A stretch of 44,898 nucleotides of DNA from positions 1 through 44,898 of the forward strand of contig CALHLE010000011.1 in the NCBI GenBank assembly GCA_938034415.1, in the 5' to 3' direction. Shown in pieces: positions 1-44,898 of this stretch (its first letter is position 1; the number at the start of each line of letters is the position of its first letter). A model generated the notes under the pieces. The model did no database searches. It was not told the origin of the DNA and saw only the letters and a list, made by a program, of their open reading frames with translations. Position numbers and translations under genes: made by a program. Source of the stretch: an uncultured Anaerolineae bacterium. GTDB taxonomy: Bacteria > Chloroflexota > Anaerolineae > J036 > Brachytrichaceae.

Positions 1-489
1 GATTACAAGCGTGCTTGTTATTTGTTTCACCCGGACTACGCAATTAAGCAAGCCCTTTTTGTGGATTCAAAAGCAGAGAAAGTGAGTGGACAAGGCACAG
101 CAACTTTGCAGATATCTCAGCTTTCCATGACTGTTAAGCAAGTTCGTTCTGGGCAAGAAGTAAACGTTCAGGGCAAAATGCCAACAGTGATTACCTTGAG
201 AGACGAGACATATTTGACCACAACTTTGTTTGTGAAATACAACTACGACGAGGAAGAAAATGGAGTTCACGCTCTCAAGAGCATCGTTGTAGCTGCTGTC
301 CATAATGGTATGTTGCAAAACAGGTATAATCCTACCCCACAAGATACAATTTGGATAGCTGGACGCAATGCTCCTTCTTTGGGTGAGGAGTTTAGGGTTC
401 GTTTGAGCTTCTCACGGCTAAAGCACAAAGCAGCTTGGCGTGTTCAAACTATCCCGATGCCACCTGAACCATTTCACTGGAGTTCATGA
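1..489 (+). CDS. SfiI-like type II restriction endonuclease, C-terminal part (5' truncated by window edge)
   Basis: The frame is open from base 1, so the gene starts upstream; the TTG at 22 is only an internal codon. It resembles SfiI, the tetrameric enzyme cutting GGCCN5GGCC. The read begins DYKR and carries VDSK at 61-72. This gives Asp, 20 residues, Asp-X-Lys, the same spacing as the SfiI catalytic residues Asp79, Asp100 and Lys102 as I recall them. Later blocks also fit SfiI: a TLQ-x-SQL segment just after the active site, LKSI followed by QRYNP, and a GE-x-x-R-V-R stretch near the C-terminus. Base composition is clearly AT-richer than in all neighbours, which suggests recent transfer. 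The stop lies 13 bases before an attC-like hairpin, as in an integron cassette. A partner methyltransferase would have to lie upstream. The product presumably acts on cytoplasmic foreign DNA. The family call is good; the exact specificity is unknown. Confidence 0.75.
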   Translation, partial: DYKRACYLFHPDYAIKQALFVDSKAEKVSGQGTATLQISQLSMTVKQVRSGQEVNVQGKMPTVITLRDETYLTTTLFVKYNYDEEENGVHALKSIVVAAVHNGMLQNRYNPTPQDTIWIAGRNAPSLGEEFRVRLSFSRLKHKAAWRVQTIPMPPEPFHWSS

Positions 490-1736
490 GAGCTTATGCG
501 CCGCCCAACATGCGTTTCCAGCGGACGGCTTCGCTGCGCTCCGCCGCCGCTGAAACGCGTGCCGATCATCTGCGCGCGCGGACATCCGAAGTTGAAGCGC
601 AGGAATCCCTCGCCGCCTGGGCCAAAGGTCGCGCCATCGCTCAACGCCACGCGCGCGTGCTCCAGGAAGAACTTGTAAGGATTTCCCGAGATGCCGGCTT
701 CGCGAAAATCCAACCAGCCCAGGTAGGTGGCCTCCGGCCAGGTCGCGCGCACTTCGGGCATATTTTCGGCAAGGTAGTCAAGCAAGGCATCGCGGTTGGC
801 CGACAGGTATCGCTTGAGCGCGGCGAGCCAGTCATCGCATTGCGTATAAGCCGCCTGAGCCGCTGCCAGCCCCATCGCATTCAAGAGGGGCAAGACGCCG
901 TTATTAGCGGCGACGAAGCGCTGGCGCAACCTTTCGTTTTGAATAATGGCGAAGCCGAAGCCCAGCCCTGGCAAGTTAAACGTTTTGCTCGGCGCCATCA
1001 GGGTGATGCACCGCTGGGCGACCTCCGGCGAGAGGCTGGCCATCGGTGTGTGCGGCGCATCATCCAGCGTCAGGTCGCTCCAGATCTCGTCGGAGCAGAT
1101 TAACACGTCGTGCGACAGGCAAATTTCGGCCAAGCGCCGGAGTTCATCGCGCGTCCAGGCGCGCCCAACCGGGTTGTGGGGGTGGCAGTGGATGAACAGC
1201 GACGTTCGCGCGCCCATCGCGCGCGCGAACGCCTCGTAGTCCACCTCGACGTGCACCCGTTGTCCCTCCATGCGGTATTGCAAAGCCACTTGGGTGAGCG
1301 TCATGCCGTGATTGGCCGGCGCAGCGAAGAACGGGTAGTAGACCGGCGTCAGGACGACCGCCGCATCACCCACGCGCCCGAAGGCCCGGCAGACCAGGTT
1401 TAAGCCGCTGACCAAGCCGGGCAGAAAGACGATCGCTTCGGGTTGGACGCGCCAGCCATAGCGCCGCTCCAACCAGGCGCAGATTGCCTGCGGCAAAGCG
1501 TCGGGGGGAGACTCATACCCGAATATGCCTTCCGCCACTCGCGCGGCCAACGCCTGGCGCACCGGCTCCGGTGAGCGGAAGTCCATGTCCGCCACCCACA
1601 TCGGGATAACGTCGCTAGGGTAGGTGGTCCATTTCACACATCCCGGCCGGCGGCGATCGAGGTGTCGGTCGAAGTCGAACGCAGTTGACGCCGAAACGGC
1701 TTGCGAAGAGCGTGGAATGCGGTTGCTCGAATCCAC
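474..1736 (-). CDS. PatB/MalY-type PLP-dependent C-S lyase (aminotransferase fold), C-terminus replaced
   Basis: This is a fold-type I PLP enzyme of the MalY/PatB cystathionine beta-lyase group, which cleaves C-S bonds of cystathionine or cysteine conjugates in the cytoplasm. Family marks are VKW near residue 35, PMWVADMDF at 45-53, FGYESP near 72, HNPVGR near 187, the SDEIW block with Asp216, and the PLP Schiff-base lysine in APSKTFN (Lys251). FGPGGEGFLR and FNFGCPRAQ close the small domain. After CPRAQM the last roughly 28 residues are encoded by the attC-like hairpin and run into the end of the SfiI-like gene, so the native C-terminal helix of about 15-20 residues is gone. The start is GTG at 1736, with a TATATT -10 element upstream. 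Activity may survive, but stability is doubtful. It could also be called a class I/II aminotransferase. Confidence 0.85.
   Translation of the reverse strand: MDSSNRIPRSSQAVSASTAFDFDRHLDRRRPGCVKWTTYPSDVIPMWVADMDFRSPEPVRQALAARVAEGIFGYESPPDALPQAICAWLERRYGWRVQPEAIVFLPGLVSGLNLVCRAFGRVGDAAVVLTPVYYPFFAAPANHGMTLTQVALQYRMEGQRVHVEVDYEAFARAMGARTSLFIHCHPHNPVGRAWTRDELRRLAEICLSHDVLICSDEIWSDLTLDDAPHTPMASLSPEVAQRCITLMAPSKTFNLPGLGFGFAIIQNERLRQRFVAANNGVLPLLNAMGLAAAQAAYTQCDDWLAALKRYLSANRDALLDYLAENMPEVRATWPEATYLGWLDFREAGISGNPYKFFLEHARVALSDGATFGPGGEGFLRFNFGCPRAQMIGTRFSGGGAQRSRPLETHVGRRISSHELQ
503..567. other. attC-like recombination site (integron cassette end)
   Basis: GCCCAAC at 503-509 fits the R'' box consensus RYYYAAC. 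It is followed by a long imperfect hairpin: 512-518 pairs with 552-558 (7 bp), 520-524 with 547-551 (5 bp), and 526-529 with 543-546 (4 bp). The only bulges are C519 and A525, both on the same strand. One-sided extrahelical bases are the hallmark of integron attC sites; on the bottom strand they would be G and T, the bases usual in characterised sites. The matching 3' R' box (GTTRRRY) is missing. Sequence after about 561 reads as patB coding sequence. This fits recombination into a secondary chromosomal site, or decay of the right half. Confidence 0.6.
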
Positions 1737-1754
1737 AGGGATTATTCAAATCTA

Positions 1755-1760
1755 AATATA
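1755..1760 (-). promoter_or_regulatory. Candidate -10 box for the patB-like gene
   Basis: The minus strand reads TATATT here, within a short AT-rich patch (1741-1762) that stands out from its GC-rich surroundings. It would start transcription about 12 bases before the GTG at 1736. No good -35 match is visible. The same patch could serve the divergent permease gene through TATAAC on the plus strand. Confidence 0.3.
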
Positions 1761-1827
1761 ACTGATCTCCAACGAGGGGCTGGCGTGCAGGAGGCGATGG
1801 TGTTAAGCTGCATCCAACGACTTGGTG

Positions 1828-3156
1828 ATGGCCGCTTTGTCCAGTGATTTGACTTTGCTTGCCATCGCGTTAGTTGGCGCGGTGATCGGATGCGGCTTGG
1901 CGCTGCTGCCGGGTCTGCATGTGTTCAACGTCGCCGGGTTAGTGCTGCTGCTTTCGACGCGAGGCGTCATAGGTTTAGCCGACCAAGGGCTGGCGATGTT
2001 CCTACTGGGCGCGCTGGTCGGCTGGGCGGTAGTCAACGTCATCCCTGCCGTGTTTCTCTTTGCACCGGATGACGCGAATGTGATCGCCGTATTGCCAACA
2101 ACGAAGTACTTGATGCGTGGGCGCGGCGCCGAAGCCGCGCTGCTGGTCGGGGCAGGAAGTCTATGCGCGCTGCTCGGGTTGGCATTGCTCTCGCCAATGC
2201 TGGACGAGGTCCTTCGTCCATTGCGCGCAATCGTCCAGCCGCATACCGGCTGGATGCTCACGGCGATCGTCGCCTTCCTGTTATTGGGTGAATGGCCGCG
2301 CGCAAACGATCTAGCGCCTCCGCTGCGGCGCTTGTTGTCAGCGTGGGCCTACCTCGGCGCCGGCCTGCTCACGTTCGTTTTGAGTGGACTGCTGGGCTTC
2401 GTCCTGCTCTATCGCAGCCCGATCGCCGTCGAATCGGCGTTCGTCAACTTGATGCCGGCGTTCGTCGGCCTATTTGCCGTGCCGGGCCTGCTGCAAATCC
2501 TCTTGTTCGGCGCGAAACCGCCGCCACAGACGACCACGCTGCCAGCCGACCTCGAACCCCGGCTGCTGCTGCGTGGCTCGTTGACCGGATTGAGCGGCGG
2601 CTTGTTCGCCAGCGTGTTGCCGGTCATCAGCGGGGGCATCGGCGGCCTGTTGGCCGGGCACGCGACTGCGCAATGGAACGAACGGCTGTTCATGATCTCG
2701 CTGGGCGCGTCGAAAGTCGCTTACTATGTGGGCAGCTTTCTATTGCTCTTCGTGCCCGGGTTGACGCTGACGCGCGGCGGCATGGCATGGATGCTGAGCA
2801 GCGTCTATGTGCCATACGGATGGCGCAATTACTGGCTGGCCGTCGCCGGGATGGCATTGGCCGGCGTGGTTGCCTTCGTCGCCCTGGTCACGCTGGCGCG
2901 CGCAGCGGCAAGGCTGATCAACCATCTCAACATCAAGTGGATCGCCGGCGCGTCGCTCGCCATCGCCGTTGCTATCACGGTTGCGTTCACCGGCTGGGGC
3001 GGTTTCGTGGTAATGTTAGTGGCGACAACCGTCGGCCTGATCCCGGTCATCGTCGGCGGCCGCCGGTTGAACTGCCTGGGCTTGTTGCTGGCGCCGATCA
3101 CCCTGAATACTATCGGCGTCGGCCCGGTTGTGGCGCAATGGTTAGGACTTCTGTAA
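1828..3156 (+). CDS. TctA-family (DUF112-like) integral membrane permease
   Basis: This is a very hydrophobic protein of about 442 residues with roughly a dozen predicted membrane segments. It resembles the large permease subunit (TctA, PF01970) of tripartite tricarboxylate transporters, and in particular the archaeal/DUF112-like branch. The LLPGLHVFNVAGLVLLLS segment near the N-terminus and the related SVLPVISGGIGGLLAGHATA segment near residue 255 look like the two symmetry-related Gly/Pro-rich motifs of the family. No periplasmic binding protein (TctC) or small subunit (TctB) lies nearby, so substrate and energy coupling are unknown. In-frame starts are TTG 1822, GTG 1825 and ATG 1828; ATG is preferred. 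A good AGGAGG at 1789-1794 lies too far upstream to be its ribosome site. The next gene follows after 16 bases and is probably co-transcribed. Confidence 0.7.
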   Translation: MAALSSDLTLLAIALVGAVIGCGLALLPGLHVFNVAGLVLLLSTRGVIGLADQGLAMFLLGALVGWAVVNVIPAVFLFAPDDANVIAVLPTTKYLMRGRGAEAALLVGAGSLCALLGLALLSPMLDEVLRPLRAIVQPHTGWMLTAIVAFLLLGEWPRANDLAPPLRRLLSAWAYLGAGLLTFVLSGLLGFVLLYRSPIAVESAFVNLMPAFVGLFAVPGLLQILLFGAKPPPQTTTLPADLEPRLLLRGSLTGLSGGLFASVLPVISGGIGGLLAGHATAQWNERLFMISLGASKVAYYVGSFLLLFVPGLTLTRGGMAWMLSSVYVPYGWRNYWLAVAGMALAGVVAFVALVTLARAAARLINHLNIKWIAGASLAIAVAITVAFTGWGGFVVMLVATTVGLIPVIVGGRRLNCLGLLLAPITLNTIGVGPVVAQWLGLL

Positions 3157-3172
3157 ATTGCTCAACGCTCCT

Positions 3173-3595
3173 ATGACGAAGGCGCTGTTTGAAGGTCTGG
3201 TGCTCGACGAGGCGGGGCGCGCTTTGCCGGTGACCTACGTGGGCCGAGACCCGGCATATGTGCTGGTCGAAGACGGCTTTAAGTATCACATAGACGCGCG
3301 CCGGGTGGATGAGCAAGTGTTGAACCTATTTCGCGAGCATGTGCAGCAGAACGAGGCGCTGGTGAGTGAAGGGGTGCTGCGCATGTTGGGCAAAGACGAC
3401 CTGTTCACCAAAGTGGCCGTGGATCAGCAGATCCGTAACCTCGAGCAGCATTTCGCCCAATTGTTCGAGGTGGGCATCCCGGAACAGGCGCGTCGGTATC
3501 TCGGCATGCTCGGCTTCAGCATCGTCATCAACCGGCACGGCGACGTAGTGGACTTGAAGATGCCGCCCGCGCCCATTGACGAGCAGGGACTTTAG
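3173..3595 (+). CDS. Small conserved hypothetical protein
   Basis: The product is about 140 residues, soluble and mildly acidic, with no signal peptide or membrane segment. I do not recognise a named domain. The N-terminal half reads as a short beta-rich module (LPVTYVGRDPAYVLVEDGFK). The middle is helical and rich in Gln and Glu, and the end is a short beta hairpin (GFSIVINRHGDVVDLKM). ATG 3173 is preferred to TTG 3158. The gene lies 16 bases after the TctA-like permease on the same strand and converges on the pyruvate kinase-like gene. Codon use and GC match the neighbours, so it looks like a native gene rather than a shadow frame. Confidence 0.6.
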   Translation: MTKALFEGLVLDEAGRALPVTYVGRDPAYVLVEDGFKYHIDARRVDEQVLNLFREHVQQNEALVSEGVLRMLGKDDLFTKVAVDQQIRNLEQHFAQLFEVGIPEQARRYLGMLGFSIVINRHGDVVDLKMPPAPIDEQGL

Positions 3596-3634
3596 GCGGC
3601 GGGAGGATAAGCCCCTACCCCCCAACGACGAAAC

Positions 3635-5467
3635 TCAAAGACGCGAGATAGATAGCCGACGCAGCCGCGCGCGCTTTTTGGATTGATGCGCTTCCATGCG
3701 TTCGAGCACGCCGTTGAGGAAGCGAACGGCCTCGACGATATACGGGCCTTTGTTCAGCATCACGCATTCCGCCCGTCCGCTCATTACGGCGTCCGACACC
3801 TCGGCCCGCGAGGGTGAGCCGAATTTCGCCATGCTCTCCAGCACCTGGGTCGCCCAAATGACCGGCACATGCGCCGCTTCGCAAAACCAGAGGATCTCTT
3901 CCTGCACCTCAGCCAGCCGCTCAAAACCCACCTCAACCGCCAGGTCGCCGCGCGCCACCATCACGCCGACCGGCGGGAGTTGCATGCCGGCCAGCAACAA
4001 CTGAGGCAGATTCTCGAACGCAGCGCGCGTCTCGATCTTCAAGATCACGCCCACGTCGCGCACCTTCAGGCGGTTGAACTCCTCGCGGAGCGCTTGGACA
4101 TCCTGCGGGTCGCGCACGAACGACAGGCCGATCATGTCCACGCGCGAAGCCATGATGGACAGGTCGTCCAGGTCCTTTTGAGTCAGCGAAGGAATATCCA
4201 GCTTAACGCCGGGCAGATTGATGCCTTTCTCTGCGCCTAGTTTCGCGCCGTCTGCCGGATTCGTGTGGATGATCTCCACAAGCATGCGCGTGCCGTTATT
4301 CTCGAGCACGCGTCCACAGATTTTGCCATCATCGAACCAGATGTGCTCTCCCGGCTTGATGGCCGAAAGCGACTCTCCCAGCGTGCACGAGATCTGCGCC
4401 GGGCGAACGACCTCGCCCTGCGGGTTTAACATCGCCGGGCTGCCCGGCGCGCCGTCGTTGGTCACGATGAGCTTGTCGCCAGGGCGGAGCAGAATCGGTT
4501 CGACTACAGCCGGAAGCTCGCCGATGCGGCCTTCGGCAACGAGAACTTTCTTCCGGAGCAAGCGCGCGGCCATGCCGGTCTCGAGATAAAAGGTCCTGTC
4601 GCATTCGGCCAGCAACGTCCCACCGATTTTGGAGACGACTTTTAGCTCACGCCATTTGCCGCGTGTGTCGGTCAACGCAATCACATCGCCGCGTTGCGCC
4701 TGAGAGAGCAGATCGCCGCCGAGGGGCACGCTGGGCGCGCCTCCTGAAGATGTGCCGGCTTCTCCTTCCGGCATGAACCACACCTGCGCCGGCTTCAAGA
4801 CGCAGCCCCGCAGGTCGCGTTCCGGCCTGATTTTGAGCACCCGCGCGGATGTGGCGAGTGGGCCGGTGCGCAGCTTCGGTCCGGCGAGGTCGGCATACAC
4901 CTTGCATGTCCGGCCCAGTTCGCGCTCGGCCCGACGCAAGTTCTCGATCATCTTCAGCCAGGTTTCGGCATTGTCGTGCGCGCAGTTGATGCGCATCACA
5001 TCCATGCCGGAGGCGAGCAAGTGGCGGATCAGATCCGGGTTGCTGGCTGCCTCGGTGGGCATGGTCACCATGATGCGCACCGTGCGTTTGCTGGACCCAG
5101 GGCCGAATAAGCGGCGGGTGTGCTCCTGGAGCAGCGTGCGGCCTAGTTTGAAATCCACCGCCGTAACCGGCTCGAGTTGAGGCTCTTGGCCGGCGAGACG
5201 ATGGAGCGCGATCAACACGGCATCCAGCGTATGCAGGGTGTGCGCCTCAGAACGACCGAGCGAGCTGAGGCCGAGTGCGGCAAGCTCGTCTTGTAGGTCG
5301 CGCACATCCACCTGGCGCAGCGCGAGGTAGTGGAGCAAGTTGCGCGCGCTTTCGCGGTACCCCGGCGCAGCCTGATTCACGACATCCTGATATTGCTGCT
5401 CGAGTGCCAACGCGCGTCGTCGCAGCTCCATCATTGGTGCGATCAGCCGTTCTGGCGACGGGCTCAT
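3635..5467 (-). CDS. Divergent pyruvate kinase-like protein with N-terminal extension and no C-domain
   Basis: About 120 N-terminal helical residues precede a pyruvate kinase barrel. Catalytic residues of the fold are present: Arg159, Asn161 and His164 in MDVMRINCAH, Asp193 in YADLAGPKLRTG, Lys477 and Glu479 in LKIET, Asp508 in MVARGDLA, and Thr540 in WATQVLESM. The residues that normally bind K+ are changed: Ser to Ala163 and Thr to Leu194. Lys198 replaces the Glu of K+-dependent enzymes, the signature of K+-independent kinases. The B domain is unusually long (about residues 205-420). The usual MLSGETA block reads MLNKGPY, and the C-terminal allosteric domain is absent. It may make pyruvate and ATP from PEP and ADP without effector control, or may act on another enolphosphate. 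It stands alone on the minus strand. Confidence 0.8.
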   Translation of the reverse strand: MSPSPERLIAPMMELRRRALALEQQYQDVVNQAAPGYRESARNLLHYLALRQVDVRDLQDELAALGLSSLGRSEAHTLHTLDAVLIALHRLAGQEPQLEPVTAVDFKLGRTLLQEHTRRLFGPGSSKRTVRIMVTMPTEAASNPDLIRHLLASGMDVMRINCAHDNAETWLKMIENLRRAERELGRTCKVYADLAGPKLRTGPLATSARVLKIRPERDLRGCVLKPAQVWFMPEGEAGTSSGGAPSVPLGGDLLSQAQRGDVIALTDTRGKWRELKVVSKIGGTLLAECDRTFYLETGMAARLLRKKVLVAEGRIGELPAVVEPILLRPGDKLIVTNDGAPGSPAMLNPQGEVVRPAQISCTLGESLSAIKPGEHIWFDDGKICGRVLENNGTRMLVEIIHTNPADGAKLGAEKGINLPGVKLDIPSLTQKDLDDLSIMASRVDMIGLSFVRDPQDVQALREEFNRLKVRDVGVILKIETRAAFENLPQLLLAGMQLPPVGVMVARGDLAVEVGFERLAEVQEEILWFCEAAHVPVIWATQVLESMAKFGSPSRAEVSDAVMSGRAECVMLNKGPYIVEAVRFLNGVLERMEAHQSKKRARLRRLSISRL

Positions 5468-5519
5468 CTGAACGGCATTCTAGCAAGCCGTAATAAAAGT
5501 GTGTTAAACCGGCGACGCC

Positions 5520-5844
5520 TTACGACCAGGGTGACCCATGCAAGATGGCCACGAACGTCAGCGCTTCGTCCAAAGCGCGGATCGCATGCGATTCGTTTGG
5601 ATTGATCACCAGCATGGCTCCGGAGCCGAGGACATGCTCGACGCCGTCGCCGCCGACAAAGGCGCCTGCGCCGCTCAACACGACGATATAGAACTGGCGA
5701 ACTAGGTGCGCTGTGCTCGGTCACCATTTGCCCTGGGCACAACCCGAACAGCAGCACGCGCCCCATTTTGTCCACGTGTAAAGGCTCGGCGTGGGGCCGG
5801 TGATCATCGAACTTGACCGATTCGGGGAGATGGAAGACTTTCAT
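5520..5844 (-). pseudogene. Cupin-domain protein, frameshifted
   Basis: The first roughly 50 residues, from ATG 5844, read as a small cupin (MKVFHLPESVKFDD, then GQMVTEHSA). The frame then turns into Arg-rich nonsense. In another minus-strand frame the cupin continues from about 5703 as QFYIVVLSGAGAFVGG, then VLGSGAMLVINPNESHAI, ending HGSPWS and TAA at 5520-5522. Restoring the frame needs a one-base insertion or equivalent near 5700-5710. The normal product would be a single-domain metal-binding beta barrel of about 107 residues of unknown role. The neighbours are also broken genes, so this is more likely true decay than a read error, but one indel error remains possible. Confidence 0.7.
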
Positions 5845-6008
5845 CTGTTACTGCCTCCATTGCCGGTGCGCTGTTGCAGCATGCCCACCTGCGCGCAGCG
5901 CGTCGCATAGAACATGAGCGCCGCGACGCCCAGCAACGCCGGCAGGATGATCGGCGCGTGACCGAAGATCATTGAGAAGACAAAGCTCACGAAAATCACA
6001 TGCAGCAT
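5841..6008 (-). pseudogene. Remnant of an NnrS-like heme/copper membrane protein
   Basis: The minus strand encodes about 55 residues containing HVIFVSFVFSMIFGHAPII, a hydrophobic segment with the FSMIFGHAP pattern typical of NnrS-like and related multi-pass proteins tied to nitric-oxide metabolism. The segment then jumps to what looks like the C-terminal end of such a protein (LMFYATRCAQVG). Full-length relatives have many more membrane segments, so most of the gene is lost through 5' truncation and probably an internal deletion. It overlaps the cupin start by four bases and runs head-on into the Crp remnant at 6000-6008. Confidence 0.5.
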
Positions 6009-6356
6009 GGCGTCGTGCTGCGGGAATTGATGATGCGTGAGCCGGAGTTCACGATGGCGCTGCTGAAGGACCTGGCCCGGCGGCAGCGTCACCTGGTAGC
6101 GCTGGTGGATGAGCTGGCGCTGCACTGCGTGCAAGGTCGGCTTGCTCGCCTGTTGCTTGCTCGCGCCGAGGCTGCCGAACGCGGCGAAGCCGTGCCACCG
6201 CTCACACAGGCCGAGATGGCCAGCCAGATCGGCACCGTGCGCGAGATGGTCAGCCGCACGCTGCGCAACTTCGAGGAACTCGGCTTGATTGCCACCGAGC
6301 GCGGCGTCATCATGATCAAAGATCGCGCAGGGTTGGCGGAGAAGGCGGAGGAATAA
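6000..6356 (+). pseudogene. Crp/Fnr-family regulator lacking its sensor domain
   Basis: The readable protein of 118 residues is the dimerisation helix plus winged-helix DNA-binding domain of a Crp/Fnr regulator: FTMALLKDLARRQRHLVALV, then RLARLLLARA, then the recognition helix region LTQAEMASQIGTVREMVSRT and ELGLIATERGVIMIKD. The usual N-terminal cyclic-nucleotide or redox sensor barrel of about 120 residues is absent. Sequence upstream of 6000 belongs to another gene on the opposite strand. The ATG at 6000 is accidental and has no clear ribosome site. If translated it could bind DNA without sensing, but a decayed gene is the simpler reading. It converges on glgA with a 2-base gap. Confidence 0.7.
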
Positions 6357-6358
6357 CG

Positions 6359-7825
6359 TCAGCCGCTGCGTTTGTTTTGGATGGCCCGCTCGTAAGCGCG
6401 CACGTATTGCCCCGCGCTGCGTTCCCATGAGAAATCCTGCGCCATCGCCGCGCGGATCATCCTTTGCATGTGCTGCGGCCGGTCGTAATAGGTGCTGACG
6501 GCCCAGCCGACGGTGTAGTAGATGGCGTGCGCGCTGGGTTCATAGAACTTGAAGCCGGTGCCGTCGCCGGTCGCCTCGTCGTACTGTTGCACGGTATCGT
6601 CTAGCCCGCCGGTGGCGCGCACGATGGGCAGCGTGCCATAGCGCAGCGCGTACATCTGGTTCAGGCCGCATGGCTCGAACAGCGACGGCATGAGGAAGAA
6701 GTCGGCTCCGGCTTCAATCCAGTGCGCCAGCTCGTCGCTGTAGCCGATGTAACTGCCCACGCGACCCGGATGGCGCGCCGGCAGTTCGCCGAAGAAGTGC
6801 TCCAGCGCCTTCTCGCCGCTGCCGAGGATGGCGAACTGGACGCGCATGTTCGCCACGATACCCTCGATGCACTGTGCCAGCAGGTGCAGCCCCTTCTGCT
6901 CCACCAGCCGGCTGACTATGCCGATGACCGGCGTGTCGGGAGAGGCCGTCAGATTCATCCGGCTTTGCAGCGCGCGTTTGCAGATGGCTTTGCCGCTCAG
7001 GTCGTCGCGCGAATAGCGCGCCGGGATCATCCTGTCGTCCTGTGGGTCCCACTGCGTGTAGTCGCAGCCGTTCAGGATGCCGATGTAATTCTCACCCTTG
7101 TCGTTGAGGTAGGGCGCCATGCCGTAGCCCAGCTCCGGCGTGCGCGTCTCGCGCGCGTAGTTTGGGCTGACGGTGTTGACCATGTCGGCATAGACAATGC
7201 CGCCCTTGAGGAAGTTGATCGCGCCGTGATCCTCGAACTTATCCGGCGTGAAGTTGCCCCACTGCAGGCCGAGGTAGTCCATGTGATGCGCCGGGTAGCG
7301 GCCCTGGTAGGCGATGTTGTGGATGGTCAACAGGCTGGCCGCGCCGCCCAGGAGCGGGTCGTTCCAATGCCAGATCTTCAGATAAGCCGGCGCGAGCGCC
7401 GTGTGCCAATCATGCGCGTGCACTACGTCGGGCCTGAAGCCGATGTCTTTGCACAGTTGCAATCCGGCGCGCGTGAGAAAGCCGAACCGGCGTGGGTTGT
7501 CTTGGTAATCGTTGAAGTCGGCGTCGTGATACAACCCCCAGCGGTCAAAGTACTTTTGGCTTTCGATGAAATACACCGGCACGCCATCGTTCGCCGCGGC
7601 GTGCACCGCGCACCACTCCTGCGTGTCCCCCATCCATACCCCCATCGGCCCGTGGAACCAGCGCAGGCCGTAGCGGTCGCCGTTGATGGAGGCGTAGCGC
7701 GGCATCACGACGATCGCCTGATGTCCCATGGCCCGCAGGTAGCGCGGCAGCGCGCCGACCACGTCGGCCAGCCCGCCGGTCTTGGCATAGGGCGCGCATT
7801 CGGCGGCGATGAAGAGGATGTTCAT
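6359..7825 (-). CDS. glgA: Glycogen synthase (starch synthase, GT5)
   Basis: This enzyme transfers glucose from ADP-glucose to the non-reducing end of alpha-1,4-glucan in the cytoplasm. It is 488 residues long, normal for GlgA. The KTGGLADVVGALP motif at residues 15-27 binds the ADP-glucose diphosphate. Other GT5 marks are VVHAHDWHTAL, LLTIHNIAYQG, NTVSPNYA, GILNGCD, IGIVSRLVEQKG, and the acceptor/donor block MPSLFEPCGLNQMYALRYGT with the catalytic-region glutamate. The start is ATG 7825. It follows the VOC gene by about 20 bases and may be the last gene of a minus-strand run that begins at the PDH genes. No other glycogen gene lies in the window. Confidence 0.95.
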   Translation of the reverse strand: MNILFIAAECAPYAKTGGLADVVGALPRYLRAMGHQAIVVMPRYASINGDRYGLRWFHGPMGVWMGDTQEWCAVHAAANDGVPVYFIESQKYFDRWGLYHDADFNDYQDNPRRFGFLTRAGLQLCKDIGFRPDVVHAHDWHTALAPAYLKIWHWNDPLLGGAASLLTIHNIAYQGRYPAHHMDYLGLQWGNFTPDKFEDHGAINFLKGGIVYADMVNTVSPNYARETRTPELGYGMAPYLNDKGENYIGILNGCDYTQWDPQDDRMIPARYSRDDLSGKAICKRALQSRMNLTASPDTPVIGIVSRLVEQKGLHLLAQCIEGIVANMRVQFAILGSGEKALEHFFGELPARHPGRVGSYIGYSDELAHWIEAGADFFLMPSLFEPCGLNQMYALRYGTLPIVRATGGLDDTVQQYDEATGDGTGFKFYEPSAHAIYYTVGWAVSTYYDRPQHMQRMIRAAMAQDFSWERSAGQYVRAYERAIQNKRSG

Positions 7826-7844
7826 GTGCAGCGGTCAGTGACCG

Positions 7845-8339
7845 TCACCCGCGCGCCGGCGTGGCTTCCGGTCGCGGGGGAGGCTGCAACAGCTCCAGCG
7901 TGATGCCGTTGCAATCGAGGAAGTAGATCGCATAGCCGCCTTTGTTCACGCCATGCTCGATAGCCACCGGTTTGTCAGCCTTGAAGCGCACCCCCAGCGC
8001 CTTCATGCGCTCGAACTCCTTATGAATATCGTCCACGATGAACGCCCAGTGGCCGCTGCCGGTGTGATTGGTCGAAAGATCAAGGTCATCGCGGCCATGG
8101 GGATGAACATACTCCACCAGCTCGATGTGATGGTTGGCGTGTTCGGCAAGCGGCTGGCCCGGCACGCGCAACTGCGCCACCTTGAGATGGGCGCCGGGGA
8201 AGGCCACCAGCCGTGCGGTGTATTCGTTGTGCTGCTCCTGCCCGCGAAAGTACTCCAGGCCGAGCACTTCGGTGTACCACTTGACCGACTCTTCGAGGTT
8301 TCGGACGGTGAACGAGACGTGGAAGATGCCTTGGATCAT
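7845..8339 (-). CDS. VOC-family (glyoxalase/dioxygenase-fold) protein
   Basis: The protein has 164 residues with two beta-alpha-beta-beta-beta modules of the vicinal oxygen chelate fold. It opens MIQGIFHVSFTVRNLEESV, a typical first strand with a metal-ligand His (His7). The second module begins GSGHWAFIVDDI, and the fold ends YFLDCNGITLELL, whose Glu is the usual last metal ligand. It could be a glyoxalase I-like lyase or an extradiol dioxygenase-type enzyme; nothing here fixes the substrate. It lies 22 bases downstream of pdhB and 19 bases upstream of glgA on the same strand, so it is probably co-transcribed. Confidence 0.8.
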   Translation of the reverse strand: MIQGIFHVSFTVRNLEESVKWYTEVLGLEYFRGQEQHNEYTARLVAFPGAHLKVAQLRVPGQPLAEHANHHIELVEYVHPHGRDDLDLSTNHTGSGHWAFIVDDIHKEFERMKALGVRFKADKPVAIEHGVNKGGYAIYFLDCNGITLELLQPPPRPEATPARG

Positions 8340-8361
8340 AGATTTATTCTGTCTATGCTAT

Positions 8362-9342
8362 TTATCCGCGCATCAGCCGCAATGCGCCGCGCACGATGGC
8401 GCTGGGCTGCGGCAGCACGACCTCCTCGAGCGTCTTAGAGACGTGAATCGGCACATCCAGGCCGGCTACCCGCACAATCGGCGCGTCGAGTTCGTCAAAT
8501 GCCGTCTCCATCACGCGCATAGCAATCTCTGCGCCGACGCCGCACGAAGCGTGGGACTCGTGGGTGATGAGCAGGCGATGGGTCTTGCGGAGCGATTGGA
8601 CGATGGTCGCAACGTCCATCGGCACGGTGCAGCGCAAGTCAATCACCTCGGCAGAGATGCCATGCTCCTGCTGCAACGTCTCGGCGGCTTCGAGCGCGAA
8701 CAACAACTGACGCGAATAGCTGACGATGGTGAGGTCGCTGCCTTCGCGCTTCACATCGGCCACGCCGAGCGGGATGGTGTATTCGCCATCCGGCACCGGC
8801 CCTTTGGTGTTGTAGAGCAGCTTGTGCTCGATGAACATGACCGGGTTGTCGTCGCGCAAGGCGCTCTTGAGCAGCCCTTTGGCGTCGGCTGGCGTGGCCG
8901 GCAGGACGACTTTGAAGCCGGGGATGTGCGTGAACAGCGCCTCGAAGCTCTGCGAGTGTTGTGCGCCGTTGCCGCGCCCGCCGCCTTGTTGCGCGCGGAT
9001 GACCATCGGCACCTTCACGCGGCCGCCGCTCATGGCGCGCATCTTCGCCGCCTGGTTCCAGATCGAGTCGGCGGCGACCAGCGCGAAGTCCATGAACATC
9101 AGCTCGGGCACCGGCCGTTTGCCGGTCATGGCCAAGCCCACGCCCATGCCGATGAAACCGGCCTCGCTAATGGGCGTGTCGCGCACGCGCTCCGGGCCGA
9201 ACCGGGCCAACAGGCCTTCGGTCACCCGAAAGACGCCGCCGTAGGCGCCAATGTCTTCGCCCATCAGGATGATGTTGGGGTCGCGCTCCATCTCTTCGGT
9301 GAGCGCTTCGCGCAATGCCTGGGTGTAAGTCAGCTCTCGCAT
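8362..9342 (-). CDS. pdhB: Pyruvate (2-oxoacid) dehydrogenase E1 component, beta subunit
   Basis: This is the beta half of the thiamine-diphosphate E1 heterotetramer that decarboxylates pyruvate or a branched-chain 2-oxoacid and passes the acyl group to E2 lipoyl. The protein starts MRELTYTQALREAL and shows ILMGEDIGAYGGVFRVTEGL with the ThDP-contacting Glu, RVRDTPISEAGFIGMGVGLA, GGGRGNGAQHSQS and VIDLRCTVPMDVATI. ATG 9342 is preferred to the in-frame TTG 9372, because homologues begin near MRELTY. It lies about 90 bases downstream of pdhA. No E2 gene is in the window; an E3 gene is at 13362. Confidence 0.9.
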   Translation of the reverse strand: MRELTYTQALREALTEEMERDPNIILMGEDIGAYGGVFRVTEGLLARFGPERVRDTPISEAGFIGMGVGLAMTGKRPVPELMFMDFALVAADSIWNQAAKMRAMSGGRVKVPMVIRAQQGGGRGNGAQHSQSFEALFTHIPGFKVVLPATPADAKGLLKSALRDDNPVMFIEHKLLYNTKGPVPDGEYTIPLGVADVKREGSDLTIVSYSRQLLFALEAAETLQQEHGISAEVIDLRCTVPMDVATIVQSLRKTHRLLITHESHASCGVGAEIAMRVMETAFDELDAPIVRVAGLDVPIHVSKTLEEVVLPQPSAIVRGALRLMRG

Positions 9343-9432
9343 GGCCAATGAGTTGAACTGCGGAAGGCCCAAAAGGGCGTCGGGTTTTGCCGTCGCCCCT
9401 TTGCGCGCTTCGCCATCTTCGTAGTGGCAATT

Positions 9433-10392
9433 TCAAATCCAGAAGTCGGTGTAAGCCTCTTCGGGATCGGGATACGGTGATGCTTTGGCGAACTGGACTG
9501 CGGCTTCGATCTGCCGGTTCACGCGCGCGTGGATGGCGTCGAATTCCGCATCGGTCACCCCTTCGGCCTGCGCGAGGTGGGCGCGCAGGCGCTTGATCGG
9601 GTCGCGCTCGCGCCATGCGGCCACTTCCTCTTTGGTGCGGTAGCTCTCCGAATCGCCGATCATGTGGCCGAGCAGGCGATAGGTGCGCGCCTCGATGAAG
9701 GTGGGGCCTTCGCCCGTGCGCGCGAGCTGCGCGGCTTCGCGCACGGCCTCATACACGGCGCAGACGTCGTTGCCGTCCACTACGACTGCGCGCATGTTGT
9801 AGCCCTTGGCGCGATCGGCCACCTGCGCGAGCGGATTGGACTTGGCCAGCGGGGTCATTTCGGCATAGAAGTTGTTCTCGCACAGCAAGATCAGCGGCAG
9901 CTTCCACAACTGCGCCATGTTGAGCGCCTCGTGGAAGACACCCTGATTGATTGCGCCGTCGCCGAAGATGGTGAGCGCCACGCGGCCGTTGCCATCGAGC
10001 TGCGCGCTGAGGGCCGCGCCGGCAGCGATCGGCACGCCGGCGGCGACGATGGCGTTCTCGCCGAGCAGGCCGATGCTGGGGTCGGTCCAGTGCATCGAGC
10101 CGCCCTTGCCTTTGCTGACGCCGGTTTTGCGGCCGAGCATCTCCGCCATCGCCGCGTTCACGTCAATGCCTTTGGCGATGCATGCGCCGTGGCCGCGATA
10201 GGTGCAGGTCAGGTAGTCGTCGGGGTTGATGGCGAAGCATGCGCCTACGGCGGTCGCCTCCTGGCCGACGCACGGATGAAATGAGCCACGGATCTCCTTC
10301 TCCATGTAGAGCTGGACGCAGGCTTCCTCAAAGGCGCGAATTAGCGCCATGCATTCATACATCGAAAGCAACAGGTCTTTGGGAAGAGACAT
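9433..10392 (-). CDS. pdhA: Pyruvate (2-oxoacid) dehydrogenase E1 component, alpha subunit
   Basis: The product has about 319 residues and is the ThDP-binding alpha subunit. FGDGAINQG (residues 143-151) begins the ThDP motif and CENN (171-174) ends it, as GDG-X26-NN should. CTYRGHGACIAKG, KGKGGSMHWTD and GHMIGDSESYRTKEE, with the regulatory-loop serines, are all in place. The frame stays open up to 10464, but a TACAAT -10 box at 10423-10428 sits between that codon and ATG 10392, so MSLPKDLLLS is taken as the start. With pdhB it forms the E1 pair. It sits downstream of a MerR-like regulator on the same strand, 108 bases away, and has its own promoter. Confidence 0.92.
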   Translation of the reverse strand: MSLPKDLLLSMYECMALIRAFEEACVQLYMEKEIRGSFHPCVGQEATAVGACFAINPDDYLTCTYRGHGACIAKGIDVNAAMAEMLGRKTGVSKGKGGSMHWTDPSIGLLGENAIVAAGVPIAAGAALSAQLDGNGRVALTIFGDGAINQGVFHEALNMAQLWKLPLILLCENNFYAEMTPLAKSNPLAQVADRAKGYNMRAVVVDGNDVCAVYEAVREAAQLARTGEGPTFIEARTYRLLGHMIGDSESYRTKEEVAAWRERDPIKRLRAHLAQAEGVTDAEFDAIHARVNRQIEAAVQFAKASPYPDPEEAYTDFWI

Positions 10393-10422
10393 AGACAGGA
10401 TGTGCAAGTTGATGATTGCGAG

Positions 10423-10428
10423 ATTGTA
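10423..10428 (-). promoter_or_regulatory. Candidate -10 box for pdhA
   Basis: The minus strand reads TACAAT. Transcription would begin near 10416 and leave an untranslated leader of about 24 bases before ATG 10392. No clear -35 is visible. The position decides the pdhA start, since the longer frame would begin upstream of the promoter. Confidence 0.4.
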
Positions 10429-10500
10429 CGCCGAAGCGCGCAAACGCGCTTTTGGCCGAGGCACAGCGTGCGGTGGGCCGACTATGATGATAACTGCGGC

Positions 10501-11172
10501 TCAGACGCGACGGCGCTTGGGCGGCGTTGCGTCCGAGGGGCCGGCCGCGTATACGTCGGCGATGGCCAGTTGCACGACGTTGAGCAGCGCATTGATGCGT
10601 TTGACCAGCCGCGCGCTGTCACCCGAGCGCACCTTCGCCGTCTCCGACAGCTCAAGCGTGGCCTCGAGCAGCTTATCCCGAAAGAACAGCGCCGCCTGCA
10701 GCGCGTCTTTAAGCGATGCGCCGGCCATCTTGCTCAACTCGCCGTAGTCTTTGCCCAACAGGCGCGCTTCGTCCAACAAGTGGGCGCCGTCGTCGGCCGA
10801 GACATATTGCAGCGTCAGGCCCATGAGCCGGCGACCGAGGGCGCGATGCCGCGCGCGCATCGGCTCGTCCAACGCGGCCAACCAGCCGGCAGCGCTGCGC
10901 TCGGGCAGCTCCTGGCGCGCGCGCGTCATCGCCCGATCGGCCCATGCCTCGGCTAACAACGCATTGTGCCGGTCTACGCGATGCGACTCAGCGAAGCGTT
11001 GCAGGTCCGACACCGCATAGCGGCGATGCCCGCCTGGCGTCAGCATGTGGGGAATCTCACCCGCATCCGACCAGCGCCGAAGCGTGGCTGGATGCACGTG
11101 CAAGTAAGCCGCCGCGTCGCGCAGCGAAAGCCAGGTCTCATCGGTAAGCGCTTGCTTTTGAGCGTTTCGCAT
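10501..11172 (-). CDS. MerR-like helix-turn-helix regulator with helical C-terminal domain
   Basis: Residues about 14-62 form a MerR/excisionase-type winged helix: LSLRDAAAYLHVHPATLRRW, followed by the wing TPGGHRRYAVSDLQRF. The rest, about residues 70-210, is an all-helical domain with Arg, Glu and Leu-rich segments, such as KDALQAALFFRDKLLEATLE. It resembles the helical sensor or dimerisation regions attached to such domains in Chloroflexota and Actinobacteria. No effector-binding family is recognised. The tail is basic (PKRRRV). It lies between the YprB-like gene, 21 bases upstream, and pdhA, and may control one or both; that is inference from position only. Confidence 0.7.
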   Translation of the reverse strand: MRNAQKQALTDETWLSLRDAAAYLHVHPATLRRWSDAGEIPHMLTPGGHRRYAVSDLQRFAESHRVDRHNALLAEAWADRAMTRARQELPERSAAGWLAALDEPMRARHRALGRRLMGLTLQYVSADDGAHLLDEARLLGKDYGELSKMAGASLKDALQAALFFRDKLLEATLELSETAKVRSGDSARLVKRINALLNVVQLAIADVYAAGPSDATPPKRRRV

Positions 11173-11193
11173 GTGAAACTGATTTACGAACCT

Positions 11194-12468
11194 CTAGGCT
11201 TCGGATCGCAGCGCCTTGCGCTCCAGCCGTGCAATCCGCCGGGCGATCGCCCCGCGCAGCGCCGGCTGTGAGCTGGCGCCTAGCGCCCGTTGCGCGTAGG
11301 TCAGCGCGCGCTCGAGGTCGCCCATGCGCCACTCATAGTGCTTGGCGACCTCGATCAAGGCTTCGACATCGTCCGCCTCCGCCAAACGCTGCCAGAGAGC
11401 TAGCGCTTCCTCCAGATGTCCGCGACGTTTCAAGAATCGCGCGGCGCGCCGCAGGGAGTGGCGTGGAAGCACGGAGAGCATCGAGGATTGCGCACTGGGG
11501 ATTGGAGAGCGAAGATCGCGCCAACTCCCGGCTTCTAATCCTTTAACCGCAGCGCGATAGCTGCGCTCGGCAGCGTCGTAGTCGCCCGCGCGCTCATAGA
11601 ACCGCGCCGCGTTGAAGTGCTCTGCCACATCCTGCGGCTGCGTGAGCGCGTCTGCCAGGCGCGCTATCAGCGTGACCATGGAGAGGATGTCATTCGCGTT
11701 GTGATACATCACGCGCTGCATGTCCTCGCTGGGTTCACCGCCGCCGGCGGCCAGATATTCGCGATACAGAAACGGGATGACCGCGCCGGGCACGTCGCGC
11801 TGCTCGCGCCGCACACCCAGCAGGTGGAACTCAAGCGCACGGAGGCTGCACGAGTCCAGGCTGCTGCGCCAGACGCGACGGGCCAGCGGCAACAGGTCGA
11901 AGTGATGCTTTCCGGCAAAAGGGGACGCCATGCGCGCCAAGACAAAGCGCGACTCGAGCAGCGGCACGTCAAAGGCCTGGCCGTTGAACGTGACAATATG
12001 CTGACGGTCATACGCGCGCCGGCTCACCTCGCTCAGCACCGCGATCTCCTCGACCGGATCGCGCAAGAAGAATTGCTCGATGACGAAGCGCTCGTCCTCG
12101 AAATATCCCAGGCCGACCAGAAAGGCGAACGTGCCAACCCCGCCGTTCAGGCCGGTTGTCTCGGTGTCGAGGAACAACGCTCGGCGCAGGTTTACCTCGG
12201 TGATGGCGCGCCCTGCAATGAGCCGAGCGAGTAGTTCGGGTGAATGTCGCAGCGCGGCGTCCAGGGCGCGGTCGCCGTGGCGATGCGCCAGCGGGTATGC
12301 CGAACGGCTCACGTAGGCGGGGCCGAACGGCGTGCTCAGCGGTTCGAGCTGCGATCCTGCCCGGCTGGCGGCGTGGTTCGGCCGCGGTGCCAGTTGCGAT
12401 GGGTTGAGCAGTATTCTGCTTTTATATTGACCCAGTCGCCGCAGTCGCTCACGCAGGTCGAGCCCCAT
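11194..12468 (-). CDS. YprB-like DEDDh exonuclease domain with TPR-like tail
   Basis: The protein has 424 residues. A ribonuclease H-like exonuclease core spans about 95-270: ALFLDTETTGL gives Asp101 and Glu103, VTFNGQAFDVPLLESRF gives Asp167, and MYHNANDILSMVTL gives His256 and Asp260. This is the full DEDDh set of the YprB family, cytoplasmic 3'-5' exonuclease-like proteins of poorly known role. Residues about 280-424 are helical repeats that read as TPR-like pairs (HFNAARFYERAGDYDAAERS, then similar blocks), perhaps a protein-interaction tail. The start ATG 12468 follows a TACAAT box by 8 bases, which suggests a leaderless message. Confidence 0.8.
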   Translation of the reverse strand: MGLDLRERLRRLGQYKSRILLNPSQLAPRPNHAASRAGSQLEPLSTPFGPAYVSRSAYPLAHRHGDRALDAALRHSPELLARLIAGRAITEVNLRRALFLDTETTGLNGGVGTFAFLVGLGYFEDERFVIEQFFLRDPVEEIAVLSEVSRRAYDRQHIVTFNGQAFDVPLLESRFVLARMASPFAGKHHFDLLPLARRVWRSSLDSCSLRALEFHLLGVRREQRDVPGAVIPFLYREYLAAGGGEPSEDMQRVMYHNANDILSMVTLIARLADALTQPQDVAEHFNAARFYERAGDYDAAERSYRAAVKGLEAGSWRDLRSPIPSAQSSMLSVLPRHSLRRAARFLKRRGHLEEALALWQRLAEADDVEALIEVAKHYEWRMGDLERALTYAQRALGASSQPALRGAIARRIARLERKALRSEA

Positions 12469-12476
12469 CGCGCTTC

Positions 12477-12482
12477 ATTGTA
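12477..12482 (-). promoter_or_regulatory. Leaderless-type -10 box for the YprB-like gene
   Basis: TACAAT on the minus strand ends 8 bases before ATG 12468, so the transcript would start at or next to the start codon. No Shine-Dalgarno sequence is visible between them. Confidence 0.45.
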
Positions 12483-12638
12483 TATCCGCAACCCGGCGAC
12501 ACTGCGCGACAGCCAAGGCTCACTCGCCATGCGCACTACGAAGAAACGCACCAGCTCCCGAACGACACCCATGCGTTAGAGTCGCTTCGAGCCGGTGCGA
12601 GCTTCGGCGGTGCGTCAGCCCTGCGGTATGGCTAGGTT

Positions 12639-13181
12639 TTAAGGAATCTGCTGCGTTGCGATCTTGCAGTTCTTCCCGCCAGCGATGGACCGTCCAAGAC
12701 GGACGAAATCGGTTCGTGGGGACCACCCCGAGATCTCGCGACTCAGCGTCCCTTGCGGCGAGATCAGCACGGCGTGTGGCACGCCCTGGATGCGATACGG
12801 ATCGCTGATGGACTCGTCGCGATCCATCACGGTGGGGAAGGTGATGCCGTGCTGCGCCATGAATGCGCGCACGTCCTCCTCCGACTTGTCGTAGACATTG
12901 ATGCCCAAGAAAATCACGCCTCGTCGGCGCAGTTGTTGATGCGCTGCCACAATCAGCGGCGTCTGGCGCTCGCAATATGGGCACCAACTCGCAAAGAAGT
13001 ACAGCACAACTCCACAGCCTTTCAAGCTGCTGAGCTGCAACGAACGCCCTTCCAAATCGGTCGCTTGAAAGTCGGGCGCTTGGCGCTGCGCCTCGGTGGG
13101 CTGAGCCGTGAGCACTAACGAAGCACTCACCAACAAGGCAAGGGCCAAAAAGCGAGCTTTTGTCATGGCTGTGACTGACAT
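12639..13181 (-). CDS. TlpA/ResA-type secreted thioredoxin-fold protein
   Basis: A signal peptide spans residues about 7-31: basic start, LALALLVSASLVLTA core, AQ-type cleavage region. A thioredoxin-like domain of the AhpC/TSA-TlpA group follows. The redox motif is WCPYC (Trp66 to Cys70), flanked by VVLYFFAS. The cis-Pro region is QGVPHAVLISPQG. The mature protein should sit outside the membrane and either reduce or form disulfides, for example in cytochrome maturation, or deliver electrons to other envelope proteins. The start is ATG 13181. A second ATG at 13166 (MTKARFL) would give a more usual signal peptide. It diverges from lpdA across about 180 bases. Confidence 0.85.
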   Translation of the reverse strand: MSVTAMTKARFLALALLVSASLVLTAQPTEAQRQAPDFQATDLEGRSLQLSSLKGCGVVLYFFASWCPYCERQTPLIVAAHQQLRRRGVIFLGINVYDKSEEDVRAFMAQHGITFPTVMDRDESISDPYRIQGVPHAVLISPQGTLSREISGWSPRTDFVRLGRSIAGGKNCKIATQQIP

Positions 13182-13348
13182 TTGAAACCTCCTTATTACT
13201 TATCTTATTCCCAAACTAGGGCTGACTCGCGCCCTTTGTACCTCAAAGGGCGGCGCCTTGCTTGGCGATGGGCAGAGAGTTTTCTCTTCGAGTCGCGTCT
13301 GGGGCGATGCGCAGGCGCGCGCCACGCATCCGGCTCAGGCGCGGATGG

Positions 13349-13354
13349 GATAAT
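13349..13354 (+). promoter_or_regulatory. Extended -10 promoter for lpdA, leaderless type
   Basis: GATAAT is preceded by TG with one spacer base (13346-13347), which gives an extended -10 element. It ends 7 bases before ATG 13362, and no Shine-Dalgarno sequence is present. This argues against the longer reading frame from 13182. Confidence 0.5.
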
Positions 13355-13361
13355 CGCGCGC

Positions 13362-14804
13362 ATGACAACGGTCTCTGTCACATCTTCCACCGGCGCCCCG
13401 ATGTTCGATGTCGCGGTGCTCGGCGCGGGCCCCGGCGGATATGTCGCGGCCATTCGCGCCGCACAACTGGGGTTGAAGGTCGCCCTGATCGAGCGCGATC
13501 AACTGGGTGGCATCTGCTTGAACTGGGGATGCATCCCCACCAAAGTGCTGTTGCGCAACGCCGAGGTCGTCGAGCTGATCAAGGACGGCGAGGCCTACGG
13601 CATTAGCTACGACAACCTGCGCGTGGACTACGCCAGGGCATATAAGCGCAGCCGCGAGGTGAGCAACCGCTTAGTAAAGGGCGTCGAGTTCCTCATGAAG
13701 AAGAATGACGTCAAGGTGTTCACCGGCGATGGGACGCTCGTCGCGCCGAACGCGATCCTCGTTGAGCATCGCAGCGAGGAGCGCACGATCACGGCCAGCC
13801 ATCTGATCATCGCAACCGGCGCAAAGCCACTGACGCTGCCCTTCCTCAAGCCGGACGGCGCGCGCGTGTTCACCTACCGGCAACTCCTGGAAGTGCAACG
13901 CGCGCCGAAGAGCATGGTGGTGATCGGCTCTGGCGCAATCGGCATGGAGTTTGCCTACATCTTCCACGCCTATGGCTCGGAGGTGACCGTGCTGGAGGCG
14001 CTGCCGCGCATCATGCCGCTGGAGGACGAGGAAGTCAGCGCTGAGATCACGCGCGCGTTCAACCGCAGGGGCATTAAAACGATCGCCGGCGCGAAAGTGA
14101 CCGACGCCAAGGTGAGCACAGATGGCGTCGAGGTGTTCTTCGAGACCGACAAGGGTCAGCAGTCCATCAAGTCGGAGTGGGTGCTGGTTGCTGTGAGCGT
14201 GACGCCCAACACCGCAGGCATCGGGCTGGACAAGGTCGGCGTGAAGGTGAATCAGGCCGGCTACATCGAAGTGGATGACTACATGGCGACGAACGTGCCG
14301 AGCATCTACGCTATCGGCGACGTAACCGGCAAGTTGCGGTTGGCGCATGTGGCCCAAGCGCAGGGGGTGGTGGCCGCGGAATCCATCGCTGCTAAGATGG
14401 GCAGGTACCACGGCCACATCCCCAAGCTCGACTACGACGCCATGCCGCGCTGCACCTACACCATTCCGCAGGTCGCGAGCATGGGCCTCTCGGAAGCGCA
14501 GGCCAAAGCGAAGGGCTACGAGGTCAAGGTCGGCAAATTCCCGCTGCGCGCCAACGGCAAATCCTTGGCGCTGAACAACACCGAGGGCTTCATCAAAGTC
14601 GTGGCCGACGCGAAATACGGTGAGATCCTCGGCGTGCATTGCATCGGGCCGGATGTGACCGAACTGCTGCCGGAGTTCGTGTTGGCTAAGAACGCCGAGC
14701 TGACGCCGGAGGAGATCGCCCGCGCCGTGCACGCGCATCCGACGTTAAGCGAATCGCTGATGGAAGCCGCCGAGGGCGTGAGCGGATTGCCGATCCACAT
14801 TTGA
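13362..14804 (+). CDS. lpdA: Dihydrolipoamide dehydrogenase (E3)
   Basis: This is the flavoprotein that reoxidises E2-bound dihydrolipoamide with NAD+, shared by 2-oxoacid dehydrogenases and glycine cleavage. From ATG 13362 it has 480 residues, the usual length. FAD binding is at VLGAGPGGYVAA (GxGxxG, residues 21-26). The redox-active disulfide is CLNWGC (Cys52 and Cys57), followed by IPTK. The NAD site is VVIGSGAIGMEFA, the second FAD contact is IYAIGDVTG, and the C-terminal His-Pro pair is in VHAHPTLSE. The frame is open from 13182, but those 60 residues are Arg-rich and lie upstream of the promoter. It is the likely E3 partner of PdhA/PdhB. Its stop is 4 bases before the transglutaminase-like gene. 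Confidence 0.95.
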   Translation: MTTVSVTSSTGAPMFDVAVLGAGPGGYVAAIRAAQLGLKVALIERDQLGGICLNWGCIPTKVLLRNAEVVELIKDGEAYGISYDNLRVDYARAYKRSREVSNRLVKGVEFLMKKNDVKVFTGDGTLVAPNAILVEHRSEERTITASHLIIATGAKPLTLPFLKPDGARVFTYRQLLEVQRAPKSMVVIGSGAIGMEFAYIFHAYGSEVTVLEALPRIMPLEDEEVSAEITRAFNRRGIKTIAGAKVTDAKVSTDGVEVFFETDKGQQSIKSEWVLVAVSVTPNTAGIGLDKVGVKVNQAGYIEVDDYMATNVPSIYAIGDVTGKLRLAHVAQAQGVVAAESIAAKMGRYHGHIPKLDYDAMPRCTYTIPQVASMGLSEAQAKAKGYEVKVGKFPLRANGKSLALNNTEGFIKVVADAKYGEILGVHCIGPDVTELLPEFVLAKNAELTPEEIARAVHAHPTLSESLMEAAEGVSGLPIHI

Positions 14805-14808
14805 TGCG

Positions 14809-17103
14809 GTGAAACGATCTGACCTGGTCACCCTGATCGTCCTCTTTGCCATGCTGTTCGCCGCGGTGGGCAGCATCGTGGCGGCGGAGTGGATGCCGGG
14901 GTTGGGTGTCATCGCCTGGGCGGCGGCGCTGGGCTTGCTGGCCGGCACGGCGCTGGCCTATAGCAGCTTCCCCAGTTGGACGGCGCATCTGACCAGCATG
15001 ATCTATGGGCTGTTTACGCTGAGCCTAATCGGCACAACGCACCCCAGCGTCATCACAGCGGCGGACAACTGGCGCGCGCGCGCCATGCTGCTCTTCCAGA
15101 AAATTTCTGCTTGGATCGAGGAAGCATTGAACAACGGCGCCAGCAGCGAGCCGGTGATCTTCATCTTGCTGCTCAGCGGGCTGTTCTGGGTGCTGGGCTA
15201 CACGGCTGCGTGGTACTCCTTTCGCCACCGGCGCATCTGGCATGTGATCCTGCCGACCGGCGTCGCGATGTTCTCCGACGTTTACTACTACGCCGGCCAG
15301 AACCCAATGGCGCCGTTCCTGCTGATCTACCTGCTGTGCGCCGTGACGCTGCTGGCGCTCTCGCACCTGGCCGAGCGCGAGGCCGGCTGGCTCCAAAGCC
15401 ACGTGCGCTTCTCGCCCGCGTTGGGGCGATGGTTCGTCGCCGGCGGCCTGGCCATCGCTGCGATGGCCGGCTTGTTCGGCTGGCGACTCGGCGAAGCGAC
15501 GACTTCGGCAGCCGGTCGCACCTTCCTCGAACGGCTCAACCAACCGTATAACGAGCTGCTTGCGCGTTGGAATCGCCTGTTCGCTAACCTGAACAACAAT
15601 ATTTCGCGCCAGGTAGACAGCTATGCCTCGTCCATCACGCTCAGCGGCCCGCGCGAGCTCATCGCCGAGCCGGTCATGGACGTGATCGCGCCGCCGGCGC
15701 GCTACTACTGGCGCGCCGCCAGCTATGACTACTACGACGGCCTGACCTGGCGGAACACCATCGAGACCGCGACCAATGCCCGGCCATTTGACGCCAACAT
15801 CCCGCTGGCCGGCTACGCCGCGCGCGCGCCGGCGCAGGCCGACTTCGTCCTCTATCGCGGCACCGACAGCATCTATGCGCCGTCGCAGCCGTTGCGCGCC
15901 AGCGTCGGCGCGCAGGCCATCTTCGAGCGGGTGAGCGACGCCAGCGTGGGCCTCGTTCAGCTCAAGCTGCCCGTGCCTTTGCTGGACGGGAATCGCTACA
16001 CGGCCATCGGCTCGGTGAGCGTTGCGAACGCCGCGCAACTGCGCGCGGCGCCGCCAGATTACCCGGCCTGGACTGCGCGTTACCTGCAGTTGCCGCCGCA
16101 AGTGCCCGCGCGCGTCTTCGAGTTGGCGCGCAACATCACGGCGCGCGCGCCAACGGCATTTGACAAGGCGGCTACCATCGAGCGCTGGCTGCGGGACAAC
16201 ATCGCCTATGATGAACAGTTGCCCGCGCCGCCGTCGGGCGTTGAGGCCAGCGACTATGTCCTCTTCGAGGTGCGGCGCGCCTATTGCAACTATTACGCGA
16301 CGGCGATGGCGACCATGCTGCGTTCGCTCGGCATCCCTGCGCGCGTGGCCGTCGGCTACGCCCAAGGTGATATGGCGCTCAACCCAAACATGCCCGATCG
16401 CGCGCTCTATCGCGTCAAGGGCGACGACAGCCACATGTGGGTGGAAGTGTTCTTCACCAACTACGGCTGGGTGGAGTTTGAGCCGACCGCCGGCCAGCCG
16501 CCGATTGAGCGCTTTGAACCGCAGGCCGAGGCGACGCCGACGCCTGCGCCAACTTTGCCGCCGCCCACACCTACGCCTCAGCTCCAGCCGACGGAAGCGG
16601 CGCCAGCCGCCACGCCTACGCCGGAGCCGCAGCCCTCACCGCCTGATGCCCCGGCTAATCCGCCGCCCGCAACGAACCCTGAGGCCGGCGGCCTATCCGC
16701 GATGCTGGATCGGCTGCGCAACAGCGGGTTGCCCTACCTGTTGCTGATTCCGCTCCTGATTGCCGTAGTGTTAGGCGCGTTGCGCTACCTCGAAAGCGCA
16801 GGGTTGGGCAGGCTGCCGGCAGTCGAGCGGGCGTATGCCCTGATCACGCGCTACGCCGGCTGGCTCGGCATCGGCCGGCAGCGCCAGTTCACGCCCTACG
16901 AGCAAGCCGAGGCGCTGGCGCAGTGCGCGCCGCAAGCAGAATCCGCCGTGCAACAGATCACCGCTCTCTATGTGCGCAAGCGCTTCGCACCGCCGAAGGC
17001 GGCTCACAGCCGGGAAGATGACGTAGCTGCGCTATCGGCCTGGGCCGAAGCGCGCAGCTCCCTGCGCCGGGCGCTGCTGCGGGTCAGGTTGCGAGTAAAG
17101 TAG
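14809..17103 (+). CDS. TgpA-like membrane transglutaminase-core protein
   Basis: The protein has 764 residues. About six membrane segments lie in the first 235 residues (DUF3488/TgpA N-terminal style). An extracytoplasmic region follows, then a transglutaminase-like core at about 440-565: RRAYCNYYATAMATMLRSLG with Cys493, DSHMWVEVFF with His542, and WVEFEPT with Glu558 at the place of the usual Asp. A Pro/Thr-rich linker (565-625), one membrane helix (about 640-658) and a cytoplasmic DUF4129-like helical tail complete it. It may be a cell-surface cysteine protease or peptide crosslinking enzyme. The usual MoxR ATPase and DUF58 partners are absent. The start is GTG 14809, 4 bases after lpdA, so co-transcription is likely. 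Confidence 0.85.
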   Translation: MKRSDLVTLIVLFAMLFAAVGSIVAAEWMPGLGVIAWAAALGLLAGTALAYSSFPSWTAHLTSMIYGLFTLSLIGTTHPSVITAADNWRARAMLLFQKISAWIEEALNNGASSEPVIFILLLSGLFWVLGYTAAWYSFRHRRIWHVILPTGVAMFSDVYYYAGQNPMAPFLLIYLLCAVTLLALSHLAEREAGWLQSHVRFSPALGRWFVAGGLAIAAMAGLFGWRLGEATTSAAGRTFLERLNQPYNELLARWNRLFANLNNNISRQVDSYASSITLSGPRELIAEPVMDVIAPPARYYWRAASYDYYDGLTWRNTIETATNARPFDANIPLAGYAARAPAQADFVLYRGTDSIYAPSQPLRASVGAQAIFERVSDASVGLVQLKLPVPLLDGNRYTAIGSVSVANAAQLRAAPPDYPAWTARYLQLPPQVPARVFELARNITARAPTAFDKAATIERWLRDNIAYDEQLPAPPSGVEASDYVLFEVRRAYCNYYATAMATMLRSLGIPARVAVGYAQGDMALNPNMPDRALYRVKGDDSHMWVEVFFTNYGWVEFEPTAGQPPIERFEPQAEATPTPAPTLPPPTPTPQLQPTEAAPAATPTPEPQPSPPDAPANPPPATNPEAGGLSAMLDRLRNSGLPYLLLIPLLIAVVLGALRYLESAGLGRLPAVERAYALITRYAGWLGIGRQRQFTPYEQAEALAQCAPQAESAVQQITALYVRKRFAPPKAAHSREDDVAALSAWAEARSSLRRALLRVRLRVK

Positions 17104-17128
17104 CGCGGGACGCCGAGCGTCTGTTGAC

Positions 17129-18625
17129 TCACGCCCAGTTGATCACCCGACCCTCTCGGCGCGCATCCTCCGCCGCAAAGGCGAGCAGGTGGCTTTCCAG
17201 CGACACGCGGGCGGTCGTTTGATGTTTGGTGCGCTCGCCGTTTAGCGCTTTCACGAAGTCGCGCATTAGCCCGAAGTCGCCGCCCCCGTGCCCGCTGCCA
17301 TCGCCGGCGGGGTGGAGCACTTCTTCTTTCAGGCTGCCGTGATCCACGATGCGGAGGGCAAACGGCCGGCCTTCGCTGAAGTCGCCGTAGAGCGTGGCGC
17401 GCGTGCCATCCCAGCGCAGGGTGCGGCCTTCGCGGTCGCTGTGGCCGTGCATGGTGAAGGTGCAGGTCGCACCGTCCTCGAATTCCAGATTGAGCGTTTG
17501 ATGATCTACCACGTCGTTGTCGCAGCAATACACGCACCGGCCGTAGGGGCCGGACTTCAGCTTCTCCCAGCGCTCCTCCGGCAGCATGTTGAACATGTCG
17601 GCGGCGGTGAGCATGAAGCCGCGCGTCTCGAACCGTTCCAGCGTCGAGCGCTGATGAATGTCGGCCCCATACAGGCGCGGCGCATACCAAGGGCAGGTCG
17701 CTTCGATCGGGCAGCCATCGGTGCAGCGTTCGGGGATCGGCTCAGGCGAAAGCTCGGCCGCGCGCTCGGCGCGGTAGTGCGCGAGCGATCCAAACGACGA
17801 AAGCCGCCGGACGCGCTGACCCATGACCCAGATGAGGATGTCTAGATCGTGGCAGCACTTGGCGAGGATCATCGGCGCGGAGAGCGCCTGGTTGCGCCAA
17901 TTGCCGCGCACAAAGCTGTGGCTCATGTGCCAGTAGCTCACGTTCTCGCGGTGATCAATGGTGATGATGCGACCCAGCCGGCCGCTGTTCACAATGTCGT
18001 AGAGCGCCGTGAAGAAAGGGGTGCAGCGCAGCACATGGCAAATCTGCAACGTGCGCCCCAGGCGTTCGGCGGCCTCCACCAGCGCAACGCGTTCTTCGCG
18101 GGTGGGCGCGATGGGCTTTTCCAACAGCACATCGTAGCCGGCGGCCAGCGGCGCCAGCGTGCTGGCGTGATGCATGCGATCCTGCGTACAGTTGACTGCT
18201 GCGCGCGCCATCTGCGGCCGCGCGACCACGTCTTCCCACGAGGCGAATTGACGCTCTGCTGGGATGTCGTGATACGAGGCAAAGCGCGCGCGGCGTTCAG
18301 GGTCCGGCTCGGCCACGGCGATGAACCGAATCTCGTTGGGGTGTTGCAGGGCATACGGCCCATACGACCAGGTTGCGCGGTTACCCGCGCCTATCATGAC
18401 GGCTTCGAATCGCAGCTTTTGCGAGCTGTTCGAGCAAGTCGTTTCTCGCCCGGCAAATCTGACAACCTGCAGCAGACATTGCTCGCCGAGTAGGATAGCT
18501 CGACTATACTCTTGGTGAAAGTCTCCTTGCTTGTTTTGGCACGAGGCTGGCGGGGGCGGTTTACTACTTCTGTAACTGACGTGCGTTAGCCATGGAAAGG
18601 AACGTTGCGCGCATATTCGAATCAC
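17129..18625 (-). CDS. Gfo/Idh/MocA-family oxidoreductase (start uncertain)
   Basis: This is an NAD(P)-dependent sugar or cyclitol dehydrogenase-type protein. The Rossmann fold opens FEAVMIGAGNRATW (about residues 72-85). EKPIAPTREE is the family EKP motif, and HRENVSYWHMSHSFVRGNW with CCHDLDILIW follows in the catalytic domain. A Cys cluster, CTDGCPIEATCPW, is typical of one large subgroup. The C-terminal half is the usual beta-sheet domain. The only standard start in frame before the Rossmann fold is GTG 18625, which overlaps the divergent LCP gene by 34 bases and adds some 70 non-homologous residues. A TATAGT box at 18503-18508 suggests transcription starts later. The true start may be a rare codon, or the 5' end may be damaged. 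Substrate unknown. Confidence 0.75.
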   Translation of the reverse strand: MIRICAQRSFPWLTHVSYRSSKPPPPASCQNKQGDFHQEYSRAILLGEQCLLQVVRFAGRETTCSNSSQKLRFEAVMIGAGNRATWSYGPYALQHPNEIRFIAVAEPDPERRARFASYHDIPAERQFASWEDVVARPQMARAAVNCTQDRMHHASTLAPLAAGYDVLLEKPIAPTREERVALVEAAERLGRTLQICHVLRCTPFFTALYDIVNSGRLGRIITIDHRENVSYWHMSHSFVRGNWRNQALSAPMILAKCCHDLDILIWVMGQRVRRLSSFGSLAHYRAERAAELSPEPIPERCTDGCPIEATCPWYAPRLYGADIHQRSTLERFETRGFMLTAADMFNMLPEERWEKLKSGPYGRCVYCCDNDVVDHQTLNLEFEDGATCTFTMHGHSDREGRTLRWDGTRATLYGDFSEGRPFALRIVDHGSLKEEVLHPAGDGSGHGGGDFGLMRDFVKALNGERTKHQTTARVSLESHLLAFAAEDARREGRVINWA

Positions 18626-20109
18626 TGCTCATCGTGGTCGTGCTCGCCTCCGTAGGTCTGGGGGTCACTTGGACGGGCAATTTCCAGGCTACAGGGCCGG
18701 AAGCGCCTCAGTTGCCGAGCCAGCCGGCGACGCGCTCCGGAGACGCTTTCTTCGCGCGGACACCTGCGCCTGAAACAGCGCTGCCTGTCGGCGGCGCGAC
18801 GCCTTTCCCCTCCATGCCGGAGGTCACCTCGACGCCCGGCAGCATCAAGGCGAGCGAAATCGCTACGCCCGTGGCCGTGAACTTGCAGGTGGATGAGCGC
18901 GCGCTCGGCGCCGAGGACGCCCCGCTGCTGCCACAGGCGCCGGGCACGATCAACATCTTGCTGCTCGGCAGCGACGCTTCGGCCGACAGCCGCTATGCAC
19001 GCACCGACACTATCATCGTCGCCAGCATTGACCCGCGCTATCCGTCCGTCAGCTTGCTCTCGTTCCCGCGCGACCTTCAGGTGCGCATGTCGGACGGCGT
19101 GCAGGATCGCATCAACACGGCCATGCAGCGTGGCTACCTCAGCAACTACCCCGGCGGCGGGCCGGCCTATCTGGCCCTTGTCCTGCGCAAGAACTTCGGC
19201 CTCAAGGTTGACCATTTCGTGCGCGTGGACTTCGCCGGGCTGATCAAAGCCGTGGACAGGCTGGGCGGCATAGATGTCTTGGTCGAGTGCGAGCTGCACG
19301 ACACTTTCCCCGACAAAGATTCGCCGCTCGGCAAAACCGACCTTGACCTCTATCCGGGCAAGGTGACCTTGAACGGCAAGCAGGCGCTGTGGTATGCCCG
19401 CTCGCGTTGGAGCACCACCGACTTCGACCGCGCGCGACGCCAGCAGAAGGTGCTGCGCGCGCTGTTCCGCAAGGCGCGTGATGGCAACCTGCTACAGAAC
19501 GCACTCGGGCTCTACGGCGAGTTTCGCAACAGCATCGAAACCGACCTTGGCCCAACCGACCTCGTTGCTTTGGTAGACATCGCCCGGCGGCTCAGCAACG
19601 ACGACATCAAGAGTCGCGTGATCACTTGGCCAATCGTCCGCTCACATCAGCGCGCAGACGGCGCCGCGGTGTTGATTCCAACCGAAAAGACCATCCCGTT
19701 CATTGCCGAAGCGTTGGCGCCGCCGGCCGGCAATCAGGCGCAAATCCGGCCTGCGGTGGAGATCTACAACGGCTCTTCGCGGCCGGATATGGAGCTGGTT
19801 GCTGCGGAACGGCTGACGTGGGAAGGTTTTCAAGTGGTTGCCCTGGGACAGGTTGAGGGGGATCGCTTCCCGCAGACGCAGATTGTTGACTACAGCACAA
19901 CGCGCAAGGGGTCGCCCATCGCCCGGCTGCAAGACATCTTCCGCGTGCAACCGCGCAACGTGATCGGCCAGCCGGATCCAAGCAGCCCATCGGCGGCGCG
20001 CGTCATCCTGGGCGAGGATTACGACTCTTGTCCGAACACGGCCAACATCGCCGGCGATGTAAAGCTGGAAGCGGCAGGGGAACAAATCCGCGTGACGCCC
20101 GCGCCGTGA
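18592..20109 (+). CDS. LytR-CpsA-Psr (LCP) family protein with LytR_C domain
   Basis: LCP proteins move glycopolymers from lipid carriers to the cell wall outside the membrane. A single N-terminal membrane anchor spans about residues 9-27. A Pro/Thr-rich spacer follows to about 115, then the LCP core at about 119-300: TINILLLGSD, YARTDTIIVASIDP, the FPRD motif (Arg160, Asp161), VDHFVRVDFAGLIKAVDRLG and WYARSRWSTTDFDRARRQQ with the conserved Arg set. Residues about 385-470 form the LytR_C domain (VEIYNGSSRPDMELVAAERL). The start is ATG 18592. It suggests wall-linked polymers in this organism. It is divergent from the oxidoreductase and convergent with the Thr-Pro repeat protein. Confidence 0.9.
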   Translation: MERNVARIFESLLIVVVLASVGLGVTWTGNFQATGPEAPQLPSQPATRSGDAFFARTPAPETALPVGGATPFPSMPEVTSTPGSIKASEIATPVAVNLQVDERALGAEDAPLLPQAPGTINILLLGSDASADSRYARTDTIIVASIDPRYPSVSLLSFPRDLQVRMSDGVQDRINTAMQRGYLSNYPGGGPAYLALVLRKNFGLKVDHFVRVDFAGLIKAVDRLGGIDVLVECELHDTFPDKDSPLGKTDLDLYPGKVTLNGKQALWYARSRWSTTDFDRARRQQKVLRALFRKARDGNLLQNALGLYGEFRNSIETDLGPTDLVALVDIARRLSNDDIKSRVITWPIVRSHQRADGAAVLIPTEKTIPFIAEALAPPAGNQAQIRPAVEIYNGSSRPDMELVAAERLTWEGFQVVALGQVEGDRFPQTQIVDYSTTRKGSPIARLQDIFRVQPRNVIGQPDPSSPSAARVILGEDYDSCPNTANIAGDVKLEAAGEQIRVTPAP

Positions 20110-20130
20110 GCATCGCGCGGCTTAAGCCGA

Positions 20131-20670
20131 TTAAGGCATCGGCGTGCTCGTCGGCTCCGCTGTCGGCGTAGGCGTGTCCGTTGGCGTAGGGGTGAGCGTC
20201 GGTATAGGCGTGTCCACAGGCGCAGGGGTATCGGTCGGCGGCGCAAGCGTCGGCGTAGTCGTAGGCGTTTCAGTTGGTGTGGCCGTCGGGGTGTGAGTCG
20301 GTGTAGCCGTAGGCGTTTCGGTCGGCGTTGGCGTGTGAGTCGGCGTAGCTGTGGGCGTTTCGGTCGGCGTTGGCGTGTGAGTCGGCGTGGGCAAGCCGCG
20401 CGTCGGCGACGGCAGGCCAGTCGGCGTGATCGTTGGCGGCACGAACTGGGTGGGCAAGTCGGCCAACGTGGGCGTGGCCGGGCGCGTCTCGGTGGCCTGC
20501 TGAGCTGGTGATGCAGTCGACGCGACGAGCGGATTTTGATTTGGCCGCTGCAGAATGACAAGCGCGGCAAAGCCAAGCAAGTAGCACGGAATGGTTAGGA
20601 GAATGATGCCGATGAGCACGCTGTAAGCAACGCGATTTCGGCGCGGCGCGTTGTCGGGGACGTCCTGCAT
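20131..20670 (-). CDS. Membrane-anchored Thr/Pro repeat protein
   Basis: The protein has 179 residues. A short basic cytoplasmic start is followed by one strong membrane helix (about 17-40, SVLIGIILLTIPCYLLGFAA). The rest is a long extracellular stretch of Thr-Pro pairs (TPTPTETPTATPTH and variants) with no folded domain. The 14-residue unit comes from a 42-bp imperfect tandem repeat at about 20277-20394. Such regions usually act as wall-spanning stalks or O-glycosylated spacers. The gene is head to head with ileS, 49 bases from its start, and converges on the LCP gene across a CGGCTTAAGCCG palindrome (20118-20129). Function is unknown. Confidence 0.65.
   Translation of the reverse strand: MQDVPDNAPRRNRVAYSVLIGIILLTIPCYLLGFAALVILQRPNQNPLVASTASPAQQATETRPATPTLADLPTQFVPPTITPTGLPSPTRGLPTPTHTPTPTETPTATPTHTPTPTETPTATPTHTPTATPTETPTTTPTLAPPTDTPAPVDTPIPTLTPTPTDTPTPTAEPTSTPMP
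20277..20394. repeat. 42-bp imperfect tandem repeat, about 2.7 units
   Basis: Repeats built from GTCGGCGTTGGCGTGTGA and GGCGTTTCG blocks recur every 42 bp. They encode the TPTPTETPTATPTH unit on the minus strand. Copy number may vary between strains by slippage. Confidence 0.7.
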
Positions 20671-20700
20671 GCCGTTTGTATTGTAGTATCATCGAACAAT

Positions 20701-20724
20701 AACATTGTGTAGACTGACAATGTT
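20701..20724. promoter_or_regulatory. Inverted repeat overlapping the ileS start codon
   Basis: AACATTGT (20701-20708) and ACAATGTT (20717-20724) form perfect 8-bp arms around an 8-base spacer. The ileS ATG (20720-20722) lies in the right arm. A second, nested ACAAT/ATTGT pair lies at 20696-20708. It could be an operator for a dimeric regulator, or an RNA hairpin that hides the start codon. Confidence 0.35.
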
Positions 20725-23700
20725 TCAGCCAGTTGCGACCCAGATTGACTTCCCGGCTCAGGAACGCGATGTGCTCGCGTTTTGGGCGCGCACGCGGGCC
20801 TTCGACCGCTTGCGCGAGTTGCGCGCCGACTCCGACAAACGCTTCTCTTTCATAGACGGCCCGATCACCGCCAACAACCCAATGGGCGTGCATCACGCTT
20901 GGGGCCGCACCTACAAGGACTTGTGGCAGCGCTACTTCGCCATGAAGGGCTACAACCAGCGCTGGCAAAACGGCTTCGACTGCCAAGGGCTATGGGTCGA
21001 GGTCAACGTCGAGAAGGACATGAGCTTCAAGTCGAAGCGCGACATTGAGGCCTTCGGCATGGAGCGCTTCATCGGCCTGTGCAAGCAGCGCGTGCTGAAC
21101 AGCGCCGCCATGCAGACCGAGCAGTCCATCCGGCTAGGCTACTGGATGGACTGGAACGACCCGGAAGAGCTGCGCTGGCTGGCCCAAAAGATCGTCGAAG
21201 ACCCTCAACAAGTCATCACCCTCGAGCGCAACGGACAGCCGATCACCGGCACCGTCGAGCAAATCGTTGGCCGGCTCGGCCTACCGGAACTGGGCGGCTC
21301 GTACTTCACCTTCAGCGACGAGAACAACTATCAGATTTGGAGCTTCCTGAAGAAGTGCCACGAAAGGGGCTGGATTTATCGCGGTGAAGACGTGATCCCG
21401 TGGTGCCCCCGCTGCGCTACCGGCATCAGCCAGCACGAGATTGACACCGAAGGCTACAAGGATCGCGAGGACCCGGCCATCACCGTGCGCATGAAGCTCA
21501 AGTCGTTCGACGTGAGCCAGGCGACCTGGGTTAGCCCGCAGGCGCGCGCCAAGTTCGACCACGCGCCGGGCAAGTTCCTGCTGGCCTGGACGACGACGCC
21601 CTGGACGCTGCCGGCCAACGTCATGGCCTCGGTCGGCCCCAAGCTGACCTATGCCATCGTTCGGCAACTGCACAAAGATGGCGAACTGGCCGTGTACTTC
21701 CTCAGCAACAAGACGCTGAGCATCCTGCGTGGCGAATACGAGGTGCTGGGCGAGATTCAGGGCGAACACATGGCTGGCTGGACGTATGAAGGGCTGTTCG
21801 ACGACCTGCCGGCGTTTATTGACGCGCACAAGCGCTGGCAAGATAAGCACGACGGCCGCACCTTCGCGCATACCGTCATCACCTGGGATGGCGTGGGCGA
21901 GGACGAAGGCACCGGCATCGTGCACAATGCGCCCGGCGCCGGCCCGGAGGACTATCAGCTTGGCAAGCAACACGGCATGCCGAAGATCGCCCCGCTGAAC
22001 GAGGACGGCTACTTCCTGGACGGCTTCGGCGAACTGACCGGCAAGCACGCCCACGAGGTGCCCGACTTAGTCGAAGCGCTGCTCAAGGCCAAAGGCTACT
22101 TCTATCGCCGTGACAAGTATATGCACCGTTACGCCCACTGTTGGCGCTGCGGCACGCCGCTGGTCTATCGCATGGTGGACGAGTGGTACATCAGCATGGA
22201 CGAGCTACGCTACGCCATGATGGCCGTGTCGGAGCAGATCAACTGGATCCCTGCTTTCGGCAAAGAGCGCGAGCGGGACTGGTTGCGCAACATGCACGAC
22301 TGGATGATCAGCAAGAAGCGCTACTGGGGGCTGGCGTTGCCGATCTGGGAGTATCCCGACGGCACGTTTGAGGTCATCGGCAGCTACGAAGAGCTGAAGG
22401 CGCGCGCCGTCGAGGGCTGGGAGGAATTCGACGGCCACACGCCACATCGGCCCTATATTGACAAGGTCAAGATCAAACATCCAGTCACCGGCCTCATCGG
22501 CACGCGCGTGCCCGACGTGGGCAATCCGTGGCTCGACGCCGGCATCGTCGCTTACTCCACTCTGCGCTACCGCACCGACCGGGCGTACTGGGAGCAGTGG
22601 TTCCCAGCAGATTTCATCACCGAGAGCTTCCCCGGCCAGTTCCGCAACTGGTTCTACTCGTTGATCGCGATGAGCACGGTGCTGGAAGGGCGCATGCCCA
22701 CGCGCACCATCCTCGGCTATGCGACGCTGCTCGACGAAAAGGGCGAGCCGATGCACAAGAGCAAAGGCAACGCCATCGAGTTCAACGAGGCTGCCGACAA
22801 GGCCGGCGCCGACGTGATGCGTTGGCTATATGCGCGCCAGCGCTACGACGACAACCTGCTGTTCGGCTACAACGCGCTCAACGAGGTCCGTCGCCAAGTC
22901 ATCATCCCGCTGTGGAACGTCTATGCCTTCTTCGTCACCTATGCCAACGCCGACGGCTGGTCGCCCAAGCCACAGGAGGCGCAGGAACAGCCGACTATGC
23001 TCAGCGCCCTGGACAGGTGGGTGCTGGCCCGGCTGGCCGAGACGACAAACGCGGTCAACGCGGCGCTCGACGCCTACGATGCGCGGCCGGCGGCGCTGGC
23101 CATCGAGAAGTTCATAGACGACCTGTCGAACTGGTATGTCCGGCGCTCGCGCGAGCGCTTCTGGGGCAGCCAGATGACGACGGACAAAGAAGCAGCCTAT
23201 GCCACGCTCTACGAAGTGCTCACCACGCTTGCCCGGCTGATCGCCCCCATCGTCCCCTTCATCAGCGAAGTGATGTGGCAGAACTTGCGGAACGCCGATT
23301 TCCGCATCCAGAACCCGGAGGACAACCGCCGGCTGCGCGAATCACGACGCGCGTTCTCCGTGCATCACCAGCCCTATCCGCAGCCGCGCGAGTTGACGGA
23401 AGAAGAACGCGCCCTGCTGCGTGAGGTGGCGCTGGTCCGTGCGGTGGTTGCGCTCGGCCACAGCACCCGCGCCCAATCGAAGGTGAAGGTGCGCCAGCCG
23501 CTGCGCAAGGCCATGATCGTCGCCGACGACGAAGCGCGCCGGGCGATCCTCGCCCACTACGACGTCATCACCGATGAGCTGAACGTCAAAGCGCTGGAGT
23601 TCGTCGAGCGCGAGGGCGAACTGGTCAGCTATCGCGTGTTGCCAGACCTGAAGAAATTGGGCAAGAAGCTGGGCGCCGACTTGCCAAAGGTGCGCGCCGG

Positions 23701-24151
23701 TCTGGGACAACTCGACCCATCGTCGGTCGTCGCTGCGGTCAAGGCCGGCCAACCCGTCGCCGTGAACGGCGTCTCGCTCCAGCCGGATGAGGTCATCGTG
23801 CAGGCCGTCCCCCGCGAGGGGTTGATCGTTGCCGGCGAGAACGGCATCGTCGTCGGCCTGGATACCACGCTCGACGAGGCGTTGATCGCCGAAGGGTTAG
23901 CGCGCGAGGTGGTGCGCCGCGTCAACGACTTGCGCAAGACTGCCGGGCTGAACGTCTCCGACCGCATCCATTTGGCCTACAACGCCAGCGACCGCCTGCG
24001 GCGCGCGATCGCCGACTTCGCCGACTACATCGCCGGTGAAACGTTGAGCGTTGCGCTGAGCGAGGGCCAACTGGCGGACGGCGTCAGCGCCAGCGATGCC
24101 TTCGACGGCGAGCAGCTCACGATCTCGATCAAAAAGGTATCCGATCGGTGA
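20720..24151 (+). CDS. ileS: Isoleucyl-tRNA synthetase (eukaryote-like type)
   Basis: This class Ia synthetase charges tRNA-Ile and edits Val. From ATG 20720 it has 1143 residues. The HIGH-equivalent is HHAWG (58-62) after GPITANNPMG, and the KMSKS loop reads MHKSKGN (678-684). The CP1 editing domain contains TTPWTLPANVMASVGP and EDEGTGIVHNAPGAGPEDY. Zinc-type cysteine pairs are WCPRC and CWRCG. GLALPIWEYPDGT belongs to the catalytic core. The C-terminus carries the anticodon-binding helices and a DUF5915-like tail (REGLIVAGENGIVVGLDTTL). The arrangement matches the type 2, often mupirocin-resistant, IleRS. TTG 20705 is less likely as start. It leads a plus-strand run with the KAP fusion gene and lspA. 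Confidence 0.95.
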   Translation: MFQPVATQIDFPAQERDVLAFWARTRAFDRLRELRADSDKRFSFIDGPITANNPMGVHHAWGRTYKDLWQRYFAMKGYNQRWQNGFDCQGLWVEVNVEKDMSFKSKRDIEAFGMERFIGLCKQRVLNSAAMQTEQSIRLGYWMDWNDPEELRWLAQKIVEDPQQVITLERNGQPITGTVEQIVGRLGLPELGGSYFTFSDENNYQIWSFLKKCHERGWIYRGEDVIPWCPRCATGISQHEIDTEGYKDREDPAITVRMKLKSFDVSQATWVSPQARAKFDHAPGKFLLAWTTTPWTLPANVMASVGPKLTYAIVRQLHKDGELAVYFLSNKTLSILRGEYEVLGEIQGEHMAGWTYEGLFDDLPAFIDAHKRWQDKHDGRTFAHTVITWDGVGEDEGTGIVHNAPGAGPEDYQLGKQHGMPKIAPLNEDGYFLDGFGELTGKHAHEVPDLVEALLKAKGYFYRRDKYMHRYAHCWRCGTPLVYRMVDEWYISMDELRYAMMAVSEQINWIPAFGKERERDWLRNMHDWMISKKRYWGLALPIWEYPDGTFEVIGSYEELKARAVEGWEEFDGHTPHRPYIDKVKIKHPVTGLIGTRVPDVGNPWLDAGIVAYSTLRYRTDRAYWEQWFPADFITESFPGQFRNWFYSLIAMSTVLEGRMPTRTILGYATLLDEKGEPMHKSKGNAIEFNEAADKAGADVMRWLYARQRYDDNLLFGYNALNEVRRQVIIPLWNVYAFFVTYANADGWSPKPQEAQEQPTMLSALDRWVLARLAETTNAVNAALDAYDARPAALAIEKFIDDLSNWYVRRSRERFWGSQMTTDKEAAYATLYEVLTTLARLIAPIVPFISEVMWQNLRNADFRIQNPEDNRRLRESRRAFSVHHQPYPQPRELTEEERALLREVALVRAVVALGHSTRAQSKVKVRQPLRKAMIVADDEARRAILAHYDVITDELNVKALEFVEREGELVSYRVLPDLKKLGKKLGADLPKVRAGLGQLDPSSVVAAVKAGQPVAVNGVSLQPDEVIVQAVPREGLIVAGENGIVVGLDTTLDEALIAEGLAREVVRRVNDLRKTAGLNVSDRIHLAYNASDRLRRAIADFADYIAGETLSVALSEGQLADGVSASDAFDGEQLTISIKKVSDR

Positions 24152-24198
24152 GAAAGCAGGACGTCAAAGATGCTTGGCTCCTTCAAGAAGGGGGATAC

Positions 24199-25977
24199 AT
24201 GATTCAAGACACGCTGCAGCAGCCACGAGGACAAACGCCGCCGGCCATCGCTGCGCTGCCGGGCATCGAACTGAGCGTCGGGCAAAACCAGGCGCTCGAT
24301 GCCGTGCTGGCCGCGCTAGACCGGCCGGGGCTGCGCCGCGCAATTGGCCTCTTCGGCCCCCATGGCAGCGGCAAAACCACGCTGCTGAACGAACTTTGTA
24401 AGGGTGGCTTGCATGCCCGGCGCACCCCCCAGCATCGCAAGGTCGTCTGCGCGCCGATCAACGCAGCCAATCTGCCGACCGACCTGGCCCCCTGGCAACG
24501 CCTGATCTTCGGTGTGCTCGACAAGCTGGCGCAACAGCCCGGCGCGCCGGCGACCGTCTATGAACTGCGCGCCGAACTGGAAGAGGTGGTGCAACTTGAG
24601 GTGAACGACGACGCGAGCGCCACGCTCGCCGCCGCCGCGTTTGCCCACCATATGCGCGCCGCATTTGCCGGAATGATCCACAGCACCATCACGCTCTCGA
24701 ATGCGGTGTTCGTGGTAGCCATTGACCACCTCGATAAAGCGTCGTCGGAAAGCATCGCCCAACTCCTAGAAGCCTCAAAATACTTCCTCGATGCGCAGCA
24801 TTGCGCCACGTTGATCTGCGCCGACGAATCTGAGCTTATCCAGAAGCTCGGCGATGCGGAGGTGCTGCGCGCTTGGCTCACCGACCGGGTCGAGTTGCGC
24901 ATGAGCGAGCGTCCGACGCACCGCGGGGTTGCCGTCGTCGCTCCCCCTCGGCTGCCGCAAGCGTCGCCGCGCCCCGTCGCTGCGGACATCCCGCCGCTCT
25001 GTGCGCAACTCTTCACCGAAATCTTGGGGAGCGACCGCTATGCGATCGAGCGCGCCGGGGAACACTGGCGCGCAGCCATGCGCGCGCTGGCTAGGCGCAA
25101 CGCCGAGGGCTACCACACCGATGTATCTGGCGTGATGCTCGCCAAGTTGTGCGCGTTGCGCGTGCTTGCGCCGGGCCTGTTCGACGCCGTCCGCCTGGAT
25201 GCGCCGGCGCTGACTGCGCTCGAACGGCGCGCGCGCCTGCAGAATCCAGCCCATGACCACTATGACGAATGGGCCGAGGCGCTGGCGCGCGACCCGCGCC
25301 TGACCCGGCTGTTCACTGCTGCGCCGAGCTTCATCGGCGTTGACACACGCCTCTTGGCGACCGCACTGCGCCTGGTGCATACCGGCGATGAAGCGACAGT
25401 TCGGCAAACAAAACCGCTCGCAGCCAAACCGGCGGAAAGCGGCGTTAAGCTCGTCAATCTGAACCGGCTTCGCCTGCATAGGCAGCCCTCATCCGCGGCG
25501 TCCCCTGCGCCGATGTGGACGCCGGTCGCGGTTGCGGCCGGCGTGTTCATCGCAGATCGCTTGATCAAGATGGCCATCCAATCCGTCGAGGGCCTCCGCA
25601 CCGGCGCGCCGGCGCTCGGTGGGCTGATCGGGCTGCAGCCCCCCCCAGCAGCCAACCTGCTGGACATCGGATTGACCATTGGCATCACGCTGGTCGGCCT
25701 GGCGCTGTGCGTCCTCATTGCAATCTTTGCAGGCCGGCGCGTTGACGACAGGCGCACCACAGCATACGGGCTGCTCGCCGGCGGGCTGCTCGCCAACCTG
25801 TTTGACCACCTCACGTACGGCGCAGCAATGAACTACCTGCACGTTGCCAACTTGCCGGTGTTTAACCTGGCCCATCTCGCGCTGTTGGCCGGTGCAGCGC
25901 TGCTGGCCGTCGCCGTCCTGACCGACTCATCACATGCCGCGCATAGGCGCGACACAGGCGATCTTGCCCATGAGTGA
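24199..25977 (+). CDS. KAP-type P-loop NTPase fused to an inactive signal-peptidase-II-like domain
   Basis: The protein has 592 residues from ATG 24199, chosen for the AAGGGGG ribosome site 5 bases upstream; GTG 24148 overlaps the ileS stop and is an alternative. Residues about 25-235 are a KAP-like NTPase: Walker A LFGPHGSGKTTLLNEL (Lys59) and Walker B VFVVAIDHLDKASSESIAQL (Asp176, Asp179), then EASKYFLD and a sensor region LICADESEL. A helical region follows to about 435. Residues about 440-575 have four membrane segments and align with LspA: IADRLIKMAI (Asp453, Lys457), GGLLANLFDHL (Asp536) and LPVFNLAHLAL. Both catalytic Asp positions are replaced, by Asn545 (AMNYLH, LspA usually V-D-F) and His559 (NLAH, LspA usually NLAD). 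The stop overlaps the real lspA. It may be a membrane-tethered ATPase that binds or regulates lipoprotein substrates or LspA. Confidence 0.75.
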   Translation: MIQDTLQQPRGQTPPAIAALPGIELSVGQNQALDAVLAALDRPGLRRAIGLFGPHGSGKTTLLNELCKGGLHARRTPQHRKVVCAPINAANLPTDLAPWQRLIFGVLDKLAQQPGAPATVYELRAELEEVVQLEVNDDASATLAAAAFAHHMRAAFAGMIHSTITLSNAVFVVAIDHLDKASSESIAQLLEASKYFLDAQHCATLICADESELIQKLGDAEVLRAWLTDRVELRMSERPTHRGVAVVAPPRLPQASPRPVAADIPPLCAQLFTEILGSDRYAIERAGEHWRAAMRALARRNAEGYHTDVSGVMLAKLCALRVLAPGLFDAVRLDAPALTALERRARLQNPAHDHYDEWAEALARDPRLTRLFTAAPSFIGVDTRLLATALRLVHTGDEATVRQTKPLAAKPAESGVKLVNLNRLRLHRQPSSAASPAPMWTPVAVAAGVFIADRLIKMAIQSVEGLRTGAPALGGLIGLQPPPAANLLDIGLTIGITLVGLALCVLIAIFAGRRVDDRRTTAYGLLAGGLLANLFDHLTYGAAMNYLHVANLPVFNLAHLALLAGAALLAVAVLTDSSHAAHRRDTGDLAHE

Positions 25978-26515
25978 GGAAGCGCGCGTCGCAGAATCGC
26001 ACTCGCCGGTGGAAGGAGCGGATCAACCGGCTGCTGCTTTGTTCTTCCAGCGCTACGGGGTGTTGTTACTGGTGGCGAGCATCGCCCTGGCTGCGGACAT
26101 CATCACCAAGCGCATCGTCGAGGCGCAGATTCCGCTCTACACGTCCATCCCGGTCATCGGCTTCTATCTGAGCTGGACGCACACCCAGAACACGGGCGCG
26201 GCGTTCAGCCTGTTCCAAAATGGCGGCGTGTTCTTCATCGTCGTCGCGCTGGTCGTGTCAGCGGTAATCCTGTATTACGCGCCTCGGCTTCCAGCCGGCG
26301 ATTGGTTGGCGCGGGTCGCTTTGGGGCTACAGCTCGGCGGCGCCATAGGCAACTTGCTCGATCGCCTGCGCCAGGGTTACGTCACCGACTTCATCCACTT
26401 CCAGATCCCCGAAATCGGCTTTGACTGGCCGGTGTTCAACATCGCCGACAGCGCCATCGTCGTGGGCGTGATTTTGTTGATCGCAGCCAGCCTCCTGCGA
26501 GACAACAAAGCGTAA
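25970..26515 (+). CDS. lspA: Lipoprotein signal peptidase (signal peptidase II)
   Basis: This membrane aspartyl protease cleaves the signal peptide of diacylglyceryl-prolipoproteins. It has 181 residues from ATG 25970, with about four membrane segments and all five family motifs: AADIITKRIV (Asp43, Lys47), HTQNTGAAFSLF, GGAIGNLLDRLRQGYVTDFI with catalytic Asp140, and VFNIADSAIVVG with catalytic Asp160. An N-terminal tail of about 25 residues is longer than usual. The start overlaps the stop of the KAP fusion gene by 8 bases, so the two are translationally coupled. The HAD phosphatase follows after 6 bases. No lgt or rluD homologue, common lspA neighbours, is present. Confidence 0.95.
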   Translation: MSEEARVAESHSPVEGADQPAAALFFQRYGVLLLVASIALAADIITKRIVEAQIPLYTSIPVIGFYLSWTHTQNTGAAFSLFQNGGVFFIVVALVVSAVILYYAPRLPAGDWLARVALGLQLGGAIGNLLDRLRQGYVTDFIHFQIPEIGFDWPVFNIADSAIVVGVILLIAASLLRDNKA

Positions 26516-26521
26516 TCCGCC

Positions 26522-27220
26522 ATGTCGCGCGATCGCTCTGCACATGATGCAACATCCATCCCGCCGGCAGACGCATGCCGAGCCGTGCTGTGGGACATGG
26601 ACGGCGTGCTGGTGGACTCGGCCGACTACCACTACGCGGCCTGGCGCGAAGCGCTGGCGCGCGAGCGCTATGACATCAGTTACGAAGCCTTCCGCGCCAC
26701 CTTCGGCCAGCGCAACGACACCATCCTGCGCGGCATCTTCGGGCCGGACCTGCCCGATGCCGAAGTAGACCGCATCGCGAGCTTGAAGGAGGCGCTCTAC
26801 CGCCAATTTGTGCGCGAGCGCGGCATCGCGCCGTTGCCCGGCGTCCTGCGCTGGTTGCAGGCGCTGCGCGCCGCAGGCTGGCGGCAGGCGGTCGCTTCGG
26901 CTGCGCCGCGCGCCAACATAGATGCCATCCTCGCCACCGTGGGCATCGGGCATTACTTCGACGCGATCACTTCGGGCGAAGACGTGACCCGCGGCAAACC
27001 CGATCCGCAGGTCTACCTCATCTCGGCGCAACGCGTCGGCGCACCGCCGGCGCGTTGCGTGGTGGTGGAGGATGCGCCGGCGGGGTTAGAAGGCGCGCGC
27101 CGCGCCGGCATGCGCTGCATCGGCGTCACATCCACCCACGGCCGCCTGGACGCCGACGTAGTCGTCGCTTCGTTGGACGAGCTGGACGACGATGCGTTTG
27201 ACCGGCTGATCCGGCGCTAA
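26522..27220 (+). CDS. HAD-superfamily phosphatase / beta-phosphoglucomutase-like protein
   Basis: The protein has 232 residues and follows the HAD subfamily IA plan. Motif I is LWDMDGVLVDSADYH (nucleophile Asp and acid/base Asp). A helical C1 cap runs over about 40-110, including FRATFGQRNDTILRGIFG. Motif II is VASAAPRANID, motif III is RGKPDPQVYL, and motif IV is VVVEDAPAGLEGARRAGM. It probably dephosphorylates a sugar phosphate or acts as a phosphomutase; the substrate cannot be read from sequence. The start is ATG 26522, 6 bases after lspA. It ends 7 bases from convergent scpA. Confidence 0.88.
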   Translation: MSRDRSAHDATSIPPADACRAVLWDMDGVLVDSADYHYAAWREALARERYDISYEAFRATFGQRNDTILRGIFGPDLPDAEVDRIASLKEALYRQFVRERGIAPLPGVLRWLQALRAAGWRQAVASAAPRANIDAILATVGIGHYFDAITSGEDVTRGKPDPQVYLISAQRVGAPPARCVVVEDAPAGLEGARRAGMRCIGVTSTHGRLDADVVVASLDELDDDAFDRLIRR

Positions 27221-27227
27221 ACGGCGG

Positions 27228-28073
27228 TCATCCATCGAACTCAACTGCTTCGTCGGTCGTGGGACGCTCCTCGGCGGGCGGCCGCTCTTCCTCGGGGAAG
27301 TGCTCGATGATGATCTCGCCGAACAACGTTTCCTGGTAACACCGCACGACGTAGCGCTTGAGCAGCTCCAGCAGCGCCAGCAACGTCACCACGATCTCAA
27401 CCCGCGTGTGCACGCCCTCCAGCACGTCGGTGAAGGTCACCCGCCGGCGGGCGCTGACGGCGGACTGTATGCGCTCCATGCAGTCGTTCACAGTGAACGG
27501 CAGCCGAGCGATCACCTCGTCGGCGACCGGCGGCGGCAGCCAACGATTCACGACGCGCTGCATTGCGCTGGCCAGCGCCTCCAGTGTGACGTTATCCAGG
27601 GGCAGCTTCTTCGATGGTGGGCGGGGGATGGTCGGCGGCTGCACCGGATAGGCACGCCACTGCCGTTGCTCGCGCGCCTTCAGCATCATCGCGGCGTGCT
27701 TGTAGAGCTGGTAGGCCCGCAGTTGGTTCACCAGGTCATCGGTCTCCTCCTGCGCTTCGGGCGCGACGACGACCTGCGGCAGCAGTGCGCGACTCTTGAT
27801 CAAGACGAGGCGGGCGGCCACCGAGAGGAAGTGCGCAATCGCGCGCGGGTCGCGCCGAGGCATGCCGGCCATGTAGGCGATGAACTGATCGGCCACCATA
27901 GCCAGCGAGACCTCGGTGATCTCCAGCCGGCGTTCCTCGATCAGCCGCAGGAGCACGTCGAGCGGGCCCTCATAGACCGGCAGGTGAATCGAAAATTGCG
28001 AATCGCCTGATGGCCCTGCTGCGCCCCGAAAGGCGTCACCACCGGTTAAGCTTGTATGCGGCATGTCGGTCAT
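27228..28073 (-). CDS. scpA: Segregation and condensation protein A
   Basis: ScpA is the kleisin that bridges the two heads of the SMC dimer in chromosome condensation and segregation. The protein has 281 residues. The N-terminal kleisin region is clear: FSIHLPVYEGPLDVLLRLIE, then RRLEITEVSLAMVADQFIAY and RLVLIKSRALLP. The C-terminal winged helix includes RRVTFTDVLE and VVTLLALLELLKRYVV. Acidic tails (EERPPAEERPTTDEA) close it. The usual partner scpB is not next to it. It lies 17 bases after a membrane glycosyltransferase gene on the same strand, so it is probably co-transcribed with it. Confidence 0.93.
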   Translation of the reverse strand: MTDMPHTSLTGGDAFRGAAGPSGDSQFSIHLPVYEGPLDVLLRLIEERRLEITEVSLAMVADQFIAYMAGMPRRDPRAIAHFLSVAARLVLIKSRALLPQVVVAPEAQEETDDLVNQLRAYQLYKHAAMMLKAREQRQWRAYPVQPPTIPRPPSKKLPLDNVTLEALASAMQRVVNRWLPPPVADEVIARLPFTVNDCMERIQSAVSARRRVTFTDVLEGVHTRVEIVVTLLALLELLKRYVVRCYQETLFGEIIIEHFPEEERPPAEERPTTDEAVEFDG

Positions 28074-28090
28074 CGCTCACGTCCTATGCC

Positions 28091-29815
28091 TCACTGCGCA
28101 TCTTCGTCGGCGCGTTGTTCCGCGGGCAGCAGCACCCAGTAATCGAAGCCGTTCATCCTGAAGTGACGCGCCCAATAGTAGTTGCGGAAGATCGCCTCCT
28201 TGACATCGTCGGGATAGAACAGGGCGCGGAAGATCACCGCGCCGAACGCGCGCTGCTCGATCATGGCAATCATGCGCGAGGTGTCGAGCATTCCGCTTTT
28301 AGAGAGGTTGAGCAACTGCGTCGGATTGGTCACCACGTCCTTGCCGGCCAGCAGCGTGAGCATCGCCTCCTCGCTCCACACCGGCCCTGGCACGTTGCGG
28401 ATCATCTCCACCATCGCCCAGCCGTTGGCGGCATCGGCAGGGTCGAGCAGATGGCCGAGCTGTGTGAAGCCGGCAGAATCGTAGTAGGGATAGGGCGGAT
28501 ACGACGAGACATCGGCGACGCCGATCGCCCGCGCGACCGCGCCGAAGATGCGCCCGCTCGTCGGCAAATGCAGGTTGAGCGCGGCCTGGAGGAAGAAGAC
28601 CAGCGCGGCGAGCGCCGGCAGATAAGGCGCGCGGCGCGCGAGCTGCGCCTGGCCCTCCCCCATGCGCGCTATGCAATGCGCGATGCGCGCCAGCAAGCCG
28701 GCCGCGCACACACACGAGGCCGCGATGGCGGCGATGAGATAGGCCGGCCCGGCGCCCCACTTGCCGGTCAACATGCCCATCGCGCCGCCGGCGACGAAGT
28801 AAAGCGACCAAACGGTGATCGGCCTGAGCGAACGGGCGCGCGCGGCTCGCGCGACATCCCACGCGACGTAGAGCGCGCCGCAAATGATCAAGATGCCTTG
28901 GAGCCGAAACCACTGGCCGTAGGTCTGCCAGGTGACGGCAATGTCGTACTCGTTCACGTTGGCCAGCACCACGTTCAACCAGAACTGGCCGTTCGTCGCC
29001 GCGTTCATCCCCAGCACCAGCGCGCCGGTCACCAGCGCGCTGACGGCGAGCGCAAGCGCAAACCACTTGGGCCGGCGAATCAGCAGATACGCAAAACCGG
29101 CGACCAGCGCATCCACCGCCTGCAGCTTGGTAAAGCCGGCGATCAGGAGCAGGACGACGCCCAGCGCGCTGTATCTTGCCTGCGCCGCCGGAGGCGGCGC
29201 CCGGCGCGGGTCAAGGCCGATGTCCAGGCAACTGATCCCGGCGAAGGCAAACATCACCATCGGCAGATGCGCGCGCGCCAGCGGCCCGACCTGGTAGACG
29301 TAGTTCGCTGCAAAGAACGCCAGCGCGGCCAATAGCGGCACGCAGAGGCGCAGCAGGGAGGCGCGCGGCGCGCGGCGCGACTTTTGCGCGCCGTCTGCCA
29401 ATTCCTCCGGCTGCCACAGCCGGCGCGCCGCGAGGAAGATCAGCGCCCCGATCGCCAGCGATGTGGCGAAGGCGAGGGCGCGCCCCACCCACAGGTGCGG
29501 CCCGAACAACGCCACCAGCGGCGCGAGCAAGAGCCGATAGACCGGCGGGTAATTCGAGGCGTAAAAGGGGAATTCCGCGTTGTCCAGGTAGATGCCTTCC
29601 CCGCGCGCCAAGCGGATGGCGTCGTAGAGTTCAAAGCCCTCACCCTGGTCGTAATCGAACGGGAAGGTGAACAGCGCGCGGGCATAGACCAGATAAATGA
29701 CGAAATAGCCGGCGAAGATGGCTATCGTCAGCCCCAGCGCAACGACGGATAGCGATGAAAGCGCAGCGCCGAAGCGCGAGTGCGGCGGCATGCGCGGGGG
29801 AGTAGCCGGCGGCAT
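28091..29815 (-). CDS. Multi-pass membrane glycosyltransferase-like protein (GT-C fold)
   Basis: The protein has about 574 residues and roughly ten to twelve membrane segments. The early extracytoplasmic loop FPFDYDQGEGFELYDAIRLA carries the acidic Asp/Glu expected of GT-C enzymes that use polyprenyl-phosphate sugars, and YASNYPPVYRLLLAPL is typical of Chloroflexota members. The C-terminal 150 residues lie outside the membrane (VSSYPPYPYYDSAGFTQLG and following). It may glycosylate envelope lipids, polymers or proteins. The start is taken as ATG 29815 (MPPATPP); GTG 29851 is also open. It precedes scpA by 17 bases. Specific substrate unknown. Confidence 0.7.
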   Translation of the reverse strand: MPPATPPRMPPHSRFGAALSSLSVVALGLTIAIFAGYFVIYLVYARALFTFPFDYDQGEGFELYDAIRLARGEGIYLDNAEFPFYASNYPPVYRLLLAPLVALFGPHLWVGRALAFATSLAIGALIFLAARRLWQPEELADGAQKSRRAPRASLLRLCVPLLAALAFFAANYVYQVGPLARAHLPMVMFAFAGISCLDIGLDPRRAPPPAAQARYSALGVVLLLIAGFTKLQAVDALVAGFAYLLIRRPKWFALALAVSALVTGALVLGMNAATNGQFWLNVVLANVNEYDIAVTWQTYGQWFRLQGILIICGALYVAWDVARAARARSLRPITVWSLYFVAGGAMGMLTGKWGAGPAYLIAAIAASCVCAAGLLARIAHCIARMGEGQAQLARRAPYLPALAALVFFLQAALNLHLPTSGRIFGAVARAIGVADVSSYPPYPYYDSAGFTQLGHLLDPADAANGWAMVEMIRNVPGPVWSEEAMLTLLAGKDVVTNPTQLLNLSKSGMLDTSRMIAMIEQRAFGAVIFRALFYPDDVKEAIFRNYYWARHFRMNGFDYWVLLPAEQRADEDAQ

Positions 29816-29954
29816 GAGTTCTTCGACCACGATGCCGGCCCAATTTACCACGCGCGCATCGTCGCTTCAACGCGCGCGCCGCGCGCCCTGACACGGCGGT
29901 CCTTCAAGTCGCCCAGATGAAACGCGGCACTTGCCGGCCGAAACTAAATAGCGC

Positions 29955-30287
29955 ATGAGCAAGCGTCCCGTCATCGAGTTCTACGTTCTGGCGTTTGGCA
30001 TCGCATGGCTTGGCTGGGTTCCGGCGGCGCTGGGGTCGCGCAGCGTTGCTCCGTTCGATGCACCCTACTTCCAACTGCTCCTCATACACCTGGCTTTACA
30101 ACAGCGCGGCGGGGAGTCTGTTGCCGGTGACGCTGTTCCACGTCGCCTTGAACGCCCTGGCGTTGTGGTCACCGGCGTGTCCGTCACCGCGCTGGCGATT
30201 GCGTATGCGCTCGTCGCGCTCATTCTGATTGCGCTGTTCGGCGGCGTGAATCTATCGCGCAGGGAACGGGTTGTGCCTTACTCATAG
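29955..30287 (+). pseudogene. CPBP-family intramembrane protease remnant
   Basis: From ATG 29955 the frame reads MSKRPVIEFYVLAFGIAWLG, then WVPAALGSR, the usual first membrane segment of a CPBP (CaaX protease/bacteriocin-processing) protein. Near 30085 the homology jumps to another frame, where SYTWLYNSAAGSLLPVTLFH and VALNAL match the last conserved motif with its His and Asn. It then returns to the first frame for the last membrane helix (ALAIAYALVALILIALFGG). The central part carrying the EExxxR catalytic motif is missing. At least one deletion and one frameshift are therefore present. It overlaps the end of the FtsX-like gene by 10 bases. Confidence 0.7.
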
Positions 30288-32704
30288 GCCAGCACCTCAC
30301 GCACGGTAAGCCGCGAGGCGCGCCATGCCGGCAGAAAGCTAGACGCTGCGGCTACGGCCAGCACCGCGATAAACCAGATGCCCACGCCTTCCAGAGAATA
30401 GGCGAAATCCAGCGTCCGGCGCAGGAAGGCCATGCCTACCGCGTCGCACAGCAGCTTGCTGATCGGCAGCGCCAGCAGGGCGCCAAACGCCCAGCTCAGC
30501 GCGCCAATGACCATACCTTCGCCGATGATAATGCGCCGGATGGCGCCGTCGCTCGCGCCGATGGCGCGCATCACGCCAATCTCCCGGGTGCGCTCCAACA
30601 CGTTGATGCTCATCGTGCCGGCCAGCCCCAGCCCACCCACGACGGCCAGCAGCGCCGCCATGATCAGCAGGAAGATAATGAGGATGTTGAACTGAAAGGT
30701 AATCTGCTCGCGTCGTTCGCTTAGCGTCTCGGTGGTGTCCACCGGCATATTGACGGCGCGGAAGTGCGCCTCGATCGCCCTGGCGACCGCCGACTGAAAG
30801 GCCGCGTCGTGCTCGGTAGTGACCACGACCGCGTTGCGCACTTGTCGGCCAATGGTGAGCGCGTTGCGATATCCGGTCAGGTTCATGTACAAGACGCGCG
30901 GGTTGCGAATCTGGCCGGTGAGGGTGCTCTGCGTCACGCCGACCACCTGCGCCGGCACGCGGCGCGTACCGAACTTGAGGGTGATCGTGTCGCCGATGCG
31001 AATGTCCGGCTCGTCGGCCAGCGCGTCGGCGTTGAGCACGACGGCGTTGGCATCGTCGGGCAACAGCCAGCGCCCTTGGATCATCACCGGCTGAATCAGC
31101 CGGCTGTCGGCGGGTGGCGCGATCACGCTGATGCTGCGGCTTTCGCTGCCGTCCTCGCGTATGCGGCGCGCGACCCCGGTGCTCCACGCTTCGGCGTAGG
31201 CTACGCCGGGCACCTGGCGCATTTGGCTCAACACCTTGTCCTCGCCGTGGAAGCTGCGCAGGTTCACCTCGATGTCGTATTGCCAGTAGCGCAGCGAGGT
31301 GGCCAGCGTACGGTTGAGCGAGTCGCGCACGGTGAACACCGAGACGAAGATGGCGCTGGCCAGGGTGAGCGTGCCCAGCGTCAACGCCAGCCGGCTCTTG
31401 CGCCGGAAGGTGTTGCGGATCGAGATCAGGAACGGGCGCGACAGCCAGCGCTCGATGAAGACGAAGCTGGCCAGCCACTGCTTCAGCGCATCTATGCGCG
31501 GGTTATGGTGGCCGGGCGAGTCGTCGCTGATGCCGGTGGAGGTGATCGCTTCGCGCACGGTCATCCGTGCGCCGGAGAGGATGGGCGCCAGCGAGGCCAG
31601 CAGCGGCAGCGCCAAGCCGACCGCGATTTGGATGAGCACCACAGGCGGCGGCGGAATGACCGTCAGCACGTCGAAGTTCAGCAGGTTGGCGACGAAACTC
31701 ACCAGCCCGACCGCGCCCAAGATGCCGAGCGGCACGGCGACGACGAGGGAGATCAACCCAACCGCCGCGACGTTGGTGAGATACATGCCGACGAGCTGCG
31801 GCGTGCGCGCGCCGATGGACTTCATGATGCCGATCTGCTTGATCTGCTGCGCGAGGATGGCAGTGGTCGTGTTGATGACCAGGAAGGCGCTGAGGAAGAG
31901 CGACAGCGCGCCGAGCGCGACCAGGATGAGAGAGAGGGATTGAATCTGGTCGTGCGCGTAGTGTTGGCCGGGCGTTTGCGGGATGCTCGCGCTGAAGAAA
32001 ACGCGCCCGCTGTCTTCCACGCGCTTCTTGATCGCGTCGGCGACGCGCTGGATGTGCACGCGGTCGGTCGGGTTCTCGGCCACGCGCACGCGCATCTCGG
32101 TGTAGGCGCGCGGGAAGCCCAGCCACTCCAGCGTGTCGGGCGTGATATAGGCGCTGCCGAAGTTGGCGAACGTCACCGGCGGCGCGTTCACGTCGAACAC
32201 TGTGCCGGCGATGCGGATCTCGCGGGTCTTGCCGTCCGGCAGCTCCACGGTCAGCGTGTCGCCGATCTGCTTGTTGAACAACCGCAGCGCGCTGCGTTCC
32301 AGCAGCATTTCGCGGCGCGGCGGCGTGCGAGGGCCTCGCTCGTGCTGGAAGCGGTCCAGCCGGATATCGTCGAAGTCCCAGTGCGTATACAGAATCAGGT
32401 TGCTGCGCGACTCGCCTAGCCGCACGCGCAAGACGTAGATCGCGCGGCCCTGCGCGTCGGCTACCTCCGGCATGCGCGCGATGGAGCGCACGAATTGTTC
32501 GTCCAGGGCCGAAGCCGCGATGCTCATGCTGGCTTCGTTCGTGGCGGCGTATTGCGCCTGCAAGTCGCGGGCCAGGATCGTCCGCGCGCCGGCGACCGCG
32601 CCGACCGCAAACACGCCGACGGCGATGGACAAGACGACCAGCAGCGTGCGCGTCTTATTCAGCCATAGGTCGCGCATCACCTTGCGCCAGCGAGGGGCGA
32701 ACAT
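30278..32704 (-). CDS. FtsX/MacB-type ABC transporter permease
   Basis: The protein has 808 residues, the size of a two-module FtsX permease. A first membrane helix (KTRTLLVVLSIAVGVFAVGA) is followed by a periplasmic MacB-like domain (about 45-250). Three membrane segments around 260-390 contain LFLSAFLVINTTTAILAQQI and KQIGIMKSIGARTPQLVGMY, the FtsX signature. A second copy begins with a helix at about 430, has its own large outer domain, and ends with three segments including RTREIGVMRAIGASDGAIR. It should move lipids, peptides or lipoproteins or act as a mechanotransmitter. No ATPase gene lies next to it. The start is ATG 32704. Confidence 0.88.
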   Translation of the reverse strand: MFAPRWRKVMRDLWLNKTRTLLVVLSIAVGVFAVGAVAGARTILARDLQAQYAATNEASMSIAASALDEQFVRSIARMPEVADAQGRAIYVLRVRLGESRSNLILYTHWDFDDIRLDRFQHERGPRTPPRREMLLERSALRLFNKQIGDTLTVELPDGKTREIRIAGTVFDVNAPPVTFANFGSAYITPDTLEWLGFPRAYTEMRVRVAENPTDRVHIQRVADAIKKRVEDSGRVFFSASIPQTPGQHYAHDQIQSLSLILVALGALSLFLSAFLVINTTTAILAQQIKQIGIMKSIGARTPQLVGMYLTNVAAVGLISLVVAVPLGILGAVGLVSFVANLLNFDVLTVIPPPPVVLIQIAVGLALPLLASLAPILSGARMTVREAITSTGISDDSPGHHNPRIDALKQWLASFVFIERWLSRPFLISIRNTFRRKSRLALTLGTLTLASAIFVSVFTVRDSLNRTLATSLRYWQYDIEVNLRSFHGEDKVLSQMRQVPGVAYAEAWSTGVARRIREDGSESRSISVIAPPADSRLIQPVMIQGRWLLPDDANAVVLNADALADEPDIRIGDTITLKFGTRRVPAQVVGVTQSTLTGQIRNPRVLYMNLTGYRNALTIGRQVRNAVVVTTEHDAAFQSAVARAIEAHFRAVNMPVDTTETLSERREQITFQFNILIIFLLIMAALLAVVGGLGLAGTMSINVLERTREIGVMRAIGASDGAIRRIIIGEGMVIGALSWAFGALLALPISKLLCDAVGMAFLRRTLDFAYSLEGVGIWFIAVLAVAAASSFLPAWRASRLTVREVLAYE

Positions 32705-32777
32705 CGGCGCAGATTATCCTGGCGTTGCTGAAAAGCGGATGAGCATTCGCCGGCCGCTGCGACGGCGCGCTGCCGAC

Positions 32778-33620
32778 TCAACCGAAGAGCGCGCGCACCA
32801 CGGCCAACGCCTCGGCCTCGCTCGTCGAGGGGTAAAACTCTAGACCGATCTTGCCATCGAAGCCGAGCCGGCGCAGCTCGCGCGCGATGCCGGCGAAGTT
32901 GATCTCGCCGGTGCCCGGCTCCTGGCGCGTGGGCACGTCGCCGATGTGCACGCTGTCGTATAGCCCCCAGCAATCGCGCAGCCCTTGAATCAAGTTGCCG
33001 GCGCTGCGTTGCTGGTGATAGCAATCGAACGCCAGCCGGAGTTGCGGATGGGCGATGCGCCGCACTACGTCGGCGGCCAGCTCGTGCGTGCTCACCGTGA
33101 TGCCGCCGTGCAGGTGATACGTGTTCAGCGCCTCGAACCACACCACGATCGGCGTCTTCTCGACCAGCTCCATCACGCGCGCCGCGCCGTCCAGCAGGTT
33201 GGCGTATTTCTGCTGAGGGGTGTAGTCGCGCGAGGGTGGTTTGACCCAGCCTTGAATGATTCCCTCGCCGACCATCCCCCGCCTGGCCGAGGAGGCAGCC
33301 GGGTAGGGATCAATTTGCTCGCTGAACATGAACAGGTGCCGGACGCCCCAGCGCTGCGCGCGCTCCAGCGACTCGGCCCAGGCGTCGAGGCACAACGGCA
33401 GGTCGTGCGCATCGGTGAGCGAGCCGCCGGCTTCGTCGAAGGTGGAGTTGATCACGCAGCCGCAGGCGCGGCAGGCGTCGGCCAGCTCGTCCATCAACGC
33501 GCCTTTGCTGCGCCACGCCCACACGTCGAGGTGATGGATGCCCAGCGTGGCGAACCGGGCCGCGCGTTCGGGCAGCGGCGAATCGAGGAACCAGAAATCC
33601 GCGTAACCGGTGTAGAGCAT
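32778..33620 (-). CDS. Sugar phosphate isomerase/epimerase (xylose isomerase-like TIM barrel)
   Basis: The protein has 280 residues from ATG 33620, with an AP-endonuclease-2/xylose isomerase-like barrel. Strand-end motifs are HHLDVWAWRSKG, NSTFDEAGG, HLFMFSEQ, PIVVWFEALNTYH with a metal-ligand Glu, LRLAFDCYHQQ with Asp and His, DSVHIGDVPTRQEPGTGEIN and KIGLEFYPS with a second Glu. This is the usual Glu-Asp-His-Glu metal set. Relatives include hydroxypyruvate isomerase and inosose or tagatose epimerases; GTGEINFAGIARELRRLG is hydroxypyruvate isomerase-like. The frame is open back to 33656, overlapping the gene upstream, but ATG 33620 lies 10 bases past that stop and is preferred. Confidence 0.82.
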   Translation of the reverse strand: MLYTGYADFWFLDSPLPERAARFATLGIHHLDVWAWRSKGALMDELADACRACGCVINSTFDEAGGSLTDAHDLPLCLDAWAESLERAQRWGVRHLFMFSEQIDPYPAASSARRGMVGEGIIQGWVKPPSRDYTPQQKYANLLDGAARVMELVEKTPIVVWFEALNTYHLHGGITVSTHELAADVVRRIAHPQLRLAFDCYHQQRSAGNLIQGLRDCWGLYDSVHIGDVPTRQEPGTGEINFAGIARELRRLGFDGKIGLEFYPSTSEAEALAVVRALFG

Positions 33621-33630
33621 GTGGCGCGTG

Positions 33631-36012
33631 TCAGTCGCAGGGCACGAAGCGCACATCGCCGATTAATACGCCGCCGTCCGCCGTGCGCCAGGGCGATTGA
33701 TCCACCGGCAGGCGTGCGCCCGTGTGCAGGTCATACAGGCCGACGACGACGGCGTATGCGCCCGGCGCAGCTTCGGCGGGGATGGCCAGCGCGTGGCCGT
33801 CGGGGATAACCTCGCCGGGCGACCAGACCGATGTCGGGTAGCTGCCGTTGCGCGGTTGGCCGTCGTGTTGCGCGACTACTCGGCCGGCGGCATCGCGCAG
33901 GTGGACGAAGGCGCTGTAGTCGGTTGCGACCGGATCGCCCCCGCGCCAGTTGACCGTGATGGTCGTCGTCGCGCCGATGCAGGCGGTCAACGGTTGCGCC
34001 AATAACTCGACGCCGACGCCGCCGCTCAGCGGCGCGACGCGCGCGTTGGCGTCCGGCATTTCGCCCAGCGGCACTTTGATCCGGCCGGCGATGACCTCGT
34101 GGTCGCTGTCCAGCCAGCGCACGCTGATGTCATAGGCGCCCTTGCACGCGTCCGAGTAGGGCATGATCGGGAAGTCATACCAGGCTTCTTCGCCTGGGTG
34201 GAACAGGTCGGTATGAATGATGCGCGAGCGCACCGGCAGGCCGTCGCCGCGCTGCACCACGATGGGCTGAATGCGCAGCTCGCGGTTGCCCAGCGGTTCG
34301 CCGGCCTTCAAGCGCACGCTCACGATCAGCGGCACAGTCGTCACCACCTCGCGCGCGCTGACGGCGATGCCGGTCACTTGCCAGCCCTGGCCCAGGTCGT
34401 ACGCGCCTTCGGCGATCACAAGCGCCGGCGTGATCGGCGGCGTGACGCGCTGCCATACCGTCATCGGCGAACCCCAAAAGCGCGCGTCGCTGAACGTGGC
34501 TACCGGGGTGTAGATGGCTTGGAACCAGTCATCCTTCTGCGGATTAGCCTCGTAGAGCGCGTTGAAGTGGGTCAGCGCCACGTAGTCGGGCTGAGTGCGG
34601 AGCAAGCCGCCGACGAAGTCGCCGCGACGGATGGCGCTCGCTCGCGATGGCCGCGCCAATCCCAGGAAATCGTCGGTGCGCCGATCGGCGTAGTAGCTCA
34701 TCACGCCCAGCTCGGTCACGCCGAGCGTCGCATCAGGCGGCGTATGGCTGTTCAGCCAGCGCCCGACGCGCTCGTAGATCGCCACCTTCGTCTCCGGCAG
34801 CGCCTTGGAGACAACTTCGGCCGGATCGGGCGGCGTCATCCCCTGCAACACGCGGATGATGTTGACATCGCCGATGAGCAGCGGGATGACGGTCAGCGTC
34901 GTCAGCAGTTGCGCGGTGCGATGCGGATGCGTTGTGGTCGCAGCCACCCAGTCTATCCCAATGGCAATCAACCCGGCCAAGCCGGGGATGATCGGCGCGT
35001 AGTACCACACGTAAGGCGCGACGCCCAGCGCGGAGTAGCCAATGAAGTGTAGCGCCGCCCAGGCGATGGGCATGATGAACGGCGTCTGCTGCGGCCAACG
35101 CGCATCGCGCCTGCGCACTGCTGCGATGCTCAGCCACATCGCGCGATATGCGCCGAGTCCGGCAATGATCGGGATGAAGATGAACAGCGCCGACTGTTGG
35201 AGATACGCCTGGATCAGCAGCAGCGCACCCTCGGGGAAGGTGGTGCCGGGATAGAAGCCCGTCAGCCCCGAGGCGGCCTGAGCTGCCTTCACCTGCAACG
35301 TGGCGGGGATGGGCGAGCCGAATTGCGCAATTAGGAAGACGGCCAGCGGCGCACAGGCCAGGCCGGCGGCGGCAAGCAGCGCGCCGGGCGGTCGGATGAC
35401 TGCCAGCCGATTGCGCCGGTTGCGTGCCTGGAGCGCGTCGAGATCTAGGGCGAACAGCGCGCACAGGCCGATGACGATCGCGCCGTCGCCGCGCAGCCCC
35501 ATGCCGAGGCCGGCTAGTGCGCCTGCCAGCGCCGGCTTGCGTGCATCCACGCACACGAACGCCCACAGGGCAGCCGCCATGAACAGCGGCGTCTCGAACC
35601 CCATCGTCAACCAGAGCAACGGCGAGATCAAGCACACTAAGCCGGCGATGAAGCCGAGCGCGTCCTGGCTTCGCTGCCAGCCCATCACGCACAGCGCGCA
35701 AGCTGCGGCGATCAACCCGCCGACGCCGAGCGCGTAGCTGACCGAGGGAACATCCAGCCCCAGCGCGGCCGGCGCGGCCAGCAGCAACGCATACAGCGGC
35801 GCGGTGGTGATCAGCGCGTTTTCGGCGGCGCCGGGGTTGAACGTGAACCCCAGGCCGCGCGCCAGGTTGTTGGCAAAGCGGTAGGTGATGAACGGATCGT
35901 CGAAGCGGATGCTGCGGGCGAACAGGCCCAGCAGCAGCCCAACGGCGATCAACGCCAGCAACGCCAAGGGGAAGTTGCGGCTGCGCGGCTTGAGGGTCTT
36001 CGTTGCGGTCAC
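33631..36012 (-). CDS. Large multi-pass membrane glycosyltransferase-like protein with C-terminal beta domain
   Basis: The protein has 793 residues. The first roughly 430 hold about ten membrane segments of GT-C type. The first outer loop reads SIRFDDPFITYRFANNLARG, with the acidic DD pair where GT-C enzymes hold the catalytic Asp, and GLGFTFNPG follows as in the mannosyl/arabinosyl-transferase-like families of Chloroflexota. Residues about 440-560 hold VTELGVMSYYADRRTDDFLG and similar text common in these proteins. From about 600 a beta-rich outer region of two immunoglobulin-like units follows (ACIGATTTITVNWRGGD; YSAFVHLRDAAGRVVAQHDG). It is probably an envelope glycosyltransferase of unknown acceptor. 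The SDR gene lies 6 bases upstream. Confidence 0.72.
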   Translation of the reverse strand: MTATKTLKPRSRNFPLALLALIAVGLLLGLFARSIRFDDPFITYRFANNLARGLGFTFNPGAAENALITTAPLYALLLAAPAALGLDVPSVSYALGVGGLIAAACALCVMGWQRSQDALGFIAGLVCLISPLLWLTMGFETPLFMAAALWAFVCVDARKPALAGALAGLGMGLRGDGAIVIGLCALFALDLDALQARNRRNRLAVIRPPGALLAAAGLACAPLAVFLIAQFGSPIPATLQVKAAQAASGLTGFYPGTTFPEGALLLIQAYLQQSALFIFIPIIAGLGAYRAMWLSIAAVRRRDARWPQQTPFIMPIAWAALHFIGYSALGVAPYVWYYAPIIPGLAGLIAIGIDWVAATTTHPHRTAQLLTTLTVIPLLIGDVNIIRVLQGMTPPDPAEVVSKALPETKVAIYERVGRWLNSHTPPDATLGVTELGVMSYYADRRTDDFLGLARPSRASAIRRGDFVGGLLRTQPDYVALTHFNALYEANPQKDDWFQAIYTPVATFSDARFWGSPMTVWQRVTPPITPALVIAEGAYDLGQGWQVTGIAVSAREVVTTVPLIVSVRLKAGEPLGNRELRIQPIVVQRGDGLPVRSRIIHTDLFHPGEEAWYDFPIMPYSDACKGAYDISVRWLDSDHEVIAGRIKVPLGEMPDANARVAPLSGGVGVELLAQPLTACIGATTTITVNWRGGDPVATDYSAFVHLRDAAGRVVAQHDGQPRNGSYPTSVWSPGEVIPDGHALAIPAEAAPGAYAVVVGLYDLHTGARLPVDQSPWRTADGGVLIGDVRFVPCD

Positions 36013-36018
36013 GGCGTT

Positions 36019-36819
36019 TCAAACGACGATCTCGCCACCGTCCACCTCGATAGATTGGCCAGTGACGTAGCTAGCTTCGGGCGAGGCGAGGAAGGCCACC
36101 ACGCTGGCCACTTCGTCGGGCGTGCCCAGCCGGCCCATGGGGATTTGCTCGGCCTTGCGGGCGATGTGTGTGCCGACCGGCCAGCCCTCATTGCGGCAGA
36201 TTTCGGCGTCCACCTTGCGCAGCATGTCGGTGAGGATGGAGCCCGGGCACACCGCGTTCACCGTCACGCCGAACGGGGCTAAGTCCATCGCCGCTGCGCG
36301 GGTCAGGCCGATCACGGCGGCTTTGTTGCTGCAATAGGCGACGCTGTTCTTGAAGCCGGTGCGGCCGGCGATGCTGCTCATGTTGATGATGCGGCCGTAG
36401 CGCTGCTGCTTCATCACCGGCGCGATGGCCTTCGTGCATACGAAGACGCCGGTGTAGTTCACCTCGATCATCAGGTGCCATTCTGCCATGTCGAGTTGTT
36501 CGAGCGGCGTGCTGCGGTAGATGCCGGCGTTGTTCACCCAGACGTCCACGCGCCCGAATGTGCGGCAGATGTCGGACACCGCTTGCTGCATCGCGTCATG
36601 GTCGGCGACGTTCGCGCTGATCGCCAGCGTCTCCACCCCGTACGCGCGCCCAAGCTGCGCCGCGAGTTGTTCGCACTTGTCACATTGTAGGTCAATGATC
36701 ACCACCCGCGCGCCTTCGCAGGCGAAGCGCCGCGCGAACGCCTCGCCCAGCCCTTGCGCGCCGCCGGTGATCACCGCGACTTGGTTCTTGAATCGTGCTA
36801 GGGGCGTATCCGTCATCAT
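36019..36819 (-). CDS. Short-chain dehydrogenase/reductase
   Basis: The protein has 266 residues and is a classical SDR. The cofactor site is [19 protein letters not shown] (TGxxxGxG), followed by [10 protein letters not shown], whose acidic residue favours NAD(H). NNAGIY is the stabilising motif. The catalytic set is Ser in INMSSIAG and Tyr/Lys in [13 protein letters not shown]. The tail [20 protein letters not shown] and DGGEIVV is standard. Such proteins reduce or oxidise secondary alcohols, often sugars or 3-oxoacyl groups; the substrate is unknown. ATG 36819 ([10 protein letters not shown]) is preferred to TTG 36852. The glycosyltransferase-like gene follows by 6 bases, so a carbohydrate role is possible. 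Confidence 0.88.
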
Positions 36820-36876
36820 GAGATTCGATGTTCGATGTCGCACGTTCGTCAACGCCGTATGCGACTCGCGCGGCCG

Positions 36877-39324
36877 CTACGCGCCTTCCAACGCGGCGAT
36901 GGCGCGGATCAGCGCCGGCTCATCACGCATGGGCGTTTCGATGGCCAGCACGAGCACGAGATCGCCGGCGATGCGGGCGCGCCAACCGACAAACCGATTA
37001 TCCGCGATTTGAGCGAAGCCGCTAAACGGGCGAAGCGCGCTGCGCTCGACCGTCGGCGCGCCGGCCGGCGCTGCCGATGCGCCCGAAAGCAGCGTCGGCG
37101 TCACCGGACGGCCTGCGGCCAGCTCGGCCAGGGTAGCCGCGACCCGCAGGGGGGTGACGCGCAGTTGCCCCTGTCCGATGGTTTCGCTGTAGGTCGCCGT
37201 CGCCGGCAGCGGCCTGGCTTCGTTCGGCAGCTCGAACGGCACAGGCCGATGCAGGTTCAGCGGCTCAAGGCGCGCCATGAATTCATCCGGCCGATTGAGG
37301 ACGGCGCGATCGGTCATCGGCGCGCGCGCTTCGATCAGCCAGCGCAGCAACAAGCCGGGCTGGTATAAGCCTTGGGTAGCGCGGTTGACCAGCGGGGCAT
37401 CTGGGGTGGCGCGCAGGCGTTCCCAGTCCTGCTCCAGCCGGTTGGGGTCGAACGTCGGCGCGCTGGTCAGCGCCAACACCTCGCCAGTGCGCCAGTTCAT
37501 CACGATGGCCGCGCCATGTGCAACGCTCAGCGTTGAGCCGGCGCGCAGCGCGGCAGCCGCGCGGCGTTGCCAGCCCGCATCAAGCGTGGTGGTGATGGCT
37601 TGGCCGATGCGCGGGCGGTGCAAAAAGTCGTCCAGCCACGTCCGGCTGCCGCGCAGGGCGGCATCGGCGAACGCCTCTAGCCCGCCCACGCCGTAGCGCT
37701 GGCTGTAGTAGCCGACGGCCGGCGCGGCTTCCGGCAGCGGATATCGTCGTTCGTATCGCAGCGCCGACGGGCTGCCACGGCGCGCATCGCACCGGGCGAG
37801 CGGCTGCAGCGCGCCGACGCACGACGAATAGGCCAGCAGGACGCCATCGCGGGCGTAGATCGCGCCCCGGAAGGTCGCCAGCTCCGCTTCCACCCGGCGC
37901 GGGTTATCGGCGCGGGCGACTAGCTCAGGCCCACGCACAATGCTCCAGTAGCCCGTCCCCAACGCCAGCGCAGCCAGCAAGGCTGCGCTAAGGCGCATCG
38001 CCCGACCGGCGGCTAGCCGTGTCCGTCGCGCCGGGGGGTCAACGGCGCGCGCGGCGCTCGTCGGCCCGGCCTCGGCAGCGTCCGCCGACAGGCGGATGAG
38101 CAGGCCGATCATGAAATAGCTCACCACCAGCGATGTGCCGCCATAGCTGATGAACGGGAGCGTCACGCCGGTAAGTGGCAACAGCCCGATGTTGCCGCCG
38201 ACGATGACGAATACCTGCGCGGCCAGCGCCGCAGCAATGCCGCCGGCCAGCAGCAACCTGTAGCGGTCGCCGGAGCGCAGGCCGATGCGCCAGGCGCGCA
38301 GGATCAGCGCCGCGAAGCCGGCCAGCACAGCCAACGCGCCGGCCAGCCCCAGCTCCTCGCCGAGCATCACGAACGGGAAGTCGGTGTGGACGGCCGGCAC
38401 ATACCCCGGCCGTCCCTGGTTGATGCCCTGACCCAGCAGTCCGCCGCTGGCCAGGGCGATCAGCGACTGGACGATTTGAAATGCGCTGCCTTGCGGGTCG
38501 GCCCATGGGTTCAGCCAGATGCTCAGCCGCTGCGCCACGCGCGCAGATAGGAAGTAGCCGGCTACGGCTGCTACGCCCAACCCGACGGCCAGCCCCAGCG
38601 GCAAGCGCGCGTCGCCCGTCGCCAGGTAGAGCATGAAGGCGAACGTGATCACCAGCAGCGACGCTGCGCCGAGGTCTTGCTGGATGGCGAGCATCGCCAG
38701 CGCGATGAAGCCCATCGCAAGCGTGGGGGCGAGGGACCGGCGATTGAAGGGAGAAGCCGGCTGTGCTTCTGGCGGCAGCTCCCCGCCGCGCGTCGCACGT
38801 TCGGCAAAGTAGGCGGCCAGGAAGGCGATCATCAGCAGCCGCAGCAGCTCCGAGGGCTGCACGAAGAAGCTGCCGAGGTTCAGCCAAAGTCGCGCGCCCG
38901 CGCCGGATGGGTTCACGCCGAAGGCCAGCGAGACGAGCAGCAACGCCAGCGCCGCGATCAACCAAGTGTATTTGAAACGGCGCAGCCAGCGCAGCCGGTC
39001 GCGTCGGCCGGCGATAGCGAGCATGGCCACGAACGCCATGACCAGCGCTAGGGTTTGCCGTTGCAGGAAGTTGGGCGCCGTGCGCGCGATGGATAGTAAG
39101 CCCAGGCCGGTGAGCATCACGACGACGGGCAGGATGAGGGGGTCGCGCGTCGGCGCAACGCGCGCCAGCCACCCATGCGCGACGATGGCGAGCGCGCTCA
39201 GCGCGGCCGGTCCCAGCAGCAGCAGCGGGTCGCTGCGTTGCAACGCCAGCGACGCTGCGCCCAGCCAGACGGGCAGCAATCCCAGGCTCAGCAGCGCAAA
39301 CGGCACAGTGGACGATCCGCGCAC
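36877..39324 (-). CDS. SEDS (FtsW/RodA) glycosyltransferase fused to a transpeptidase-like domain without catalytic motifs
   Basis: The protein has 815 residues. Residues about 1-415 are a complete SEDS protein with ten or so membrane helices. It shows GARLWLNLGSFFVQPSEL, IQQDLGAASLLVI, GRPGYVPAVHTDFPFVMLGE with the catalytic-loop Asp315, and LTGVTLPFISYGGTSLVVSY. A linker with one more helix (about 443-462) leads to a class B PBP-like domain (about 470-815): ELATFRGAIYARDGVLLAY, AVGYYSQRYGVGGLEAFAD, ITTTLDAGWQRRAAAAL, IVMNWRTGEVLALTSAP. At the place of the SxxK serine motif it reads RATQGLYQPGLLLRWL: Leu658 replaces Ser and Arg661 replaces Lys. No KTG box is found. Peptidoglycan polymerisation looks possible, crosslinking does not. 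The start is GTG 39324. Confidence 0.88.
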   Translation of the reverse strand: MRGSSTVPFALLSLGLLPVWLGAASLALQRSDPLLLLGPAALSALAIVAHGWLARVAPTRDPLILPVVVMLTGLGLLSIARTAPNFLQRQTLALVMAFVAMLAIAGRRDRLRWLRRFKYTWLIAALALLLVSLAFGVNPSGAGARLWLNLGSFFVQPSELLRLLMIAFLAAYFAERATRGGELPPEAQPASPFNRRSLAPTLAMGFIALAMLAIQQDLGAASLLVITFAFMLYLATGDARLPLGLAVGLGVAAVAGYFLSARVAQRLSIWLNPWADPQGSAFQIVQSLIALASGGLLGQGINQGRPGYVPAVHTDFPFVMLGEELGLAGALAVLAGFAALILRAWRIGLRSGDRYRLLLAGGIAAALAAQVFVIVGGNIGLLPLTGVTLPFISYGGTSLVVSYFMIGLLIRLSADAAEAGPTSAARAVDPPARRTRLAAGRAMRLSAALLAALALGTGYWSIVRGPELVARADNPRRVEAELATFRGAIYARDGVLLAYSSCVGALQPLARCDARRGSPSALRYERRYPLPEAAPAVGYYSQRYGVGGLEAFADAALRGSRTWLDDFLHRPRIGQAITTTLDAGWQRRAAAALRAGSTLSVAHGAAIVMNWRTGEVLALTSAPTFDPNRLEQDWERLRATPDAPLVNRATQGLYQPGLLLRWLIEARAPMTDRAVLNRPDEFMARLEPLNLHRPVPFELPNEARPLPATATYSETIGQGQLRVTPLRVAATLAELAAGRPVTPTLLSGASAAPAGAPTVERSALRPFSGFAQIADNRFVGWRARIAGDLVLVLAIETPMRDEPALIRAIAALEGA

Positions 39325-39330
39325 GCGCGC

Positions 39331-39336
39331 ATTCTA
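39331..39336 (-). promoter_or_regulatory. Leaderless-type -10 box for the SEDS-PBP gene
   Basis: TAGAAT on the minus strand ends 6 bases before GTG 39324, with no Shine-Dalgarno sequence in between. The transcript would begin at the start codon. Confidence 0.4.
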
Positions 39337-39517
39337 TGTGACCTGATGAACGAGGCGCCGCTGCGCAGCTCGGAAGACGGCCGCGCGATCGAGGAAGACG
39401 CCATCACGCTGGATTCGACCGGCTTTCGCGCGGCAAAGACGAGTGCGCACGTTCAGGCTTGCCGTGGTAAGCCGTTCGTTAATGCTCATCGCCAACCGCG
39501 CCTCCGCTTCGCAAGGT

Positions 39518-39546
39518 TTTCAACGGGGCATGTCGCGCCCGATAAT
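39518..39546 (+). promoter_or_regulatory. Candidate promoter of the 25-residue membrane peptide
   Basis: GATAAT (39541-39546) lies 17 bases after a weak -35-like TTTCAA (39518-39523). The start would fall near 39553, ten bases before ATG 39563. Confidence 0.3.
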
Positions 39547-39562
39547 CAGCACAAAGGACGCC

Positions 39563-39640
39563 ATGCTCATCGCACCGCTCCGCTGGTTGCTTTTCGGCCT
39601 GCTCCTGGTCGTAGTTGTGGTGGCGCTTTGGGCGATTTGA
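39563..39640 (+). CDS. Possible 25-residue single-span membrane peptide
   Basis: The ATG is preceded by AAAGGA (39553-39558) at good spacing. The product is 25 residues: MLIAPLRW followed by a purely hydrophobic helix (LLFGLLLVVVVVALWAI). A plausible promoter sits upstream and a GC-rich hairpin (39643-39673) starts 2 bases after the stop. It resembles a small membrane peptide or a toxin-like peptide, but no family is recognised and chance cannot be ruled out. Confidence 0.3.
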   Translation: MLIAPLRWLLFGLLLVVVVVALWAI

Positions 39641-39884
39641 TTGGACCGCCGCCGCGCCGGGCGGCGCGGGTCCAAGACCCACGCGGCACACCGTCAGTCA
39701 ACCCGTCGCGCTCGTCCGCGGCTGCTGAGTTGCGCTCGGCGAGGCATGCTCCTCATTGTGGCGGCGATGATCGCCGGACGCTCGCTCCCCTGGGTTGTTT
39801 TGTCCCTCAACCTTGGCCGACCTTCCGCAGCGCATCCGGCACGTAAAAACCTACACTTGTAAGGGGCGGGAGTGGGAAATTAAG

Positions 39885-39915
39885 GGGTGGGCAAAGGCGC
39901 TGCCTTCGCCCACCC
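39885..39915 (-). terminator. Hairpin terminator of the minus-strand redox operon
   Basis: GGGTGGGC (39885-39892) pairs with 39908-39915, and AAGGC (39894-39898) pairs with 39902-39906 around a 3-base loop. One A-C mismatch interrupts the 13-bp stem. It lies about 43 bases after the last stop of the operon (39958). Read on the minus strand it is followed by CCTTAATTTCC, a weak T-rich run. Confidence 0.5.
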
Positions 39916-39957
39916 TCGGCCAATAACATTGATGCACCCGGTGGCGCAAAGTCAGCG

Positions 39958-40341
39958 TCACTTGCGCCGGCGCTTGCTCAGGCGTGCAGCAGCGTAGTCA
40001 ACGCCGATCACCGCGCCGCCGACCGCGCCCACCAGCAACACATCGCCGCCCAGACCGGCCAGCCCTTCCAGCGGCTCGAAGTGCTCATCGAGGGGACTAG
40101 GGCCTTCCACGCGCTGCCTTCTCCTTCCCTCGCCGGTGCCGCGGCGGGGTCTAGCGTGCTCCTCTTCTCTATGCTCATCGTCTTCATGTTCACCGCGCGC
40201 TTCGGTGGCCTCCCCGCGCCGCTCGCCGTTGTCGAGCAGGACCAGGAGCTGAGGCCGCAGGGCTTGCTCAACGGCATACACCGCGCCAGCCACCAGGCCG
40301 ATCACGACCAGGACCACCAACAACCGACGTAGCGTCGTCAT
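39958..40341 (-). CDS. Small membrane protein with acidic His-rich segment
   Basis: The protein has 127 residues. An N-terminal membrane helix (LLVVLVVIGLVAGAVYAV, about 7-24) is followed by a highly charged middle (about 38-80) with GEHEDDEHREEEHARP, rich in His, Asp and Glu and fit to bind metal ions. A second hydrophobic stretch (GDVLLVGAVGGAVIGVDYAA) and a basic end (RLSKRRRK) complete it. The ribosome site AAGGAGGTG lies at good spacing before ATG 40341. It is the last gene of the run that begins at 44081 and follows the cytochrome b-like gene by 15 bases. No family is recognised. A metal-handling accessory is inferred from its composition and context. Confidence 0.6.
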   Translation of the reverse strand: MTTLRRLLVVLVVIGLVAGAVYAVEQALRPQLLVLLDNGERRGEATEARGEHEDDEHREEEHARPRRGTGEGRRRQRVEGPSPLDEHFEPLEGLAGLGGDVLLVGAVGGAVIGVDYAAARLSKRRRK

Positions 40342-40356
40342 GGCGACACCTCCTTG

Positions 40357-40827
40357 TCATGCCACTCGCCGCGCGCCAGGGCGGGCGCGGAAGACGTAGC
40401 GCCGCAGCGCATCCACGATCCAGCGCCAGTGCAGGGCCACATGCACGGCGACAATGACCAGCGTCGCATCCGCCGAAAGCGCGTGCACGCGACGCCACAC
40501 GAAGTCGCGCATCACCGGCCAGCCAAGCACCGGCAGCACGCTGCGCGAGATGGCGTAGCCGCTCACGAACACCGTCGTCATGGCCAACAGCAGTCCGACA
40601 TCGAGGACGAAGTTCATCCGCGAGCGCTCCCAGCGCGCCAGGAAGCGCCGCCCCACAGCGATGATCCAGTCCCACTGGCCGAACACATGCACGACAAATC
40701 CTGCGATGGCGGCGGTGGCCAGCCATTCGTGGATGGGAATGCCGGTCAGGGCCGGCTGCATCAGCACCAGGAAGGCGACAAAGATCGTCGCGTCAATCCA
40801 CAGCTTGTATCGCGTCGCAATGCGCAT
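40357..40827 (-). CDS. DUF4405-type cytochrome b-like membrane protein
   Basis: The protein has 156 residues and four membrane helices. Conserved histidines occur in pairs across helices: IHEWLATAAIAGFVVHVFGQ in the second, RRVHALSADATLVIVAVHVA and LHWRWI near the end. This is the pattern of DUF4405 and related bis-heme quinone or ferredoxin-linked cytochromes. It should pass electrons across or within the membrane. The GGAGG ribosome site lies 6-7 bases before ATG 40827. DUF4405 genes are known neighbours of ApbE-type flavinylation genes, as here. Confidence 0.75.
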   Translation of the reverse strand: MRIATRYKLWIDATIFVAFLVLMQPALTGIPIHEWLATAAIAGFVVHVFGQWDWIIAVGRRFLARWERSRMNFVLDVGLLLAMTTVFVSGYAISRSVLPVLGWPVMRDFVWRRVHALSADATLVIVAVHVALHWRWIVDALRRYVFRARPGARRVA

Positions 40828-40977
40828 CAGTAACCTCCACTTGCTCTGATTTTCACAATCAGCTTAGCAGCGGGGTGTGGAGATTCGATGGAGATGCCTT
40901 GCACCTGACTTTGCATGTTGTGCCTTGCCTATGGCATACCCTCGCTCGCGCCTCAAGCGGCGAACGTGCCATCACCG

Positions 40978-41682
40978 CTACCCAGCCGCCGCGCGGCCCG
41001 GCCGCTGGACAAACCGGCTGAGCGCACGGTAGATCGTCAGGAAGAGCACGCTGCCGCCGGCGAACCAATACAGCGCCTGGATCGTCGCGTCGCCGCTGTC
41101 GCTGCCGGCGCTGATGCCATGCGCCAGCGCCATCACAAACACGGCGAAGCTCAGGTAATGGATCAACCGCCACACGCGCTGCGTGATTATCCGACGGACG
41201 TAGAAGGAGAAGGTGACCAGCGCAAAGAGATAAAACGCTACCTGGCCTAGCGCCACCTCCACCACGCGATAGTTCACACTGCCCATCGGCACGAGCAACT
41301 GCTCCAGCGTGTAGTTGATGTAGCGGTCGCCGAGCAGCACCAGCGCATGGAAGAGCGCAAACGCCAAGCCCAGCACGCTGGTGTACTGATGCAGCTCAAA
41401 GGCAACCACGTGCCCCGGCCAACTGGTGGACAGCTTGCCGGTCATTAACAAGCCAAACACCACCGAAAGCCACAACAGGCCGAACGCGACGAACGCCGTG
41501 CTGCGCGAGAAATACCAATACGCCTTCGGCGACTCGCCTTGTAACGATTGGGCCAGCGCCGGCACATACGTCGGCGCGACCAGCAGGGCCAACACCGCGC
41601 CGGCCGCCGCCGCCAGCAGCGCGCCGATCAGCGCGGCAAACGACGCCTCTGGCAGCTCATCCAGTGATTGAGGCTGATTCAT
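40978..41682 (-). CDS. Ferric-reductase-like (MsrQ/YedZ-type) transmembrane heme protein
   Basis: The protein has 234 residues and six or so membrane helices. Two pairs of heme-ligand histidines are visible: FELHQYTSVLGLAFALFHAL and WRLIHYLSFAVFVMALAHGI. This four-His layout is that of ferric reductase-like domains (FRD/MsrQ/NOX family). There is no flavin or NAD domain in the chain, so electrons must come from a partner. It sits 26 bp inside the end of the ApbE frame, and AGGAG precedes ATG 41682. It is probably the transmembrane electron carrier of the operon. A 150-base gap separates it from the DUF4405 gene. Confidence 0.8.
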   Translation of the reverse strand: MNQPQSLDELPEASFAALIGALLAAAAGAVLALLVAPTYVPALAQSLQGESPKAYWYFSRSTAFVAFGLLWLSVVFGLLMTGKLSTSWPGHVVAFELHQYTSVLGLAFALFHALVLLGDRYINYTLEQLLVPMGSVNYRVVEVALGQVAFYLFALVTFSFYVRRIITQRVWRLIHYLSFAVFVMALAHGISAGSDSGDATIQALYWFAGGSVLFLTIYRALSRFVQRPGRAAAG

Positions 41683-42616
41683 CTCTCACTCCTAAAACCA
41701 TCCCATAGCGCGCGAATTGGCTGGTGATTTGCACCTGCCCATCCTCACGCACGATCAAACCGGCCAACTCCGGTTGGGCTTCAAGCCGGTCCAGAGCGGC
41801 CACGCTGCCCCACAACACGGCCGCCTTGGCGCCGGCCTCGGCGCGCAGCGCATCCGGCGCGATGACCGTGGCGGCCAGCACATCCGTCTCCGCCGGCGCG
41901 CCCGTCTGGGGCGCGATGAGGTGATGCGCCACTTGGCCGCCGACCTCCCAGCGGCGATAGTCGCGCCCGGAGGTCGCCACGCAGCCGGCGGCCAGCGCGA
42001 CCTGGGCGATGTCTCTGTCCTCGTCGAACGGATTGGCAATGCCGATGGGGAAGGCAGTCTGGCGCTCGGCGGAGGGCATCACCGCGATGTCGCCGCCGGC
42101 GTCCACCAGTGCCGGCGCGATCTGCGCAAGCCGCCGGGCAGCTTGCTCGGCGCACCAGCCCTTGGCCACACCGCCCAGGTCAACCCGCACGCCGCGCGGC
42201 AAGCGCACGGCCCGCCGATCTGGGTCGAGGGCGATCTCGCGCCAGTCCACCGCCGCTTGTGGCGGCGGCAACTCCACGAGCTGAACCAACGTGCTGCGCA
42301 GCCGCTCAAACGGTCGGTCGTAACCCACGCGCAGCAGCGCATCGTGCACGGTGGGCGTCACGGCGCCATCGGTGAAGCGAGCTGCCTCCAACGCCGCGTT
42401 CAGCACGGCCCACAGCGTGTCGCTCACCTCCACCCACTCGCCGGCGCGCGCGTTAAGCCGGCTCAGCTCACTGGACGGCCGGAAGCGGCTTAGGCACTGC
42501 TCCCACACCTCGAACCAGACTGGCACGTTGCGCAGCGCCTCGGCGGCCTCCGGCGCGTCCGAGTCCACCACAGCAGCCATATGGCAACCCATGGCGCGAA
42601 AGCGGATGCGCTGCAT
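41657..42616 (-). CDS. apbE: FAD:protein FMN transferase (ApbE)
   Basis: ApbE moves FMN from FAD onto a Thr or Ser of extracytosolic flavoproteins, using Mg2+. The protein has 319 residues, the normal size. Family features are MGCHMAAVV at the N-terminus, CLSRFRPSSELSRLNA, VRVDLGGVAKGWCAEQAARR (the DLGG-x-AKG block), ALVDAGGDIAVM, and HHLIAPQTGAPAETDVLAAT (the metal/FAD-binding H-IDP-like region with Thr/Asp). No obvious signal peptide is present, so it may act inside or be anchored by partners. It starts a few bases past the stop of the Pro-rich protein gene and overlaps the ferric-reductase-like gene. No FMN_bind-domain protein is in the window. Confidence 0.92.
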   Translation of the reverse strand: MQRIRFRAMGCHMAAVVDSDAPEAAEALRNVPVWFEVWEQCLSRFRPSSELSRLNARAGEWVEVSDTLWAVLNAALEAARFTDGAVTPTVHDALLRVGYDRPFERLRSTLVQLVELPPPQAAVDWREIALDPDRRAVRLPRGVRVDLGGVAKGWCAEQAARRLAQIAPALVDAGGDIAVMPSAERQTAFPIGIANPFDEDRDIAQVALAAGCVATSGRDYRRWEVGGQVAHHLIAPQTGAPAETDVLAATVIAPDALRAEAGAKAAVLWGSVAALDRLEAQPELAGLIVREDGQVQITSQFARYGMVLGVRDESASITG

Positions 42617-42619
42617 CGG

Positions 42620-43183
42620 TCAACGCGAAGAGCGCGAGCGCGCAACCGGCGGTGGCGGCGGGGGCGGCGGCGCCTGGACGCGGCGCAGCGCGGGCTGCGG
42701 GGCCGGCGCAACCGCCGGCTGGGCCTGCGGCAGAGGCGCCTGCTGCACCATGGCCGGCGCAGGGTTAACCGCCGGCCGGCGTGGCGCAGCCGCCGATGGC
42801 TTTGGCTGGGCCGGAGGCGTCGGCGCTTGCGCTTGGCGCAGCGGCACAACCGTCGGCAGCGGCTCGAGCACCAGCAACACAGGCGCCGGCGCGGGAGGCT
42901 GAACGGTGGGCAGCGGCTCTGCCGCCACAGCAGTCAGCGGAACCGCCGGCAGAGGCTCCACCTTCCACGTTTGCACGGCTGACGCGCTGCCGGTGGTCTC
43001 GTCTAACGAGATGTCCTCTGCCGGTTGCGTGAACTCATCAAACTTCGCTGGTTGCGCGGCCAACCACGCGCCGCCCCCTACGGTGGCGGTCAGCGATGCC
43101 GCGCCGATCAGTAACTTTGCGGCCGAGGCGGCTACTTGCTGCGCAACGCGCCCCTGACCCGGCGATGTCACTCTAGCAGCCAT
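42620..43183 (-). CDS. Membrane-anchored Pro/Ala-rich protein
   Basis: The protein has 187 residues. An N-terminal hydrophobic stretch (KLLIGAASLTATVGGGAWLA, about 23-42) acts as anchor or signal. The rest is Pro, Ala, Val and Gln-rich without a folded domain, ending in an eight-proline run and RSRSSR. One segment, LDETTGSASAVQTW (about 60-73), is the only acidic, Thr/Ser-Gly-containing piece and faintly resembles an ApbE acceptor site, but does not match its consensus well. AAGGAG precedes ATG 43183. It lies between the PepSY protein and ApbE genes and may be a linker protein of the redox complex. Function unknown. Confidence 0.6.
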   Translation of the reverse strand: MAARVTSPGQGRVAQQVAASAAKLLIGAASLTATVGGGAWLAAQPAKFDEFTQPAEDISLDETTGSASAVQTWKVEPLPAVPLTAVAAEPLPTVQPPAPAPVLLVLEPLPTVVPLRQAQAPTPPAQPKPSAAAPRRPAVNPAPAMVQQAPLPQAQPAVAPAPQPALRRVQAPPPPPPPPVARSRSSR

Positions 43184-43205
43184 CGTCGCTCATCTCCTTA
43201 CCGCG

Positions 43206-44081
43206 TCAATCCTTGTGCTTCTTCTTCTCTTCCTTCTCGCGCTTCTCTTTCTTCTCAAGCTTCTTGTGGTCATCGTCGTCATCGTCGTGGTGGTAATAGG
43301 CCTGCGGTGGAGGCTGAACTGCGACGCCGTTATAGAGGATCGCGCCGCTGTTGGCATCCACGTACATCGTGCCGGCGTTGAGCAGCACCTCATAAGCGAC
43401 CACGCCCTGGAAGTCCACCAGCTCCGGTATGCGCTGGGCCACTGTGCCGGGTGCGGTGATGAGCGCGATCTCCAGCGCGCGCTGCGGCGTGAGGGCCGCC
43501 TGAATTACTGGCTGTGGCTGCGCCGGCGCAGGTTGGACGCGCGGGCGTTGTGTGGCCTGCGACCATGACGCATTGGCAACGGGCGCAGGCGCGGATTTGG
43601 TCGCTTGGACAGCTTCGAGTTGCTGCTCCAGCTTAGCCAGTTGCTGATTCGCCTCCTCCAAACGCCGATTTGCCTCCTCCAGCAAGGCGCGATATTGCGC
43701 CTCGCGCTCGGTCAGCACGGCAATGGCGTCAGCCGTCGGTGCTGAGGGCAAGGCATCCGTTGTCGCAGGCGCCTGCGTCCCCATAGCCTGGACTGCCGGC
43801 TCCGTCGCTGTCGAAGGCAGGGGAGGCAAGCCCGCCGTAGATGTAGTCGGTAGATACAGCGTCGTCGCCGGCTGGGCCAGTCCGGGCGCGACCGGCGTCT
43901 GCTCCGCCGCTTGCGACAGATCGGGCTGCGCCGGCAGCGCCTCTGCCGCCGACTCAACGGTCTCTGTTGGGGATGCGGCTTCATTGTTCGAGAGGTCAAG
44001 CCGGCCGGCGAGCATACCCACGCCGACCAACAGAAAGGCGGTCAGGCCACTCGCAATTAGAAAGGCAGTTCTCTGCTTCAT
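43206..44081 (-). CDS. Anchored PepSY-domain protein with coiled coil and His/Asp/Lys-rich tail
   Basis: The protein has 291 residues. A signal-anchor helix spans about 6-26, followed by a Pro/Thr/Ala-rich spacer to 118. A coiled coil runs 120-160 (REAQYRALLEEANRRLEEAN), then a second spacer. A PepSY domain lies at about 195-252 (LTPQRALEIALITAPGTVAQ; VVAYEVLLNAGTMYVDANSG). The tail 262-291 is YYHHDDDDDDHKK followed by Lys/Glu repeats, and could bind metal ions or the wall. PepSY domains recur in extracytosolic redox systems. The ribosome site is AGAGGTG before ATG 44081. It is the first gene of the operon and diverges from the response regulator. Confidence 0.75.
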   Translation of the reverse strand: MKQRTAFLIASGLTAFLLVGVGMLAGRLDLSNNEAASPTETVESAAEALPAQPDLSQAAEQTPVAPGLAQPATTLYLPTTSTAGLPPLPSTATEPAVQAMGTQAPATTDALPSAPTADAIAVLTEREAQYRALLEEANRRLEEANQQLAKLEQQLEAVQATKSAPAPVANASWSQATQRPRVQPAPAQPQPVIQAALTPQRALEIALITAPGTVAQRIPELVDFQGVVAYEVLLNAGTMYVDANSGAILYNGVAVQPPPQAYYHHDDDDDDHKKLEKKEKREKEEKKKHKD

Positions 44082-44203
44082 ACGTTATTGCACCTCTTTG
44101 GAAAACTCTGCCTGGCATTATGAGGCGGCAGGGTTGTACAGCGGTAGGCGCCGGCTGAGAATCTCCTCCGGCAATTCCTACCGTGTTCCAACGGTCGCCG
44201 TTG

Positions 44204-44209
44204 CAGAAT
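44204..44209 (+). promoter_or_regulatory. Leaderless-type -10 box for the response regulator
   Basis: CAGAAT ends 8 bases before ATG 44218, the same geometry as at lpdA, the YprB-like gene and the SEDS-PBP gene. No Shine-Dalgarno sequence lies between. Confidence 0.3.
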
Positions 44210-44217
44210 GTGGGCAT

Positions 44218-44895
44218 ATGCGCGTCTTGCTCGTGGAGGACGACGAACAGTTGGCCGAGCTGATCGCGCGGGTGTTGAAGCGCGAAGGCATCCAAGCCGA
44301 CGTCGCCCACGACGGCGACCTGGGCCTGGAGATGGCGCTCACCAACACCTACGACGTGGCCATTGTGGATTGGATGCTGCCGAAGCGCGATGGCCGCTCG
44401 ATCTGCTTGGCCGTGCGCCGGGCGCGCACACGGCTGCCGATCCTCATGCTCACCGCGCGCAGCCAGGTGGAGGATCGCGTGTTGGGCCTGGACAGCGGCG
44501 CCGATGATTACCTTGCCAAGCCTTTCGCCATGGAGGAGCTGTTGGCGCGCGTGCGGGCACTCAGCCGCCGTTACGACATCACCAGCCCAGATGGCGCCGT
44601 ATTGGAGTGCGGCGAGCTGCGCATGAACCTGGCCGAGCACACCTGCTATCGCGGCGAACACCTCATAGAGCTGACGCCCACCGAATGGGAGCTGATGGAG
44701 TATCTTCTGCGCAACTGCAACCAAGTGCTCAGTCGCGAGCAAATCCTCAACCGCATTTGGGCGCACGATCGCGATGTGCAAATCAAGATGGTGGACATCT
44801 ACATCTCTTACCTGCGCCGCAAGCTGCAAACCCAGCCGACGAGCCGCGACCTCATCGAAACCGTGCGCGGCTTCGGCTATCGGCTCAAGCCATGA
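44218..44895 (+). CDS. OmpR/PhoB-family response regulator (QseB/CusR-like)
   Basis: The protein has 225 residues. Receiver domain: acidic pair Asp8-Asp9 in LLVEDDEQ, phosphoacceptor Asp51 in AIVDWMLPKRDG, Thr79 in LMLTARS and Lys101 in YLAKPFAMEEL. A winged-helix DNA-binding domain follows at about 125-225 (ELTPTEWELMEYLLRNCNQV; IYISYLRRKLQ; ETVRGFGYRL). The frame is open far upstream, to 43723, but that part is antisense to the PepSY gene and ATG 44218 is the natural start. Its stop overlaps an ATG at 44892, the typical ATGA link to a sensor kinase. By position it may control the divergent redox operon, in the manner of metal-responsive systems. Confidence 0.93.
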   Translation: MRVLLVEDDEQLAELIARVLKREGIQADVAHDGDLGLEMALTNTYDVAIVDWMLPKRDGRSICLAVRRARTRLPILMLTARSQVEDRVLGLDSGADDYLAKPFAMEELLARVRALSRRYDITSPDGAVLECGELRMNLAEHTCYRGEHLIELTPTEWELMEYLLRNCNQVLSREQILNRIWAHDRDVQIKMVDIYISYLRRKLQTQPTSRDLIETVRGFGYRLKP

Positions 44896-44898
44896 CCA
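44892..44898 (+). CDS. Probable start of a sensor histidine kinase gene (cut by window end)
   Basis: ATG at 44892-44894 overlaps the response regulator stop TGA (44893-44895). OmpR-type regulators are commonly followed by their kinase in this arrangement. Only two codons are visible, so the identity is inferred from context alone. Confidence 0.4.

Follow-up and report, generated by a model that had tools for sequence, protein, structure and literature searches.

A KAP-like NTPase fused to a catalytically inactive LspA domain in an order of Anaerolineae

Introduction

Maturation of bacterial lipoproteins is usually described in terms of Lgt, LspA and Lnt, and to our knowledge this description includes no energy-dependent regulator. 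LspA (MEROPS A8, PF01252; PDB 5DIR and 6RYO) is an aspartyl protease built from four membrane helices, with both termini being cytoplasmic. KAP P-loop NTPases (PF07693), which have QatA, RdrA and PifA as relatives, are classically tethered to the membrane.

In LspA from S. aureus 14 residues are highly conserved, i.e. D21, K25, N52, G54, G102, N106, D109, R110, V116, D118, F132, N133, A135, and D136, and globomycin as well as myxovirescin engage the Asp dyad of the enzyme (PMC6952399). NTPase-FGS architectures, including those with a KAP NTPase, have been described as counter-invader systems (PMC8195603).

Here we analyse a gene in which a KAP-like NTPase and an LspA-type domain devoid of the catalytic Asp pair are joined in one polypeptide. 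Both parent families are already known, whereas the fusion with an inactivated LspA is new: neither an LspA pseudoenzyme nor an LspA-NTPase (KAP-LspA) fusion was found described in the open-access literature searched, in agreement with the initial annotation of this DNA, which knew of no system of such design. The finding is surprising because the inactivation of LspA is fixed across an entire order.

Results

The locus

The window, i.e. the whole stretch of DNA that was analysed, is an entire contig of 44.9 kb from a genome of 2.83 Mb that is 98.5% complete and has Ca. Roseilinea and Thermoflexales MAGs (Chloroflexota, Anaerolineae) as its nearest named relatives. The fusion gene (24199..25977, plus strand) encodes 592 amino acids, begins with an ATG preceded by AAGAAGGGGG and ends with TGA at 25975-25977. 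Its neighbours are ileS, coding for isoleucyl-tRNA synthetase (20705..24151, plus strand), which lies directly upstream of the fusion in all 27 loci checked, a genuine lspA with both catalytic Asp residues (25970..26515, plus strand; PF01252 2.3e-38) and a gene for an HAD hydrolase. The stop of the fusion gene and the start of lspA (ATG 25970) are both contained in the string ATGAGTGA, and the overlap reported initially, whose span of 24199-26515 takes in both genes, is thus confirmed and amounts to 8 bp. A longer lspA reading frame starting at 25934 is possible in the window, yet we regard 25970 as the conserved start since the frame of homologue L006 opens only just ahead of the later start. 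Two further genes in the window lie on the minus strand: upstream of ileS and opposite to it, 20131-20670 encodes 179 residues, comprising one membrane helix and, after it, a long tail rich in Thr and Pro (TPTPTE), and 28091-29851 encodes a membrane protein of 586 residues that has no Pfam match at 1e-5 and resembles a membrane glycosyltransferase.

The NTPase and the middle domain

The initial proposal of a KAP-like NTPase joined to an LspA-like domain is borne out by Pfam, as KAP_NTPase (1.3e-9), AAA_16 (1.6e-9; both within residues 27-217) and Peptidase_A8 (PF01252; 8.8e-10, residues 446-574) all match above their gathering cut-offs. The PF07693 score amounts to 38.2 bits at a cut-off of 20, with the best stretch covering only the Walker B part of the profile (positions 141-199 of 293), and 22 of the 25 full-length fusion homologues match this family. 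The NTPase domain (24265..24906, plus strand; residues 23-236) contains the predicted Walker A (GPHGSGKT, K59) and Walker B (VVAIDHLD, D176/D179) motifs, is continuous in the AlphaFold2 model and has RdrA as its nearest solved fold (Z 14.7). No window of 19 residues between positions 23 and 436 reaches a mean hydropathy of 1.6. As the membrane segments inserted in classical KAP domains are therefore absent from the NTPase, we use the name 'KAP-like'; the membrane part of the fusion is the C-terminal LspA domain instead.

Among the homologues W99, F148, Y195, and F196 of the NTPase are invariant, and Walker B is retained in most of them. Walker A is less stable: K59 is found in 19/25, G58 and K59 have been lost together in genus g7, and the motif is eroded further in L020 and L021. 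Overall, about a third of the homologues are affected.

Genera g2 and g5 lack the helical middle domain (24976..25398, plus strand; residues 260-400). Among proteins from outside the order, those found to be closest to the NTPase and the middle domain are KAP-FGE (FGS) proteins of other Anaerolineae, with profile E values in the set searched of 1e-18 to 1e-24 and about 1e-7, respectively, i.e. the two domains are shared, whereas the fusion carries the pseudo-LspA domain at the C-terminal place of FGE/FGS. None of the 25 fusion members has a match to the FGE/FGS domain PF03781. Three of these relatives, L146, L147, and L148 (PF07693 and PF03781), may belong to conflict systems. The fusion scores 18.4 bits against the QatA equivalog (cut-off 600) and has no Qat partner genes, and only the NTPase fold matches RdrA of RADAR, with neither an RdrB deaminase nor another RADAR partner beside the fusion.

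The pseudo-LspA domain

The four membrane helices at the C-terminus (25507..25929, plus strand; residues 437-577) have an LspA fold. We calculated AlphaFold models from alignments of the fusion sequences alone, i.e. without any LspA, and obtained, from the N-terminus to the C-terminus, the P-loop NTPase, the helical middle domain, a linker of low confidence (residues 402-437) and four helices. With its pTM of 0.42, the full model does not predict how the two halves are arranged. The C-terminal part of this model superimposes on LspA from S. aureus and P. aeruginosa with Z 15.8-16.0 and an rmsd of 2.3-3.1, and the domain modelled alone reaches Z 13.8 to LspA as compared to 6.6 for the best unrelated fold, resulting in an overall range of Z 13.7-16.0 to 5dir, 6ryo, and 6ryp. 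When the profile of the domain was searched against the PDB, LspA entries were the only matches (E about 1e-15). Thus, residues 440-575, which had been singled out for a profile or structure search, do align with LspA (Z 14-16) in models and profiles alike, and a chance likeness of a four-helix membrane domain can be rejected on the basis of the Pfam match, the Z scores and the PDB matches. Against the NCBI equivalog TIGR00077 the fusion scores 35.6 bits, below the cut-off of 73.95, whereas the neighbouring lspA product scores 119.8 bits.

Profile alignment to solved LspA structures and comparison with the neighbouring LspA place N545 and H559 at the positions of the catalytic Asp pair (D118 and D136 in S. 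aureus), as the initial annotation had stated for this one protein, and the loss is conserved across the order: the second position is His in 25/25 full-length homologues, the first is Asn in 21/25 and H, D, T, or A in the other four, and no homologue (0/25) has both Asp residues. Consequently, the domain being a second active LspA can be rejected as far as aspartyl proteolysis is concerned. We also searched about 90 other Chloroflexota LspA sequences for the catalytic Asp residues by pattern matching and read the flagged sequences by eye, one of which proved to be unrelated; both Asp residues are kept there, divergent stand-alone paralogues included. The double loss is therefore derived and has become fixed in the fusion family, and it is not noise.

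Other LspA features have been retained. The equivalents of D21 (D453, 25/25), K25 (K457, 24/25) and D109 (D536, 25/25) are present, i.e. the D..K motif of helix 1 and the Asp of the N..DR motif, and so is the FN.A element preceding the second catalytic position (F555 and N556 in the window protein), F132 being kept by the family, N133 in 21/25 and A135 in 19/25. At the position of R110, Arg is found in 20/25 homologues and His in the window protein. D453, L503, D536, H559, and G565 are invariant in the membrane domain. The claim that the fold motifs are kept thus holds for helix 1 and helices 3/4, but the initial annotation had not mentioned that the N-x-G motif of the cradle and lid, formed by N52 and G54, is lost, with no N.G in the region between helix 1 and helix 2 as compared to 6ryo, 5dir, and the neighbouring LspA. 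This loss makes classical substrate binding doubtful and weakens the suggestion that the pseudo-enzyme binds signal peptides in the manner of LspA.

Distribution and selection

Of the 28 genomes of the order that were analysed (relatives of Ca. Roseilinea and Thermoflexales; one family, eight genera), 27 carry the fusion, either complete or as a fragment where a contig ends, the single genome without it being 78% complete. The fusion is hence not restricted to one assembly. It is absent from 277 further Anaerolineae genomes sampled, where ordinary LspA and other KAP proteins accounted for the matches, and an even draw across the phylum yielded only LspA frames of ordinary size outside the order. 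An artefact of assembly or binning can be rejected in view of the 27 genomes, one of which consists of a single contig and one of five; likewise, a pseudogene is ruled out, as the reading frames of the full-length homologues are long and open and dN/dS values lie well below 1.

Within the genus dN/dS is 0.09-0.20 for the NTPase, 0.30-0.58 for the pseudo-LspA domain and 0.07-0.21 for lspA, which indicates purifying selection, and the NTPase is the slower-evolving half of the fusion. Together with the residue patterns these values imply that both halves are constrained, although ATP hydrolysis and aspartyl proteolysis are both unlikely to be universally conserved. The pairwise identity of the fusion correlates with that of lspA (Spearman 0.63; the pairs are not independent), as expected for vertical descent, and there was no match among plasmid records that would indicate a mobile origin. 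The fusion gene behaves as a vertically kept core gene of the order, in contrast to the patchy distribution of KAP-FGE/NTPase-FGS genes.

Linkage to lspA and origin

In 22 of 25 full-length loci, representing seven of the eight genera, lspA lies directly downstream of the fusion; the genes overlap in 14 loci (four genera) and are separated by 11-95 bp in eight. The exception is genus g2, where the fusion is still next to ileS and lspA is found elsewhere: two genomes have other genes after the fusion, and in the third the contig ends at the fusion while lspA is internal to another contig. Of 64 lspA loci from other Chloroflexota, about 25 have an ileS gene at a distance of no more than about 1.5 kb. 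Given that this proximity is common in the phylum and that g2 has the fusion without an adjacent lspA, linkage is weaker evidence for joint function than the initial annotation had assumed, and it may be a relic of tandem duplication or ancestry. Still, the two genes have kept their overlap in much of the order, which is consistent with joint function.

By the same two observations the simplest history is a duplication of lspA within an ileS-lspA operon, after which the upstream copy would have been joined to a KAP-like module and disarmed. The tree, which is dominated by long branches, gives the pseudo-LspA clade a single origin (99 SH-aLRT), and grouping this clade with the LspA proteins of the order is not rejected by the AU test (p 0.951).

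The lipoprotein pathway is present in the source genome, as shown by homologues of lgt and one intact lspA. The Lgt-family matches of this genome (G000, contigs C33 and C35) are three in 2.8 Mb.

Discussion

We propose that the fusion protein is a membrane-embedded pseudo-LspA that positions a KAP-like nucleotide switch where lipoproteins are matured and acts on LspA or its substrates, a reading that we favour tentatively. More generally, the pseudo-LspA domain is probably a regulatory or docking subunit tied to lipoprotein maturation, and the fusion points to an ATPase-linked membrane step, possibly in this pathway. Its membrane topology, its partner, its ligand and its role as a switch we infer. 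A four-helix domain of LspA-type ancestry, stripped of protease chemistry and cradle, would hold the cytoplasmic KAP-like switch at the inner membrane and might dock on LspA or on an unprocessed lipoprotein in the membrane; the NTPase domain would then change its state by nucleotide binding and in this way tune or report lipoprotein processing, with hydrolysis probably being dispensable in some lineages. In a doubtful variant, the protein would be a membrane sensor of lipoprotein maturation in which the inactive LspA is a bait for unprocessed lipoproteins or LspA-attacking agents and gates the nucleotide switch, so that these bacteria might read the state of lipoprotein processing via a pseudo-protease made together with the real LspA.

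Close behind the docking switch we place a simpler scheme, which is quite conceivable: a duplicated lspA may have been captured as nothing but four helices that anchor a KAP-type NTPase unrelated to lipoproteins, with the linkage to lspA left over from the duplication. A tandem duplicate would be expected just where the fusion is found, since ileS is close upstream of lspA in about 25 of the 64 loci from other Chloroflexota, and the AU test, the g2 loci lacking an adjacent lspA, the faster evolution of the pseudo domain within the genus and the classical membrane tethering of KAP proteins all fit. Such an anchor leaves unexplained, however, why H559, D453, and D536, which correspond to active-site or fold positions of LspA, are invariant in 25/25 homologues while Walker A erodes in some genera.

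The same invariance could be read as an aspartyl site rebuilt around N545 and H559 for another membrane reaction that would be regulated by the NTPase, e.g. acyl transfer or hydrolysis with lipoproteins or lipids as substrates. H559 is strictly and N545 nearly conserved, D453 and D536 are invariant as well, and a His dyad performs lipoprotein chemistry in Lit, an enzyme unrelated to LspA (PMC8689077). We nonetheless consider such a reaction unlikely, as four homologues have H, D, T, or A in place of N545, no second invariant fusion-specific residue was seen at the site and the substrate cradle is gone. Even less probable is a defence-type sensor, in which the C-terminal sensor of a KAP-FGS-like conflict chassis would have been swapped for an LspA bait by which antibiotics directed at LspA, or invaders, are sensed. 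This is what the kinship to KAP-FGE proteins, the counter-invader role ascribed to NTPase-FGS systems, RdrA as the best fold match and the fast evolution of the pseudo domain would suggest, but the fusion is a core gene whose syntenic position is the same in 27 genomes, has no plasmid match and only weak PADLOC hits, lacks an effector domain, has an eroded Walker A in about a third of the homologues and is devoid of the Asp dyad that globomycin and myxovirescin engage. A defence role, which the initial annotation had mentioned for KAP NTPases in general, is thus unsupported.

If the docking switch proposed here is correct, a nucleotide switch tied to an inactive LspA would be the first hint of an energy-dependent layer in lipoprotein maturation. 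Independently of this, the protein is the first LspA pseudoenzyme found in our literature search, and its 25 natural sequences show which parts of LspA are retained once catalysis has been dropped, which helps to tell residues that serve the fold of this antibiotic target from those for catalysis and substrate.

Divergent second copies of LspA also exist as stand-alone proteins in other Anaerolineae (L134, L135, L136, L137, and L138 in G028, G066, G055, G033, and G074, respectively). Several of them have extra N-terminal sequence and much of the usual motif set is missing, but unlike the fusion they keep both catalytic Asp residues and are not fused to an NTPase. Within the order, the stand-alone LspA of G016 (L189, contig C47; 8.6e-24) is divergent and differs in type from the one usual in the order, which looks like a replacement of the original lspA, and a genome of genus g7 (G026, contig C99) has a second stand-alone LspA gene (L190), which is flanked by genes for a thioredoxin-like and a CcdA-like protein.
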